Position numbers and translations under genes: made by a program. From Mytilus galloprovincialis (lineage: Eukaryota; Mollusca; Bivalvia; Mytilida; Mytilidae): a stretch of DNA of 64,000 nucleotides. The stretch covers positions 114,074,517 to 114,138,516 of the forward strand of contig NC_134839.1 of the NCBI RefSeq assembly GCF_965363235.1. The letters run 5' to 3'. Numbering within the stretch: the stretch's first letter is position 1; every line of letters begins with the position of its first letter. Below are positions 1 through 64,000 of this stretch, one piece after another. The notes below the pieces were generated by a model. The model ran no database searches and had not been told where the DNA came from. It saw only the letters and a program-made list of their open reading frames with translations.

Positions 1-39
1 ATCTAATGACAATATTAACTAGAAATGACTTCTTTTTAG

Positions 40-1588
40 GTACAACATGTAGCTAACCTGATCAAATTACCTATGGTAAGTCAAGTATTCAACTTATTAT
101 TACAGATTTACAGGTAAAAACTTGTTCATTTTCAATTTATAGAGGTTCAAAACACACAAAATGTAATTGACGATTTTGTTTATGCATGATTTTAGATGAC
201 AACGCTTAAATTCACTATGTTTGTTTGAAACTATATTTGACCAAAAGTATGCTGAAAAAAGACTATAGTTTTTTTATACTAAATATAAAGTGATATATTT
301 ATATGAATGAAAGATGATATGAAAAACCCATTGATAAGTAAGCCAGGACATAAAAACATCTACATGATCCAGAGATTAACACATTGTTAGTAATGTTATG
401 ATTTATTTTCAGGACACAGTTGAGAAAAAATTATCACAAATGATTCTAGACAAAAAATTCCATGGTGAGTACAAAACATCTAAACCCTATAAACTATATC
501 ATACGTATAGAGATGGAATGGTGAGTACAAAACATCTAGATCGCTGTAAACTATATCATACGGATAGAGATGGAAGGAAATATCTATTTAGTTAACAATT
601 TGATTGATGGCCTAAAATAAAGGGATAACTATAAATTCTAAAATTTGTGTGATGTGTTTCTTATTGAGAAATTTGCGACAGGGCAGGTTTTTCACAAAGA
701 TGAAAACTCACATTTTGTACACAGTATATTCTAAAATCCCAAATAATTATACCCCCGCTTTAAAAAAGGGGGGTATACTGTTTTACCTCTGTCTGTCAGT
801 CCGTCCGTCAGTCCGTCCGTCAGTCAGTCCGTCCCATGAAACTTTCGTCACATTTTTCTCAGGAACTACACATCCACCCTTTCTGTAATTTGGTGTCAAC
901 ATTTATATATGTCAGCCATACCGTGTGATGCGTTTTCAGATTCATCACTTGATAACTTCCTGTTTACCGAACACTTGTCTGATTTTACACATGATAGCCA
1001 AGTTGAAAATTTTCGTCACATTTTTCTCAGGAACTACAATACAAGGACTTCTGAAATTTGGTTTCAGGATTTATATAAGTCAGCTATACCGTGTGATGCG
1101 TTTTCAGATTCATCACTCGACAACTTCCTGTTTACCGAACACTTGCATATTTTTACACTATTAATATTATCCACTTGCGGCGGGGGTATCATCAGTGAGC
1201 AGTAGCTCGCAGTTTCACTTGTTGATATAGTATTTGTGTCTGCTGTTTACTATCTGAGTAATTACCTGCTTATATTTCTGAACAGTGTCATGTTACTAAA
1301 AATTATAAGTTAAAAAGAACCTCAATATTTTAATGAAAATTTCACTATTTGGATAAGTTAATCTACAAAAGCAATTTTCAGTGAAAATTCATTTAAAAAG
1401 TATGCAAAATAGTAAATGATTATTTGTTGCCTTTTTTTTTTTTAGGTATATTGGACCAAGGAGCTGGTGTTTTGATTGTATTTGATGAAACTCCAGTGGA
1501 CAAGACCTATGAGAACTCACTTGATACCATTCAAAACATGGGCAAAGTAGTGGATGCTCTATATAATAAAGCCAAGAAGCTGACATAA
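40..1588 (+). CDS. PSMD11: 26S proteasome non-ATPase subunit 11 (Rpn6), last three coding exons
   Basis: Three exons join in frame: 40-75 (36 nt, after TTTTTAG, before GTAAGT), 413-464 (after TTTTCAG, before GTGAGT) and 1446-1588 (after a T-rich tract and AG, ending in TAA). They encode the last 76 residues, including [25 protein letters not shown] and the terminal LYNKAKKLT, which I recognise as the nearly invariant C-terminus of PSMD11/Rpn6. Rpn6 is a PCI-domain scaffold of the proteasome lid that clamps lid to base; this part is the end of the PCI winged helix and the C-terminal helix used in lid assembly. Exon phases agree (0, then split after the first base of Gly). The rest of the gene lies before the window. 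The first visible exon is a 36-nt microexon. The donor of the second exon lies in a tandem duplication (462-573). Identity rests on remembered protein sequence. Confidence 0.93.
462..573 (+). repeat. 56-bp tandem duplication covering the PSMD11 donor site
   Basis: Copies 462-517 and 518-573 both begin ATGGTGAGTACAAAACATCT and end AGATGGA, with a few differences between. The first copy holds the exon end and donor at 464/465. The second carries an identical donor-like sequence at 520/521, 56 nt downstream. Use of the second donor would add 56 nt and change frame. Confidence 0.9.
749..1189. mobile_element. Non-autonomous inverted-repeat element with internal duplication, in a PSMD11 intron
   Basis: The ends are inverted: ATACCCCCGC at 749-758 and GCGGGGGTAT at 1180-1189. 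A GTCCGTC-rich simple repeat lies at about 788-835. The interior is a diverged tandem duplication: CGTCACATTTTTCTCAGGAA occurs near 848 and 1014, and CCGTGTGATGCGTTTTCAGA near 920 and 1090. Open frames across it are low-complexity by-products. It resembles a widespread mollusc repeat; its superfamily was not determined and no clear target duplication was seen. Confidence 0.65.
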
Positions 1589-2338
1589 TTATCTAATGTT
1601 AAAATGGGAAGGGAGGGTATACTGACATTTTTGTTATTAAATTTATTGTCATGTGAATTATTGTGCATTTGATATTTTGCCATATCTGCATATCTTCTTA
1701 AAAGTAATTAAGAATTCTAAACAAACCCTCTACTGACTGCAATAACAATTCTTTCCACATTAAAGAACACACATATTAAGGTATATTAGAACACACCCGT
1801 GATATCGCAGATCTGTGACTGAATTTTAAAATATAACTGTGTAAGCCTTATTTTAGTATTGGTATTGTCATCTGATAAAGTCATGCCGATTATAAGATGC
1901 ACAGTTTTCTCTGCTTTCAAAATCTTTCTGTTTGAACCTGTCGACCTGGAACGTATCAATTATTGGTAATATTAATTATTTGGAAAACAAAAGGGCCTGG
2001 AATGGAGTATTTTTTTATCAACAGTATTGTCGTATATGAGTTCTGAATAAAGTTGAATTCTTTAATTCGCTGTTTTACGTCATTCCAGCTAACAAATTGA
2101 AAACTGTACCTATACCCCTTATCCTAAGTCCAGATTTTTAATATTCGTATTGTCATCTTAAAAAGTCATACTGATTAAAATACTACAATCGGAAACAATG
2201 TGACGATGACTGAATTTAGTAGTGTCAACCCTATGATTATGACCTGTGTATATAGCAAAATCCTGAATACACCATGTGGTGGTGCATCTGTCAGATGCGG
2301 AACGTACAGATAAGGTAATAAGTAACAACTGAATATAC
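1589..2338 (+). other. PSMD11 3' flank with dispersed repeat sequence
   Basis: No further coding sequence seen. AATAAA occurs at 2046-2051 and could be a poly(A) signal, but it lies in a stretch (about 1920-2095) that recurs diverged at about 3590-3775, so it may belong to the repeat. A partial relative of 1855-1890 recurs near 2140-2175. Confidence 0.5.
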
Positions 2339-3564
2339 CAGTGTTCCAGCTAGGTTTTCAAAAGGGCAGGGTGCCAATCCTGAAAAAGGGCATTTAACGC
2401 GCGATATGATAATATGAAAAGGGCATATTTTAATAAAAGATGTTAATCAAACATTTGTGTTTATTCGTTGAATCCCAGGTTATACAAGAACAACATCTTT
2501 AGCCCATATAGAACTCTATCTTTCTACTTTTAAGGCTGAAAAACTTGTCAAGCAGCTTGTCACACAAGTTTTTTTATCATTGCTTGGCACAGTTGAACTT
2601 TATATGCAGTATGTTTTGAAAGGAGATCTGTTTCATACTGTTTCTATGGTCTACCACATTTTACCAGTTTCACCTTTCTACCCTGCTGTGCTTGATGGCA
2701 ATACAGCACAAAACAGCTCAGTAAATTCACAATTTTAGGATATAAAGCAACAGTGAAAAATAGTATCAAAAATAAAGAATACAGAAAAAGATGACCAAGG
2801 CACCCTACCAACACTGCTACTAAGACCCTCTTTAACTTCTCCCATAACTCAAAATAAATACCTAAACATATATATTCTTAAGCAAGAAGTATGGAGACAC
2901 ATTTTAGAATATGTAAATGGGTTACTCAATGCTAGGAAAAAAATCAGATTGAGTTATCTTTCTTTATTCGGGTGTGCTCCTTCTTTGGAGGATTATAAAC
3001 AGTACGTAAATATGATGTAAATATGATCACAATATGGCTGCCGATTTTGTTATTTTCGTATCAAAAATGAAGGCAGTCAATGACAAATACGTCTGAATTT
3101 TCTGTTTATTTTACAGAAAACAAGTAAAACAATGTCTTCAACGAGTTAATAATGGTTTTCCAACTTTCTGTCATTACGTTTCTTCCATGAAACTACGGTA
3201 AACATCGCAAATTGTGCCCAAGTTGTTGTATGCACATTTCTTCAAAGATAATTGCCGACTGACCGATTCTATTTGAACGAATTAATGTTGATGATCCTTA
3301 ATGACCCATCCGATAAACGGATTACCTATAACAACAGATTATGACACCAGTTGTAATCATTGATTAGCTTGGGGTGGTAAACAAAGTCATAATCTTTTCC
3401 CCAGGTAAAATTTAGTAATTAGCGTATCATATCAATACGCAAATTAATATGCAATCGATCTTCAAAAAAGGCAGGGCGCCCTGGAAACTGTAAAAAGGGC
3501 ACAGGGCGCCACTCGGAAAAGGGCGGGCGCCGCGCCCTCTGAAAACGGCCTAGCTGGAACACTG
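2339..3564. mobile_element. Non-autonomous DNA transposon, TIR CAGTGTTCCAGCTAGG, 5-bp target duplication
   Basis: The left end starts CAGTGTTCCAGCTAGG and the right end finishes with its inverted match CCTAGCTGGAACACTG. TATAC flanks the element on both sides (2334-2338 and 3565-3569), so the insertion is well bounded. GGGCAGGGTGCC near the left end and GGCGGGCGCC/GGGCGCC motifs near the right extend the subterminal inverted similarity. At 1226 bp with no long open frame it is non-autonomous. The CAGTG start is seen in hAT-type and some other DNA elements; a 5-bp duplication is atypical for hAT, so I leave the superfamily open. Confidence 0.8.
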
Positions 3565-3579
3565 TATACTATTGGTATC

Positions 3580-3780
3580 GGTATCGGATTCAACCTGGAA
3601 CTTGTTAATTATTGGCAATATTAATTATGTGGAAAACAAAAGGGTCTGGGCAATATTAATTATGTGGAAAACAAAAGGGTCTGGAGTGGTGTAATTTTTA
3701 ATCAACACCATTGTCCTATATTAGCTATATATAAAGTTGAATTCTTTGATTTATCGTTTTTACCCCATGACAGTTGACAA
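3580..3780. repeat. Dispersed repeat, second copy, with a 35-bp internal duplication
   Basis: GGCAATATTAATTATGTGG followed by AAAACAAAAGGGTCTGG occurs twice in tandem (about 3615-3684). The whole stretch matches 1920-2095, ending with AAAGTTGAATTCTTT in both. The DNA transposon at 2339-3564 lies between the two copies. Confidence 0.7.
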
Positions 3781-3949
3781 GTTGGACCATGTTATTTTGG
3801 TATTATAGATGGTCACACATAATGAGAGGAAGATCACTATTTAGTTTGATGTCAATTTGTCCAAGGTTCAGGACACGGCTTATAAAACTCTGATCTGACA
3901 TTAAAGGTTGCCAAATTGTCCAGGACAAGTGAAAGTCATTCTTGAATAA

Positions 3950-4190
3950 GTATAAAAGAGGGGTGAAAGATACCAGAGGGACAGTCAAACTAATAGATCA
4001 AAAATAAACTTGACAATGCCATGGCTAACATTGAAAAAGGTATACAAATAATATTAATAGTACACAAGCCACAACATAAAAACTAAAGACTAAGCAACAT
4101 GAATCCCACCAAAAACTGAGGGTGATCTCAGGTGCTTCGGAAGGGTATATCCTGCTCCACATGTGGCACCTGTCATGTTGCCATGATATT
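3950..4190 (-). mobile_element. Penelope-like retroelement 3' tail fragment
   Basis: Contains GAAAGATACCAGAGGGACAG and CCTGCTCCACATGTGGCAC, the reverse complement of the 3' tail following the reverse-transcriptase-like frames at 24024-24660 and 35910-36535. Only the tail is present. Old fragment, no coding part. Confidence 0.7.
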
Positions 4191-4678
4191 AAAAACCCGG
4201 TAAATATTTTAATTTATAATTATAGGAAGGGAGGACAGTTATCTCAAAGGTCAAGATTATATTTACTTAAAGTATACTAAAATTTACACAGAAGTATGAA
4301 AAGTTGTTTAAAAAAACTAAACCAAATACTTCATATTGGATTGCTAGCTCACTTAGAAATATTGTTAGTCACATATAAGTCAGAAAAATAATCTGAAAGT
4401 AAGCAGAGACAAATATACCATCAGCTTTTCTTCTTTATATTTGATGTCTGGTATTACTTGTTCACATCTTTGCTGTTAACTTGTCCTTGATATGCATTAA
4501 CTATTGCCATCAGAATCTTGTAATTAGTCCCATAGTAGTCCAAATGAAACCCCAGAAAGTTGTCAGTTAACTGTGATCACACTAGACCAAATGCAGAGGA
4601 AAATTGTTAATCTACATTTCTTTTTGTGATAAACTATGATTTGCTGCAGAGGATCTTTATGGAAATATGCAATTTGAT

Positions 4679-4760
4679 CACAGGCACTCGGTCTCAGAAA
4701 AAAATAATCCTATATACGACATAATTATAGGAATTTTTTTTTCTGAGACGAGTGCCTGTG
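4679..4760. repeat. 82-bp perfect-type hairpin (miniature inverted repeat)
   Basis: CACAGGCACTCG opens the stretch and CGAGTGCCTGTG closes it. Arms of about 34 nt pair almost throughout around a short AT-rich loop. It could be a tiny MITE or a hairpin RNA; nothing in the sequence decides. Confidence 0.75.
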
Positions 4761-4769
4761 CATCTGAAG

Positions 4770-5630
4770 TGTAGATCTAATTTCTTTTAGTTGAAAATAA
4801 GGAAATTGTTTGTAAAAATCTGAAAGTCTGAAAGCTTAGATAATTAATGAATATATTTAATAATCATATAAAAAGTCAACAGAATTGAAAACTGAATTGT
4901 CAGTTTGTATTTTTCATTGACCCCCACCCCCCTAAAAACATGTAGGGTAGCTTTTCTTTTGGCACTCGGTAAATAAGAGTCGAGTAAATTTTTGTAATGA
5001 GTTTTATTGTATGATGGTGCTTAACCCAACAAAGATTAGTTTTGGTGAGTTATCTTGGATAATCTCGCAGTGAATATATGTATTGTCCCAATCTTAAAAT
5101 CCAGGACTGGTTTGTGAATTTTAAAATAAGACCATTTTACAAATACTTGAAATACTGTCTCGTTGTGAACTGCAGTACTAAGATTATGCATTGATGAGGA
5201 AATAACCTTTCAACCTTTCCACGTTTTTTGTGTGTCACTCAGATTTTCCAGATGACTGCACTATCTAATTGCAGTTTAAAAAAAACACTTTTGAGAGTAC
5301 CACTTGAAAAGCCATAACAACAGATGAACTGTTTACCTCAAGCTTTTAACCTATTCATCATGAAATTTGCTTTGTACTGTACAAGTTTGGTTGTGCTAGC
5401 TCCCATGAAACGTTCCACAGGAACATAAATCAGTCCATTCAAATCCTTATAAAGACTGCCAACTAGTCTCGCTCATCAATAATGTTTTCTTAGCGAATAA
5501 AGCAGTAAATACCAATCATATTTTAGTCGTTTGAATGACTTTGCTGCTGTGTCTTTTCTTTAACACAAAAGCTAAGACTGATGTAAATGCAGGTAAAGCA
5601 GGCTTGCTGTCAATTTTGATAGCCTCTTGT
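4770..5630. other. Non-coding stretch, no gene seen
   Basis: Stops in all frames, a C-rich run near 4921-4935, and otherwise unique-looking AT-rich DNA. No exon-like conserved peptide was recognised. Confidence 0.4.
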
Positions 5631-5634
5631 TATA

Positions 5635-5950
5635 TTTTTATGGCCCATCTACGATAGTCTGTCCGTGCGTTCGTTTGTCTGTTTGTCCGTCGGTCCCTCT
5701 TCAAGTTAAAGTTTTTGATGAAGTTCAAGTCCAATCAACTTTAAAAAACTTAGTTCACATGTTCCCTATGATATGATCTTTCTAATTTAAATGCCAAATC
5801 AAAGTTTTTTTCCCCAATTTCACGGTCCACTGAACATGGAAAATGATAGTGCGAGTGGGGCATCCGTATTCTATGGACACTTGGTCAAAAGCTCCTTAGA
5901 GCTTGTGTTGCTTATTTGTACTTATGCCGAATCAAAATAAAGTTTTCTTA
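5635..5950 (+). repeat. Dispersed mollusc repeat with GTCTGTCCGT-type start
   Basis: ATGGCCCATCTACGATAGTC, a GTCCGT-rich tract and then GGGGCATCCGTATTCTATGG form a recognisable non-coding repeat seen widely in bivalve DNA, with an AATAAA-containing tail. Recognition is from general familiarity; ends are not sharply defined. Confidence 0.45.
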
Positions 5951-5999
5951 TATCTTATCTTACACATTCCCCCCTCCCCCCCCCCCCCCACCCACCCAT

Positions 6000-6402
6000 T
6001 GGTAATTTTAAAGGAAATTTTTGCCTTTTATGGTTATTATCGAGAATACTATTATAGATAGAGATAAACTGTAAACAGCAATAATATTCAGCAAAGTAAG
6101 TCAACATGACCAAAATGGTCAGTTGAACCCTTAAGGAGTTTTTGCCCTTTATAGTCAATTTTTAACAATCTTCATTTATTTGGTAAATTTTGGTAACCAA
6201 AATATTTTCCTCTGTAACTAAAGGGCCAAGTTCATTACAGATAGAGAAAATTGTAAGAAGCAAGACTGTTCAGTAAAGTAAGATTACAAACGCATCACCA
6301 TCACTAAAACACAATTTTGTAATGAATCTATCTGTGTCCTTTGTTTAATATGCACATATACCAAGGTGAGCGACACAGGCTCTTAAGAGCCTCTAGTTTT
6401 CA
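6000..6402. mobile_element. Relic of a non-autonomous element ending in a GGCTCTTAAGAGCC palindrome
   Basis: AGTTTTTGCCCTTTATAGTC and a right end AAGGTGAGCGACACAGGCTC followed by TTAAGAGCCTCTAGTT match a common bivalve MITE-like family. A diverged internal doubling (6010-6120 versus 6130-6280) is visible. Preceded by a poly-C tract and CCCACCCACC at 5970-5999. Confidence 0.5.
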
Positions 6403-6589
6403 TATGAATAGAATATTTTTATTTCCAAAATTACAAGGCCCATAAAGGGCATAAAATCAGATACAATTGATTTACATAATTGGTAACAACAACAATAATA
6501 GAGGCATATACATATATATTTGGAATATAAGCATTGATCAGAACCAAGCTAAAAACCACATACATATTGTGAATATATAAACATATTGA

Positions 6590-6670
6590 AGACCCATTGG
6601 TGACTTCTGTTGTTGTCTGTTCTATGGTCGGGTTGTTGTCTCTTTGACACATTCCCCATTTCTATTCTCA
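6590..6670 (-). repeat. Short dispersed repeat fragment (GTGTCAAAGAGACAACAACC family)
   Basis: The reverse complement matches the unit at about 50810-50850; related pieces lie at 30245-30300 and 35100-35145. In this family it forms the 3' part of a retroelement tail. Confidence 0.55.
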
Positions 6671-6846
6671 ATATTATATGTTGCAATTTTCCCTGTGTAT
6701 AGTATGTACCTTCCTAAATGAAAATATAAAAAACCCATATTACTCTAGGCAACTAAATAATGGTTGATAGTCATTCCAACAGATGAAATGAAATAGCACG
6801 GGAAAGTTTTGTTAGAAGTATAAAAAAGACTAAGCATGTATTTTTG

Positions 6847-8693
6847 CATCTTCGCTAGCCAAGGGTTACGATCCACTCCCGTCCTAAGAGTCTAAGAGAA
6901 CGGGAGTGGATCGTAACGAGGGGGGGGGGGGCAAGGGGTTTAACTGTTATGCTGTTATGGGGCAATTTTATTCTTTGTTATCTGTTATTTTGAAAATATA
7001 TTTGCTGTTAGCTGTTATTGTCTTATTCTTTGTTAGCTGTTATTGGGCTTTTGATTTTTTTGTTATCTGTTATTGTGATAATGTATTAGCTGTTAACTGT
7101 TATTGAAAATTGGAATGTTAGCATTTTTTTTGACAGTCAATATTCGGTATAAATTGAAGATCATTGGCCATTGGGGTCTACCGCTACTGATATGTTTGTC
7201 CCGTATTCAGAGAAGGATTCCATTAACATGTACCCATCACAGAAGTGTGGTCCAGCTAGGACAATTCAAGTATATCTTATGATTTATAATCCTTTGTAAT
7301 AAATTCCATTTTTTTTATGAATGTGTATTTAGAATTATCTTAATTTTTTGTATCAGAATAATGTTCCTTGTTTTCCGTACGAACATATTAAATTAAAACA
7401 ATTCTTAATATGACAAAAAGGAAAACATATGGCCAGGAATATCTGACAAGGATCTCAATTAAGGACTAGGTCCTAACAACCACTTAACCTTTTATATAAT
7501 ATGGTGCATAGACTCATCTCTGTAATTCTTTTCAAAGCAAACCAAATGCATTGTACAATGAAAGTTCCAACCATGAACTTGGGTCCGAAGCTGCACTTAA
7601 CTCATTACAAACACAGATTTATTTCGTTTCAAGCCATTGTTTCCCTACTAAACTAGAACGATACTATGTATTCTACTTACTAGTACACTTGGTACAATCA
7701 AAAACCTCAGCTGATAAAAAATTGTTCAAATAAGGCCGTTGAAAATAGTGCAATAAATTGCTTTTAGAGTGTCAAAAAGTACTTGATAAATTGCATGCTT
7801 ATAATTGGTGCTTTTGATTTTTCTACCCTATATACCACTTTGCCTCATAGTTTTATTAAGAAAAAATCACACACCTCATTAAATGGTCATTTAGAAAAAG
7901 TCAGAATATTCAAACTCTTTTAGGTCACTTTTTGATTAGCAACAAATGAAGCTTCAGTCAATATATAAACAATACACCAACGTTTCATGAGAACTGCTGA
8001 ACATTTTTTTGTGTTAATGTTTGAAAACTGGAAAATCACCCCTTTTTAATTAATAAAACCCGTTCACTCGGAAACGTAAAATCTTAAATTTATAAAAATT
8101 GAAAGTTACCTCATGTTAATAGATATAAACAATTCACCAAAATTCCTTGCTTTGTGAAAGCATTTTTGAGATATTATCAGAAAATTGAAAAAAACACCAA
8201 TTTTATTGAATAAAAACCCATTACCCAGAAACTTAAAATCTAAAATTTATACAAAAAAAAAAGAAGAAAAAAAAGGGAGCTCACGTCAATAGATATAAAC
8301 AATTTCCCAAAGTTTAATGCAAATGGTTAAAGAGTTTTTGAGTTAATGTCCGACATGTTGACAACAGACGGACAACAGTATACCATAATTACGTTCCGTA
8401 AACGAGCGTATAAAAATATTATAATATATTGAGTAGTAATTTAAACACATTCTAGATACATAAATTAATACTAAAAACATAGTCATAAAAAATGGAATGC
8501 ATTACAAAGGATTATATCCATAATAAGAAATACTGATTTGTCAAAGACCGAATAATTTTAATATTTCATTTACTGTTATCTGTTTTTGTCCATTCTAATT
8601 CCTTGTTATCTGTTATGAGCCAAATCAATTTGCTGTTTTGCTGTTATTGGGACCCCCTTGCCCCCCCTCCGTAACCCTTGGCTAGCGAAGATG
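6847..8693. mobile_element. Mutator-like (MULE) non-autonomous element with 9-bp target duplication
   Basis: Terminal inverted repeats begin CATCTTCGCTAGCCAAGGG on the left and end with the inverse on the right. The 9-bp GTATTTTTG is found directly at 6838-6846 and 8694-8702. A 9-bp duplication is characteristic of Mutator-type transposases. The left end also carries a hairpin (6871-6920, GATCCACTCCCGT against ACGGGAGTGGATC) that the right end lacks. Subterminal DNA has many TGTTATCTGTTATT-type words and an inverted pair (TAATCCTTTGTAATAAATTC near 7288 with its inverse near 8490). At 1847 bp with no transposase frame it is non-autonomous. Confidence 0.85.
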
Positions 8694-9108
8694 GTATTTT
8701 TGATGGAATTTCAGATTAAAACATATTTTTTCTAGTCTTATGCTAGCCTTTTTTATACGACCGCAAAAATTAAATTTTTTTTGGTCGTATATTGGTATGA
8801 TGTTGGCGTCGTCGTCTGCGTCGTCGTCCGAATACTTTTAGTTTTCGCACTCGAACTTTAGTAAAAGTGAAAAGAAATCTATGAAAGGAGTAGGTCCAGT
8901 AAGACCCCTTTTTGGCCCCAAAATATAGCAGTTTTACAAAATTGTTAAAATGTATACTTTTAGTTATTTATTGGACAGTAGAATGCTTCTGCTACATAAA
9001 TATGGGCTGTTTTTGACAATACGATGTTTATATATCGGGTACTAGCACCATTAAGTCATGCCAAATTACTGAAATGTTCACAATTCTAGCATTTTGATAT
9101 AAGTTTTA

Positions 9109-9255
9109 GACGGTTTCCGTGTAAAACGAAAGTGGCCGCATTCGTGTTCATCCAAAATATTGAAATGTAAGTTGTATTTGATGATAATACATAACATATA
9201 TAAAGGTTGAGGATGAACACGGATGCGGCCACTTTCATTTTTGACAAAAACTATC
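9109..9255. mobile_element. Foldback MITE, probable TTA target duplication
   Basis: GAAAGTGGCCGCATTCGTG on the left pairs with CACGGATGCGGCCACTTTC on the right; arms run about 46 bp around a loop of roughly 55 bp. TTA lies at 9106-9108 and 9256-9258. A 3-bp TTA duplication suits a PIF/Harbinger-type MITE. Nested in the Spy-like element. Confidence 0.65.
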
Positions 9256-9331
9256 TTAAAAGTGACATTTTTCGGCATATTTGGTAGATTTTTCATATTT
9301 GAGCTTGAATCGGAGCGTTTTTAATGACTAA

Positions 9332-9353
9332 GGCAGCAACCATTTGATTTTCT

Positions 9354-9384
<31 letters not shown>

Positions 9385-9656
9385 CGCTATGGTTTTTTTT
9401 TCTAGACAAACTTTTTTTTTCGCCTGCGGCGAAAAGCAATCTATTTTTTTCGCGACAGACAGGTCGAAAACAATTTTTTTCTTTCAATTTTAGCATTACA
9501 TATAGTGGCAGCTGAGGGTGAAACAAACAATTTTTTTTTCTCAAAATCAAAAACAAATTATTTTTTTCTCCAAAAACTGGAAACAAACTTTTTTTCCAAA
9601 AAAAACCATAGTCCCCCCCCCCCCCCCCCCCCCCAGAAAATCAAATGGTTGCTGCC
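9332..9656. mobile_element. Harbinger-like MITE with long G and C runs next to its ends
   Basis: GGCAGCAACCATTTGATTTT at the left end is matched inversely at the right, and TAA flanks both sides (9329-9331, 9657-9659). Just inside lie 31 G (9354-9384) and 22 C (9613-9634). The remainder is T-rich words such as TTTTTTTCTCC. The 3-bp TWA-type duplication points to PIF/Harbinger. Homopolymer lengths may be imprecise. Confidence 0.7.
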
Positions 9657-11810
9657 TAAATTAGTTAAAATCTTTCAAATAATTAATTGAATCAAATGAA
9701 ATAGACACTTAAATGTTTAAAAAGTGGTCAACATCTTTCGTCAGATAAACCTGAAATTTGAGGCCAAAATCGGTCCTTACCGGACCTACTCCTTTTAACA
9801 CAAGGTTTATGACCACAAAAGGAAGGTTGGGATTGATTTTGGGAGTTTTGGTCCCAACATTTTAGGTATTAGGGGCCAAAAAGGGCCCAAATAAGCATTT
9901 TCTTGGTTTTCGCACTATAACTTTAGTTTAAGTAAATAGAAATCTATGAAATTTTGACACAAGGTTTATGACCACAAAAAAAAAGGTTGGGATTGATTTT
10001 GGGAGTTTTGGTTCCAACAGTTTAGGAATTAGGGGCCAAAAAAGGGCCCAAGTGAGCATTATTCTTGGTTTTCGCACAATAACTTTAGTATAAGTAAATA
10101 GAAATCAATGAAATTTAAACACAAGGTTTATGACCACAAAAGGAAGGTTGGGATTGATTTTGGGAGTTGAGGTCCCAACAGTGTAGGAATTAGGGGCCAA
10201 AAAGGGGCCCATATAAGCATTATTCTTGGTTTTCGCAACATAACTTTAGTATAAGTAAATAGAAATCAATGAAATTTAAACACAAGGTGTATGACCATAA
10301 AAGGAAGGTTTGGTTTGATTTTGGGAGTTTTGGTCCCAACAGTTCAGGAATAAGGGGCCCAAAGGGTCCAAAATTGAACTTTGTTTGATTTCATCAAAAA
10401 TTGAATAAATGGGGTTCTTTGATATGCCGAATTTAACTGTGTATGTAGATTTTTAATTTTTGGTCCCGTTTTAAAATTGGTCTACATTAAGGTCCAAAGG
10501 GTCTAAAATTAAACTTAGTTTGATTTTAACAAAAATTGAATACTAAGGGTTCTTTGATATGCTGAATCTAAAAATGTACTTAGATTTTTTATTATTGGCC
10601 CACCTTTCAAGTTGGTCTAAATCGGGGTCCAAAATTAAACTTTGTTTGATTTCATCAAAAATTGAATAATTGGGGTTCTTTGATATGCCAAATCTAACTG
10701 TGTATGTAGATTCTTAATTTTTGGTCCCGTTTTCAAATTGGTCTACATCAAAGTCCAAAGGGTCCAAAATTAAACTAAGTTTGATTTTAACAAAAATTGA
10801 ATTTTTGGGCTTTTTTGATATGCTGAATCCAAACATGTACTTAGATTTTTGATTATGGGCCCAGTTTTCAAGTTGGTTCAAATCAGGATCCAAAATTATT
10901 ATATTAAGTATTGCGCAATAGCAAGAAATTTTCAATTGCACAGTATTCAGTAATAGCAAGAAATCTTCAATTGCACAGTATTGTGCAATAGCAAGAAATT
11001 TTCAATTGCACAGTATTGCGCAATAGCAAGAAATCTTCAATTGCACAGTATTGTGCAATAGAAAATATTTTCAATTGCACAGTATTGCGCAATAGCAAGA
11101 AATATCTAATTGCACAATAATTGGAGTTATCTTTCTTTGTCCAGAATAGTAGTTGAATCAACTTAAATCATTGTTTTATACAATATACAATGTATATTCA
11201 CTTTTACTATCAACTGATAAATTAAAACAATCTTTACCATTCAGTGATAACAAGCGCTTTATTTTACATTTTAATATTTACTGATGTATTTAAATGAGTA
11301 GTTATTGTTGCAAACTCCATTAGAAATTTGAATTGAGATCAGTTTTGGAAAAAGGGAAAAAGGGGGGGGGGGGTTAAATTTTTCTCATTTCAGATTTCAT
11401 AAATAAAAAGAAAATTTCTTCAAACATTTTTTTGAGAGGATTAATATTCAACAGCATAGTGAATTGCTCAAAGGCAAAAACAATATTTTAAGTCTCATTA
11501 GACCACATTCATTCTGTGTCAGAAACCTATGCTGTGTCAACTATTTAATCACAATCCAAATTTAGAGCTGAATCCAGCTTGAATGTTGTGTCCATACTTG
11601 CCCCAACCGTTCAGGGTTCAACCTCTGCGGTCGTATAAAGCTGCGCCCTGCGGAGCATCTAGTTTTAATGTGGAGTAACCTTTCGGACTGTAGAATATAT
11701 CTTTATTAAACGTTTTTACTATGGAAATGCACAGATGTAGCGAAATCCCTGCATGCACTTTGCAAAACCGAAATTAAATCTCATATCATATAAATAATGA
11801 ATACTTGAAT

Positions 11811-12340
11811 GATATTTAACTAAGTTTGTAGTGTTGAGATATATTTTATTTGATATGTGCGTGACATTTAACTAGGTTTGTAAGTGTTGAGATATATTTT
11901 ATTTGATATGTGCGTGACATTTAACTAGGTTTGTAAGTGTTGTGATATATTTTATTTGATATGTGCGTGACATTTAACTAGGTTTGTAAGTGTTGAGATA
12001 TATTTAATTTGATATGTGCGTGACATTTAACTAGGTTTGTAAGTGTTGAGATATATTTTATTTGATATGTGCGTGACATTTAACTAGGTTTGTAAGTGTT
12101 GAGATATATTTTATTTGATATGTGCGTGACATTTAACTAGGTTTGTAAGTGTTGAGATATATTTTATTTGATATGTGCGTGACATTTAACTAGGTTTGTA
12201 AGTGTTGAGATATATTTAATTTGATATGTGTACGTGACATTTAACTAGGTTTGTAAGTGTTGAGATATATTTTATTTGATATGTGCGTGACATTTAACTA
12301 GGTTTGTAAGTGTTGAGATATATTTAATTTGATATGTGCA
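11811..12340 (+). repeat. 53-bp minisatellite, about 10 units
   Basis: The unit contains ACATTTAACTAGGTTTGTAA and GATATATTTTATTTGATATG. Units are nearly identical except the first (11811-11863); one unit carries a two-base TA insertion near 12230 and several read TATTTAATTTG. Low divergence implies recent expansion. Confidence 0.95.
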
Positions 12341-12472
12341 GTTGTTTCTACCGGCTTATTCGATAATATTAAGCATTTAATGATATACATACTGACATCA
12401 AAGATCAGATTGAGGGGTTGAGAATGCAGCAAGTTATAGCACAATTGAATTTCGTAAATCATACTAAAAAAT

Positions 12473-12538
12473 GTGATATATAAGTTCAGGAGAGGGTAAA
12501 ACAATGTGATATATAAGTTCAGGAGAGGGTAACATAAT
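12473..12538 (+). repeat. 33-bp tandem duplication
   Basis: TGTGATATATAAGTTCAGGA followed by GAGGGTAA occurs twice in a row. Isolated, non-coding. Confidence 0.85.
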
Positions 12539-13663
12539 TGTCTTTGTGTTGATATCATTGACCTTTGCCAAGTATTGTGTCAAAATAATACACTTGGCGA
12601 AACTTTTGCATAATGCCAGAATAAATTGAATGTTATAGTTAGAGTGAAAATCAACATTGCAACTTTATTGGTGCATGTGGTATGTCTTCATGCTATCTGC
12701 AACTGATAGCTCACATTTAAGATTCTTGTACACAACTTTTGTTTGAAAACAATCATATAAGAGAGTGAAAAACGCAATGCAATGTGGTCTTTGGAAATAA
12801 CAATACAGATAGTGAAACGCGTAAATAAAATGATGTCGACTGAATTAGTAGGTTCAGCGAATTATGCCATAGAAGTAAAAGTTCGACAATCAAATCGTTT
12901 TGGTTTTTTTTATAATTAAAGTCTGTGAAGTTTTTATTATTTTTTTTATTGAAAATTCATGTGCGTTTCAATCGTGTCAAAGACATCCATGTGGTATTAT
13001 AATGCAAAGTTCAGTTCAATAATATTTTTCATTTATATAATACGGTCTTTCAGTCAATACATTTTCCAGAGATTGTAAAAAATACTGTCCATTTTCGCTA
13101 TTTGCCCTAAACGCTCCTCACTGGTCCCTGTTGATAAGTGAATCTAAGAAATGTACAAGTTGGTTAGAATTATACTTGATTAACTAGACGGGTTTTCGGA
13201 GACATATCTGTGCAAAACAAGACAATATCCTTATATATGATCATATATATATAATCCGGTTTTATATTTGGCATAAAAAAGTAAAAATTGACAAGTAATG
13301 GGAATTTTATGTTTAAGAACATCAACAATGACATTTAACGAAGCTTGTATGTATGACATACAATAACTAACAACATTTTATTCATTTAGCTCATCATAGG
13401 GTCAACATATGCATAGAAAAATATGGACGCGATATTATCTCCAAAATGAGCATTTTCTACATTGAGTTGAATAATCTTACATCGTTTTCAGTAGGAAATT
13501 TAAACCAGATCAAAGTAAATTATAAATGTCGGAATATGTCTTTGGTAAATCCTTTTGACGTTAACGACGTCATGTAACAGATAACAGCCAAACGGACTAC
13601 GCTGAAAGGGGAGATAACTCAACGCTACATCACAAGCACCATAGTCTGTTGAAGGTTTAATGA
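12539..13663. other. 3' flank of the ankyrin/SOCS gene, otherwise empty
   Basis: No gene seen. TTTATT at about 13378-13383 would read AATAAA on the minus strand, some 280 bp beyond the stop of the ankyrin gene, and is a candidate poly(A) signal. TTTTATTATTTTTTTTATTG near 12931 is a further T-rich candidate. Confidence 0.4.
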
Positions 13664-14956
13664 TCAACGATCAAATGTCATTTGTTTGTCGTTAACTTCT
13701 TTAATAAGCACAAAATCTTTTAAAGCTCTAGGCATGGGTAAACATTCTAAATTTTGAACTATTTTATATCCTAGACTTTTACGTATACATTTACGACAAA
13801 GCTGTTGAAGTGAGGTAGCTGTCTGCATCTTTTTACGAAGCCATTGTACCACATCCTCTTGGTCAGTTACCAACCGCGATGGAATATAGTTCGTGTAAAT
13901 ATGGACTCTTGCTGTAAAGTCAACATAACCGAATGTCGCAAGTAGTCTACATATTTCAAAATGGCCCTTTTCTGCTGCTATTTGAAACAGAGACTTGTAA
14001 ACTCCATTGGAGAAATACTTTCCTGGTTGTTCAAGATCACAGTTATGCTTTATCATGAGCCGAATCACTTCAATTTTATTTGTTGCAACACCGTCAAAAG
14101 CAGCCGTTTCTCCTTGATGATTATATATATCATGACGACTTCCGGCTGCTAAAAGCAAGTCGACAACATCAGTATAATTCCTTTTTATCGCGATGTGTAG
14201 CGCTGTATCTCCTGTTTTAAACTCTCGTCTGTTCAAGTCACATTTAGCTTTGATCATTCGTGAAACAACGTCTTTATGATTGTAACAAACGGCCTCCATT
14301 AAGGGGGTTCTTCCCCAGTAATTCTGAACATCTATTAAACTCCCAGCAGATATCAAAATGTCTATAATTTCTGCACACCCGTTTCTTGATGCGTAATGCA
14401 ACGCCATATCGCTATTTCTATCCGTAATGTTCAAGTTACAGCATGCCCTGATTAAGCGCAGGACTGCATCAGTCTTGTTATTCCTTACAGCCTTCATCAA
14501 TGGGGTTTTGGAGGTGATATCTTGGGTGTTAACGTCAACACCACGTCGAATAAGCACGTCAAGAATCTGGCAGTAGCCATCGTCTGCAGCGTAATGACAA
14601 GGGGAATTACTGAACGTGTCTTTGGCATCAAGCTTGGCCCCGCCTGCAATAAGCAGCAACATACACGCCATTTTGTGTCGTAAAACTGCAAAATGTAGTG
14701 CTGTTCTACGGAGAGTCCCTGTTGTTTGGTTGACATTACATTTGGATTCAATCAAATACTGCAACATATAAGTATATCCTCTATAGGACGCTAGGTGTAT
14801 TGGGTAAAGATCGGCATGGTTCTTTTTCCTTACCTCAACAAATTTTGCATTCAAGTCTATTTTGTGTTGAGCTACCAGCCGCTTTAAAACCGTTAATTCG
14901 TTGTTTAGAACCGCGTCGTAGAACTCTATACCTGCCATTTGCACACGTAGCAACAT
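13664..14956 (-). CDS. Ankyrin repeat and SOCS box protein (ASB-type), intronless
   Basis: A single uninterrupted frame of 430 residues. Residues 49-78 to about 350 form roughly nine ankyrin repeats (RRTALHFAV, SKTPLMKAV, GRTPLMEAV and TGDTALHIAI are typical). The C-terminus is a SOCS box: the BC-box core SLQQLCRKCIRKSLG (382-396) should bind Elongin B/C, and LPMP (406-409), with PRALKDFVL, is the Cullin-5 box. Such proteins are substrate receptors of Elongin-Cullin5 RING ubiquitin ligases, the ankyrin stack holding the target. Met7 (14938) has G at +4 and is a plausible alternative start to Met1. The lack of introns may reflect an old retrocopy or a family habit in bivalves. Which ASB and which substrate cannot be told. 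The neighbours are unrelated. Confidence 0.9.
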   Translation of the reverse strand: MLLRVQMAGIEFYDAVLNNELTVLKRLVAQHKIDLNAKFVEVRKKNHADLYPIHLASYRGYTYMLQYLIESKCNVNQTTGTLRRTALHFAVLRHKMACMLLLIAGGAKLDAKDTFSNSPCHYAADDGYCQILDVLIRRGVDVNTQDITSKTPLMKAVRNNKTDAVLRLIRACCNLNITDRNSDMALHYASRNGCAEIIDILISAGSLIDVQNYWGRTPLMEAVCYNHKDVVSRMIKAKCDLNRREFKTGDTALHIAIKRNYTDVVDLLLAAGSRHDIYNHQGETAAFDGVATNKIEVIRLMIKHNCDLEQPGKYFSNGVYKSLFQIAAEKGHFEICRLLATFGYVDFTARVHIYTNYIPSRLVTDQEDVVQWLRKKMQTATSLQQLCRKCIRKSLGYKIVQNLECLPMPRALKDFVLIKEVNDKQMTFDR

Positions 14957-17340
14957 TGAAATGTTATGTTAGTTTTTTGTTATCTATAATTTTCAACAAA
15001 ACACTGTAAAAGCATCCTTTTCAAAGAACGAAAATGTCCGTTTATTCTCACTTCTGTGTATTTCAAAATGGCGTCTAAAATATAATGTTTTGTCGATGAC
15101 GCACACTGCAATATTATAATTTATAATAAAACCACCACGCTTTACAGCAACTCATCGATCGTAGAAAATCAATCGGAAAAGGGGAGAAGACCTAGTCACG
15201 TCAGCTTCAGCAGCGGTTCCATCGAGTTTATACTATTGATTATCTGTCATCATACAGTTTGCAGTATAACCATGCTTACTTGGGAAAAACCAAAATTATT
15301 TATCACAAAAAAGGAAAAATAATATTAACACAAAATATTAGCAAATTGAGATAAAAGTTCTGATTATAATTATGTTGTTGTTAACTGTCCCGTTGGCGTA
15401 AATATACCCTTATTCTATAAACTTAATTATAATCATTAACAAATAAAACCGAGAAGAGCACTGTAGAGAAACTAACTATGCTGAACGATAATCATGTAAA
15501 TAACTGAAAAATAATTAAAAGAAATGTAGCATGAAATAATTTGAAAAAAATAGATATTTATTTTTACTTGGATTTCAAATAATATATATGTTGGACGGTT
15601 GAGGGGTCAAGTTCGATATTGACGATTTCAGACCTCATTTCACTCTTGCCGTTCAAGAGTTATGGCCCTTCATCGTTTAATACATATACGTATTATATGT
15701 CTCTTGTTATAAATCTGACTATAAAAAGCCTATTGTTAAATTTTTGTTTGTTAAATTATTTATTTTCAATTTCATTCATATAAAAACGTTTCAGAAAATG
15801 TATTATGCATCAAAGGTTGAAATGACTACACATAAGATGTTTGTTTGACAAGTATTTAGGCTTTTGTACATTTAGAAATTATTTGATAATCTGTGATAAC
15901 ATTCATATTTATTCTACACATTTAAAAAAATTTAACATTCCAATGTGTTTTAGTTAGAGAAGTAAAAGAAACTTTATACTAAACTTCTTTGTGAGAGTAA
16001 AGTGTGACGTAAACGAAGGGAGTAGGTCATTAAACATATGTTTCTGTTTTCCGGTTTATATCGTCATCAGGAATTAGACATATGAAAGAAACTTTAAAAT
16101 GCTGAAAAACGCGATGCACAGGGCTTTATAGGTAAGTGTTATACCAGCACACGTTCAGTAATAGTGTACATTATTATACAGTTACTGTTATTGATTTACA
16201 GTTTTGTGTATTACACTCTGTATACATTTAAGTGGATTCTATTTATACCATTTCTTAAATGTCATACCGTATTAACACTAAAAACCAAACAGTCTGTATA
16301 AACATATGCGCAATATTACTTGGCAATATGGACAATCGGTTCATTCGAGGATTAGCCATCCCGCCGTTGTCGTCCGATAACTTTCCTGCAGCTGCAATAT
16401 CAATTTCGATACACCGATTTTTTTTACTTGTTAGAGGAAGTGCTGGATCTGTGAGAGTTGCTCATCTTTTGCTCTAAGATTCATCAAAACAATTCTTTTC
16501 CTTATTCTCTCATCATCAAAGTACGTCAAAGCCATAGAAACTAATTTTTGATTGAAGCTAATTAATGAAAGTTACACACGCCACTGTTCTGTAGAATTCA
16601 GTATGGACTGTCTAGGGAAGAAGCTCTGAGGCTGACCTTTTTTTTATGTACAAGTTACTATGACACATGTAAAACGACTCAGCTACTCAAATTCGACTGT
16701 CTTTGTCCACATCGTGGTCCAATCTCCCTGTCATCGTATTATAATACGATGGCTACATGACGGCATCACGAGGGTTTCACGTAGTCTTGTGGCTTTCCTA
16801 AGACGATCGGGCAGCTTCTTCTTTCCTACGTATTGTCTTCGTGTGTCCATCTGGTTTCAATTCGGGACAGTATGACGCAGGCATTGAGGAGTCACTGATG
16901 GTTTTGATAGTTGATTTTGTATTTCTGATAATTTTTGCTGTTTTGTTGTAGATTTTGTATTGCTAATCATTGTTGTTGTTAACAGGTTCGACGTTTCTAT
17001 TGTAGATTTTAAGATGATAAGTAACCACCTGAAAATCGGCATTCAAGGGTAAGAAAATAACTTTATGAGTCATCCAATAGAATCGACCACCGAGACATGT
17101 ATTTAGTTCTTGTATAGCTGATCCATTTTGACTTTAATAGTGTCTAACTATCTATTACATTTTATGCGGTGCTTTTACTCGAGAACAACCATTATAGGTC
17201 AAAGTACGATCTTAAACAAGGATCCTATATAAATAACGAGAAACGAGAAACACTTATGAACCGCATCAACAAACGACAACTACTGACCATTAGGTTCAAA
17301 TATGTCTGCTTGATTTTTTTCACACATTATTGTCAAGATA
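14957..17340. other. Upstream region of the ASB gene and intergenic DNA
   Basis: TCACGTCA-like sequence near 15196-15203 resembles a CRE element about 240 bp upstream of the minus-strand start, but this is only a short match. GAGGGGTCAAGTTCGATATT and TTCAAGAGTTATGGCCCTTC (15600-15670) look like a dispersed repeat remnant. The stretch 16340-17040 holds short open frames on both strands with no recognised domain. A fragment of a short dispersed repeat (ACGAGAAACACTTATGAACC) lies near 17180-17290. Confidence 0.35.
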
Positions 17341-17344
17341 TTTG

Positions 17345-17840
17345 AATTTTAAGCGACTGTCATACAAGTGAGAGGTTAAGCTAGCCATAAAACTAGGTTT
17401 AATCCACTATTTTTCTTAGAATGTCCTTTACCAAGTCAGGAATATGGCAGTTGTTATCAAATAGTTCGTTTCTATGTATGTTGCATAGGCATTTGTTTTG
17501 TTTCACTTAAGTGTTTCTGTTGTTCCCTTGTTTTCCCCTTATAGTTGATGTGTTTCCCTCAGTTTCAGTTTGTGGCCAGGATTTGTTGTCTCTCAATCGA
17601 TTTATTACTTTTTAACAGCAATATATCACTGTTACCTTTATTCGATCAATATGATTCACATCGAAAACTTAAAACGGCTACTAAACCACCCGTATCATAG
17701 CTACGAGCTAACTCTCATTTTCACGAATGTGACCTATCGAATTAGACTTATCACCGGGTAATTACATTATCAATACGACGAGAGCGACATTATAGGCAGG
17801 ATCTACTTACCCTTCTGGAGCACATCTATTTCCTCCGGTA
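17345..17840 (+). repeat. Two short dispersed repeat fragments in series
   Basis: 17345-17470 has GCGACTGTCATACAAGTGAG and ATATGGCAGTTGTTATCAAA, the tail family also at 18300, 21130, 23530, 24700, 53340 and 58660. 17525-17640 has the TTTGTGGCCAGGATTTG and ATCACTGTTACCTTTATT family also at 27195, 27395, 34180 and 58497. 17700-17840 resembles the Penelope-like tail (CGAATGTGACCTATCGAATT). Confidence 0.6.
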
Positions 17841-18299
17841 TTAGTTTTTTTTTTTTGGTATTTTGTTTACTGCTGGGTTTTGGGTCGCTTTACATTTTAC
17901 CATGACATAGTCCGCCTGTTTATGTCTTACTTGTTTAATGTCCTACTTGTATCATTATCATCTCTTTTGAATTCTTGAAACAGAATTACAACGGAAGTTT
18001 CAACGTTTCTATAAGGTTTTAACCCCGCTGTAACGATGAAAGACGAATCATGATTATAAAAGTTATTATGCGGAGTAATTAAATTTATTTCACAAGAGTC
18101 AAACTCCCCGGCAGTTCTAGCTCCTGTCTGCATACTACTCAGCACTAGTGGGGACGAGTTTTTGATTTGATTGAACTAACTTTTTTATTGACTTAAATTA
18201 AAAAGTTTGATATATATGTTGCATATTAATCGATTTTGTTAATATTTTTCCTAAAGTTTGCACGTCCATTTTTTTCCGATGTTCAAATAACAATCAAAA

Positions 18300-18500
18300 T
18301 CGACTGTCATACAAGTGAGAGGTTTAGCTAGCTATAAGACCAGGTTCAATCCATCATTTTCTGCATAAGAAAATGCATGTTCCAAGTCAGGAATATGACA
18401 GTTGTTATCCATTTGTTTTATGTGTTTTATATTTTGACTTTGCCATTTGATTAGGGACTTTCCGTTTTCAATATTTTTGTTATTTTACTTTTTTTAATAG
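18300..18500 (+). repeat. Short dispersed repeat (GACTGTCATACAAGTGAGAGG family)
   Basis: Contains GTGAGAGGTTTAGCTAGCTA, AGTCAGGAATATGACAGTTG and GATTAGGGACTTTCCGTTTT. The same order is found at 21200-21440 and reversed at 23530-23830 and 24690-24800. Confidence 0.75.
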
Positions 18501-18954
18501 GGATGATGCACGAAATGAATCAGCTGGTTTGGATTTTCATTCTTGAAGGTAAAGACAGGTCTTTAATACCCTCTTGTGAATGAAAATCCTCGAAGCAATA
18601 TGCGTGGTGTAGGATTATATGAATTGACAAGTTCATTTTATCTTTGGATAATTTACGGAGAATTAGAGTGTTTCGGGGACATATACAGTCATCAGGAAAA
18701 TAAAGAGAGCTTTGCACGTGTCTCCATAGCGATGTTGTAAATCAATTATACTCAAAACTCGAATCGCATATTGTGCTCGTCGCTTGCTCATCTAAGTGAT
18801 AACATTATAAGAAAACTCTCTGTTTTCTGTTCTATTTATTATTTCTTTTTACCAATGTAAAACTCGTGCTAAATTTGTTATTGTTTAGTCAAACTAATAT
18901 AACTCATCCTGAGAATGTTATGTACAAATTTCTCAAAGATAACACGCTTAACAA

Positions 18955-19060
18955 TTGGTTAGTCGTCATCCGTTTCGTCTACATACGACTCATCAATGGC
19001 GCTCTAATCAAAACAGGAAGAAGAGATAAATAGGAGTTGAAGAGCATGTAATACGTTTAA
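18955..19060 (+). repeat. Fragment of the CGTTTCGTCTACATAAGACTC repeat
   Basis: CGTTTCGTCTACATACGACT followed by CATCAATGGCGCTC matches the beginning of the longer copies at 32370-32700 and 38630-39500. It lies about 180 bp upstream of the first receptor gene start. Confidence 0.6.
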
Positions 19061-19234
19061 AGGTGTTTAAATGGTTAACAATATAGAAAAAGAAATATGT
19101 ATCATAAGTTGTTTAACAATTATATATGAATTATTTCATTTCAGATGAAATTTTTCGTAACAGTTTGTAGACACCACAGTTATTACATGTGAATTTATTC
19201 GTGTCAATTGTGCTTGTATCAGCGTGTCAATATA

Positions 19235-22183
19235 ATGGTGCTTGTAATGAACACAACTACAGTATTAAACAGAACCAATCTTACTGTCATTTATGATTAT
19301 TATGGACCAGCTCTTACAAGTTTTTTCGCTGTTTGGTTGATTATCATAATTTTATGTTCTATAATAGGAAACATTCTTGTGATGTTAGTGATTCTGTTGG
19401 ATAGCAAAATGCGCCACGTGCACAACCATATCAATTTGTTTTTGTTTAATCTTGCATTGTCTGATGTTATGACTGGGTTGTTTGACGCTCCAGTGTCTCT
19501 CTACACACTCACACAAGAACATTGGGATTTGGGAGATTTTCTATGCAATGCGAATCTTTTTCTAAACGCAACATTTTTGTTCACATCCGTGCATAGTTTG
19601 ATGTACATTAGTATCCATAAATACATATCCATTAGGCGTCTATCTGATTGTAATACAACTCCAGTTGGTAAATGCGCATGTTATACCATGATTTTAGCGT
19701 CGTGGGGATGGGGTATTCTCTTTGCTCTCCTCACTACTTTTTACCTAAGCGCAGCAGAATACAAAGCTAAAACTATACAGTGTGGGCCAAAGTACCCAAT
19801 TTTTAATATAAAATCATTTGCACTATCTTTTGGAAATTTAATGTTGAACTTTGTGATACCTCTCATTATTATGGTAATTATGTATTCGAGGATATACTTT
19901 GTAATAAAGGATGATGCAGTATTTCGACGCAAGTCAACAACACAACAAAAAGATATTAGGAGCCGTTCTGATACAAAGGTTGTAAATGAAAAAGCTGTAA
20001 TTCATACCTTAGTAATCGTTTTAAGTTGTTTTATTATATGTTGGCTTCCATACATGTTCTACACAAATTTCATATTTTTCACAATTGACAGAAAGACAAT
20101 TCCAGCTTTCTTGAATCCTTTGGTAAGTAAAACTAATGCACTATGTGTTCTGGAAATTTTAGCAATATCAATTTATAAAAGGGGGTTGACAACCCAACGC
20201 AAAGGCAGATTCAACGTATTTCCATGGGAGAATCATTTCTCTTTATGATCCGAATGGTTTATCGAGTCGTGAAACTCGACATGTGCTAAGTATTTTGAAT
20301 TTTTGGAAATATGTAGTCCATAAAACAAAAGCTAATAAAACTAGTCATGTTCCTGGGAACAGACAATTCACATTTCCTTATGTAGAAAATAGTGAATTTA
20401 ATTTGATGTTATGGTTAGCTTATCTTGTTTTTTGTTTGACAGTCGCATACAGATCCATTATATTGACAACAGAGTGTGGTGAACAAAACAAATTTATTAC
20501 ATTTCTAGTACCGTTTTGATATTTTCGACCTTCAAACACTTATGTTGTAACTGCATAAGGCAACATTGAAGTTTGGTGATTGTTCTGTTGCTACCATGAT
20601 TTTAAATATTTTATAATTGATCGATATGCTAAATGATTGAACGAAAAATTTGATAGATTGATTGATTGATTGGCTGGTCGTTGGTGATTTAAAGGCGCGT
20701 TGCACACAGCGACTGTATCGCGTTGAGATCACAGTTTCGATATAACACAATTTAGACATGAGAAAAGTTGGCAAAATATCCATAACAATGATTAAACCGT
20801 TGATAAAAACAAGTCCATAACTATACTGTATAATATCAATATATCATTTATAGTGTTAACTGTGTAAGAAAAAAACTCATTATAGACGCCATTTTGTCTT
20901 AGCTGCAGTAAGTTTAAGATTTATGAATGATGGAAATTATATTTCAGGCTTATTGCTTTGGGTTTTCCAGCAGTGCTTGTAATCCAGTCATATATGCATT
21001 CAGGTTTCCAGATTTCAAGAACGGCTACTTGCAAATCCTGCGGAAGCTTTCTTGTCGAAAATCAAAAAGTAAGCTGTTTAATTAAAGTGTTTTAAAGTCA
21101 TCAATTGATGAATATGACAAACGTTTGAATGTTGAATGCTGTTCCTCAATTTTTGATACTATTACCTATTATGTCTGTTTTGTTTTGTTCACACATCGTT
21201 GTCAATTTAATGCAGTTTAATGCGACCGTCATCAAAGAGAGAGGTTTAGCTAGCTATAAAATCAGGTTTAGTCCATCATTTCCTACAGTAGAAAATATCT
21301 GTACCAAGTCAAGAATATGACAGTTGTTTTCTATTCGTTTGATGTGTTTGATCTTTCAGTTTTACATTTGCTTATGGACGTTCCGTTTATAAATTTCCTC
21401 GGAGTTCGGTATTTATGTTTTTTACTTTTATATTTATATTAGTTAGGACTACGTTAAGTGTATAAAGTCTTTGTTTAGAGTACCGTATATTAAATGTGCA
21501 TTACAATTTGATAAAAAAAAATAATATGAAAGAACATAACATACTTAGCCATTCGGGGTTTATGACAAAGTCAATGTCAACAGACAGTTATGACTGTAAT
21601 GATAGAAGATGATTACCATTCTATTCTTTTGAATAATAATGCAGCCGCTCTTTCTAGCAAACTTGCTGCAACAGTATTGAAGTTGAAAGTATTTGTCGAA
21701 ATTCGTCAAAGTGAGAAAAAGTTCTCGTATATTTACTCCTTGGTTTTCATTGTCAATGTATCAACTGTTATGCTTAAATGTCCTATGAAATGTTGGGTAA
21801 TATATTGATACTCAAGAATGAGAGGTTGACATTAGAAAAAACTTAAGTATTTGATTTTGTCATATACCCTAGTTTTAAGTTTTATATTTTTAGATTACAT
21901 GGATAAAAATTTAACTGCGCTTTGAAAAAAAGATTATTGAATGACATTACATAATGAATTCCTCTAAAAGAGAAATTATAGAAAGTTGTAAAACTTGTTG
22001 TCAACTAAACGTTTGCATTAAATGTTTAAATTGTTATAAAATGGCTTTTCAGTCTGAATAAATGAATATACTTTTTTTCAAGAATCCGTTTCGTATCATA
22101 AAAATGATCATGATGAAACAATAGAACAGATAGATCTTGAAGAATGGAATGAAGACGAGCATCACCATGACAATGTTAAATGA
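19235..22183 (+). CDS. Rhodopsin-class GPCR, amine-receptor-like but atypical (copy 1)
   Basis: Exons 19235-20122, 20948-21068 and 22083-22183 join in frame (GTAAGT, GTAAGC donors; TTTCAG, TTCAAG acceptors) to give 369 residues. Three N-glycosylation motifs (NTT, NRT, NLT) precede TM1 (GNILVM). TM2 has NLALSD; Cys104 and Cys183 can form the usual TM3-ECL2 disulfide; TM4 has SWGWG; TM6 has CWLP (269-272); TM7 has NPVIY (308-312), encoded by exon 2. The DRY motif at the end of TM3 is HKY (128-130), and the amine-binding Asp3.32 position is Asn111. The short tail is acidic and His-rich. The ligand is unknown and an aminergic ligand is doubtful. ATG at 19235 is chosen because copy 2 starts at the same place. 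An acceptor at 19143-19144 suggests a 5' untranslated exon from 19145; AATAAA is at 22336. Confidence 0.88.
20640..20675 (+). repeat. TTGA microsatellite in intron 1 of GPCR copy 1
   Basis: GATTGATTGATTGATTGGC. A longer run lies at the matching intron position of copy 2 (30738-30765), with TTTTAAATATTTTATAATTG-like sequence before both, showing that the introns are homologous. Confidence 0.8.
21125..21440 (+). repeat. Short dispersed repeat inside intron 2 of GPCR copy 1
   Basis: Begins with TTTTTGATACTATTACCTAT, passes through AGAGGTTTAGCTAGCTATAA and ends near TTTTACTTTTATATTTATAT. The equivalent intron of copy 2 lacks it, but the inverted pseudogene piece at 24690-25056 has it, so it marks the copy 1 lineage. 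Confidence 0.75.
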
Positions 22184-23524
22184 GATGAGCTCAACTCTGT
22201 GATATGCAAGGCCATTTGTTTTTCAAGAAAAAGAAACAACGTTGCCCGTTATGTCGATGTAAAACGAAATACTTATGTGACTAATAGAAACGAAAGAAGG
22301 TTTATTTAGATTTGACTATTTCTTACCAACTAAGAAATAAAGAATGCAGTAAAACAACTGTTTTGCAAGAGAGTGTTACTAGACTGTGGTTGACGAATAA
22401 TAATTTAAAGTAATATAATGTTTCAAACGATAATGAATAATGAGGACACTTGTCTGTCTCTTAAAAGAAAATAACCTGTCGACTTAAAAATATAACACAA
22501 GGTACCTGACTCATATTTTTTTTAAAGAAATATCACCCAACCACGAATGTCCTTCATATCTGAATTCTGCGGTTGTCAATGCCACTGAAACTTAGTATGT
22601 CGTGAATCTTAATTATATTATCCACAAAACGGGGAGAAAACGTTTATTTCTTCAAAGTATGTCAACCGTCAATTATTTCGTTTTCCACCAGCAAAATGAT
22701 AAGATGATATGTCTGAAACTGAACCACAGGAGCTCAAGAATAGCAAATGTCTGCAAAATCGGCATATATGTATACTATAACAAAGAAAAAAATGAGGTCT
22801 TTATCGACAAAAAAGATAAGAGTGCAATCAACATTTTTTGTTTGATGACGTCGTATTTGGTTGTACAATGCATAGGTGAACCCTAAGTAGTTATATAATT
22901 TCTAAATGATTTGTATAAAACTATGTATCATTGGAATCGGAGGTTCCTTTGTATATAATGAAACGAAACTTTAATGTAATTTTAACATAATGAAAAATCT
23001 CTAGAGAAAATGAAATAAAAATATTGCAGTTAAACACGATAAAACTTGAAATCAGGTCACGGGCAAACCCTTTTAGGCATGGTACAGACACATTCAAGAT
23101 AGATAAAACTGCTTATAGCTCGAAGATTTCCCATTGTTTTTTAAAAAAAAAAACGTTTGCTTCAGGATACATTCGACTGCTTCAAAAATATTTTACAGTA
23201 GCTACTAACAAGTTTTTTAACTACCATTCCCCAAAACACAGGAAGCTTACAGTGCTGTCACCCCTTGTAACAGGTAAATCTATTCTAATTGATCTCAATC
23301 GTTTTGATCAATCAACCTGTTTTAGTTAAAACGGTTAGTTTTATTCGGGGATAACCTCATGTATTTTATACGACCTAATGAAGCAATGATGGATTCGTCT
23401 TAGGTTATGTCTTTCTAGTGTTTTTGTGTGTTAATGATGTCCAGGATGTCCTCATATTCGACGAACTAAAGAAAATCATGAGTTGTGAAAATAAACAAGT
23501 TTGGGTTAAAAAGTAAAATAAAAA
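22184..23524. other. 3' flank of GPCR copy 1, no gene recognised
   Basis: Includes AATAAA at 22336-22341. Modest open frames at about 22660-22886 and 23024-23329 have no conserved motif, start poorly and are AT-driven in composition; I do not call them genes. Confidence 0.45.
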
Positions 23525-23870
23525 AAATACTGAACTCCGAGAAAAATTCAAAACGAAAAGTACCTAATCAAAAGGCAAAATCAAATGATAAAACACATCA
23601 AACGAATAGACAACAAAAATTAAAATCACAAAAATATTGAACTCAGAGGAAATCAAATCGGAAAGTCCCTAATCACATGGCAAAATCAAATGACAAAACA
23701 CACCAAAAACTAATGGACAAGAACTATCACACTCCTGACTTCGTACATGCATTTTTAAATGTAGAAAATGGTGGATTAAACCTGGTTTAATAGCACTAAA
23801 CCTCTCACTTTGTTGACAGTCTCATCAAATTCCGTTATATTTACAATGATGCGTGAACTAAACAGACATA
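23525..23870 (-). repeat. Two tandem partial copies of the GACTGTCATACAAGTG repeat
   Basis: AACTCCGAGAAAAATTC... and AACTCAGAGGAAATCAAATC start two successive copies (23532 and 23640), each followed by GGCAAAATCAAATGA and AAAACACA. The second continues to CTAAACCTCTCACTTTGTTG. Confidence 0.7.
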
Positions 23871-24023
23871 ATGAATAAAATAGTCAAATATTGGTACAGC
23901 AGTCATCATCGTGTAACAATTAAACAAAACACAAAAACATCTATCTACAAACACATTCATTGATTCGCGTGTCTGACGCCAGAAAATTTTATACGTCACA
24001 TATTTTTGTCGTTCAATGATTAT

Positions 24024-24660
24024 AGGGTAGGTTGAAAACAAATCTTTACGACAAAAGAGATGATTTCAGTTTTCCAATTGTGAACTTTCCATTTATAAGT
24101 AGCAACATTCCAGCAGCACCTGCATACGTGGTATATATCTCCCAACTGATACGATATTCCCGTGCTCGCATTTCCTATCATGATTTTCTTGATAGAGGGT
24201 TACTGCTCACAAGGAAGCTATTAAAGCAAGAGTTCCAAATGGTGAATTTGAAATCATCCCTTCGTACATTTTCCGGACGCCATCACGAGTTGGTTGACCG
24301 TTATAGAATAACCGTTTCACAAATGATATTGGTTATGTTCCTTACGTCGTAACCACAATCACCTTCCCTTTCATGAATATGACCTACTGAATTAGACTAT
24401 TTACCGGATTTGTTATCACATAAGCAACACGACGGGTGCCACATGTGGAGCAGGATCTGCTTACCCTTCCGGAGTACCTGAGATCACCCCTAGTTTTTGT
24501 TGGGGTTCGTGTTGTTTATTCTTTAGTTTTCTATGTTGAGTCATTTGTACTATTGTTTGTCTGTTTGTCTTTTTCATTTTTAGCCATGGCGTTGTCAGAT
24601 TATTTTCGATTAATGAGTTTGACTGTCCCTTTGGTATCCTTCGTCCCTCTTTTAAACAAA
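24024..24660 (+). mobile_element. Penelope-like retroelement 3' end (RT C-terminus plus tail)
   Basis: A frame at 24032-24352 encodes NIPAAPAYVVYISQLIRYSR and FLDRGLLLTRKLLKQEF, a pattern I associate with the thumb region of Penelope-like reverse transcriptases and with a protein repeated very often in bivalve genomes. A 3' tail follows with CCACATGTGGAGCAGGATCT and TTTGACTGTCCCTTTGGTAT. Truncated at its 5' side, which is usual for retroelement copies. The family assignment is inference. Confidence 0.7.
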
Positions 24661-24689
24661 CAATTTAAAAATTTCACATGCGCAATATT

Positions 24690-25056
24690 AGCAATAGTCA
24701 TACTCCTGACTTAGTACAGGCATTTTCTCATGTATCAAATTGTGTTTAAACCTGGTTTTATAGCTAGCTAAACCTCTCACTTGTATGACAATCGCATTAG
24801 ATTCCATTACATTGAGAACGATGTGCAAAAATATAAACAGACATAATAGGTAAAAGTGTCAAAAATAGGGGAACAATAGACAACATTGTCGAACGTTTGA
24901 GATTTTCGTCCATTGATGCCTGTAAAACTTATCTGTCAACGCATTATTTAAAGTGCATGTAATTTTAACTTCTCTTTGATTTCGACAAGAAAGCTTCCGT
25001 AAGATTTGCAATTAAGTAGCCGTTCTTGAAATCTGGAAACCGGAATGCATATATGT
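24690..25056 (-). pseudogene. Inverted decayed copy of GPCR exon 2 plus part of intron 2
   Basis: Read on the minus strand, 25056 down to about 24975 matches exon 2 of the receptor genes: ATATGCATTCCGGTTTCCAG, then ATTTCAAGAACGGCTACTT and GGAAGCTTTCTTGTCGAAA. It has a four-base insertion (AATT) and a one-base loss relative to exon 2, so the frame is broken. It continues into sequence matching intron 2 of copy 1, including the same short repeat (24690-24870). No exon 1 or exon 3 partner lies nearby. It is therefore a partial duplicate of the copy 1 lineage, turned around and dead. Confidence 0.85.
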
Positions 25057-25059
25057 AGT

Positions 25060-25620
25060 ACACATTTTGTTATAATCTTAATCATTATTAACACTAACAA
25101 AGATGTAACAAAGAAGCACAAAAAGGCATAGAGACAAAGTACATGAGCAAAAAAGAGAGACAAGAATACAAAAAAATATACCATAGCTCAAAAACCGAAT
25201 GACGGGTTGTAGAACTACTAAACAAACCATATAAGCAAAAATGAATGACAAGTATACATATTAAATGTTACCATAGAACGATAACACAATAACGGGATTT
25301 ATAAGTACAGGGCCACGTCAAACGGATATCACCAAACAGACTAAACAGTAAAAGTATTATTCATAAAGACAAATACAAGAATATAATAACACATTATTAA
25401 GATGATAAACAACGTCAGCATCCTGAATCTATCCTGCCAGATCAGTGTGAATTATTCGGGAAGTTGATACAGAATATTTATCAACAAGCTTTTGGAACCT
25501 TCCGATATTTTTTTTAAGAAAAAGGAGGAGACGTTCTTCACATACCCCTGGTACATCAACTTTCAGCTCAGAGACTGACGACGTTTTACAAAGTCTAGGT
25601 AGGAGCTGCACTTTTTAATA
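25060..25620 (-). mobile_element. Probable retroelement 3' fragment beside the GPCR pseudo-exon
   Basis: On the minus strand a 60-codon frame (KLVDKYSVSTSRIIHTDLAG at its end) is followed by a long untranslated-looking tail (TTTGACGTGGCCCTGTACTT, GTAGTTCTACAACCCGTCAT). I know the tail as repetitive in bivalve DNA, but not its element. It ends where the receptor exon piece begins (about 25056). Confidence 0.45.
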
Positions 25621-26429
25621 TTGACGGTATTTATGAAACAACATTATTTATTAGAATATTTCTCTGTTTGTAACATTACAAACATGATTTCTGACCAAAT
25701 TACGTGACTGACAATTAGTATTATGTGAGAAAAACTAAGATTTTATCGTTCAATCTTCGAAAATAGGAAAACGGAAATTTGTAAAATATAATTCTATTTA
25801 AAACATGATTTTTTACGGAAACTAACAGTTTCACTAACATAAGTAGCTATTGAAAAAAAAAGTATTTTGTGGGAAAAAAATAAATATTTATCATCAGACC
25901 TCTGAAAACAGGAAACAGGTTGATTTATTAGATAAACAAATAAAGATTTTATGTCAATACTTAGATGCGTACTGAATACATTGAAATGTTCAAGTTAGTA
26001 CCAGTCAATGTTACATGCGAAATGTGATTCATGAGTGGAAAGCTTACAAAAGTAATTTATGATATCTTATTTGGAAAATTTATATATTTATATATAGAAG
26101 GTGAGCTAAAAATTCTATCGAAGGCATTATTTTCAGGGAGATAACTCCTATGATATTGTTACATGTATGATAATTGTCTGTCCTGGTAAGGAAGTAACTG
26201 GATGATACTACTCGTTCCTTTCATCTACACATATATTGCAACTTTTTGACAAACATAAACTTTTCTCTGGTATCTTTCTTCCCTCTTTTAAAGCCTTTTA
26301 AAGGGTGCGTGACAGAACTTGGATTTTGAATCTACTTTTAAATACGCTGCTGATTAAAAAAATTATATATATCTTAGTAAAAATCTTCCTTTAAAATAAA
26401 CATCCCAAAACCTGAAACGTATACCAAAA
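25621..26429. other. Non-coding stretch, nothing recognised
   Basis: AT-rich with no exon-like or repeat-end signal that I could identify. Confidence 0.4.
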
Positions 26430-26640
26430 TAGATAAAAGAAGATGTGGAATGAGTGCCAATGAGACAACTCTCAATCCTGGTCACAGTTTGTAAAAGTAA
26501 AGCAATATAGGTGGTCAAATTACGGTCACATGGAGCTTTTGCTCACACGATCTGCAAGCTATAAAGTGCCCCAAAAATGACTAGTATAAAACTATTCAAA
26601 CGGGAATGTATATTATGATTCTCTCGATACCGCCAATACG
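26430..26640 (+). repeat. Short dispersed repeat (GAGTGCCAATGAGACAACTCT family)
   Basis: AGATGTGGAATGAGTGCCAA, then ATGGAGCTTTTGCTCACACG and CATTCAAACGGGAA-like sequence. Better copies are at 35400-35650 and 36536-36790. Confidence 0.7.
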
Positions 26641-27189
26641 TTTTAGTATGGTCATAACTGAAATTTCGAAAAGCTATGTAAAATTATTCCAGATACTGAG
26701 AATTACCAGAAGTAAAAGATTAGGCATACAGATTATGTTTAGTTATCCGAATTGTAAACGTTTAGCTATTAGACAAATTATTACTCATACATTTAGCTAG
26801 CTGGTAGACTGCGAAACAAGGGGTGAGGCAGTACATCTGCACGAGAATCCAGTCTCTGTCTGATAATCAATGTGTATGTATACAAAAATAAGGAGCATGT
26901 ATATGATTAACAATGAAACAAATATCCAATACGAGGACGTACGCAACACTCGGTCATTACTGCACGCGGACCTTCGGCGACCATCAGCAAAACCTTTGCA
27001 AAATAGTCTAATATAAAAGGCCCTGATACGACAAAATGGGGACCAAAGCAAAAGAAAAAAAACCCGGCATGATCCATAAAAAATAACTAACGAAAAACAA
27101 AGTATGACAGTAAGACTTCAACGTCAAATTCTGAATTACATGCGTCTCAATTGGGACAGACATATGCGAGTATGGCGGGGTATTTTATA

Positions 27190-27490
27190 TTTATAAACGC
27201 TTTCCCCTCGGTTTTGGTTTGTGACCCAGATTTGGTTTCTATCAAACAATTTATCACTTTCGAACAGCAGAATACTACTGTTGCCTTTATTTATATTTCA
27301 AATAAATACAACATGTTTCCCAGACGAAAGTACCAAGCAGGACTATTCTAACGTATTTAGTGAGAAGACGTCCAGAAACAGTCTTAAACAAATATATATA
27401 GGCAACAGTAGTATACCGCTGTTCAATCGTCATAAATCGATTAATTAAAAAACAAATCTGGGTCACAAACCAAAAACGAGGGGAAAGTTA
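27190..27490. repeat. Two copies of one short repeat facing each other
   Basis: CCCTCGGTTTTGGTTTGTGA and CCCAGATTTG...ACTACTGTTGCCTTTATT (27190-27300) are repeated in reverse at 27395-27487 (GGCAACAGTAGTATACCGCT, AAATCTGGGTCACAAACC). Together they form a long imperfect foldback. Confidence 0.75.
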
Positions 27491-28114
27491 AATAACAACA
27501 ATACTGAACTACGAAAAAAATTCAAAACGAATATCAATATGAACGTCAAGTCTTCGTACTTGTATATCACTGTTAATACCGACGAAAACACTAAGATCTT
27601 AAATACTACGATGTTATATTGATAACATTTAAGAATAAGGTAATTCCAGGAATCAATGAGTTTTCGTGGATTGAACTGTAAATCAATATTAAAGTTTTCT
27701 TTATTATTGTCAGACTTGTTCTTAGAACCGTCTTAAGTTATCACAAGGATATAACGTATACAGAAGACACATATATACCAGGTATACGATATATATGTAT
27801 GAGTTTGCTTGAGTTTCTCATTGGCAACATATTTGTTTAGTTTGATGTCGAGTTGTCGGTATTCCCATGGGAAACCACTGTTCACCTCTTCTAGTCGACC
27901 TTTTAAATATTTTCACATAGACGGAGTTAACTCAGACATTTGTGAAAATACGAAGATCACAGATATAAGAAGTTTGATAATTTTATTTCTCAAATATATT
28001 TGTATATTGATGAAGTGTACTTCCTACTGATTTGGAGATTAAAGAAGCAACAGGTAATCATCCGCTAAAGTGTAATGTCTTATCACTTGACATTGTTTAT
28101 TCACTTATTCTATT

Positions 28115-28640
28115 GACGTAGCACAATGGGTCTCCTAATTCTTTTTGAGTATCTGAGTTCACCCCCAGTTAAACTGGGTTTTATGTTGCTCAGTCTTAAG
28201 TTTTCTGTGTTGTGTTGTGTGTTCTGATGTTTGGTTTTTGGTCTCTTTCTTTTTGAGCCATAGTCTTGACAATTTTGTTCGACTTATAAGTTTCAATGTC
28301 CCTTTGGTATTCTTTACCTTTCAGTTGGTACACCGAAGCTATTTGTGTCTGCACAAGACTCACTTGTGTTGTTCGGATCAAAACACATGGAAGACACATT
28401 AAAAGAAGCATATTCCGTCTAGGGTTGTTTTCCAGTTGAATCTTGTTTTAATGTCTACCATTATGCGAAAAAAAATCTGTACAATAAAAGAGAGGTACCA
28501 AAGGGATATTAATCATATGTAGAAAACATACTGACAGTATCATGGCAAAAACATGACAAAAAGACATACAACAGTACTAGAAACACAATATAGAAACTAA
28601 AGGTTGATTAACACGAACCCCACCAAAAAACGGTTGCGAA
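28115..28640. mobile_element. Two opposed fragments of the Penelope-like 3' tail
   Basis: 28115-28330 reads as the tail in the forward sense (GTATCTGAGTTCACCCCCAG, TCAATGTCCCTTTGGTATTC). 28465-28640 reads as the same tail reversed (AAAGAGAGGTACCAAAGGGA, AACACGAACCCCACCAAAAA). Both are strongly diverged, so old. Confidence 0.6.
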
Positions 28641-28808
28641 TTTAGATGACATGAGCTGTTTTCCAATTACATATGAATAATTTCGTGAATATATGACATA
28701 TCTAAGTTAAAAAACTGTTAACACAATGTGGTTGTTTTACAATTACATGAATTATTTCGTTTCAGGTTCGATTGGTCGTAACAGTCTGTTAACACAAAGG
28801 TGTTTGCC

Positions 28809-29090
28809 TTACATTAATATGTGATTTCGTGGGATACATAATTGTAACATTCTATTGATACACGTATTTGCTTTACATTTATATGTGATTTCGTGGGATA
28901 CATAATTGTAACATTTTATTGATACTCGTATTTGCTTTACATTTATATGTGATTTCGTGGGATACATAATTGTAACATTTTATTGATACTCGTATTTGTT
29001 TTACATTTATAAGTGATTTCGTTCGTGTGATACATAATTGTATATTGATACACGTATTTGTTTTACAATTATATGTGATTTTTTGTGTGA
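28809..29090 (+). repeat. 64-bp tandem array just upstream of GPCR copy 2
   Basis: About 4.5 units containing TTATATGTGATTTCGTGGGA and ACATAATTGTAACATT; starts of successive units near 28872, 28936 and 29000. If the 5' untranslated exon begins after the acceptor-like TTTCAG at 28765, the array lies in the mRNA leader. Copy 1 has only one diverged unit here (19164-19230). Confidence 0.85.
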
Positions 29091-29118
29091 TATATGATTG
29101 CAACAGTCTGATGACAAA

Positions 29119-30734
29119 ATGATGATGGTAATGAATACAACAACATTATTAAATAGAACAAATTTGACTGACAAAGATGATTACTATGGTCCAGCTCTTA
29201 CATGTTTTTTCGCTATTTGGTTGATCCTGATAATGTTATGCTCCATTATAGGAAATATTCTTGTTATGTCAGTGATTCTGTTTAATAGAAAATTATGCAA
29301 CGTACACAGCAGCACAAATTTGTTCTTGTTTAGTCTCGCAATATCTGACGTAATGACCGGATTATTTATTGCTCCTGTGTCTCTATACACACTTATACAA
29401 GAACATTGGGATTTGGGAGATTTTTTATGCAATGTGAATCTTTTTCTAAACGCAACATTTTTGTTCACATCGGTCCACAGTTTGATGTACATAAGCATCC
29501 ATAAATACTTATCTGTTAAGCGTTTATCCGAATGTAATATAATTCCAGTTAGTAAATCTGCATGTTATACGATGATTTTAGCGTCGTGGGGATGGGGAAT
29601 TTCCTTTGCTCTCCTCACTACTTTGTACCTGAGCGGGGGCGAATACAAAGCTAAAACTATACAGTGTGGACCAAAGTATCCGATTTTTAATATTAAGTCA
29701 GTTGTACTATCTTTAGGAAATTTAATGTTGAATTTCATGATGCCTCTTATTATCATGATAATTATGTATTCGAGGATATACTCTATAATAAAGGATGATG
29801 CGGTGTTTCGACGCAATTCAACAAAGCAACAAAAAGATAATAAGAGCCGTTCGGATTCAAAGGTTGTAAATGAAAAGGCTGTTATTCATACCTTAGTAAT
29901 CATTTTAAGTTGTTTTATTATATGCTGGCTTCCATACATGATCTACACAAACTTCATATTTTTCACAATTGACAGAAAGACAATTCCAGCTTTTATGAAT
30001 CCTTTGGTAAGTAAAATTAATATTGACCTTTGCCATACCTGATCATATCTATAAAATGTATCAAAGACATGAGTTTATCACATACCTATAAAGGATCCCG
30101 TAGTTTCATTTTCGATCCGAATAATATCTGAGTTTGCCATGGAAAGACATGGACTGTTGAATGAAAATGTCAAAATCAGCACGTAGCGTACTATTAATTT
30201 ATTGAATTATGTTATATTGGTGAAACAAAGTTACAGTATATGATATAAATTTGGGAAATGGAAACGAAGAATGTGTCAAAGAGATAACAATCCGACCAAA
30301 GAGCAGAACAAAACTGTTCTGCCAAAGACGTCGGACGATATCCGTCATCAAGTACCAAACTTCAAAACCAGAGGATAAAAACCAAAAAAAACCCCAGTAT
30401 AATTCCTTTTCAATCAAATACTATTTGACCTCGTGAGTATAACAAGCCAGGAGAAATTGTCACTTTTTCTCTGTTTTTCTCACATCCACTTTAATATGTC
30501 GTAGCTGTTAACTGTTGATGGACTGAGCTGCTGTTTTTGATTATGGTTGCTTTTAATGGACTATCAGTATACACTGTTTGTATGGTTATTTAAAGTGACC
30601 TCGTGTTGGTGACACATAGTGATTAAAAGTTGTCACTTTAAAGATCTTGTGTTGTTAAACTAATGTTGCAACGACATTAGTAAAAGTTGTCGATTGATAA
30701 TTTTTCTGTTGCTTTAATGATCTTAAATATTTTA

Positions 30735-30766
<32 letters not shown>

Positions 30767-31729
30767 GTTGATGAAACTTTACGCCAATACACACTGGTTA
30801 TGTCGCGACAAGAAGGATATTCTGAAAATAAGACACTTACTACTATTATTATTAGTGGTGCAAAAAATCGCTTACACTGATAAAAACTATTTCACTCCTT
30901 CACACCATAGCATAAATTCAGTGTTAATTGTGTCAAACAAACATATATAGACGCACACTTTGTTGATTTAAAAAAATAAAATATACTACATTGTAGGCTT
31001 ATTGCTTTGGGTTTTCCAGCAGTGCATGTAATCCAGTCATATATGCATTCCGGTTTCCAGATTTCAAGAACGGCTACTTGCAAATCTTAAAGAGGCTATC
31101 TTGTCGGATATCAAAAAGTAAGTTGTACATCAGTGATGCGTTTGACAGGTAAGTATTTATTTTGATTGGCACGACAATGTTTCACATGTAAGATGATAAA
31201 CCGTGTATGATATATAATATTTTTTGTTTGGAGTATTGAATGTAAAATTCTGATTAAAGTTATGATAAAAAAAAAGGAACGTGACAAACTTCGACATGAG
31301 GAGTCTATGACGGATTTATGTAAAAAATATCAGATGAGGCACTGTAATGATCTATGATTTAAATATACTTACCAGGCATTTTTTTGGAAATTTGGCAATT
31401 CACACTTTATTCCTCGTAAACTTGATGTAGTAGTATTGAAGTTTAAAATTTACGCCTATTAGGAAGTTCGTAAAAGTGAGAAAAAAACCCAACCCTTTCG
31501 TATCATAATAGCGGAGATGTGTCATTTCATATGCTAAGGTGAATATATTACTACTCAAGAATAAGAAATGAATGTTAGGAAGCTTGTTATAAAACGGCCT
31601 TCCAGTTTGTATGAATGGATATGCATTATTTTTCTAGAATCCGTTTCGTATCATGATACGGATGACACAATAAAACAGATAGATATTGAGGAGTGCAAAG
31701 AAAACGAGGATCATGACACTGTTAAATGA
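29119..31729 (+). CDS. Rhodopsin-class GPCR, amine-receptor-like but atypical (copy 2)
   Basis: Exons 29119-30006, 30997-31117 and 31638-31729 give 366 residues; exon 1 and exon 2 lengths (888 and 121 nt) equal those of copy 1, and phases agree. GNILVM in TM1, SLAISD in TM2, Cys104/Cys183, CWLP in TM6 and NPVIY in TM7 are kept. The DRY position is again HKY and the 3.32 position again Asn111. Most differences from copy 1 lie in the N-terminus, ICL1, TM5, ICL3 and the C-terminal tail, which is three residues shorter. ATG 29119 opens a run of three Met codons followed by VMNTTT. AATAAA at 31760 lies just after the stop. Same orientation as copy 1, about 7 kb on, so a tandem duplicate. The ligand is unknown. 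Confidence 0.88.
30195..30425 (+). repeat. Short dispersed repeat in intron 1 of GPCR copy 2
   Basis: GGAAACGAAGAATGTGTCAA followed by AGAGATAACAATCCGACCAA matches the family seen at 50810-50860 (GGGGAATGTGTCAAAGAGAC). It is missing from intron 1 of copy 1. Confidence 0.6.
30738..30768 (+). repeat. TGAT microsatellite in intron 1 of GPCR copy 2
   Basis: About six GATT units. The equivalent intron of copy 1 has a shorter run at 20645-20672. Confidence 0.85.
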
Positions 31730-32034
31730 GATAAACCAAAACCTGGAATATCCAAATGTAATAAAGAAACAGTCAGTGCCATTTACTATAACGGGAAATG
31801 AAACAACGTTGTTTGTAATGTAAAAATGAAGAAAAGAAATCATCAGATTGAAAGTCACAGAAGAATTATTCAAATCTACGGCAGTTTTTGTGCTTTTTAC
31901 CTGAGCTTATAGAACATGAACTTTTTTGATGCTTTGTTTCGAACTGATGAATTAAACTCTTTAAATCTAATATTTGTAATTTGTTCTTACGTAGAACTGA
32001 TTCACCGCTGTTTCACGTTAGGGAAACATGTTTA

Positions 32035-32290
32035 ACCTCGCCACATCCTAATTGGGTGTGCCTTGTCAAGAGGGGTGTCAAAGGTCGAGTGGTCCAAGTA
32101 ATTCAACTACTATACCTTTATCGTTTTTAGTTCGAACCTCGCACGTGGCAAGTGTGCTTGATGGCAATCTTAATTGACATGGTTTGCAAGTTCTACAGCT
32201 GATGATCGGCGATTCTCTGCGTGCACTCCGGCTTCCTCCACAAATAAAAAAACACCAAAAACCCAAAACAAGAGCCTATGACTCAGGGGT
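32035..32290 (+). mobile_element. tRNA-derived SINE copy
   Basis: GAGTGGTCCAAGTAATTCAA resembles a polymerase III A box (TGGTCCAAGT) and AGTTCGAACCTCG a B box, spaced as in a tRNA-type promoter. The tail TCTCTGCGTGCACTCCGGCT and TCCTCCACAAATAAAAAAAC is shared with the copy at 51765-51960. Non-coding. Confidence 0.65.
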
Positions 32291-32339
32291 AGTTGTTTGT
32301 TGTGTCTAATTTAATAGTATTTGTTTTTCGTTTATCATT

Positions 32340-32700
32340 TTGTACATAATAGTTATCAAAGACACAAGGCTTATAAATTGATACGCCAGACGCACCTTTC
32401 GTCTACATAAGACTCACCAATGACGCTCAGATCAAAATAGTTAGAAATCCAAACAAGTAAAAAGTTGAAGATCACATTGAGGACCCAAAAATTGTGCTGA
32501 ATAAGGTTAAGGCAATCCATGCCAGGAATAAGAAAATACTTAGTATTTCGAAAAATTCGTACTTTTGCAAACAGTAAATTTATAAAAATGACCATATATA
32601 TGATATTCATGTCAACACCGAAGTGCTGACTACTGAACTGGAGATACCCTCGAAGACGATACGTCCACATGCAGTTGCATCGATCCAGTGGTGTAAATAG
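32340..32700 (+). repeat. Dispersed repeat (CGTCTACATAAGACTCACC family), near full length
   Basis: Runs from TATCAAAGACACAAGGCTTA through GACGCTCAGATCAAAATAGT and GCTGACTACTGAACTGGAGA to GCAGTTGCATCGATCCAGTG. Three tandem partial copies lie at 38630-39500. A further short fragment starts near 32722. Confidence 0.75.
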
Positions 32701-32811
32701 TTAAAAAGTACCGGGCTTTTAATTTGATATGCCTGACCGCGTTTCATCAACATAAGACTCATAAGTAGGGATGCAAACGAGTACTCAAGTTATTGACGAA
32801 GCAAGTCGGTG

Positions 32812-32912
32812 TATGTCATTTAATCTGCAAAGCACGAGATGATCCAATAACCCGAACGACGTAGGAGTTCGCGTTATCGGGTCATCTTGTGCTGTGCAGA
32901 TTAAATGATATA
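32812..32912. repeat. 101-bp inverted-repeat hairpin
   Basis: TATGTCATTTAATCTGCA at the left and TGCAGATTAAATGATATA at the right, with GAGATGATCCAATAACCCG pairing with CGGGTCATCTTG further in. Arms of about 45 nt, loop near GACGTAG. Possible miniature element. Confidence 0.75.
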
Positions 32913-34115
32913 TACTGATTTGATTGGCCAATAACTGTTTTAACACATGACGCAATCAATTTACGTGAACGTTTTAGAAATGTGGACGTTATTCTGCAAT
33001 CCACGGATCCTATAGGAAAGTTTCTTGTAGGGTAAAGAAAGGGGGAAATACGACTTTGGTAAGTTTGAAATTAATCTTTTTTTATATATTTAGACTCATT
33101 TTAAAATAGCAATTTAATGGTATATGTTTTTTTTTATCGTTTCCATTAAATTTATTCCCAATTTTATTTAATTGGTGACAATTAAGACTTTGATAAATTG
33201 TGTACTTTCAAATCGGTGTATAAAAAATAAAACTGCAAGGGTTAAATTAGATTAATTGCTTTTGAACTTCTCTCCCTCAATGATATGCTTAGAAGAACCG
33301 AGGAAGATGTTGTATTACCTAAATTTAAAATGTTAAATAAACAAAACCTTTTACTACCCGCAACCCCATCCCCCAATTTCTTTTTTTCTACTTTATTACT
33401 TTTAAGACACACGTTCATCTGATTGATCTCCAGCTAATCGCCCTGTTTTAAAACAAACTTAAATATGGTCCTCAATTAAGTCGATCCAAAAATAGTCCCT
33501 TGATAGGAATAAATATTAAAAAAGTCGTTATAAATTCCATTGAGTCTGAACCTAATCCAAATTAGATTTCTTTTATTCGGATATTCTTAGATACATTTCT
33601 TTTTTGGCAGAAATTACCAAAAATTGTTTTAAGTATCTTTCTAACTTTAAAGCACTGATTTAGATTTACGTTGTACACAAAATATAATAAAATAGTTTAT
33701 GTCCCAGCTTAGATAAAAAAAAATAAAGGAATGAGAAACCTTTCTTTTTCCTATTTTCAATCTACGATGTTTGTACGAAGTTCAACTTTGTAGTAATTTC
33801 AAGGCAGATGGCGGATTCGGGGTGGGGGCGAACAGGTCGTTAACCCTTGGATTGGACAAAGTATCGTGTTTTTACCTTAAAATCGTCAATATTTTCTTTA
33901 GTCTCGATACACTCGGTGATATTTTTTTTTAATTTCATAAAATAACGCCCCTTTCAAAATCCAGGAACCGCCCCTAAACTTAGGTAAAAATAGATTTGAA
34001 CTGTGCAGTATATCTGAAGTAGTTAATGCACACCTCTGCTGTGCATTATCCAGATTATAGCACAGTAAGAACAAAGAGATTTTACTCTTACCATGTGTTA
34101 ACGCCTTTGTAATAC
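32913..34115. other. Non-coding stretch, no gene seen
   Basis: Poly-T and AT-rich DNA. The 33930-33975 words AACGCCCCTTTCAAAATCC suggest a transposon end but no partner end was found. Confidence 0.35.
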
Positions 34116-34119
34116 TAAA

Positions 34120-34275
34120 TCCGTTTCTGTGTGTGTTAGTTACATTGTAGTGTTGTGTCGTTGTTCTCCTCTTATATTTATGCGTTTCCGTCAGTTTTAG
34201 TTTGTTACCCCGATTTTGTTTTTTGTCCATGGATTTATGAGTTTGAACAGCGGTATACTACTGTTGCCTTTATTT
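34120..34275 (+). repeat. Short dispersed repeat (GGTATACTACTGTTGCC family)
   Basis: TGCGTTTCCGTCAGTTTTAG, then GGATTTATGAGTTTGAACAG and CGGTATACTACTGTTGCCTT. Same order at 27190 and reversed at 58497-58600. Confidence 0.65.
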
Positions 34276-34499
34276 AACAACATAAATATGTTTATCTTGA
34301 GGAACCTATTTGTTATAGTAGTATCAGAAACGTCCTTTCCTTCCGAGTGAATGTTTTTGTGTGCACTACTATGAGTCATACGTAAAGATCAGATCAATAT
34401 AGATAGAAAGTCACAAACATAATTAGACCGCTAGTTGTTTGTTGTTATTTGCATTGCTTTACATTTTATACAGGGCTCACACTAGAGATATGCTCTTTG

Positions 34500-34790
34500 T
34501 TCAGTGAACTATAGTTGTCTATATACGTCATTTGGTCTCTGGTTGAGGGTTGTCTAATTGGCAATCGTACCACTTCTTCTTATTTCTATATTCTATCTAG
34601 ACAACCACATCTTCTTATTTCATTATTCTATCTAGACAATCACTTCTTCTTATTTTTATATTCTATATAGACAACCACTTCTTATTTCTATATTCTATAT
34701 AGACAACCATTTCTTATTATTTCATTATTCTATCTAGACAACCACTTCTTCTTATTTCTAATTTCTATCTAGAAATTGACAGTGAATGTC
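34500..34790 (+). repeat. Repeat tail followed by a 36-38-bp tandem array
   Basis: GTCATTTGGTCTCTGGTTGA and GGCAATCGTACCACTTC are the end of the family at 59270-59320. Its last bases are then multiplied about six times as CACTTCTTCTTATTTC plus ATTCTATCTAGACAACC. Confidence 0.8.
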
Positions 34791-34974
34791 GGTATAGGGA
34801 ACAAAACTTGATTTCTACTTTTGTTAAAGCTCAGTAACATTCCATCAGCATCAGCATATAGAAGTTTTAAACCTTTTACAATGGATTCATTGAACATATT
34901 TTTTTTAGGTAATCAAACCTTTAAATGATTTACAGATACTTTCTTGAATGGCTGTTTCAAAGATAACCAAAATA

Positions 34975-35380
34975 GTTTAACCCCGCCGCACGTTTGTGTC
35001 CGTCCGAAGTTAAAAGCATCTGGCCTTTGTTAATCTTGTATGGTTTTTAGTTTCAGTTCATTTATATGTTTGAGAGTTTAGTATGACATCCGTTAAATAT
35101 GTCCTTTGGTCGGATCGTTATCTTTTTGACACAATCCCTTTTTCCATTCCGAATTTTAGCATCTGAACTTGACCTCATTTTCATGGTTCATTGGTCAATG
35201 TGAAGCTTTTCATGGTAAAGTTTGTTTTTAAGAAACTATAAGCATTAAATCAACTATATGTAATGCATCTATTGAATGTAATGTAAACATGTCTATCTTG
35301 CATGGTTCATCTAACCTTAATATCATTTTCATAATTATCAAAGATACCAGGATCATAATTATGGTTTATTGATTTATGTT
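34975..35380. repeat. Two dispersed repeat fragments
   Basis: 34980-35150 (CCCCGCCGCACGTTTG, CATCTGGCCTTTGTTAATCT, GGTCGGATCGTTATCTTTTT) is the reverse of the 50810-51080 family. 35165-35380 (TTGACCTCATTTTCATGGTT, ATTGGTCAATGTGAAG) is a separate bivalve-type repeat. Confidence 0.55.
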
Positions 35381-35399
35381 TAGTTTACCTGGTTAATAG

Positions 35400-35650
35400 A
35401 TATAGGAAGATGTGGTATGAGTGCCAACGAGACAACTCTCCATCCAAATAACAATTTATAAAATTATTCCATTATAGGTCAAGGTACGGCCTTCAAAACG
35501 GAGCCTTGGCTCACACCGAACAACAAGTTATCAAGGGCCCCAAAATTACTAGTGTAAACCATTCAAACGGGAAAACCAACGTTCTAATCTATATAAAAAA
35601 ACGAAAAACGAAAAACACGTATAAATTACATAAACAAACCACAACTACTA
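35400..35650 (+). repeat. Short dispersed repeat (GAGTGCCAACGAGACAACTCT family)
   Basis: AAGATGTGGTATGAGTGCCA, GGTCAAGGTACGGCCTTCAA, GGAGCCTTGGCTCACACCGA and ACGTATAAATTACATAAAC in order; a near neighbour is at 36536-36790. Confidence 0.8.
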
Positions 35651-35909
35651 TACATCAGATTCCTGAAAGTCTTTCATAGAAACAATTAGCAATATGTCAA
35701 CTATATTTGGTGTATTGAATGATAGTAAGATGTACATGTATTTGTGGTTCGATTGTTCTGACCTTGGCCTCATTTTCTGGGATCTTCTTAAGTTTATGTG
35801 ATACTTGTAGTAAAGCTTTATATTTAGGACTATCAACATAACATAAATGATCAGTAAAGCAAGCAAAACATGTTAGCGTGTGCACTAGCGTTGTTTTTTT
35901 GGTATATAT

Positions 35910-36535
35910 AATGTCGATTGAAAACAAAACTTTACGACAAAAGAGATGATTTCAGCTTTCCAATTGTGAACTTTCCATTTCTAAGTAGCAACATTCCAGC
36001 AGCACCTGCATACGGGGTATATATCTCCCAATTGATACGATATTCCCGTGCTTGAGATTCCTATCATGATGTTCTTGATAGACGGTTGCTGCTCACAAGG
36101 AAGCTATTGAACCAAGAGTTCCAAATGGTGAAGTTGAAATCATCCCTTCGTAAATTTCACGGACGCCATCACGAGTTGGTTGACCGTTATGAAATAACCG
36201 TTTCACAAATGATATCGGATATGTTCCTTACGTCGTAATTACAATCCCCTTCCCTTTCATGAATGTGAACTGAATTAGACTATTTACTGGATTTGTTATC
36301 ACATAAGCAACACGACGGGTGCCACATGTGGAGCAGGATCTGCTTACTCTTCCGGAGTACCTGAGATCACCTCTAGTTTTTTGGTGGAGTTCGTGTTGTT
36401 TATTCTTTAGTTTTCTATGTTGTGTTATGTGTAGTGTTGTTTGTTTGTCTTTTTCGGTCTTGGCCATGGCGTTGTCAGTTTGTTTTAGATTTATGGGTTT
36501 GACTGTCCCTTTGTTATCTTTCGTACTTCTTTTAC
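35910..36535 (+). mobile_element. Penelope-like retroelement 3' end
   Basis: Aligns along its whole length with 24024-24660: TTTACGACAAAAGAGATGAT at the start, AACATTCCAGCAGCACCTGC, then the tail with CCACATGTGGAGCAGGATCT and TTTGACTGTCCCTTTG. Coding part decayed. A GAGTGCCAATGAGACAACTC repeat follows directly. Confidence 0.7.
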
Positions 36536-36790
36536 AGGAAGATGTGATATGAGTGCCAATGAGACAACTCTCCATCCATGTCACAGTTTATGAAAGTAAA
36601 CCATTACAGGTCAAGCTACGGTCTTCAACACAGAGCCTTGGCTCACACCAAGCTATACAGGGCCCTCAAACAATACTAGTGTAAAACCATTTAACGGGAA
36701 TACCAACGGTATAATCTATATAAAAAAAAAACGAGAAACACATCAACAAACGACAACTACTGAACATCAGATTCCTGACTTAGGACAGGT
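36536..36790 (+). repeat. Short dispersed repeat (GAGTGCCAATGAGACAACTCT family)
   Basis: Starts at GGAAGATGTGATATGAGTGC immediately after the Penelope-like tail and ends at CATCAGATTCCTGACTTAGG. Same order of words as 35400-35650. Confidence 0.8.
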
Positions 36791-36889
36791 GCAAACAATT
36801 GCAGCAATTGTTAAGGTTTATTTTACCTATGACTCTTGATAGTCCCCTTGTATCTTATTGTTGTATTATGAATTTTTAAGTCATCTTAA

Positions 36890-37144
36890 GGGGGTACAGA
36901 ACACTTGAAGTAGTTTACTCAAAGAAGTCAGCCGGGCCTTTTAATCATATACCATTAGTGAAAAGAAAAAAACGTTTCAATGATACAAATTAGTCTTCGT
37001 CTAACTGCTATATATATCCAACCAAATTATTCATGTAAATTGGGAGGTTCAAATTATCAGAAATTTTGATATTTTTGTAAACAGATCAAAGTAAATATTT
37101 TGTCAAAACTTTAGAAAAATTTATTCAAAATGTTGGGTACCCCC
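36890..37144. mobile_element. MITE with TTAA target duplication, TIR GGGGGTAC
   Basis: TTAA lies at 36886-36889 and 37145-37148. GGGGGTAC opens and GTACCCCC closes the 255-bp element. TTAA duplications belong to piggyBac and Kolobok transposases, so one of these presumably mobilised it. No coding capacity. Confidence 0.75.
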
Positions 37145-37272
37145 TTAAGTTTACAATATCAACTGTCTGCATTAATTTCTATATTTTAATGTAACATAAT
37201 AACACAAGTTAAAACAATAACAACATATATGTCCAACCTCTCATAATCCCCTCGAATCCTGATCTCCTTTTG

Positions 37273-40200
37273 TCATTCAGTGTCTGAATCTGGATCATTG
37301 TAACTTGCAAAATACACTAATGGGTCCTTCGTTTTTGTGTGCCAAACAAGTAACTAATTGAAAATAAAAAAATAAAAAAAAACATAGAAGAGCATAGACA
37401 TTACAGTGTTGTTAATTTGTTACATTGCTATAAAGTATTTACACCATACACATTTTGTTATAAAAAATGCTCCTAGTTTTAAGATGATGTTGAATCTACT
37501 TTATATGTATTCCATGCCACGGAACGCCATCTTGACTTAGTGGGATAGAAACCTTTAATTTTGAAATAATGTTTGCGTAAGACAGACTGAAAATGATTAA
37601 TCTGCCCCACAACATATAGAATAAAATTGTGTGTCAATTTAAAAGAAATAGTGTAACTATGAAACAATTGAAAATGACCCCCCCCCCTAAGAATCAACTG
37701 ATCCACATCTAACATGATTCTATAAAATAATCAAGGATATATATAGTCCAGTCACCCATTCCTCGTTTATTAATTCAGTGTATTAGAATGAGACCTATCC
37801 CCGATTTTTAATTTCCATGATCAACACGACGGGTGATACTAGTTGAACAGGAATCGATTATATGTCTGGAGCATCTAAGTTCAAACCGGTTTATTATGGC
37901 TACATGTTGCTCAAGTCTAAGTTTTCTGTGTAAGGTTATGAGGACAACCCCTTGGATATAAGCTTTTTATGGCGTTGTTTTTCGATTAATGAGTATCAAT
38001 GGTATATTTAAAAAAATATATCAATGAATACAAAATATCTTGTATATTGATTAATCTAGTAAATTCTAATCATACCTTCGTACATCCATTGGCCTTTGGC
38101 TCCAGGTCATTTAATGTGCAACAAATTTCAAGAAATGATGTCTCTTGGTAACCTTCTTGAAATGATTTCCAAAAGTACAAATCATCATTGAAATAAAAGG
38201 TCTTGGTATTTAATGCGAATCCAGCCATGTCTATTGGAAACTTTCGCTGTTTCGTATTCCATGCATCAAATTTTATCACCTGAAATTATATTGCATACAT
38301 ACATTATAAGCTCATTTTTCTTTTCCTTTTTTAATGCAAGATGGTGGTGTAGGTTCATGCGCATGAGTATAGACATTTTTTTCAAAATATAAAAAAATAA
38401 AGCACATCGAACTAAAATAGATAAAAGCTATTACAATTTTCAACTATATGCTGACGGCATAATCTAGCAAACCTATAGGCACGAACTTCTCTCAAGAAAA
38501 GAGCAACTCAGTATCAGAATGACTGTTGGTAGCACGTGTTTTTCATGCTCTGGTCAGACGGTTCTTCCACGCTAAAGAAGGACTGAATACACATAGCACA
38601 TTGAACATTACGAGCAGTCTCATAATAAACTCATCATAGATATCAGGATTGATTTATTTTTTTACGTCAGACACGCGTTTCGTCTACAAAGGACTGATCA
38701 GTGACGCTAGAATCCAAAACAGTTAATAAGGCCAAAGAAAAAGGTACGAAGATGAAGAGCATTGAGGACCAAAGTTCCTAAAAGTTTTGCCAAATACAGC
38801 TTATATTATCTATTCCTGAGGTAGAAAAGCCTTATTATTTTTAAAATTAAAACTGTTTGCAAACAGTTTATTTATAAATATGACCATATCAATGATAATT
38901 CATGTCAGCACAAAAATGCTGACTACTGGGCTGGAGATACCCTTGAGAATTTAAACTCCACCAGCAGTGGCATCGATCCAGTTGTATCAATTAAACTCAT
39001 CGTAGATATCAGGATTAATTCTTTTATTTATGTCAGACCCGCATTTCGTCTACAAAAGACTGATCAGTGACGCTCGAATCCAAAAAAGTTAATCAGGCCC
39101 AAAAACAGGTACGAAGATGAAGAGCATTGAGGACCAAAAATTCCTAAAAGTTTTGCCAAATACAGCTTATATTATCTATTCCGGAGGTAGAAAAGCCTTA
39201 TTTTAAAAAAAAACTTTTTGTAAACCGTTTATTTATAAATATGACCATATCAATGATAATTGGGGAATTAAAACTCCACCAGCAGTGGCGTCAACCCAGT
39301 TGTTGCAAATAAACTCATCATAGATATCAGGATTAAATTTTGTATTAACGTCACACGCGCATTTAGTTTACAAAAGACTCATCAGTGACGCACGAATCCA
39401 AAAAGGTTTATAAGGCAAAAAAACAGTACGAAGATGAAGGACATTGAGGACCAAAATTCCTAAAAGTTTTGCCAAATATAGCTAATGTTATCTATTCCTG
39501 ATGTAGAAAAGCATAATATCATTACATACAGTTACATATTTAAATACTAAAAGAGGCATGAAAGATACCAGAGGGACAGTCAAACTCATAAATCGAAAAT
39601 AAACTGACAACGCCTGGCTAAAATGAAAGAAGACAAACAATAGAACACATGACACAACATAAAAAATAAAAGAATTAGCAACACGAACCCCACCAAAAAC
39701 TAGGGGTAGTCTCAGGTGCTCCGGAAGGGTAAGTAGATCCTGCTCCACATGTGACACACTAGGTGTTGCTTATGTTATAACAAATCCGGTAAATAGTCCA
39801 ATTCGGTAGGTCACATTCAGGAAAGGGAAGAAAATTCTAGCGACGACGTTAGGAACATATCCGATATCATTTGTTAAATGTTTATTCCATAACGGTCCAC
39901 CAACTCGTGATGGCGTCAATTTCACCATTTGGAACTCTTGGTTTAATAGCTTCCTTGTGAGCAGCAACCCTCTATCAAGAAAATCGTGATAGGAAATGCA
40001 AGCACGGGAATATCGTATCAATTGGTAGAAATATACCCCGTATGCAGGTGCTGCTGAAATGTTGCTCCTTAGAAATGGAAAGTTCACAATTGCTAAACTT
40101 TTTTTGAATCAGATGCCAATTAAGATTTGGTATATAGACAAGTGTTCTAAATCTCTGGTCAGCATGTTCTATACCAGGACGATAAACACAATCATCCTTA

Positions 40201-43200
40201 TTATCAACAACAAAATCAGGAGAATGTAATATCATCATGAATGTAATCAACATCATACTATTACCAAGCTTACAGTACAACATTGGATAAACTTGACAAC
40301 TAGTAAACATGGGAAAAACAACAATTACTCATCTGTGTGTATTAGATAAAAACATGTCACCAGCAAGCAGAAAACCGATTACAGTATAACAAAATCAAAT
40401 GTGAAACAAAACATCACATTATTATTACTTATTCTAGGAGGCGATATAGAACTAAACACTGGATCTAGAGTTGAACAACAAAGCGTATACCCATGTGGAC
40501 TATATGACCATCTAGTAACATGGACGTGCAATGCTTTTTTGTGTGATTAATGTGACATATGGCATCATATATCATGTAGTTGACTATGAACTCCTTCAAA
40601 GATCAAACATACAACGACTTTGTTGCAAACTCGGGAGAATAAAAGATACCAGAGGAAATCAAAAACAAACGGACAACGCCATTAATAAAAAGGAAAATGA
40701 CCAACTGATAAACAAAAGTATATAAACACAACATAGAAAAATAAAGACGACTTAGTAACACGAATCCCACCAAAAACTGTCATCTTTACATTTCACAACT
40801 ACGAACTGAACACATCAAATTACTACCAACCACTCACACATGAAATCTTATTCGAATCTGTGTCATCAAGCATTATTATTTCGCCATCTAAAGACAAGCA
40901 GTCCAAGACTCAAACCACAATCCTGAGCGAAAACAGTTCCAAAAATTAGAGTAATAGAAGTAGAACGCAAAGTAATAGTATATTTAACTTGAATGAAAAA
41001 AAGAAACTGAGAGTACAAACTGTCAATTGCTAAAACATAAAAGAAAACCCCTCAAACTGACATTGCAATCCTGTATTTTCTCAAAGCTTTTGACATTGTA
41101 CCGCAAAACAACTTACTTTCAAAAAATTGCGATGGAGGCAGTAGAAGGGGGAGAACAGTCTGAACAAGTAAAATTGGACTCATGGGTTCCACAAGGAACA
41201 GTCCTTGGATCATTACTCTTTTTGTCACATAAATGACCTCCAAGACACTGTCCAATCATCTGTACGGCTGTTCTCCGATTACTGATAACTGTACAGAACC
41301 TTCAAAACAGAGAAAGACCACAAACTACTGAAAGAAGAAATAGTAAAACTAGAACTTCAAGATTGGGCAAATAAATGGGGTATGCGATTTAACGCTTACA
41401 AAATTCTACACCATAGGCATCAAAAACAAAAGCCATAGATTTTTTACACCCAACTGCCCCATAAGTCCAGAACAACCAATACCTAGCAGTGCCGGTACCG
41501 AGAAAATCTGAAGTGGAGCACGCATTTACAAATGTTGCAAACAGAGCATAATTAACCATAGTCTTCCTCAGAAGTAACTACGGTACTGTTAACATGAATG
41601 TAAGACAACTGCTTACATTTTTCTAGTACGGTCAACTATGGGATATTTAGCAAAAGTATGGGACCCCTACAGTGAAGCTGATTCGAACAAGCTGGAAAAA
41701 ATACAGTGGCAAGCAGCACGCTTCATAACCGGCAACAACAAACCATGAGAAGATGACTGCGTAAAACATGCTATAAACCAAATTAGAACTCCAAGCATAA
41801 TGCACAAGCCAAAAACTTATATGTTTGTGCCAGGTGGTTGAGGGGGTGATTCCTGCTATTGATCAAGACGATTTCTTATAATCATGGAGACCAAGACGAA
41901 CCAGCACAGCAAAAAAGTTTGACATTTACCAGAAAACATAATTGAAAAACAAGTGAGAAATAACACTAGGTGCTTAGGCATTCCCACCAGTAAAACACAG
42001 CAACATTCAAATTCATTCTAGTGTCCACAATAAATAACAGAACCACCGAGAAGACACAATTAAGCGCGCAACATGTGTAGAGACCTTTAATCTGCTCTCA
42101 CGAAACGTGAACAAATCGACGGCGCCATCTCCCCGTTGTATAAAAGTCAGTATTTATAACTACAACGTACCCATACAGATACAGATGATGCCATATTTGG
42201 GATTATTAAACACACAAACACATATACAAACGTATAAACACGTACATGGATAATCCAAGAACTGCTCAATAAGCGATATCCCGATGTAATGTTTACCAAA
42301 TTTTGTTGTTAATTTCTGTGTCATTTGGTCTCTTGTAGAGAGTTGTCTCGTTGGCAATCACATCACACTTTACTTTGTTATTGTTCTCGAATCATCGTGT
42401 GCGTGTCTGCATAAATCATTATCTTACTTATTCCATAAAACAAACCTTTCCATTTTCGAGGATTGGTGTCTGATATTTCTTTTCAGAAACAAATCCCACC
42501 GGCCATACTGAAATCTTTTTTGTGTATCTCATCTAAAAAAAAACCTGTTTTGAAATATGTAGAGATAATATCAATGAGAAAACTTTTCATCAGAGATCAA
42601 CTCATGTCACAGTTAGGAACTATACTTCAAGATATGGCCTTCATTTATGAGGAAACTAATATCGTATAACAAACTATAGTAGGCCCCGACATGACAAATA
42701 GAAAACATTTCAAACGAATTTATGTAAACAATAAAAAAAAAAACCAAAAATGATATATATTGGGACTGGCAAATACCAAATATATCGAGGTTACATGTTT
42801 CCACGGATCGTATCTCAATTGGCGAATTACATCACCATAAAAAAAAACCACTTTATACGTTTTCTACAGATACAAGTGGACCAAAGTAAAAAAAAAAAGG
42901 GGGAAATTAACATCAAAGAATGAAAAAATGTCCGTGTTGTTTTTTTTTCTTTTGAAAAAGGAATTAAAATCTAGGGGAGAAGAGTATGGTTTATATATGA
43001 TTTATTCAAATTAAGTTCCATTGGATACATTTTTGGCAGCATATTGAATGGCCATGATTGAATAAAAACATTATAATATTCTTAAACAATACAGCCATAA
43101 AGACATGTGTAATTAACAATTCCTAAATTTGTGAGTTTTCAAACAATATAACTGACATTTTGCTTTTGTGATTATGCCAATGGTCAGTAACCTACTCTTT

Positions 43201-46200
43201 TGTGAGTATACCAATAATCAGTAAATTACTTCTTTGTAAGTATGCCAATAGTCAGTAACTTACTTCTGTGAGTATGCCAATAATCAGTAGCTGACTTCTT
43301 TGTGAGTATGCCAATAGTCAGTAACTTATTTCTTTGTCAGTATGCCAATAGTCAGTTACTTACTTCTTTTCAGTATGCCAATGGCCAGTAACTTACTTCT
43401 TTGTCAGTATGCCAATAGTCAGTAACTTACTTCTTTGTGAGTATGTCAATAGTCAGTAACTTACTTCTTTGTGAGTATGTCAATAGTCAGTTACTTCCTT
43501 CATTGTGAGTATGCCAATAGTCAGTAACTTACTTGTTTGTGAGTATGCCAATAGTCAGTAGCTTACTTGTTTGTGAGCCGTATGCCAATAGTCAGTAACT
43601 TATTTCTTTGTCAGTATGCCAATAGTCAGTAACTTACTTCTTTTCAGTATGCCAATGGTCAGTAACTTACTTCTTTGTCAGTATGCCAATAGTCAGTAAC
43701 TTACTTCTTTGTGAGTATGTCAATAGTCAGTTACTTCCTTCATTGTGAGTATGCCAATAGTCAGTAACTTACTTGTTTGTGAGTATGCCAATAGTCAGTA
43801 ACTTACTTGTTTGTGAGTATGCCAATAGTCAGTTACTTACTTCTCTGAGTATGCCAATAGTCAGTAACTTTCTTCATTGTGAGTATGCCAATAGTCAGTA
43901 ACTTATTTCTTTGTCAGTATGCCAATAGTCAGTTACTTACTTCTTTTCAGTATGCCAATGGTCAGTAACTTACTTCTCTGAGTATGCCAATAGTCAGAAA
44001 CTTTCTTCATTGTGAGTATGCCAATAGTCAGTAATTTACTTCTTTGTGAGTATGCCAATAGTCAGAAGCTTACTTCTTTGTGAGTATGCCAATAGTCAGT
44101 TACTTTCTTCATTGTGAGTATGCCAATAGTCAGTAACTTACTTCTTTGTGAGTATGTCAATAGTCAGTTACTTACTTCTATGAGTATGCCAATAGTCAGT
44201 AACTTTCTTCATTGTAAGTACGCCAATAGTCAGTAACTGACTTCTTTGTGAGTATGCCAATATTCAGTAACTTACTTCTTTGAGTATGCCAATAGTCAGT
44301 TACTTACTTCTCTGAGTATGCCAATAGTCAGTAACTTTCTTCATTGTGAGTATGCCAATAGTCAGTAACTTATTTCTTTGTCAGTATGCCAATAGTCAGT
44401 TACTTACTTCTTTTCAGTATGCCAATGGTCAGTAACTTACTTCTCTGAGTATGCCAATAGTCAGAAACTTTCTTCATTGTGAGTATGCCAATAGTCAGTA
44501 ATTTACTTCTTTGTGAGTATGCCAATAGTCAGAAGCTTACTTCTTTGTGAGTATGCCAATAGTCAGTTACTTTCTTCATTGTGAGTATGCCAATAGTCAG
44601 TAACTTACTTCTTTGTGAGTATGTCAATAGTCAGTTACTTACTTCTATGAGTATGCCAATAGTCAGTAACTTTCTTCATTGTAAGTACGCCAATAGTCAG
44701 TAACTGACTTCTTTGTGAGTATGCCAATATTCAGTAACTTACTTCTTTGAGTATGCCAATAGTCAGTACCTTTCTTCCTTGTGAGTATGTCAAAAGTCAG
44801 TAACTTACATCTTTGTCAGTATGCCAATAGTCAGTAACTTACATCTTTGTCAGTATGCCAATAGTCGGTAACTTACTTCTTTGTGAGTATGCCAATAGTC
44901 AGTAACTTACTGCTTTGAGTATGCCAATAGCCAGTACCTTTCTTCCTTGTGAGTATGCCAATAGTCAGTACATTTCTTCTTTTTTAGTATGCCAATAGTC
45001 AGCAACTTACTTACTTGTAAGTATGGCAATAGTCGGTAGCTTACTTCTGTGAGTATGCCAATAGTCAGTAGCTTACTTCTGTGAGTATGTCAATTGTCAG
45101 TAACTTACTTCTGTGAGTATGCAAATAGTCAAAAACTTACTTCTTTGTCAGTATGGCAATAGTCGGTAACTTACTTCTGTGAGTATGCCAATTGTCAGTA
45201 ACTTACTTTTGTGAGTATGCCAATAGTCAGCAACTTACTTCTTTGTAAGTATGGCAATGGTCGGTCACTTACTTCTGTTAGTATACCAATAGTCAGTAGC
45301 TTACTTATGTGAGTATGCCAATTGTCAGTAACTAACGTCTGTGAGTATGCCAATAGTCAGCAACTTACTTAATTGTAAGTATGGCAAAGTGGGTAACTCA
45401 CTTCTTTGTGAGTAACTTACCTCTATAAAGATTTCCAAATCATATGTATTATCATCATCCGCGAAGTAAACCACGCCATCTTTAGACATATCGATATTTT
45501 CCCGCAACCAAAATATTGCCTTATTCCTTTGATGTATTCCTTTGAGAGTTCTTGGTACGTTTTTATATCGAGTAGCAGAAAGATATGTAAACTGAATGTC
45601 TATTTTCATTAACAGGTGTCTAACTGCCTCTAAGGTTCTTTTTCCTTCTTCTACTACGATCCAATGAACTGCTGGTACGTTCCTCAAGGTGTTCCCGAGT
45701 CTTGTCAGTTCAGGAATTTGAGTCAATCGTTTGTATGTCGGAGTAATTACATAAATTATTGGTAAATGTTGATTTTGCTCTTCTCTTTTTGTACAGGATA
45801 TTCGTCCTCCATTGTCGTAATGTAAAACATCTGTCAACAAGAAAAATCCCATATATTAAAAGATGATGAAATGGTGACACGATGATGATGAACTCTACAA
45901 AGACATGTGAGATAGCATCCAGGGACATGCAATCTTCAACAGTAAAGATTATCGATTAAATATGTGTTAATCTTAAGAAGAAAAGCAGATTAGAACTTAA
46001 TTTAACAACAAATGGAATATAATATAAACCAACCGATTCAGAAATGTGATAGATCGAACAGTACTCCACATCGACGTAACCCAGTGCATGGAACTATCGA
46101 ACAGTACTCCACACTGACTAAACCATGTGCATGGAACTATCGAACAGTACTCCACACTGACAAAACCATGTGCATGGAACTATCGAACAATACTCCACAC

Positions 46201-49200
46201 TGACAAAACCATGTGCATGGAACTATCGAACAGTACTCCACACTGACAAAACCATCGACATGGAACTATCGAACAGTACTCCACACTGACAAAACCATGT
46301 GCATGGAACTATCGAACAGTACTCTATACTGACAAAACTACGTGCATGAAACTATCAAACAGTATCCACACTGACAAAACCACGTGCATGGAACTATCGA
46401 ACAGTACTCCACACTGACAAAACCACGTGCATGGAACTATCGAACAGTACTCCACATTGAGAAAACCACGTGCATGGAACTATCGAACAGTACTCCACAC
46501 TGACAAAACTACGTGCATGTGTAAAGCAAAATATTGTCCTATGAAATAATGTCCCACAAGACAATATTTCATAACTATGCATCATGAAATATTGTCATCG
46601 TCTATGGAAAAATGTCCAGAGAAGGACAAATTTTCATAGTGAAATTTTGTCTGTATGTAGACCATATTTCACAGATGAATACTATGGAATTTTGTCTTGT
46701 TAAAGGGAGGTTATATTTTGTGTGAATTGAGACAATATTTCACAAATTAATACTATGAAATTTTGTCCTGTTAAAGGGAGATTATATTTTGGTTATATTT
46801 TGTGAGTTTTAAGACAATATTTTATCGACAGATTGTCATGGAATTTTGTCTTATTAAAGGGGTGGGTATCAACATATATTCATGTTAGATATTGATATTT
46901 TGTTTGACTTATAATAACACATTAGCGCAAATTAATATTCCAGTACATTACTTATATTTGTACAGTATACTGTAATGCAATGAAACCTACGTTAGACAAT
47001 TCTTTAATCTATAAGTAACCATTTGTAATGTATCTATGCAAATTTGAATCTTACTATAAGTAATAACATACGATCCTTACTATACAAAATCATTTCAGTT
47101 ATAAATCTACAAATTTATGTACATTCTGCGTGCTTATGTACTACTTCTAATTGTGTAATAAATCGATTAAAAAATAATTTTAAAGCCAGTATTTCATAGT
47201 GAAGTATTGTCATCAACAGAATTTCATATACAAGGACAGAATTTCTAATGAAAAATGTCAAGGACAATATTTCATTATGAAATACTGTCATTGGACAATA
47301 TTTCATAGGAAATTTTGTCCGACGTACAATATTTCATTGGGGACAATGTTTAATGTTACACATGGAACTATCGAACAGTACTCCACACTGACAAAACCAC
47401 GTACATGGAACTATCGAACAGTACTCCACACTGACAAAACCATGTGCATGAAACTATCGAACAGTACTCCACACTGACAAAACCATGTGCATGGAACTGT
47501 CACCGGGGAAACTGGGTGACTTGTGAGGTCGTGCAACAAGACCTTGACTGAATGGCCACTTGTTACTGAAACTGTGTGATGCACCTGATCACACAACGAA
47601 CGATTGCTGTGAATAGCAATGAGAACTCTGGAACTGAAACTCTGGTGAAACCTAACTTTTGAGACTCTGGAACTAGCGATGAATAAACCAATAATTCAGC
47701 ATGGAATACTATTACTTTTATTACAGATGGACTGTGTTCAGGGTAAAGTTCTGAGTCCGAATCTTGCTTATTGAAATTATAAGCAAGTATTTATACACAA
47801 TTGAAATGACAAGAATAGACATAACAAATAACAATTAATTTGAGTGATATTGTTCACTGACAAAGATTAAACTATTTTTAGAACTTGAAGAATAAATATT
47901 AAATGATAATCTGATTATGACAATTAAGAACATACATTATGAATAAGGTAAAATGTCACTAATTAGGTAACAGATTGAACATGTCACTCAATGTCCAAAC
48001 TAAGAATTAAAAAGCATGTTGATTGTTTTAAGTCCTGGATACGAAATGTAAATAGAAACGAAATTATAAAATAAAATGAATTATAAAACACAGAGAATTA
48101 AAGTCTAAAATATCACAATTGAGAATTTTGTATTAAAGTCCAAAATAATAAACGAAGCTGCTTTTTCCACTGTCACAGAACTATCGAACAGTAATTCCAC
48201 TGACAAAACCACGTGCTTGGAACTATCGAACAGTATTCCACACTGACAAAACCACGTGCATGGAACTATCGAACAGTACTCCACAACGACAAAACCCAGT
48301 GCATGGAATTATCAAACAGTCATCCACATTGACAAAACCAAGTGCATGGAATTATCATTGCTGTTGTTTTTTTTTAAATTATTATTTTTTTTTTTTTTTG
48401 CTTCGTGTAAATTAAATGAGTCAAGTAATTTTACCTAAATCTTTAGTTTGTTCTTATGTTGTGCTGTCGCACGTCAGGTCATGGTTTAACGCTGATAAAT
48501 ATGTGTGTCCCCTCTTCATTCTGTGTGTGTCTGTCCCAGGTCAGGGTTTAGCGCTCAAAAATATGTGTAACCCCTCCACATTCTGCTTGTCCAAAGCCAG
48601 GAGTCTGTAATTAAGTGGTTGTTGTTGGTGGCTGTGTGTCATCTTTGTTTTTATTTTATTGTTTTGCCATACATCGGGCCGCTAGTTTTCTCGTTTGAAA
48701 CGTTTTTTTCTTTCTTTTTGTCATGTCTTGGCCATTTCATAATTAACTGACTATACGGCATGTGTTTTGCTTATTGCTGTATGCCGTACGGTGACATATT
48801 TTTGCTTATTGCTGAATGCCGTACGGTGACATATTTTTGCTCTCTTCCACGTTTATGGATTCTGGTGAAAGTTGCCTCATTGGAAATTATAACGCCTAGG
48901 TGGCAGGATCTCGCAATAGTCGACAAACTAATATGTACTGATTGTACTATAACTTTATAGATAACATACAAGTAATTCCTATTAATAAAGAAGTGCACCA
49001 ACATACGATTGTTTCTTTATCAATTACTTTCTTGTCGTCTTATAATTCCAAAATTCAGGTTCAGAAAAGAATGTTGATTTTAGAAGTGTTTGGCTCTTCA
49101 GAGGTGTACATCCTCAATAGCGGCGCGGAAAAGCAACACATATATCTCGTCTCCCGCGTCTTTTATCGTAGGCGAGACAAAAATTATAAAGCGGTTGCTT

Positions 49201-49361
49201 GTTTTCTATTATCCAATTGTCTTCAAACAAGAAAAAAATAAATAACGTATAAATCATTTAAAATTACCTGAAGACAGAAATTTACTGTACAAGAAGAAAA
49301 AAGCAATACATGCGAGTATTACTGCTTTAACTGATATTTTGGCGGCTGATCTGGTTGCCAT
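37273..49361 (-). CDS. Galactoside beta-1,3-glucuronosyltransferase, GT43 family (copy A)
   Basis: Five minus-strand exons: 49361-49268, 45830-45421, 42532-42446, 38279-38076 and 37353-37273. All splice sites are GT-AG and phases agree, giving 291 residues. Exon 1 encodes MATRSAAKISV and a hydrophobic type II signal anchor (about 10-28). Exon 2 holds IIYVITPTYKR and the metal/UDP-binding FADDDNTYDLE (DDD 156-158). Exon 3 has VWPVGF and ENGK; exon 4 PIDMAGFALN and GYQETSFLE with the probable catalytic base Glu243; exon 5 LLVWHTKTKDPL. The family moves glucuronic acid from UDP-GlcA to terminal galactose in the Golgi (proteoglycan linker or HNK-1-type glycans). The acceptor cannot be told. It is shorter than vertebrate B3GATs (about 330) because the stem is short. 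Introns 1 and 2 carry large minisatellites. Copy B lies upstream in the same orientation. Confidence 0.92.
37795..38010 (+). mobile_element. Old Penelope-like tail in intron 4 of copy A, shared with copy B
   Basis: AACACGACGGGTGATACTAG, GGAATCGATTATATGTCTGG and GAGCATCTAAGTTCA recur at 55110-55180 at the same place in copy B. It was therefore inserted before the gene duplicated. Confidence 0.75.
38630..39500 (+). repeat. Three tandem partial copies of the CGTCTACAAAAGACTGATC repeat
   Basis: Copies begin near 38632, 38996 and 39312, each with TAAACTCATCRTAGATATCA (R = A or G), then a CGTTTCGTCTAC-like word, GATGAAGAGCATTGAGGACC and AGTTTTGCCAAATA. The first two also share CACCAGCAGTGGC at the end. 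They lie in intron 3 of copy A. Confidence 0.85.
39540..40095 (-). mobile_element. Penelope-like retroelement 3' end, reversed
   Basis: Reads as 24024-24660 in reverse: AGATACCAGAGGGACAGTCA, CTGCTCCACATGTGACAC, then NFPFLRSNISAAPAYGVYFY and FLDRGLLLTRKLL on the minus strand. Lies in intron 3 of copy A. Confidence 0.7.
40096..40310 (-). other. Unassigned open stretch ahead of the LINE
   Basis: The minus strand stays open with the peptide DFVVDNKDDCVYRPGIEHAD and TLVYIPNLNWHLIQK. I do not recognise a domain. It adjoins the reversed Penelope-like fragment and could be part of another retroelement. No splice sites support an exon. Confidence 0.3.
40311..42140 (+). mobile_element. Decayed LINE (CR1/jockey-like) with zinc-finger, endonuclease start and RT remnants
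   Basis: GGDIELNTGS and YPCGLYDHLVTWTCNAFLCD (40438-40530) match the PHD-like Cys/His region of bivalve LINE proteins. LRVQTVNC (about 41008-41031) is the start of an APE endonuclease domain, most of which is deleted. RT words follow: DIVPQNNLLSK, WVPQGTVLGS and later VWDPYSEADS/KLEKIQWQAARFI near 41650-41720. Many stops and shifts; clearly dead. A piece of Penelope-like tail (40635-40785) is inserted after the zinc-finger part. Confidence 0.75.
40635..40785 (-). mobile_element. Penelope-like tail fragment inside the LINE
   Basis: AAAGATACCAGAGGAAATCA, GACAACGCCATTAATAAAAA and AACACGAATCCCACCAAAAA are the reversed tail. It interrupts LINE sequence that continues on both sides. Confidence 0.6.
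42141..43149. other. Intron sequence around exon 3 of copy A, shared with copy B
   Basis: Stretches such as TTAAACACACAAACAC (42206), CAGTTAGGAACTATA (42608) and GGATACATTTTTGGCAGCAT (43024) have counterparts at the same positions in copy B (55668, 56318, 58187). 42300-42360 is a fragment of the TTGTCTCGTTGGCAATCA repeat. Confidence 0.6.
43150..45418 (-). repeat. About 33-bp minisatellite filling intron 2 of copy A up to the donor site
   Basis: About 68 units of GTATGCCAATAGTCAGTAAC plus TTACTTCTTTGTGA with scattered variants and lengths of 30-35 bp. On the transcribed strand each unit reads AAGTAAGTTACTGAC, close to the true exon 2 donor GAGGTAAGTTACTCAC at 45421/45420, and the array abuts that donor. 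A 467-bp block is duplicated inside (43841-44307 and 44308-44774). Copy B has only remnants (58438-58495, 59745-59824). Confidence 0.95.
46520..47360. mobile_element. 841-bp element built of inverted GAAATATTGTC words
   Basis: Inserted in the 43-bp array with CATG on both sides (46516-46519, 47361-47364). Ends TGTAAAGCAAAATATTGTCC and GGACAATGTTTAATGTTACA are imperfect inverted repeats. Near both ends the words GACAATATTTCA and TGAAATATTGTC alternate in both orientations more than ten times; the centre (46860-47170) is plain AT-rich DNA. Superfamily unknown. No coding frame. Confidence 0.75.
47498..48177. mobile_element. Probable solo LTR of a retrotransposon
   Basis: 680 bp beginning TGTCACCGGG and ending CTGTCACA, thus TG...CA, with GAAC directly repeated at 47494-47497 and 48178-48181. 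It interrupts the 43-bp minisatellite and has no internal coding region. These features fit a solo LTR left by recombination of a gypsy- or BEL-type element. No second copy in the window to confirm; orientation not settled. Confidence 0.6.
48440..48900 (+). repeat. Dispersed repeat (GCCGTACGGTGACATA family) with a doubled segment
   Basis: CCCCTCCACATTCTG, AGTCTGTAATTAAGTGGTTG and GGGCCGCTAGTTTTCTCG precede TTGCTTATTGCTGTATGCCG, which is tandemly doubled (48768-48838). Sister copies: 53515-53760 and 58985-59340. Confidence 0.75.
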
Positions 49362-50795
49362 CTTTGTTCAACAGAATGAGTTTAATCCAAGTAAAGAAAA
49401 CACACCTGAAGAAGAAAATCTCTGTCAATAGTTGAATAGATGTTTCTCCCTTAACTTTGTGTTTTGATAGAAGTAAAGTGACACGAGGAAGAAACACTTT
49501 CAACGTTCTTAGATCATTAGAAACAGATCTAAGACTCCCTCATCAGATGTTTGTATGGTCAACTGTCTTATGCAACAGGTGCTGCTTGTCACACAAAAAG
49601 CGTTATGTTGCTTAAAATCTGTTTGCTAACACGTCTAACGTACCTTACGATATATATTACAGCGATTTAGAGCTTTATCTTCGTAAAACTTGATTTTTGT
49701 TGTCGCACATGTCCTTTTATCTAGCTCTACAACGCTTCGCTTCGTAATTTCATTTCGACAATAAAATCTGCGCATCGCTATGGTAAACTCTACAAAACCT
49801 TTCCGAAAGAACTAGCTCAGTAAGATGGTCCTATGCACAATCCCCCCTTAATTCGCCTCTGTTACCATAGATCACACACACAAAATGAGTTTCTCCAGAT
49901 ATGTATTTTTAAGATTAAATAGTAGTCTGTTTGACGGGCTTTTGTTAAAGAATGAAAGGGGTGTGGGTGACCAATGTGTCTAACATTCATTTTGTAAAAT
50001 ATATTTCATGAATAAAATAATTAATATGCCTTCATTTTATTTTTAAAATAAGTGATAAATGGTAAACAAAAAAAAATACCTTTAAGTCAAACCTGTGTAG
50101 TAGCACGAAGCTTTTAGTTGTGATTCAAACACACCTCTGTATTAATGACTCATCAAGAAGATATTTCGTTTTTTTTATACTTTGATTGTCAATGTTATCA
50201 TATCAACATGTAAGCTTATTATATGACTAAAATAATCAAATCTGAAGAGAGATATATCAATTGTGTTTTCAGTCAAAACAGTAAACGCAAGTCATAAGGT
50301 ATAAAGGTGTATTCGATTTTCTATTTATCGATACGAGTTGCCGGTTACAGAGGTGCAAATTCATGCATCAAAATATCAATATTTATCTTTTCGTGGACTT
50401 TTTGTCAGTGGAATTTATATTTATGTATATTTTTCAAAAGATCAAAAAAAAATAAGCACCTATATATACCTAGCTTTATACAGTCAAAATTCTACTTCGT
50501 CAAAATTGTCTCCACATTACGCAAGCTATTGTTTTCAATTGTAAAAATGGAAGTCATTGTAAGGATGACAATCTTGACTAGCGAAGATAAGGGATGACGC
50601 ACTGCCAATTTAATTTAAAAACCGAAAAATTAATCCACATAGATCAATTATGATACTTACATGTGTATGCCAGTTGTATTTTACAAGACAATGTATCGAC
50701 TAGCTATTGGGTATCATTTGATGTACTTTTCTTAATTTAGTTATCCTTTTTGTATTTCTTCTCTTTTTTGTGCTTTGTGTTGAAATGACGAATTG
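49362..50795. other. 5' flank of glucuronosyltransferase copy A
   Basis: The first 100 bp upstream of the ATG matches that of copy B (TTTAATCCAAGT, then CTGAARAAGAAAATC; R = A or G). On the minus strand TTTTCTTCTTCAG ends at about 49406 and could be the acceptor of a 5' untranslated exon. Nothing else recognised. Confidence 0.45.
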
Positions 50796-50799
50796 ATAA

Positions 50800-51700
50800 A
50801 ATTGAGAATGGAAATGGGGAATGTGTCAAAGAGACAACAACCCGACCAAATAAAAAACAACAGCAGAAGGTCACCAACAGGTCTTCAATGTAGCGAGAAA
50901 TTCCCGCACCCGGAGGCGTCCTTCAGCTGGCCCCTAAACAAATATATACTAGTTCAGTGATAATGAACGCCATACTAATTTCCAAATTGTACACAAGAAA
51001 CTAAAATTAAAATAATACAAGACTAACAAAGGCCAGAGGCTCCTGACTTGGGACAGGCGCAAAAATGCGGCGGGGTTAAACATGTTTGTGAGATCTCAAC
51101 CCTCCCCCTATACCTCTAACCAATGTAGAAAAGTAAACGCATAACAATACGTACATTAAAATTCAGTTCAAGACAAGTCCGAGTCTGATGTCAGAAGATG
51201 TAACCAAAGAAAATAAACAAAATGACAATAATACATAAATAACAACAGACTACTAGCAGTTAACTGACATGCCAGCTCCAGACTTCAATTAAACTGACTG
51301 AAAGATTATGATTTCATCATATGTACATCAGGCACAATCCTTCCCGTTAGGGGTTTAGTATCATACCATCATAACATATATGAGAAGAACATAACCCGTG
51401 TCATGCCAACAACTGTTTTTAGAATAAATGTGTTTAGTTCCGACGCAAAGACCTTATCAGTGACTCAATATTAACGCCAAAATATGCAATCTTTAATGAC
51501 TTGACAACAGTATCGTAATTATATCCCTTCTTAATAAGTCTATTCAAAGGTTTTTTAAGTTTCTGAGGTGAATACTGACACCTTTGTGCTTTATAAAGAA
51601 TATTTCCATAAAAAATTGGATGTGAAATACCTGAACGTATAAGAAGTCTGCATGTTGAGCTATATTTACGAATGATGTCTTTATACCGATGAGAATTTTA
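50800..51700 (-). mobile_element. Retroelement 3' end, family uncertain
   Basis: On the minus strand from 51700 the peptides KDIIRKYSSTCRLLIRSGIS, HPIFYGNILYKAQ and LIKKGYNYDTVVKSLKIAYF precede a stop near 51440, then a long tail (GGAGGGTTGAGATCTCACAA, CTGTCCCAAGTCAGGAGCCT) ending at GTGTCAAAGAGACAACAACC reversed. The peptide resembles the C-terminus of bivalve reverse transcriptases. Tail fragments lie at 6590, 30245 and 34980. Confidence 0.55.
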
Positions 51701-51764
51701 AACTAATTTTTGTAAGTTGTTTTTTTTACATTGTCTATTTCAGGTAAGGGGGCGGTTTTGGGCA

Positions 51765-51960
51765 AGATTCGGTTTGGCATGTCAGGGCCTCGTTGGACGA
51801 GTGATACAAGTAGTTCAACTACTGTATATCTGGAAGCATATTACAACACCAATCTTGATTCACAAGGTTTGCCAGTTCTCCTGTCGAAGTTCGTCGGTTC
51901 TCTCCGCGCGCATCGGCTTCCTTCACAAATAAAAAAAAATAACTTATAGTTATCAAAGGT
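51765..51960 (+). mobile_element. tRNA-derived SINE copy (second)
   Basis: GAGTGATACAAGTAGTTCAA replaces the A-box region of the copy at 32035. TGTCGAAGTTCGTCGGTTCT and CGCGCATCGGCTTCCTTCAC follow, ending in an A-rich tail AATAAAAAAAAATAAC. Confidence 0.55.
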
Positions 51961-53181
51961 ATCCATACACAAGAATGAAGGACATTGTTTTTCATTAATC
52001 AGTACACGTGCTATGTCATTGATAAATCTTATAAATAGTTATCATTGATGTAAACGGGAAACACTTATACCCTGTTATAATTTTCAATATATCTTTTTAC
52101 CTTAAATATGATAAAAAAAAATCCATAGCAAGTGAAAATTTAGAAGGATTTCCAAATATGATTCTTCAAAAAAAAATTTAGTCAGCGTTTGTCAATGGCA
52201 ATTTGAAATTAGCATTCGGCATATTTTTTCTCCCCCCTCCCCCTATGTTTCTATTGTGGTTATTGTACCTTTTACTATAGGTTGATGCTTTAAACAAATC
52301 ATAAAATTCAATTTTTCGTCGCAGTTAATTTTTCAATAGCAGATAAGATTGAAAAATGATAAAACAATTTAAATATCAAGAAATAAATATTTTAAATCAA
52401 TGCTTTCCGTTGTCAACTGCATTTTGAAATGCAAACTCCAAACCTCCATTCGACAGGTGTTGTATGTACAGTATACAAATGGATCGACATAGAAAGATTG
52501 ACTTAATAATAGTTTCTGCTTTGCCCACTTTCATCATTTAGAAATAAAAAGTGGTAATTGTTATTGAAAGTTCTATCGAATTTTAAGAGATTTGATACAG
52601 AAAAATGTATCAAAATGACTTATTTTGTTTATGAATTTGATATACCGTGGCCATGATATATTTCAATAAAAAAAAGAACAATAGAATAACACAGATACAT
52701 AAACCGAGGTTATGTCAATTTACCAAAATTAGGAAGACTTAATTTTATAAATACACATACGAGATATCATGTGTCATTATAAAATTATATCTCGGTGAGT
52801 AATTGAAAACTATCAGAGTTTTTATAAAAAAATCTTAAACAACTTGGGTTATCTCGCTTGGAAATGTCCAATATTCTTGAACATGGACTTATACGAACTA
52901 AAACTCTCAAGTCAAGAGACTGTGACCCAGGGGCCAATTTCAATTGAAACTCAAGAGTTAACTTTACTAACTCGGGTTTCAACAATCCGAGTTTACTCGA
53001 ACATCTCGTGTTTACCCTGCTTACCACGGTTCTACCCCTTACTGAGCCAGCGTTAAACTCGAGAAACCCTTGAATGACGTCAAACCAATCCGATATTTTC
53101 CTTGTTTATGCTTAGTCAGGGCCTTACCCTAGAGATACTTGGAGTTGTTCCGAATAGCAACTCGAGTGCGTTCACCTGGGC
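51961..53181. other. Non-coding stretch, little recognised
   Basis: AT-rich. At 52926-53180 ACCCAGGGGCCAATTTCAAT and CTCGAGTGCGTTCACCTGGG might be two ends of a small element, but their inverted match is weak. Confidence 0.35.
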
Positions 53182-53320
53182 CGCGTTCAATATCGTAGCT
53201 GCTACGTAGAGCTATATAGATTTTGACTATTGAACGTGTAGCTATAGACTAGCTGCTACATAGATATTGTAATTTGATAGCAGCTACGTAGCTGCTACGA
53301 TATAGAACTCAACCTGCCTT
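53182..53320. mobile_element. Miniature inverted-repeat element (CGTAGCTGCTACG words)
   Basis: ATATCGTAGCTGCTACGTAG near the left end pairs with CTACGTAGCTGCTACGATAT at the right. The inner part repeats the same self-complementary CGTAGCTGCTACG theme. About 139 bp, non-coding. Confidence 0.7.
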
Positions 53321-53334
53321 TAAACTCTGAAAAA

Positions 53335-53760
53335 AGTAAGATCACAAAAATACTGAACTTAGAGGAAAATCAATTTTGTAAGTCCATTATCATATGGCAA
53401 AATCAAATAACAAAACGCATCAAAAACGAATGGACAAGAACTGTCATATTCCTGACTTGGTACAGGCATTTTCAAATGTAGAAAATGGTGGATTGGACTC
53501 GAGAGTTTCAAGTGAACTTGGCCAGTGGTTGTCGTTTGTTGCGAGTATCATATTTGTTTTTCGTTTATTTTTTTGTATACATAAACAGGGCCGTTAGTTC
53601 TCTAGTTTGATTTTTTTTTTACATTTGTCATATCAGGCTTGCTATGCAGAATTGCTTCTTGATTGGACCGTACAGTAACATATACTTGTTAACTTCTACG
53701 TTATTTGGTATCAGGTGGAGGATTGTCTCATTGGCAATCATACCACTTCTTATTTTTTAC
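53335..53760. repeat. Two dispersed repeat fragments
   Basis: 53335-53500 is the reversed TATGACAGTTGTTATCC family (AAAACGCATCAAAAACGAAT). 53515-53760 is the GGGCCGTTAGTTCTCTAG...GTCTCATTGGCAATCATACC family. Confidence 0.65.
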
Positions 53761-53862
53761 ACCGAGTGTCGGTCAAGAAATAAACCCCATTTCTCCTCTG
53801 GTAAACGGTCAGTATCATTCCAGCAGCATGCACCTGCATACATATTTTTTTCTGATCTTTTA

Positions 53863-54107
53863 CAGCGGATTCCATTGAGTGTGTAGCCAAAGGTTATTTC
53901 TTTGGTTAGCTTGCTTGTTAGCTGAACCGTGAAGTCATTATTAGGTGAGGTATACTACCCTCCTTTCAAAGTAGCATAGTCCAACAGACAGATAGATTGG
54001 TTTTCTGTAGGGTAGTTAACCTAACCTAACAATGACTTCACGGTTCAGCAAACAAGCCAGCTAACCAAAGATATTACCTTTGGCTACACACTCAATGGAA
54101 TCCACTG
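53863..54107. mobile_element. Tc1/mariner-type MITE with about 90-bp arms and TA duplication
   Basis: CAGCGGATTCCATTGAGTGT at the left is inverted at the right as ACACTCAATGGAATCCACTG; TA flanks both ends (53861-53862, 54108-54109). Pairing continues through GTGTAGCCAAAGGT and CTGAACCGTGAAGTCATT to about 53957, leaving a loop of about 50 bp. TA duplication points to Tc1/mariner mobilisation. Confidence 0.8.
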
Positions 54108-54329
54108 TAGTTCATTATTACTGAAAATTTCCTAATTGCTTACAAGAAACGTTCATTGCCGTATTCAATCCTTTATATGATATACGGACACATGCCTGAT
54201 TTGGCTGTTTCAAAGATAACCAAGTGTATCTTACATTCCAGAATTCGGCAACAAATCCACACTATATACGAAATCTCTACAATTATAAAATCATGAAATG
54301 CGATTTATATCTCGATTTTTACCTGTCGT

Positions 54330-54450
54330 GAGCCAGTGGCGGATCTAGAAATTTTCATAAGTGGGGGCCCACTGACTGACCTAAGAGGGGGCCCGCTCCA
54401 GTCACGCTTCAATGATTCCCTATATAAGCAACCAAATTTTTTCCTGTTTG
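54330..54450 (+). mobile_element. Transposon end fragment (AGTGGCGGATCTAG)
   Basis: CAGTGGCGGATCTAGAAATT, then GTGGGGGCCCACTGACTGAC and AGGGGGCCCGCTCCAGTCAC. CAGTGGCGGATC is a frequent DNA transposon terminus in animals. No opposite end in the neighbourhood. It lies about 100 bp past the stop of copy B. Confidence 0.5.
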
Positions 54451-54554
54451 CATTAATTTCTATATTCCAAATGTATCATAATAACACAAGTCAAAACAGT
54501 AACAATATTTATTTACAATCATTCCCATTACCCTCAAATCCTGATCTACTTTTG

Positions 54555-57500
54555 TTATTCAGTGTCTGACTCTGTATCATTATAACTTGGACGATAAACT
54601 AATGGATCCTTTGTTTTAGTGTGCCATACAAGTACCTACAATTACAAATTGAAAATACATCAAATCGGTACCTTAGAAAAGTATAAAGAATGCAATGTTG
54701 TTAATATGTTTTCGTTGCTTAACCTGCAATTAAGTATTAAGATGCTGCTTTACCTATTAAAAGAATATGTATTCCCTGTCACGGGACACCATCTTGACTC
54801 TTATGGGACAGGCAACCTTTAATTTTCCGTAGTGGATAAGGATTTTAAAAACCTTTTGAAAGAACTGGAAATACTGAATGGAATGATTGCTGAAGACAGA
54901 CTGAAAAGGAAATATCTGCCCCACAAAATGTTTTAAAATTTAAAAGAAATAATGTTACAATAAAACGTCCCCCCTCCTTAGAATCAAGTGATCGTCCTCA
55001 AGATTACAGGATACGTGATTACGGATAAGTTCGCCTGTTACAGTACAGTCCCTCTTTTCTCGTTTATGAATAAATTGTAATAGAATGCGACTTATTCCCG
55101 ATTTTACCTTCCATGGACAGCACGATGGGTGTTACTAGATGAACAGGAATCGATTATATGTCTGGAGCATCTAAGTTCACACCGGTTTATAAGAGCTTCA
55201 TGTTGCTCAACTCTAAGTTTTCTGCGTGAAGATTTGAGGACAAATGGTTGGATATAAGCTTTTTTAAGGCGTTGTTTTTCGATTTATGAGTAGCATTGCC
55301 CTTTGCTATATTAAAAAAAAATAAGGAATACAAAATATCTTGCACTTTGATTAATCTAGTTAACTCTGTGTATACCTTCGTACATCCATTGGCCTTTGGC
55401 TCCAAGTCGTTTAATGTGCAACAAATTTCTAGAAATGATGACTCTTGGTAACCTTTTTGAAAAGTTCTTCGAAAGTACAAATCATCATTTAAATAAAACG
55501 TCTTGGTATTTAATGCGAATCCAGCCATGTCTATCGGAAACTGTCGATGTTTTGTATTCCATGCATCAAATTTCACCACCTGCAATTATATAATTTGCGA
55601 TATACAGTATCAGCTCATTTTGTCTTTTAATATTGTTTTTTAAATTGCAAGATGCCATGTTTGAGGTTTTTAAACACACAAACACACAAACAAACGAACA
55701 AACCGGTAAATAGGTGATCCAATAACGAACTCGATGTAATGTTTACATGTATGTTGCATAAGTATCTTTCGTCCCTCTTTTTTTTGTTTCTAGAAAAGAT
55801 CAAAAGACAAATCATATTACAAGCTGGGCTGTGGATTAACATACCCAAAGCACTAAGAAGTAAGAAGGTAAAATAAGAGTACTTCATGTCGTTGTCGATC
55901 CGTAGTTTTTATTATTAGTTTTTTTTTTGCATACAGCGGACACCCTTCAAATAAGACAACCTCGTACACGTTTTCTTGATAGAACTGCTGCAATGTTATA
56001 TATATGCTTTATTGCATACATAACTTGTGTATGTGTATGTCTATATAAGCTCGTTTACTGAGAGTTACTTTTTTAATATTCTAGAATTATCAGTATACCC
56101 AGCATCAAACATTATAATATCTGGCTTATTCAACAAAAACACAAACCTTTCCATTTTCAAGGATTGGTGTCTGGTATTTTTTTTTAGAAACAAATCCCAC
56201 GGGCCATACTGAAATCTTCTTTGTGTATCTCATCTAAAAAAAGATGTGTACAGCAATAGTTAGAGGTAATGTGATTGTCAATTTATGAGAAAACTTTCCG
56301 TCAGAGATCAAATGATGGCACAGTTAGGAACTATAGGTAACCATATGGGATCATATGGCCATCAATATCAAACTAACTTATTTCAGAAAAAGATAACAAA
56401 AACAAAATGATAAATAGCAATAAAAGGCAATCATTAGACAGACATATACAAAGTTTGGCGGGGTTGCACATGTTTAAAGTATTGGATTGATAAGATTATT
56501 AAATCAAAGCACCAAGGGTGCTATAGGCAGTTAATCAAAAACCCAAAGGCAAACTTGGCCAAGTTCAGATTAATAGTGTAAAGAATTAGTGAAAATATTC
56601 ATTTCAGGCATTGTTTTCATTTGATATCCAACTTCTTTTTGGATTTCCATATTACGCTTATTAGTTGTATTTTGACACCTAGATGCCTTGTGGTTCGGGT
56701 GTTGCTGAATAGCCGTCTCGTTGACTTGTATACGACATATTTTTTTTTTTAGATTTGAACGGTGAGTTGACGGTTTTTTATTCTCTCGCTCAAAACAACA
56801 AGTATTCTCTAATGATTTCAAGAATAACAAGATCAATCTAAAACTATCACTTTTTATCAATTTAGTTCCATTTAAACGTTAACCAATCATCCTTCATTTT
56901 ATTTCCCCCTTTTTAAAATGTTAGCTATAAACAAAAAATGACCAATGAGAAAATTACAACAACAACAACTTTATTTCATAAATAATAAATAAAATAAATA
57001 ATAATAATAAATAAGCTTTATTTAGAGTCGGCAAGGTATATAAACATAGACAAACATAAGCTCTAATGAGCTTTTAACCGACAAACATGAAGGTCATTTA
57101 CGAGATAACGGAATTATATTAACAAGAATACAAATGAGCATACATTTAACATTTTAGATTACTGAATTAAGATGATTTAAATAATCTCAATCATTTCAGA
57201 CAAAAAACGAATGAAATGATTAATAATAATGTACCTATATGTCATCAGAATCCTCCCAATTTAAAAGGTACGTGAATTTCGTCTTCTACAATGTATGTAA
57301 TTTGAAATTGCCGCCAACTTATATCAGCTGATTAATAGACTACTGACGTATGTAATACGTATCGATGACAAACAATATTCCTACGACTTTTGCCATTTGG
57401 GAAATGTAAACGACTCATCTTTATAGATTTTCGGCGATCAAATATTTCATACAATTGTTCTTTGAAATCTTAGCCAACAGCACTGGGGATGATAAACTAT

Positions 57501-60500
57501 AGAAGGATTTTTATCGAGCACTACTTCCTATGTGCAACTTCAAAACTTTTGGGTGATTCGACGACCATTTAAGGTTTTTATGGTAATATTTTTTATATTA
57601 CAGAATAAAAAGTATGAAAAAAGTGTCCAATTAGTTATAAATAACATGACAGCCAGCCAGATAATAAAAGTGGCACATATTTCAGCATTTATTGGGTAGA
57701 ACAGAAATCTAGAGTGCTCGCATAAAGCAGCTTAACTGCTTAAAAACGATAACTTTAAATGGATCGTATCTAAATTTGCGGGCTACATCACCATACAAAT
57801 GTGCATGTGATATCCCACTGTTAATAAGTGTTCTACAAATACAACCTAACTTCCGAACTTAATCTGTGTACAAATGAAACTTTTATCTAATGTTTAAGTA
57901 CATTGTGGTAACAAAAATTGCTGACTTAATTATTTACCATTGGTATATAGATGATGTTATTTGAAATCTACAACCTCACTACATACACGGCCCTAGCGAA
58001 CGAGTTGGGATAAATAATCATGATAAGATGGAACCAAGGTAACATCACCGTAAAAACAAAGAAAAAATAGCATAATTGCATTTAGATTCCCTTTCGAAAC
58101 TGAAATATTTAAATATAAAAAAGAACAGTTATTACTGTTAATAATTATAATTATGATTTATTATTTATTTAAAGTAAATTCCTTTGGATACATTTCGACA
58201 GTATATTGTACGGCCATGATTGAACAATAAATTATAATATTCCTAACCAATGTGTCTCTACTGCCAAAAAAACATACATGTATTTAAATAACAATTCCTA
58301 TCATTGTTAGTTTACCAATCTAATTAAAATATTGATCTCTGATTTCGTTATACTACATATGAGTACGAAATCAGAGATCAATATTTTAAGTAGATTGTAG
58401 CTTTACGAAAAAATTGATCATGAACATTTTTTCCTTCTGTGATTATTCCAATAGTCGGCAACTTTCTTCTTTATGGTTATGCCAATAGTCAGTAAATGAA
58501 GGCAACAGTAGTATACTGCTATTCAAAAGTTATAAATGAATTGAGATTAAACAAATCCGAGTTACACATTAAAACAAAGGAAACACATCAACTTTAAGAA
58601 AACAACGGACCAACAGAAACAGTGCAACAAAAATAAACGCGAAAAACATAGAAACGGACTATTTGATAACAACTGCCATATTCCTAACTTGGTCACAGGT
58701 TAAGGACATTTTTAAGGGGAAAAAATATATGTTGAATCTGGTTTTATGGCTAGCCGAACCTCCTGCTTATACGGCAATGTTAAAATATATCGATGTGACA
58801 GGATTACAGTACAAACAAGCACATGAACAATCAGCACAGATGAGCGCAATGATACAACATGAAAACCGCAGACCAACAACGATCTTCTTCCATTAACAAC
58901 ACCACACCACACCATACCACAAGCAGTAACGTGTTTTTGTGACGTATATATAATCTTGAAATTCAAACACTTATATGAAACGAGATTTATAAACTCACAG
59001 GTTTGTCCCAGGTTAGGGGGAGGGTTGGGATCCCGCTAACATGTTTAACCCCGCCACATTATTTATGTATGTGCCTGTCCCAAGTCAGAAGCCTGTAATT
59101 CAGTGGTTGTCGTTTTTTTTTTTGTTTTTTTTTTTTTTTTACATAAATAAGGCCGTTAGTTTTCTCGTTTTAATTGTTTTACATTGTCTTATCGGGCCTT
59201 TTATAGCTGACTATGCGGTATGGGCTTTGCTCATTGTTGAAGGCCGTACGGCAATCTATAGTTGTTAATGTCTGTGTCATTTTGGTCTTTGTGGATAGTT
59301 TTCTCATGGCAATCATACCACATCTTCTTTTTTTATATTTACAATTAATTTCACAATAATATTCCAAAAAATCATGATTATGACGGTCTTGACGGCTATT
59401 TTGAATTAATGCTGTGACGACGACATATTTATTTGGGCTAATACAAAACTTAATCCACGGAAAATGAAAATAAACTCGACTATACTGACAAATAAAACAT
59501 ATGTGAAATGTACTGGAAATACAGAATTCAAACCACGAGAGATTATTAATGATTAACACAATATACAACCGAACCCACTACTGAAACATAACTAAATACA
59601 TAAATGTTGGATGTACAATACCGCGATACGTGTCGTATAGCAATGCAAATTCACACTCGACAAAACAGTTATGATACTGGAATAGGTCATGTTCGGTACT
59701 AAGCAGAACGACGACACAGATGTTAAACCACATACTCACTTACATGTACTTCTTTGTGAGTATGCAAATAGTCAGTAACTTATTTACACTCGGAGTATGC
59801 CATTAATCAGAATCAGTAACTTACTTCTGTGAAGATTTCCAAATCATATGTGTTATCATCGTCCGCGAAGTAAACCACGCCATCTTTAGATATATCGATA
59901 TTGTTCCGCAACCAAAATATTGCCTTATTCCTTTGATGAATTCCTTTGAGAGTGTTTGGTACGTGTTTATATCGTGTGGCAGAAAGGTATGTAAACTGTA
60001 TGTCTATCTTCATTAACAGGTGTCTGACTTCCTCTAAGGTTTGGTTTCCTTCTTCTACTACGACCCAATGAACAGCTGGTACGTTCCTCAACGTGTTCCC
60101 GAGTCTTGTCAGTTCGGGAATTTGAGTCAATCGTTTGTATGTCGGAGTTATCACATAGATTATTGGTAAATGTTGATTTTGTTCTACTCTTTTTGTACAT
60201 GACATTTGTCCTCCGTAATATAAAACACCTGCCAACGAGAAATAACTCATACCAGTTTATTAAATTGATGACACTACAAGGAAATGTGAAATCGCGACAA
60301 AAATTACCAAGAGATAATTATGGGCATCAAGCAGTCTTCCAAAATAGAGAGTGTTAATGTAAAGAAGAAAGAAAGTATTGAATGTATTAAACATCAACTG
60401 AAATATAAACCAATCGAAGTAGAATATTAAACATCAACTGAAATATAAATCAATCGAAGTAGAATATTAAACATCAACTGAAATATAAACCAATCGAAGT

Positions 60501-63500
60501 AGAGTATTGAATGTATTAAACATCAACTGAAATATAAATCAATCGAAGTAGAGTATTGAATGTATTAAACATCAACTGAAATATAAACCAATCGAAGTAG
60601 AGTATTGAATGTATTAAACATCAACTGAAATATAAATCAATCGAAGTAGAGTATTGAATGTATTAAACATCAACTGAAATATAAACCAATCGAAGTAGAG
60701 TATTTAATGTATTAAACATCAACTGAAATATAAATCAATTGAAGTAGAGTATTGAATGTATTAAACATCAACTGAAATATAAACCAATCGAAGTAGAGTA
60801 TTGAATGTATTAAACATCAACTGAAATATAAACCAATCGAAGTAGAATATTGAATGTATTAAACATCAACTGAAATATAAACCAATCGAAGTAGAGTATT
60901 GAATGTATTAAACATCAACTGAAATATAAACCAATCGAAGTAGAGTATTGAATGTATTAAACATCAACTGAAATATAAACCAATCGAAGTAGAGTATTGA
61001 ATGTATTAAACATCAACTGAAATATAAACCAATCGAAGTAGAGTATTGAATGTATTAAACATCAACTGAAATATAAACCAATCGAAGTAGAGTATTGAAT
61101 GTATTAAACATCAACTGAAATATAAACCAATCGAAGTAGAATATTGAATGTATTAAACATCAACTGAAATATAAACCAATCGAAGTAGAATATTGAATGT
61201 ATTAAACATCAACTGAAATATAAACCAATCGAAGTAGAGTATTGAATGTATTAAACATCAACTGAAATATAAACCAATCGAAGTAGAGTATTGAATGTAT
61301 TAAACATCAACTGAAATATAAACCAATCGAAGTAGAATATTGAATGTATTAAACATCAACTGAAATATAAACCAATCGAAGTAGAATATTGAATGTATTA
61401 AACATCAACTGAAATATAAACCAATCGAAGTAGAATATTGAATGTATTAAACATCAACTGAAATATAAACCAATCGAAGTAGAGTATTGAATGTATTAAA
61501 CATCAACTGAAATATAAACCAATCGAAGTAGAATATTGAATGTATTAAACATCAACTGAAATATAAACCAATCGAAGTAGAATATTGAATGTATTAAACA
61601 TCAACTGAAATATAAACCAATCGAAGTAGAATATTGAATGTATTAAACATCAACTGAAATATAAACCAATCGAAGTAGAATATTGAATGTATTAAACATC
61701 AACTGAAATATAAATCAATCGAAGTAGAATATTGAATGTATTAAACATCAACTGAAATATAAACCAATCGAAGTAGAATATTGAATGTATTAAACATCAA
61801 CTGAAATATAAACCAATCGAAGTAGAATATTGAATGTATTAAACATCAACTGAAATATAAACCAATCGAAGTAGAGTATTGAATGTATTAAACATCAACT
61901 GAAATATAAACCAATCGAAGTAGAATATTGAATGTATTAAACATCAACTGAAATATAAACCAATCGAAGTAGAGTATTGAATGTATTAAACATCAACTGA
62001 AATATAAACCAATCGAAGTAGAATATTGAATGTATTAAACATCAACTGAAAAATATTGAATGTATTAAACATCAACTGAAATATAAACCAATCGAAGTAG
62101 AGTATTGAATGTATTAAACATCAACTGAAATATAAACCAATCGAAGTAGAGTATTGAATGTATTAAACATCAACTGAAATATAAACCAATCGAAGTAGAG
62201 TATTGAATGTATTAAACATCAACTGAAATATAAACCAATCGAAGTAGAATATTGAATGTATTAAACATCAACTGAAATATAAACCAATCGAAGTAGAATA
62301 TTGAATGTATTAAACATCAACTGAAATATAAACCAATCGAAGTAGAATATTGAATGTATTAAACATCAACTGAAATATAAACCAATCGAAGTAGAGTATT
62401 GAATGTATTAAACATCAACTGAAATATAAACCAATCGAAGTAAAGTATTGAATGTATTAAACATCAACTGAAATATAAACCAATCGAAGTAGAGTATTGA
62501 ATGTATTAAACATCAACTGAAATATAAACCAATCGAAGTAGAGTATTGAATGTATTAAACATCAACTGAAATATAAACCAATGGAAGTAGAGTATTGAAT
62601 GTATTAAACATCAACTGAAATATAAACCAATGGAAGTAGAGTATTGAATGTATTAAACATCAACTGAAATATAAACCAATGGAAGTAGAGTATTGAATGT
62701 ATTAAACATCAACTGAAATATAAACCAATCGAAGTAGAGTATTGAATGTATTAAACATCAACTGAAATATAAACCAATCGAAGTAGAGTATTGAATGTAT
62801 TAAACATCAACTGAAATATAAACCAATCGAAGTAGAATATTGAATGTATTAAACATCAACTGAAATATAAACCAATCGAAGTAGAGTATTGAATGTATTA
62901 AACATCAACTGAAATATAAACCAATCGAAGTAGAATATTGAATGTATTAAACATCAACTGAAATATAAACCAATCGAAGTATTCCTGCTGATGATAATAA
63001 CTACAATAAAACTTTGACATCTATAAACTTAAAACTTGACAAAGCCAAGTACATTGAATTATTAAATCGTCATCCACATCGACGAGCCAAATAAAATTTA
63101 CAACTCTTCCGTACTTTCCCGTTTTCTAAGATATGAATTTTACCGTGAGTTCATTTTAGTTGACAGTTATTACCATGATTACCTATCGACTCTTAACACT
63201 ACATTGCAACACATTCTAATCAAACAGAAGTGTTCTTATTTAATTAAATGGACGTATCATAATCTTGATGATATTTGTATTTGCTTGACAAAAAAATATT
63301 CATACTATACTGTGGTGATATTCCTTTGACCCTATCTAATATTTCCGAACTCGTTCGTTAGATTCGTATCTGTACTAAAGGTTCATACTTCTTTGAACGT
63401 TAAACATCTGTGTGTATTATAAATTATATTAAATTAAGAAACTGCATTTTTTACGCAGGCCAGAAAAATATATAAAGCGGTTGCTCGTTTTATATTGGTC

Positions 63501-63660
63501 CTTTTATATTACCCAATCTCTGTATACTATAAAAAAAAATAATAACGTGGGAATCTTTATAATTACCTGAAGACAAAACGTTACTGTAAAAGAAGTAACA
63601 CCCGACACATATGATAAATACCGCTATAACTGATACCTGGGCAGCTGATGTGGTTGCCAT
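54555..63660 (-). CDS. Galactoside beta-1,3-glucuronosyltransferase, GT43 family (copy B)
   Basis: Five minus-strand exons: 63660-63567, 60228-59825, 56233-56147, 55579-55376 and 54635-54555, with GT-AG sites and the same phases as copy A, giving 289 residues. Exons 1, 3, 4 and 5 have exactly the same lengths as in copy A; exon 2 is two codons shorter near its start. Exon 1 is MATTSAAQVSV plus a hydrophobic anchor; DDD is at 154-156, the probable catalytic Glu at 241 (GYQESSFLE), and the end is VLVWHTKTKDPLVYRPSYND. Activity as for copy A: UDP-GlcA to galactose in the Golgi lumen. Conserved active-site residues and full-length frames suggest both copies work. Divergence is spread over all exons, strongest in the anchor and the last 15 residues, so the duplication is not very recent. 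Intron 1 holds a 2.6-kb minisatellite. Confidence 0.92.
55085..55300 (+). mobile_element. Old Penelope-like tail in intron 4 of copy B, shared with copy A
   Basis: GAACAGGAATCGATTATATG, TCTGGAGCATCTAAGTTCA and GGCGTTGTTTTTCGATTTAT match 37840-37990. Same intron, same orientation, so inherited from the single ancestral gene. Confidence 0.75.
56950..57080 (+). repeat. AT-rich simple repeat and adjoining short repeat
   Basis: AATAATAAATAAAATAAATA and AATAATAATAAATAAGC, then TTTATTTAGAGTCGGCAAGG and CTCTAATGAGCTTTTAACCG, a probable dispersed repeat end. In intron 2 of copy B. Confidence 0.6.
58316..58397. repeat. 82-nt near-perfect hairpin in intron 2 of copy B
   Basis: Arms of 32 nt (starting CAATCTAATTAAAATATTGA and ending in its inverse with a single mismatch) flank an 18-nt loop. 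The homologous intron of copy A lacks it. Either a tiny MITE or a hairpin RNA precursor. Confidence 0.85.
58438..58495 (-). repeat. Two remnant units of the 33-bp array in copy B
   Basis: TTCCAATAGTCGGCAACTTT and GGTTATGCCAATAGTCAGTA are units of the copy A minisatellite. Further remnants touch the copy B donor (59745-59824). Repeats inserted at 58497-59340 lie between. Confidence 0.8.
58497..59340. repeat. Block of three dispersed repeats in intron 2 of copy B
   Basis: 58497-58600: GGCAACAGTAGTATACTGCT family, reversed. 58655-58800: CATATTCCTAACTTGG family, reversed. 58985-59340: GAAGCCTGTAATTCAGTGGT, GGCCGTTAGTTTTCTCG, GGCCGTACGGCAATCTATAG and CATGGCAATCATACCACATC, a near-complete copy of the family at 48440. 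Confidence 0.7.
59745..59824 (-). repeat. Remnant array units touching the copy B exon 2 donor
   Basis: GAGTATGCAAATAGTCAGTA then ACTTATTTACACTCGGAGTA and AATCAGTAACTTACTTCTGTG run straight into exon 2. They show the ancestral state from which the copy A array grew. Confidence 0.8.
60365..62980 (-). repeat. 49-bp minisatellite in intron 1 of copy B, about 53 units
   Basis: Unit GTAGAGTATTGAATGTATTA plus AACATCAACTGAAATATAAA and CCAATCGAA. Units are nearly identical; they differ mainly at GTAGAGTATT/GTAGAATATT, ACC/ATC and, in three adjacent units, CAATGG for CAATCG. One truncated unit lies at about 62050. On the transcribed strand each unit contains GGTTTATATTTCAG, like a 3' splice acceptor. 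Copy A has one AATATAAACCAACCGA at 46021, at the corresponding end of its intron 1. Confidence 0.96.
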
Positions 63661-64000
63661 CTTTGTTCAACCGAATGATTTTAATCCAAGTTAAGAAAAC
63701 ACATACCTGAAAAAGAAAATCCCTGTCAATCACTGAATAGATGATGTTTAAAAACTTTTTGTTTGAACAGAAGTGAAATAGCACGAGAAAGAAACACAAA
63801 CGAATCAAACGTTAATTGTCAAATAAGGGGGAACCAATCCTTGGAACCTCCCCTCCCCACTCCAACACTGTAAACATTCATATATTAAGAAAAAAAAACA
63901 CTTTTCAATCATTACGAGATTGTAAGACATAGAAATAACATATAAGTTTACTATTATCATAAGCTCAGAGGTTTTTGAATGCCATTTGTTCTGGCTCACA
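63661..64000. other. 5' flank of glucuronosyltransferase copy B
   Basis: On the minus strand ATTTTCTTTTTCAGGTATGT occurs about 45 bp before the ATG, readable either as an acceptor or as a donor of an upstream untranslated exon; the same place in copy A reads TTCTTCAGGTGTGT. No core promoter identified. Confidence 0.4.

Follow-up and report, generated by a model that had tools for sequence, protein, structure and literature searches.

The window, by which we mean the whole 64,000-nucleotide stretch of Mytilus galloprovincialis DNA analysed here, contains two sister genes, copies A and B, both read on the minus strand. The host gene, with its match to Pfam PF03360 and an intact frame, is a GT43 glucuronosyltransferase, a family whose enzymes carry out glucuronosyl transfer. 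Both genes are open from exon 2 through the stop codon, exon 2 being where our statement about frame starts (exon 1 was not located). Since the frames are open over this span and the dN/dS ratio of A versus B is 0.18 (dN 0.054, dS 0.294; a value that pools the two branches and is silent on the period since the expansion in A described below), the protein has been under constraint. The features of the two copies are as follows, with a slash marking the exon end.

45421..45830, minus strand: exon 2 of copy A, first half of the GT43 domain, 410 nt; acceptor ...GACAG, donor ...GAG; Pfam PF03360, E 4.1e-27
45413..45423, minus strand: real donor of copy A, GAG/GTAAGTTA (-3 to +8); PWM 7.94, U1 duplex -10.7 kcal/mol
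43157..45420, minus strand: minisatellite of 68 units, consensus GTAAGTTACTGACTATTGGCATACTCACAAAGAA on the transcribed strand; 78% of intron 2
45402..45420, minus strand: unit 1, GTAAGTTACT + CACAAAGAA, which includes the real donor; read from the sequence
44911..45401, minus strand: units 2-16, the donor-proximal, more diverged block (mean pairwise identity 79%)
43230..44910, minus strand: units 17-66, the more homogeneous block (mean pairwise identity 88%)
43814..44767, minus strand: higher-order duplication, 44767-44281 and 44300-43814, 487 nt at 100% identity with a lag of 467 bp
43157..43195, minus strand: unit 68, the distal edge, with variant AATCAC in column 24 (1 of 67 units)
42446..42532, minus strand: exon 3 of copy A, from exon boundaries
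38076..38279, minus strand: exon 4 of copy A, from exon boundaries
37273..37353, minus strand: coding part of exon 5 of copy A with the stop, from exon boundaries and frame
59825..60228, minus strand: exon 2 of copy B; donor GAA/GTAAGTTA; Pfam PF03360, E 2.4e-27
59733..59824, minus strand: copy B units 1, 2 and first part of unit 3, from sequence comparison
58495..59732, minus strand: dispersed repeat of about 1.24 kb inserted in copy B unit 3, with many genome copies and a nested 340-bp repeat
58430..58494, minus strand: rest of copy B unit 3 and unit 4; distal end about 58430

The last letters of exon 2 in copy A are ...GAG, with 45421 as the final position, and intron 2 opens with GTAAGTTACTCAC at 45420, boundaries that agree with those given in an earlier note on this DNA. 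Wrap-around parsing of the transcribed strand gave 68 units of about 34 bp running from 45420 down to 43157 (a few nucleotides past unit 68 are forced by the procedure into a 69th row), and TRF reported a tandem repeat at 43165-45414 with period 34, 67.3 copies and 85% matches. The array thus fills most of an intron of 2,888 bp. Unit 1 is 19 nt long, with 15 internal nucleotides missing between two ACT repeats, a deletion taken from reading the sequence whereas the parser put the gap elsewhere. The perfect identity of the 487-nt stretch at a lag of 467 bp suggests that turnover of the array is recent. The earlier note had every unit reading as a donor, but GTAAGT is exact in only 35 of the 67 full units and GT itself is present in 50 of them; the lost-GT variants are common by descent to repeated blocks of the array. 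The branch-point motif TACTGAC is likewise abundant (46 occurrences versus 1.04 in shuffles); this abundance is real, yet it reflects one event copied many times, as do the donors, and shuffles overstate the significance of any motif of the unit because the independent question concerns one unit.

Array unit 1 opens with the intron part of copy A's real donor, so that the tandem repeat sits at the exon-intron junction and begins at intron +1. The array is in phase with the donor, and the likeness to the unit extends past the hexamer. Specifically, none of 5000 shuffles and none of 5000 random window pieces was as similar to the unit as intron positions +7 to +26 of copy A, which indicates that the continuity of array and donor is not due to chance and bears out what the earlier note had reported, an array of about 68 units continuous with a real donor. 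The same held for positions +7..+75 of the copy B intron (0/5000 shuffles, 0/5000 window pieces as good). No above-chance similarity to the unit was found in the last 12 and 20 nt of exon 2 of either copy; for the last 12 nt, 5000/5000 shuffles and 4994/5000 window pieces did as well in copy A, and 1472/5000 and 732/5000 in copy B. A few nucleotides of the copy B unit (AGAA) could be exonic.

Copy B carries four units (59824-59733 and 58494 to about 58430), the third split by the 1.24-kb repeat, rather than the two or three counted previously. Its last unit shares with unit 68 of array A both the AATCAC variant and the sequence that follows. A second candidate for a common edge variant, ATTTACTGA (in unit 67 of A and before the last two units of B), was discarded, as the letters in copy B belong to the end of the dispersed repeat. 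The four-unit array and its far edge matching that of A fit the suggestion that copy B preserves the state before expansion, although a contraction in B may also account for them.

We also compared the unit with the intron start of copy C, a paralogue that has no array. The similarity is weak, with 25 to 61 per 1000 controls as good: for unit positions 7-34, 205/4000 shuffles and 101/4000 window pieces did as well under strict settings and 245/4000 and 181/4000 under lax ones, and a separate comparison with the unit gave 51/1000 shuffles and 174/2830 window pieces. Against the same intron start, the B intron was matched by 1831/4000 shuffles and 902/4000 window pieces (strict; 521 and 169, lax) and the A intron by 1552/4000 and 1154/4000 (strict; 2889 and 1955, lax). 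Homology of the unit to the copy C intron start is thus weak, and an ancestral state with a single copy is therefore not proven.

A search of the 1.38-Gb genome with a 28-mer core, allowing up to 3 mismatches, returned 62 matches, array A accounting for 61 and copy B for the remaining one, while the control gave 0; at this sensitivity no unit copies were found at unrelated loci. A separate genome search for the unit, which skips very common words, likewise gave no copy beyond the introns of A and B. That unit 1 is the intron start, and that the array is found only in the introns of sisters A and B, upholds the proposal that the array grew out of the start of the intron. Privateness as such was rejected as proof of birth at the donor: copy B has in its intron 1 a 49-bp array that is just as private (53/53 matches local). 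The exon 2 acceptor of copy B, considered as the seed of that array, resembles it no more than chance would give (556/1000 shuffles and 214/1000 window pieces did as well).

Donor strength was assessed with a general PWM, not trained on M. galloprovincialis, and with duplex energies for which the register was left free. In the M. galloprovincialis genome, the 5' end of U1 pairs with CAGGTAAGTAT. None of the 113 GT sites in array A reaches the real donor of copy A in PWM score (7.94) or U1 energy (-10.7 kcal/mol). Strong U1 pairing, as claimed earlier for the unit, holds for its intron hexamer alone; the unit has A at -1, and the modal decoy reaches -5.6 kcal/mol. G at -1 occurs in 0 of 50 unit-phase GT sites, and the five array GT sites that do have it score 0.25 or less on the PWM. 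The array units do carry splice signals, in that 32 of the 113 sites equal or exceed the real donor of copy B on the PWM, far above shuffled DNA (200 shuffles: mean 1.93, maximum 7), so that the score comparison proposed in the earlier note does not refute its reading. Compared with the donors of exons 3 and 4 in A, B and C, between 35 and 51 of the 113 score at least as high on the PWM, and eight (-7.2 kcal/mol) are stronger in U1 energy than the exon 2 donor of copy C (-6.9). Since several genuine donors in this gene family score lower than decoys do, and the donor 11-mer of copy B (GAA/GTAAGTTA) is present 16 times in array A, silence of the decoys is not guaranteed by score alone.

Taken together, these data lead us to favour, as the probable explanation, a passive minisatellite seeded at a splice donor, whose decoys are silent since the true donor outcompetes them. 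A piece of about 34 bases from the very start of intron 2, with the donor hexamer in it, would have been tandemly duplicated before the A/B gene duplication. Slippage or unequal exchange would then have brought copy A to 68 units, a recent duplication of a 467-bp block being one of the steps. Because the hexamer lay within the duplicated piece, every unit would have inherited a copy of the donor, and about half retain GTAAGT. Only the real donor combines the full hexamer with G at -1, which is predicted to strengthen its U1 pairing by about 5 kcal/mol relative to the modal decoy, and no other site adjoins a coding exon; the decoys are thus most likely silent in normal splicing. The order of seeding, the slippage mechanism and the silence in RNA are what we infer from sequence.

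It is unlikely, in our estimate, that the array is instead a regulatory decoy field, in which some decoys bind U1 and are at times used, so that copy A transcripts yield frame-broken messages and array length acts as an expression dial. Such a role would draw on the 32 sites described above; as each of these sites would introduce a stop or disrupt the frame, using them would lower the output of copy A. Many usable unannotated donors occur in human introns (PMC10809524), and in C. elegans one minisatellite is enriched in the vicinity of alternative exons (PMC4039745), as far as the excerpted texts of these reports go. The real donor is, however, stronger than every array site, and exon 2 is the sole exon known before any decoy. 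Intact GTAAGT occurs in 35 of 67 units where 49.9 are predicted from columns 7-25 (29 versus 38.8 without units 35-48), as weak purging would give. Common descent can account for this shortfall, which is unproven as a sign of selection; purging of decoys also fits, in which case the decoys would not be neutral. The donor columns are neither specially kept nor lost: agreement over the hexamer is 0.908 versus 0.917 in the remaining columns of the unit (rank 15 of 34 circular windows), and we rejected selection preserving the decoys. None of the 48 array sites scoring 0 or more leaves a frame open through exon 3. A role in titrating or staggering splicing, raised in the earlier note, accordingly finds no support in the sequence (hexamer rank 15/34, 0/113 equal to the real donor, 0/48 open frames). 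Concealment of decoys by RNA folding was rejected as well, since the donor region (z -0.07; 87/200 shuffles fold as well) and 601 nt of the array (z +1.34; 19/20 shuffles) fold ordinarily.

About as doubtful is the reverse order of events, in which the minisatellite formed first, within the intron and next to the exon, and one of its units then took the place of the original donor through deletion or conversion between units and the exon end. In ending with GAA, exon 2 of copy B resembles the units, so that its junction is the unit-like GAA/GTAAGTTACTGA; the exon end is GAG in A, C, L012 (read as the reverse complement), L013 and L015, and CAG in L014. Against donor replacement, the last 12 nt of the exons of A and B are not significantly similar to the unit, GAG is retained in A, and unit 1 stands at the intron start in A and B alike.

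Still less probable is that the 32 to 50 weak U1 sites in 2.25 kb serve as a landing strip that holds U1 snRNP on the nascent transcript, suppressing premature polyadenylation or retaining copy A RNA in the nucleus. The 2.25-kb array contains no poly(A) signals versus 6.4 expected from the rest of the window and 3.1 in shuffles; a paper on human satellite transcripts, in its excerpted text, holds nothing direct on U1 telescripting on arrays (PMC9909926). Were the landing strip real, its effect would be proportional to array length, making length a heritable, fast-changing dial on one gene copy. An ordinary dispersed satellite or transposon-borne repeat that landed beside the donor by chance is very improbable: minisatellites and dispersed repeats are plentiful in the genome and window, but no copy was found outside the two sister introns at the sensitivity of our search, and unit and donor are in phase, with similarity that continues past the hexamer.

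The nearest known kind to a donor-seeded array is the 'mirage' minisatellite of amphioxus (PMC3087553), described for Adh3 and the globin genes BflGb6 and BflGb9, with TnC and PGBD5 also compared; the characteristics given here and below are those in the excerpted sources. In both cases a functional gene has tandem repeats at the border of an exon and an intron that multiply its splice signals, and the cluster interior is homogenised with the edges left out (PMC3087553; PMC3902484). Amphioxus Adh3 data and globin RT-PCR suggested that splice-site-bearing minisatellites leave regular splicing undisturbed (PMC3087553; PMC3902484). Mirage units cross the boundary and repeat exon sequence, whereas the unit of array A has no demonstrable exon sequence; two BflGb6 haplotypes carry 6 and 3 units of 150-160 bp and Adh3 has units of 10-72 bp, compared with 68 x 34 bp here; and the mirages lie in a lancelet, array A in a mollusc. 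In the UBC polyubiquitin array of dual-specific splice sites, signals are also repeated in register with a tandem repeat, but there the repeat is coding and the sites are used as both 5' and 3' sites, while array A is intronic and its decoys are putative (PMC10809524). Intron gain by tandem genomic duplication likewise copies a splice signal (PMC4974935), although array A is confined to one intron and no new exon or intron is evident. Internal tandem repeats of human segmental duplications also expand units of about 30 bp in recently duplicated genes; they average about 4 units and alter exon/intron structure, whereas array A has 68 and its adjoining exon is unchanged (PMC2812944). Lysozyme genes of M. 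galloprovincialis show tandem repeats within mussel introns too, which the excerpted source does not place at a splice donor, where array A lies (PMC3448621).

The array suggests that a splice donor is able to seed a large minisatellite with its gene intact, outside the amphioxus cases found in the literature searched. Copies A and B are a natural experiment in how a cell chooses one donor among dozens of near copies, and the set-up is clean: within -3 to +8 the donors of the sister genes differ at -1 alone, with 68 versus 4 units behind them.

The window and genome are rich in minisatellites and dispersed repeats. Among arrays of at least 4 copies with a period of 15 or more, surveyed in the window and 18 loci (137,044 bases; L011, L025 and L031 partly overlap, and in-window loci and four further U1-repeat loci were dropped), donor-like units recur in 1 of 14, and a single site of this kind is present in one other. 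Among 20 window arrays, a two-copy 57-bp repeat at 462-575 has one donor-like site in each unit, and two further arrays contain a single site.

Copies A and B are sister genes on the minus strand whose products belong to glycosyltransferase family 43 (Pfam PF03360). In each, the reading frame stays open from exon 2 through to the stop (exon 1 was not located), and the two differ from each other by a dN of 0.054 and a dS of 0.294 (ratio 0.18). They lie on contig C2 of an assembly of 1.385 Gb in 331 contigs. A 770-aa open frame in this assembly contains the mussel foot protein 1 decapeptide many times over, which marks the genome as that of a mussel, Mytilus or close kin.

Exons of copies A and B (window positions)
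45830-45421, minus, copy A exon 2
42532-42446, minus, copy A exon 3
38279-38076, minus, copy A exon 4
37353-37273, minus, copy A exon 5
60228-59825, minus, copy B exon 2
56233-56147, minus, copy B exon 3
55579-55376, minus, copy B exon 4
54635-54555, minus, copy B exon 5

A minisatellite (array A) takes up 78% of the 2,888-bp intron 2 of copy A, with 68 units at 43157-45420 by unit parsing and 67.3 copies at 43165-45414 by TRF; unit lengths are mostly 34 (n = 42), 32 (n = 18) and 33 (n = 5). The earlier note rightly placed this array beside the real donor: in similarity tests that start at +7, so that the donor hexamer is excluded, none of 5000 shuffles or 5000 window pieces matches the unit as well as positions +7 to +26 of intron A do. 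Unit 1, as read from the sequence, is a unit that has lost 15 nt of its interior, between two ACT repeats. In intron B, positions +7 to +75 gave the same outcome (0 of 5000 in both controls); over +7 to +45, a match as good occurs in 12 of 5000 shuffles and 8 of 5000 window pieces. The ends of exon 2 show no likeness to the unit beyond chance when compared with shuffles and window pieces, so the repeat must begin no more than a few nt away from the first base of the intron. Growth from that point, as previously proposed, is the best reading of the sequence. Across the whole genome, a 28-nt unit core at ≤3 mismatches gave 62 matches, 61 in array A and one in copy B (its reversed control gave none), and a 68-nt search gave 37, 35 in A and two in B. 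Privateness alone is ordinary in this genome, because a 49-bp array in intron 1 of copy B is equally private to its locus (53 of 53 matches).

Within array A, mean pairwise identity is 79% among the exon-adjoining units 2-16 versus 88% among units 17-66. A 487-nt stretch recurs with zero differences at a lag of 467 bp; the cause is a recent duplication of the block or, with lower probability, a duplication in the assembly.

The donor of copy B is followed by two units, a third into which a dispersed repeat (about 1.24 kb) has inserted, and a fourth. Parts of this repeat are at high copy in the genome among the matches listed, and B's copy looks 5'-truncated because two of the three copies compared (loci L034 and L035) reach further 5', in an extension that looks shared by eye. 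With the insertion ends known to about 2 nt, its removal in silico, with a 2-nt TA overlap fitted by hand, restores one whole unit (+3 nt inside, +6 before), so no whole units need have gone at insertion. Unit 4 of copy B and unit 68 of array A have in common both an A at column 24, a variant present in one unit of 67 in array A, and the sequence after it; the flanks beyond are alike (A 42993-43162 versus B 58156-58334, 73%). A second variant, at first counted as shared at this edge, was discarded on rechecking; the remaining edge evidence holds, and the weighing of the explanations is unaltered. Since both array edges match, the array is older than the A/B split. Copy B had been taken to preserve the state before expansion; its matching edges suit that view, but it has four units rather than two or three, and after the split either A may have expanded or B may have shrunk. 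We note that an inverted repeat (AATATTGATCTCTGATTTCGT ... ACGAAATCAGAGATCAATATT, each arm about 21 nt long) lies at 58328-58385, just past copy B's last unit; by eye we saw no counterpart in copy A, and it is perhaps a MITE-like insertion.

Donors were scored with a vertebrate-like matrix, which may not suit this species; on it the real donor of copy A scores 7.94 (U1 duplex -10.7 kcal/mol) and that of copy B 3.83 (-5.6), the 11-mer of the latter occurring 16 times in array A. None of the 113 array GT sites reaches the real donor of A by matrix or U1 energy. The comparison with shuffles proposed in the earlier note came out in favor of donor-likeness: 32 of the 113 sites reach the copy B donor score (mean of 200 shuffles 1.93, maximum 7), and sites at or above that level stand at 14.2 per kb in the array versus 0.6-0.7 in the rest of the window. 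By matrix, array sites also match or beat the donors of A exon 3 (43 sites), A exon 4 (35) and B exon 4 (51), which counts against simple silence; none reaches the exon 2 donor of copy C, the array-free paralogue. In U1 energy, the donors of exons 3 and 4 in all three copies (-5.7 to -7.9) at least equal the modal decoy (-5.6), but eight array sites reach -7.2. G at -1 is found at none of 50 unit-phase GT sites and at five of all 113, each scoring ≤0.25. U1 snRNA genes form tandem arrays of about 1.32-kb period at C8:46088275-46125869 and C134:732-21999, on two other contigs (42 scored out of 14,029 first-look candidates, all 42 with an identical bit score).

The suggestion that the decoy field titrates or staggers splicing found no support in the sequence. 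Consensus agreement is 0.908 in the donor columns versus 0.917 in columns 7-34 (0.952 in columns 7-25), ranking 15th of 34 circular windows; without the duplicated units 35-48 the values are 0.909 versus 0.914 and the rank is unchanged. GTAAGT is intact in 35 of 67 full units (GT in 50), fewer than the 49.9 that columns 7-25 predict. This shortfall may reflect shared descent, since donor-loss variants such as GAAAGT come back in repeated blocks; weak purging of decoys may also have lowered the count. Any decoy use would cost product, because none of 48 array sites scoring ≥0, nor any of the 32 stronger sites, leaves the frame open through exon 3. RNA folding of the donor and array region showed nothing out of the ordinary. 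AATAAA and ATTAAA signals are absent from the array (the window predicts 6.4, and 6 of 200 shuffles lack them too), which is what one signal-free sequence, repeated, would yield. The array is most likely passive, and would be tolerated because the real donor outranks every decoy in the field.

The original amphioxus Adh3 paper is reportedly that of Canestro et al. in 2002. Array A behaves on its intron side as do the amphioxus 'mirages', which excerpts of one paper (PMC3087553) describe as minisatellite-like duplications of intron-exon boundaries in Adh3 and globin genes, differing in length between haplotypes and leaving regular splicing undisturbed according to Adh3 data and globin RT-PCR; excerpts of a later one (PMC3902484) add TnC and PGBD5. 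Unlike mirages, array A shows no exon sequence within its unit beyond chance similarity, and because of this we file it as a variant of the mirage kind, not a member. No mollusc case was among the matches listed in full-text literature searches; the excerpted account of Mytilus lysozyme genes (PMC3448621) reports tandem repeats in introns, not at a donor.

The 49-bp array in intron 1 of copy B (about 50 units, 60465-62981) has units reading TTGGTTTATATTTCAG|TTGATG on the transcribed strand, each resembling a 3' splice site, with no similarity to the real acceptor of copy B. Upstream of copy A exon 2, one 43-bp unit occurs in three separate arrays (46053-46519, 47360-47498 and 48178-48356), separated, by eye, by ATTTCATAGTGAAAT-type sequence. 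Downstream of paralogue C, a 52-bp minisatellite of 31 copies (L031:8290-9900) carries one recurring segment of about 49 aa (IFIWYVSSHFYC...) in all three frames, since its period is not divisible by 3. Two similar open frames, presumably of GPCR type, stand in tandem on the plus strand of the window at 19193-20248 and 29098-30042.
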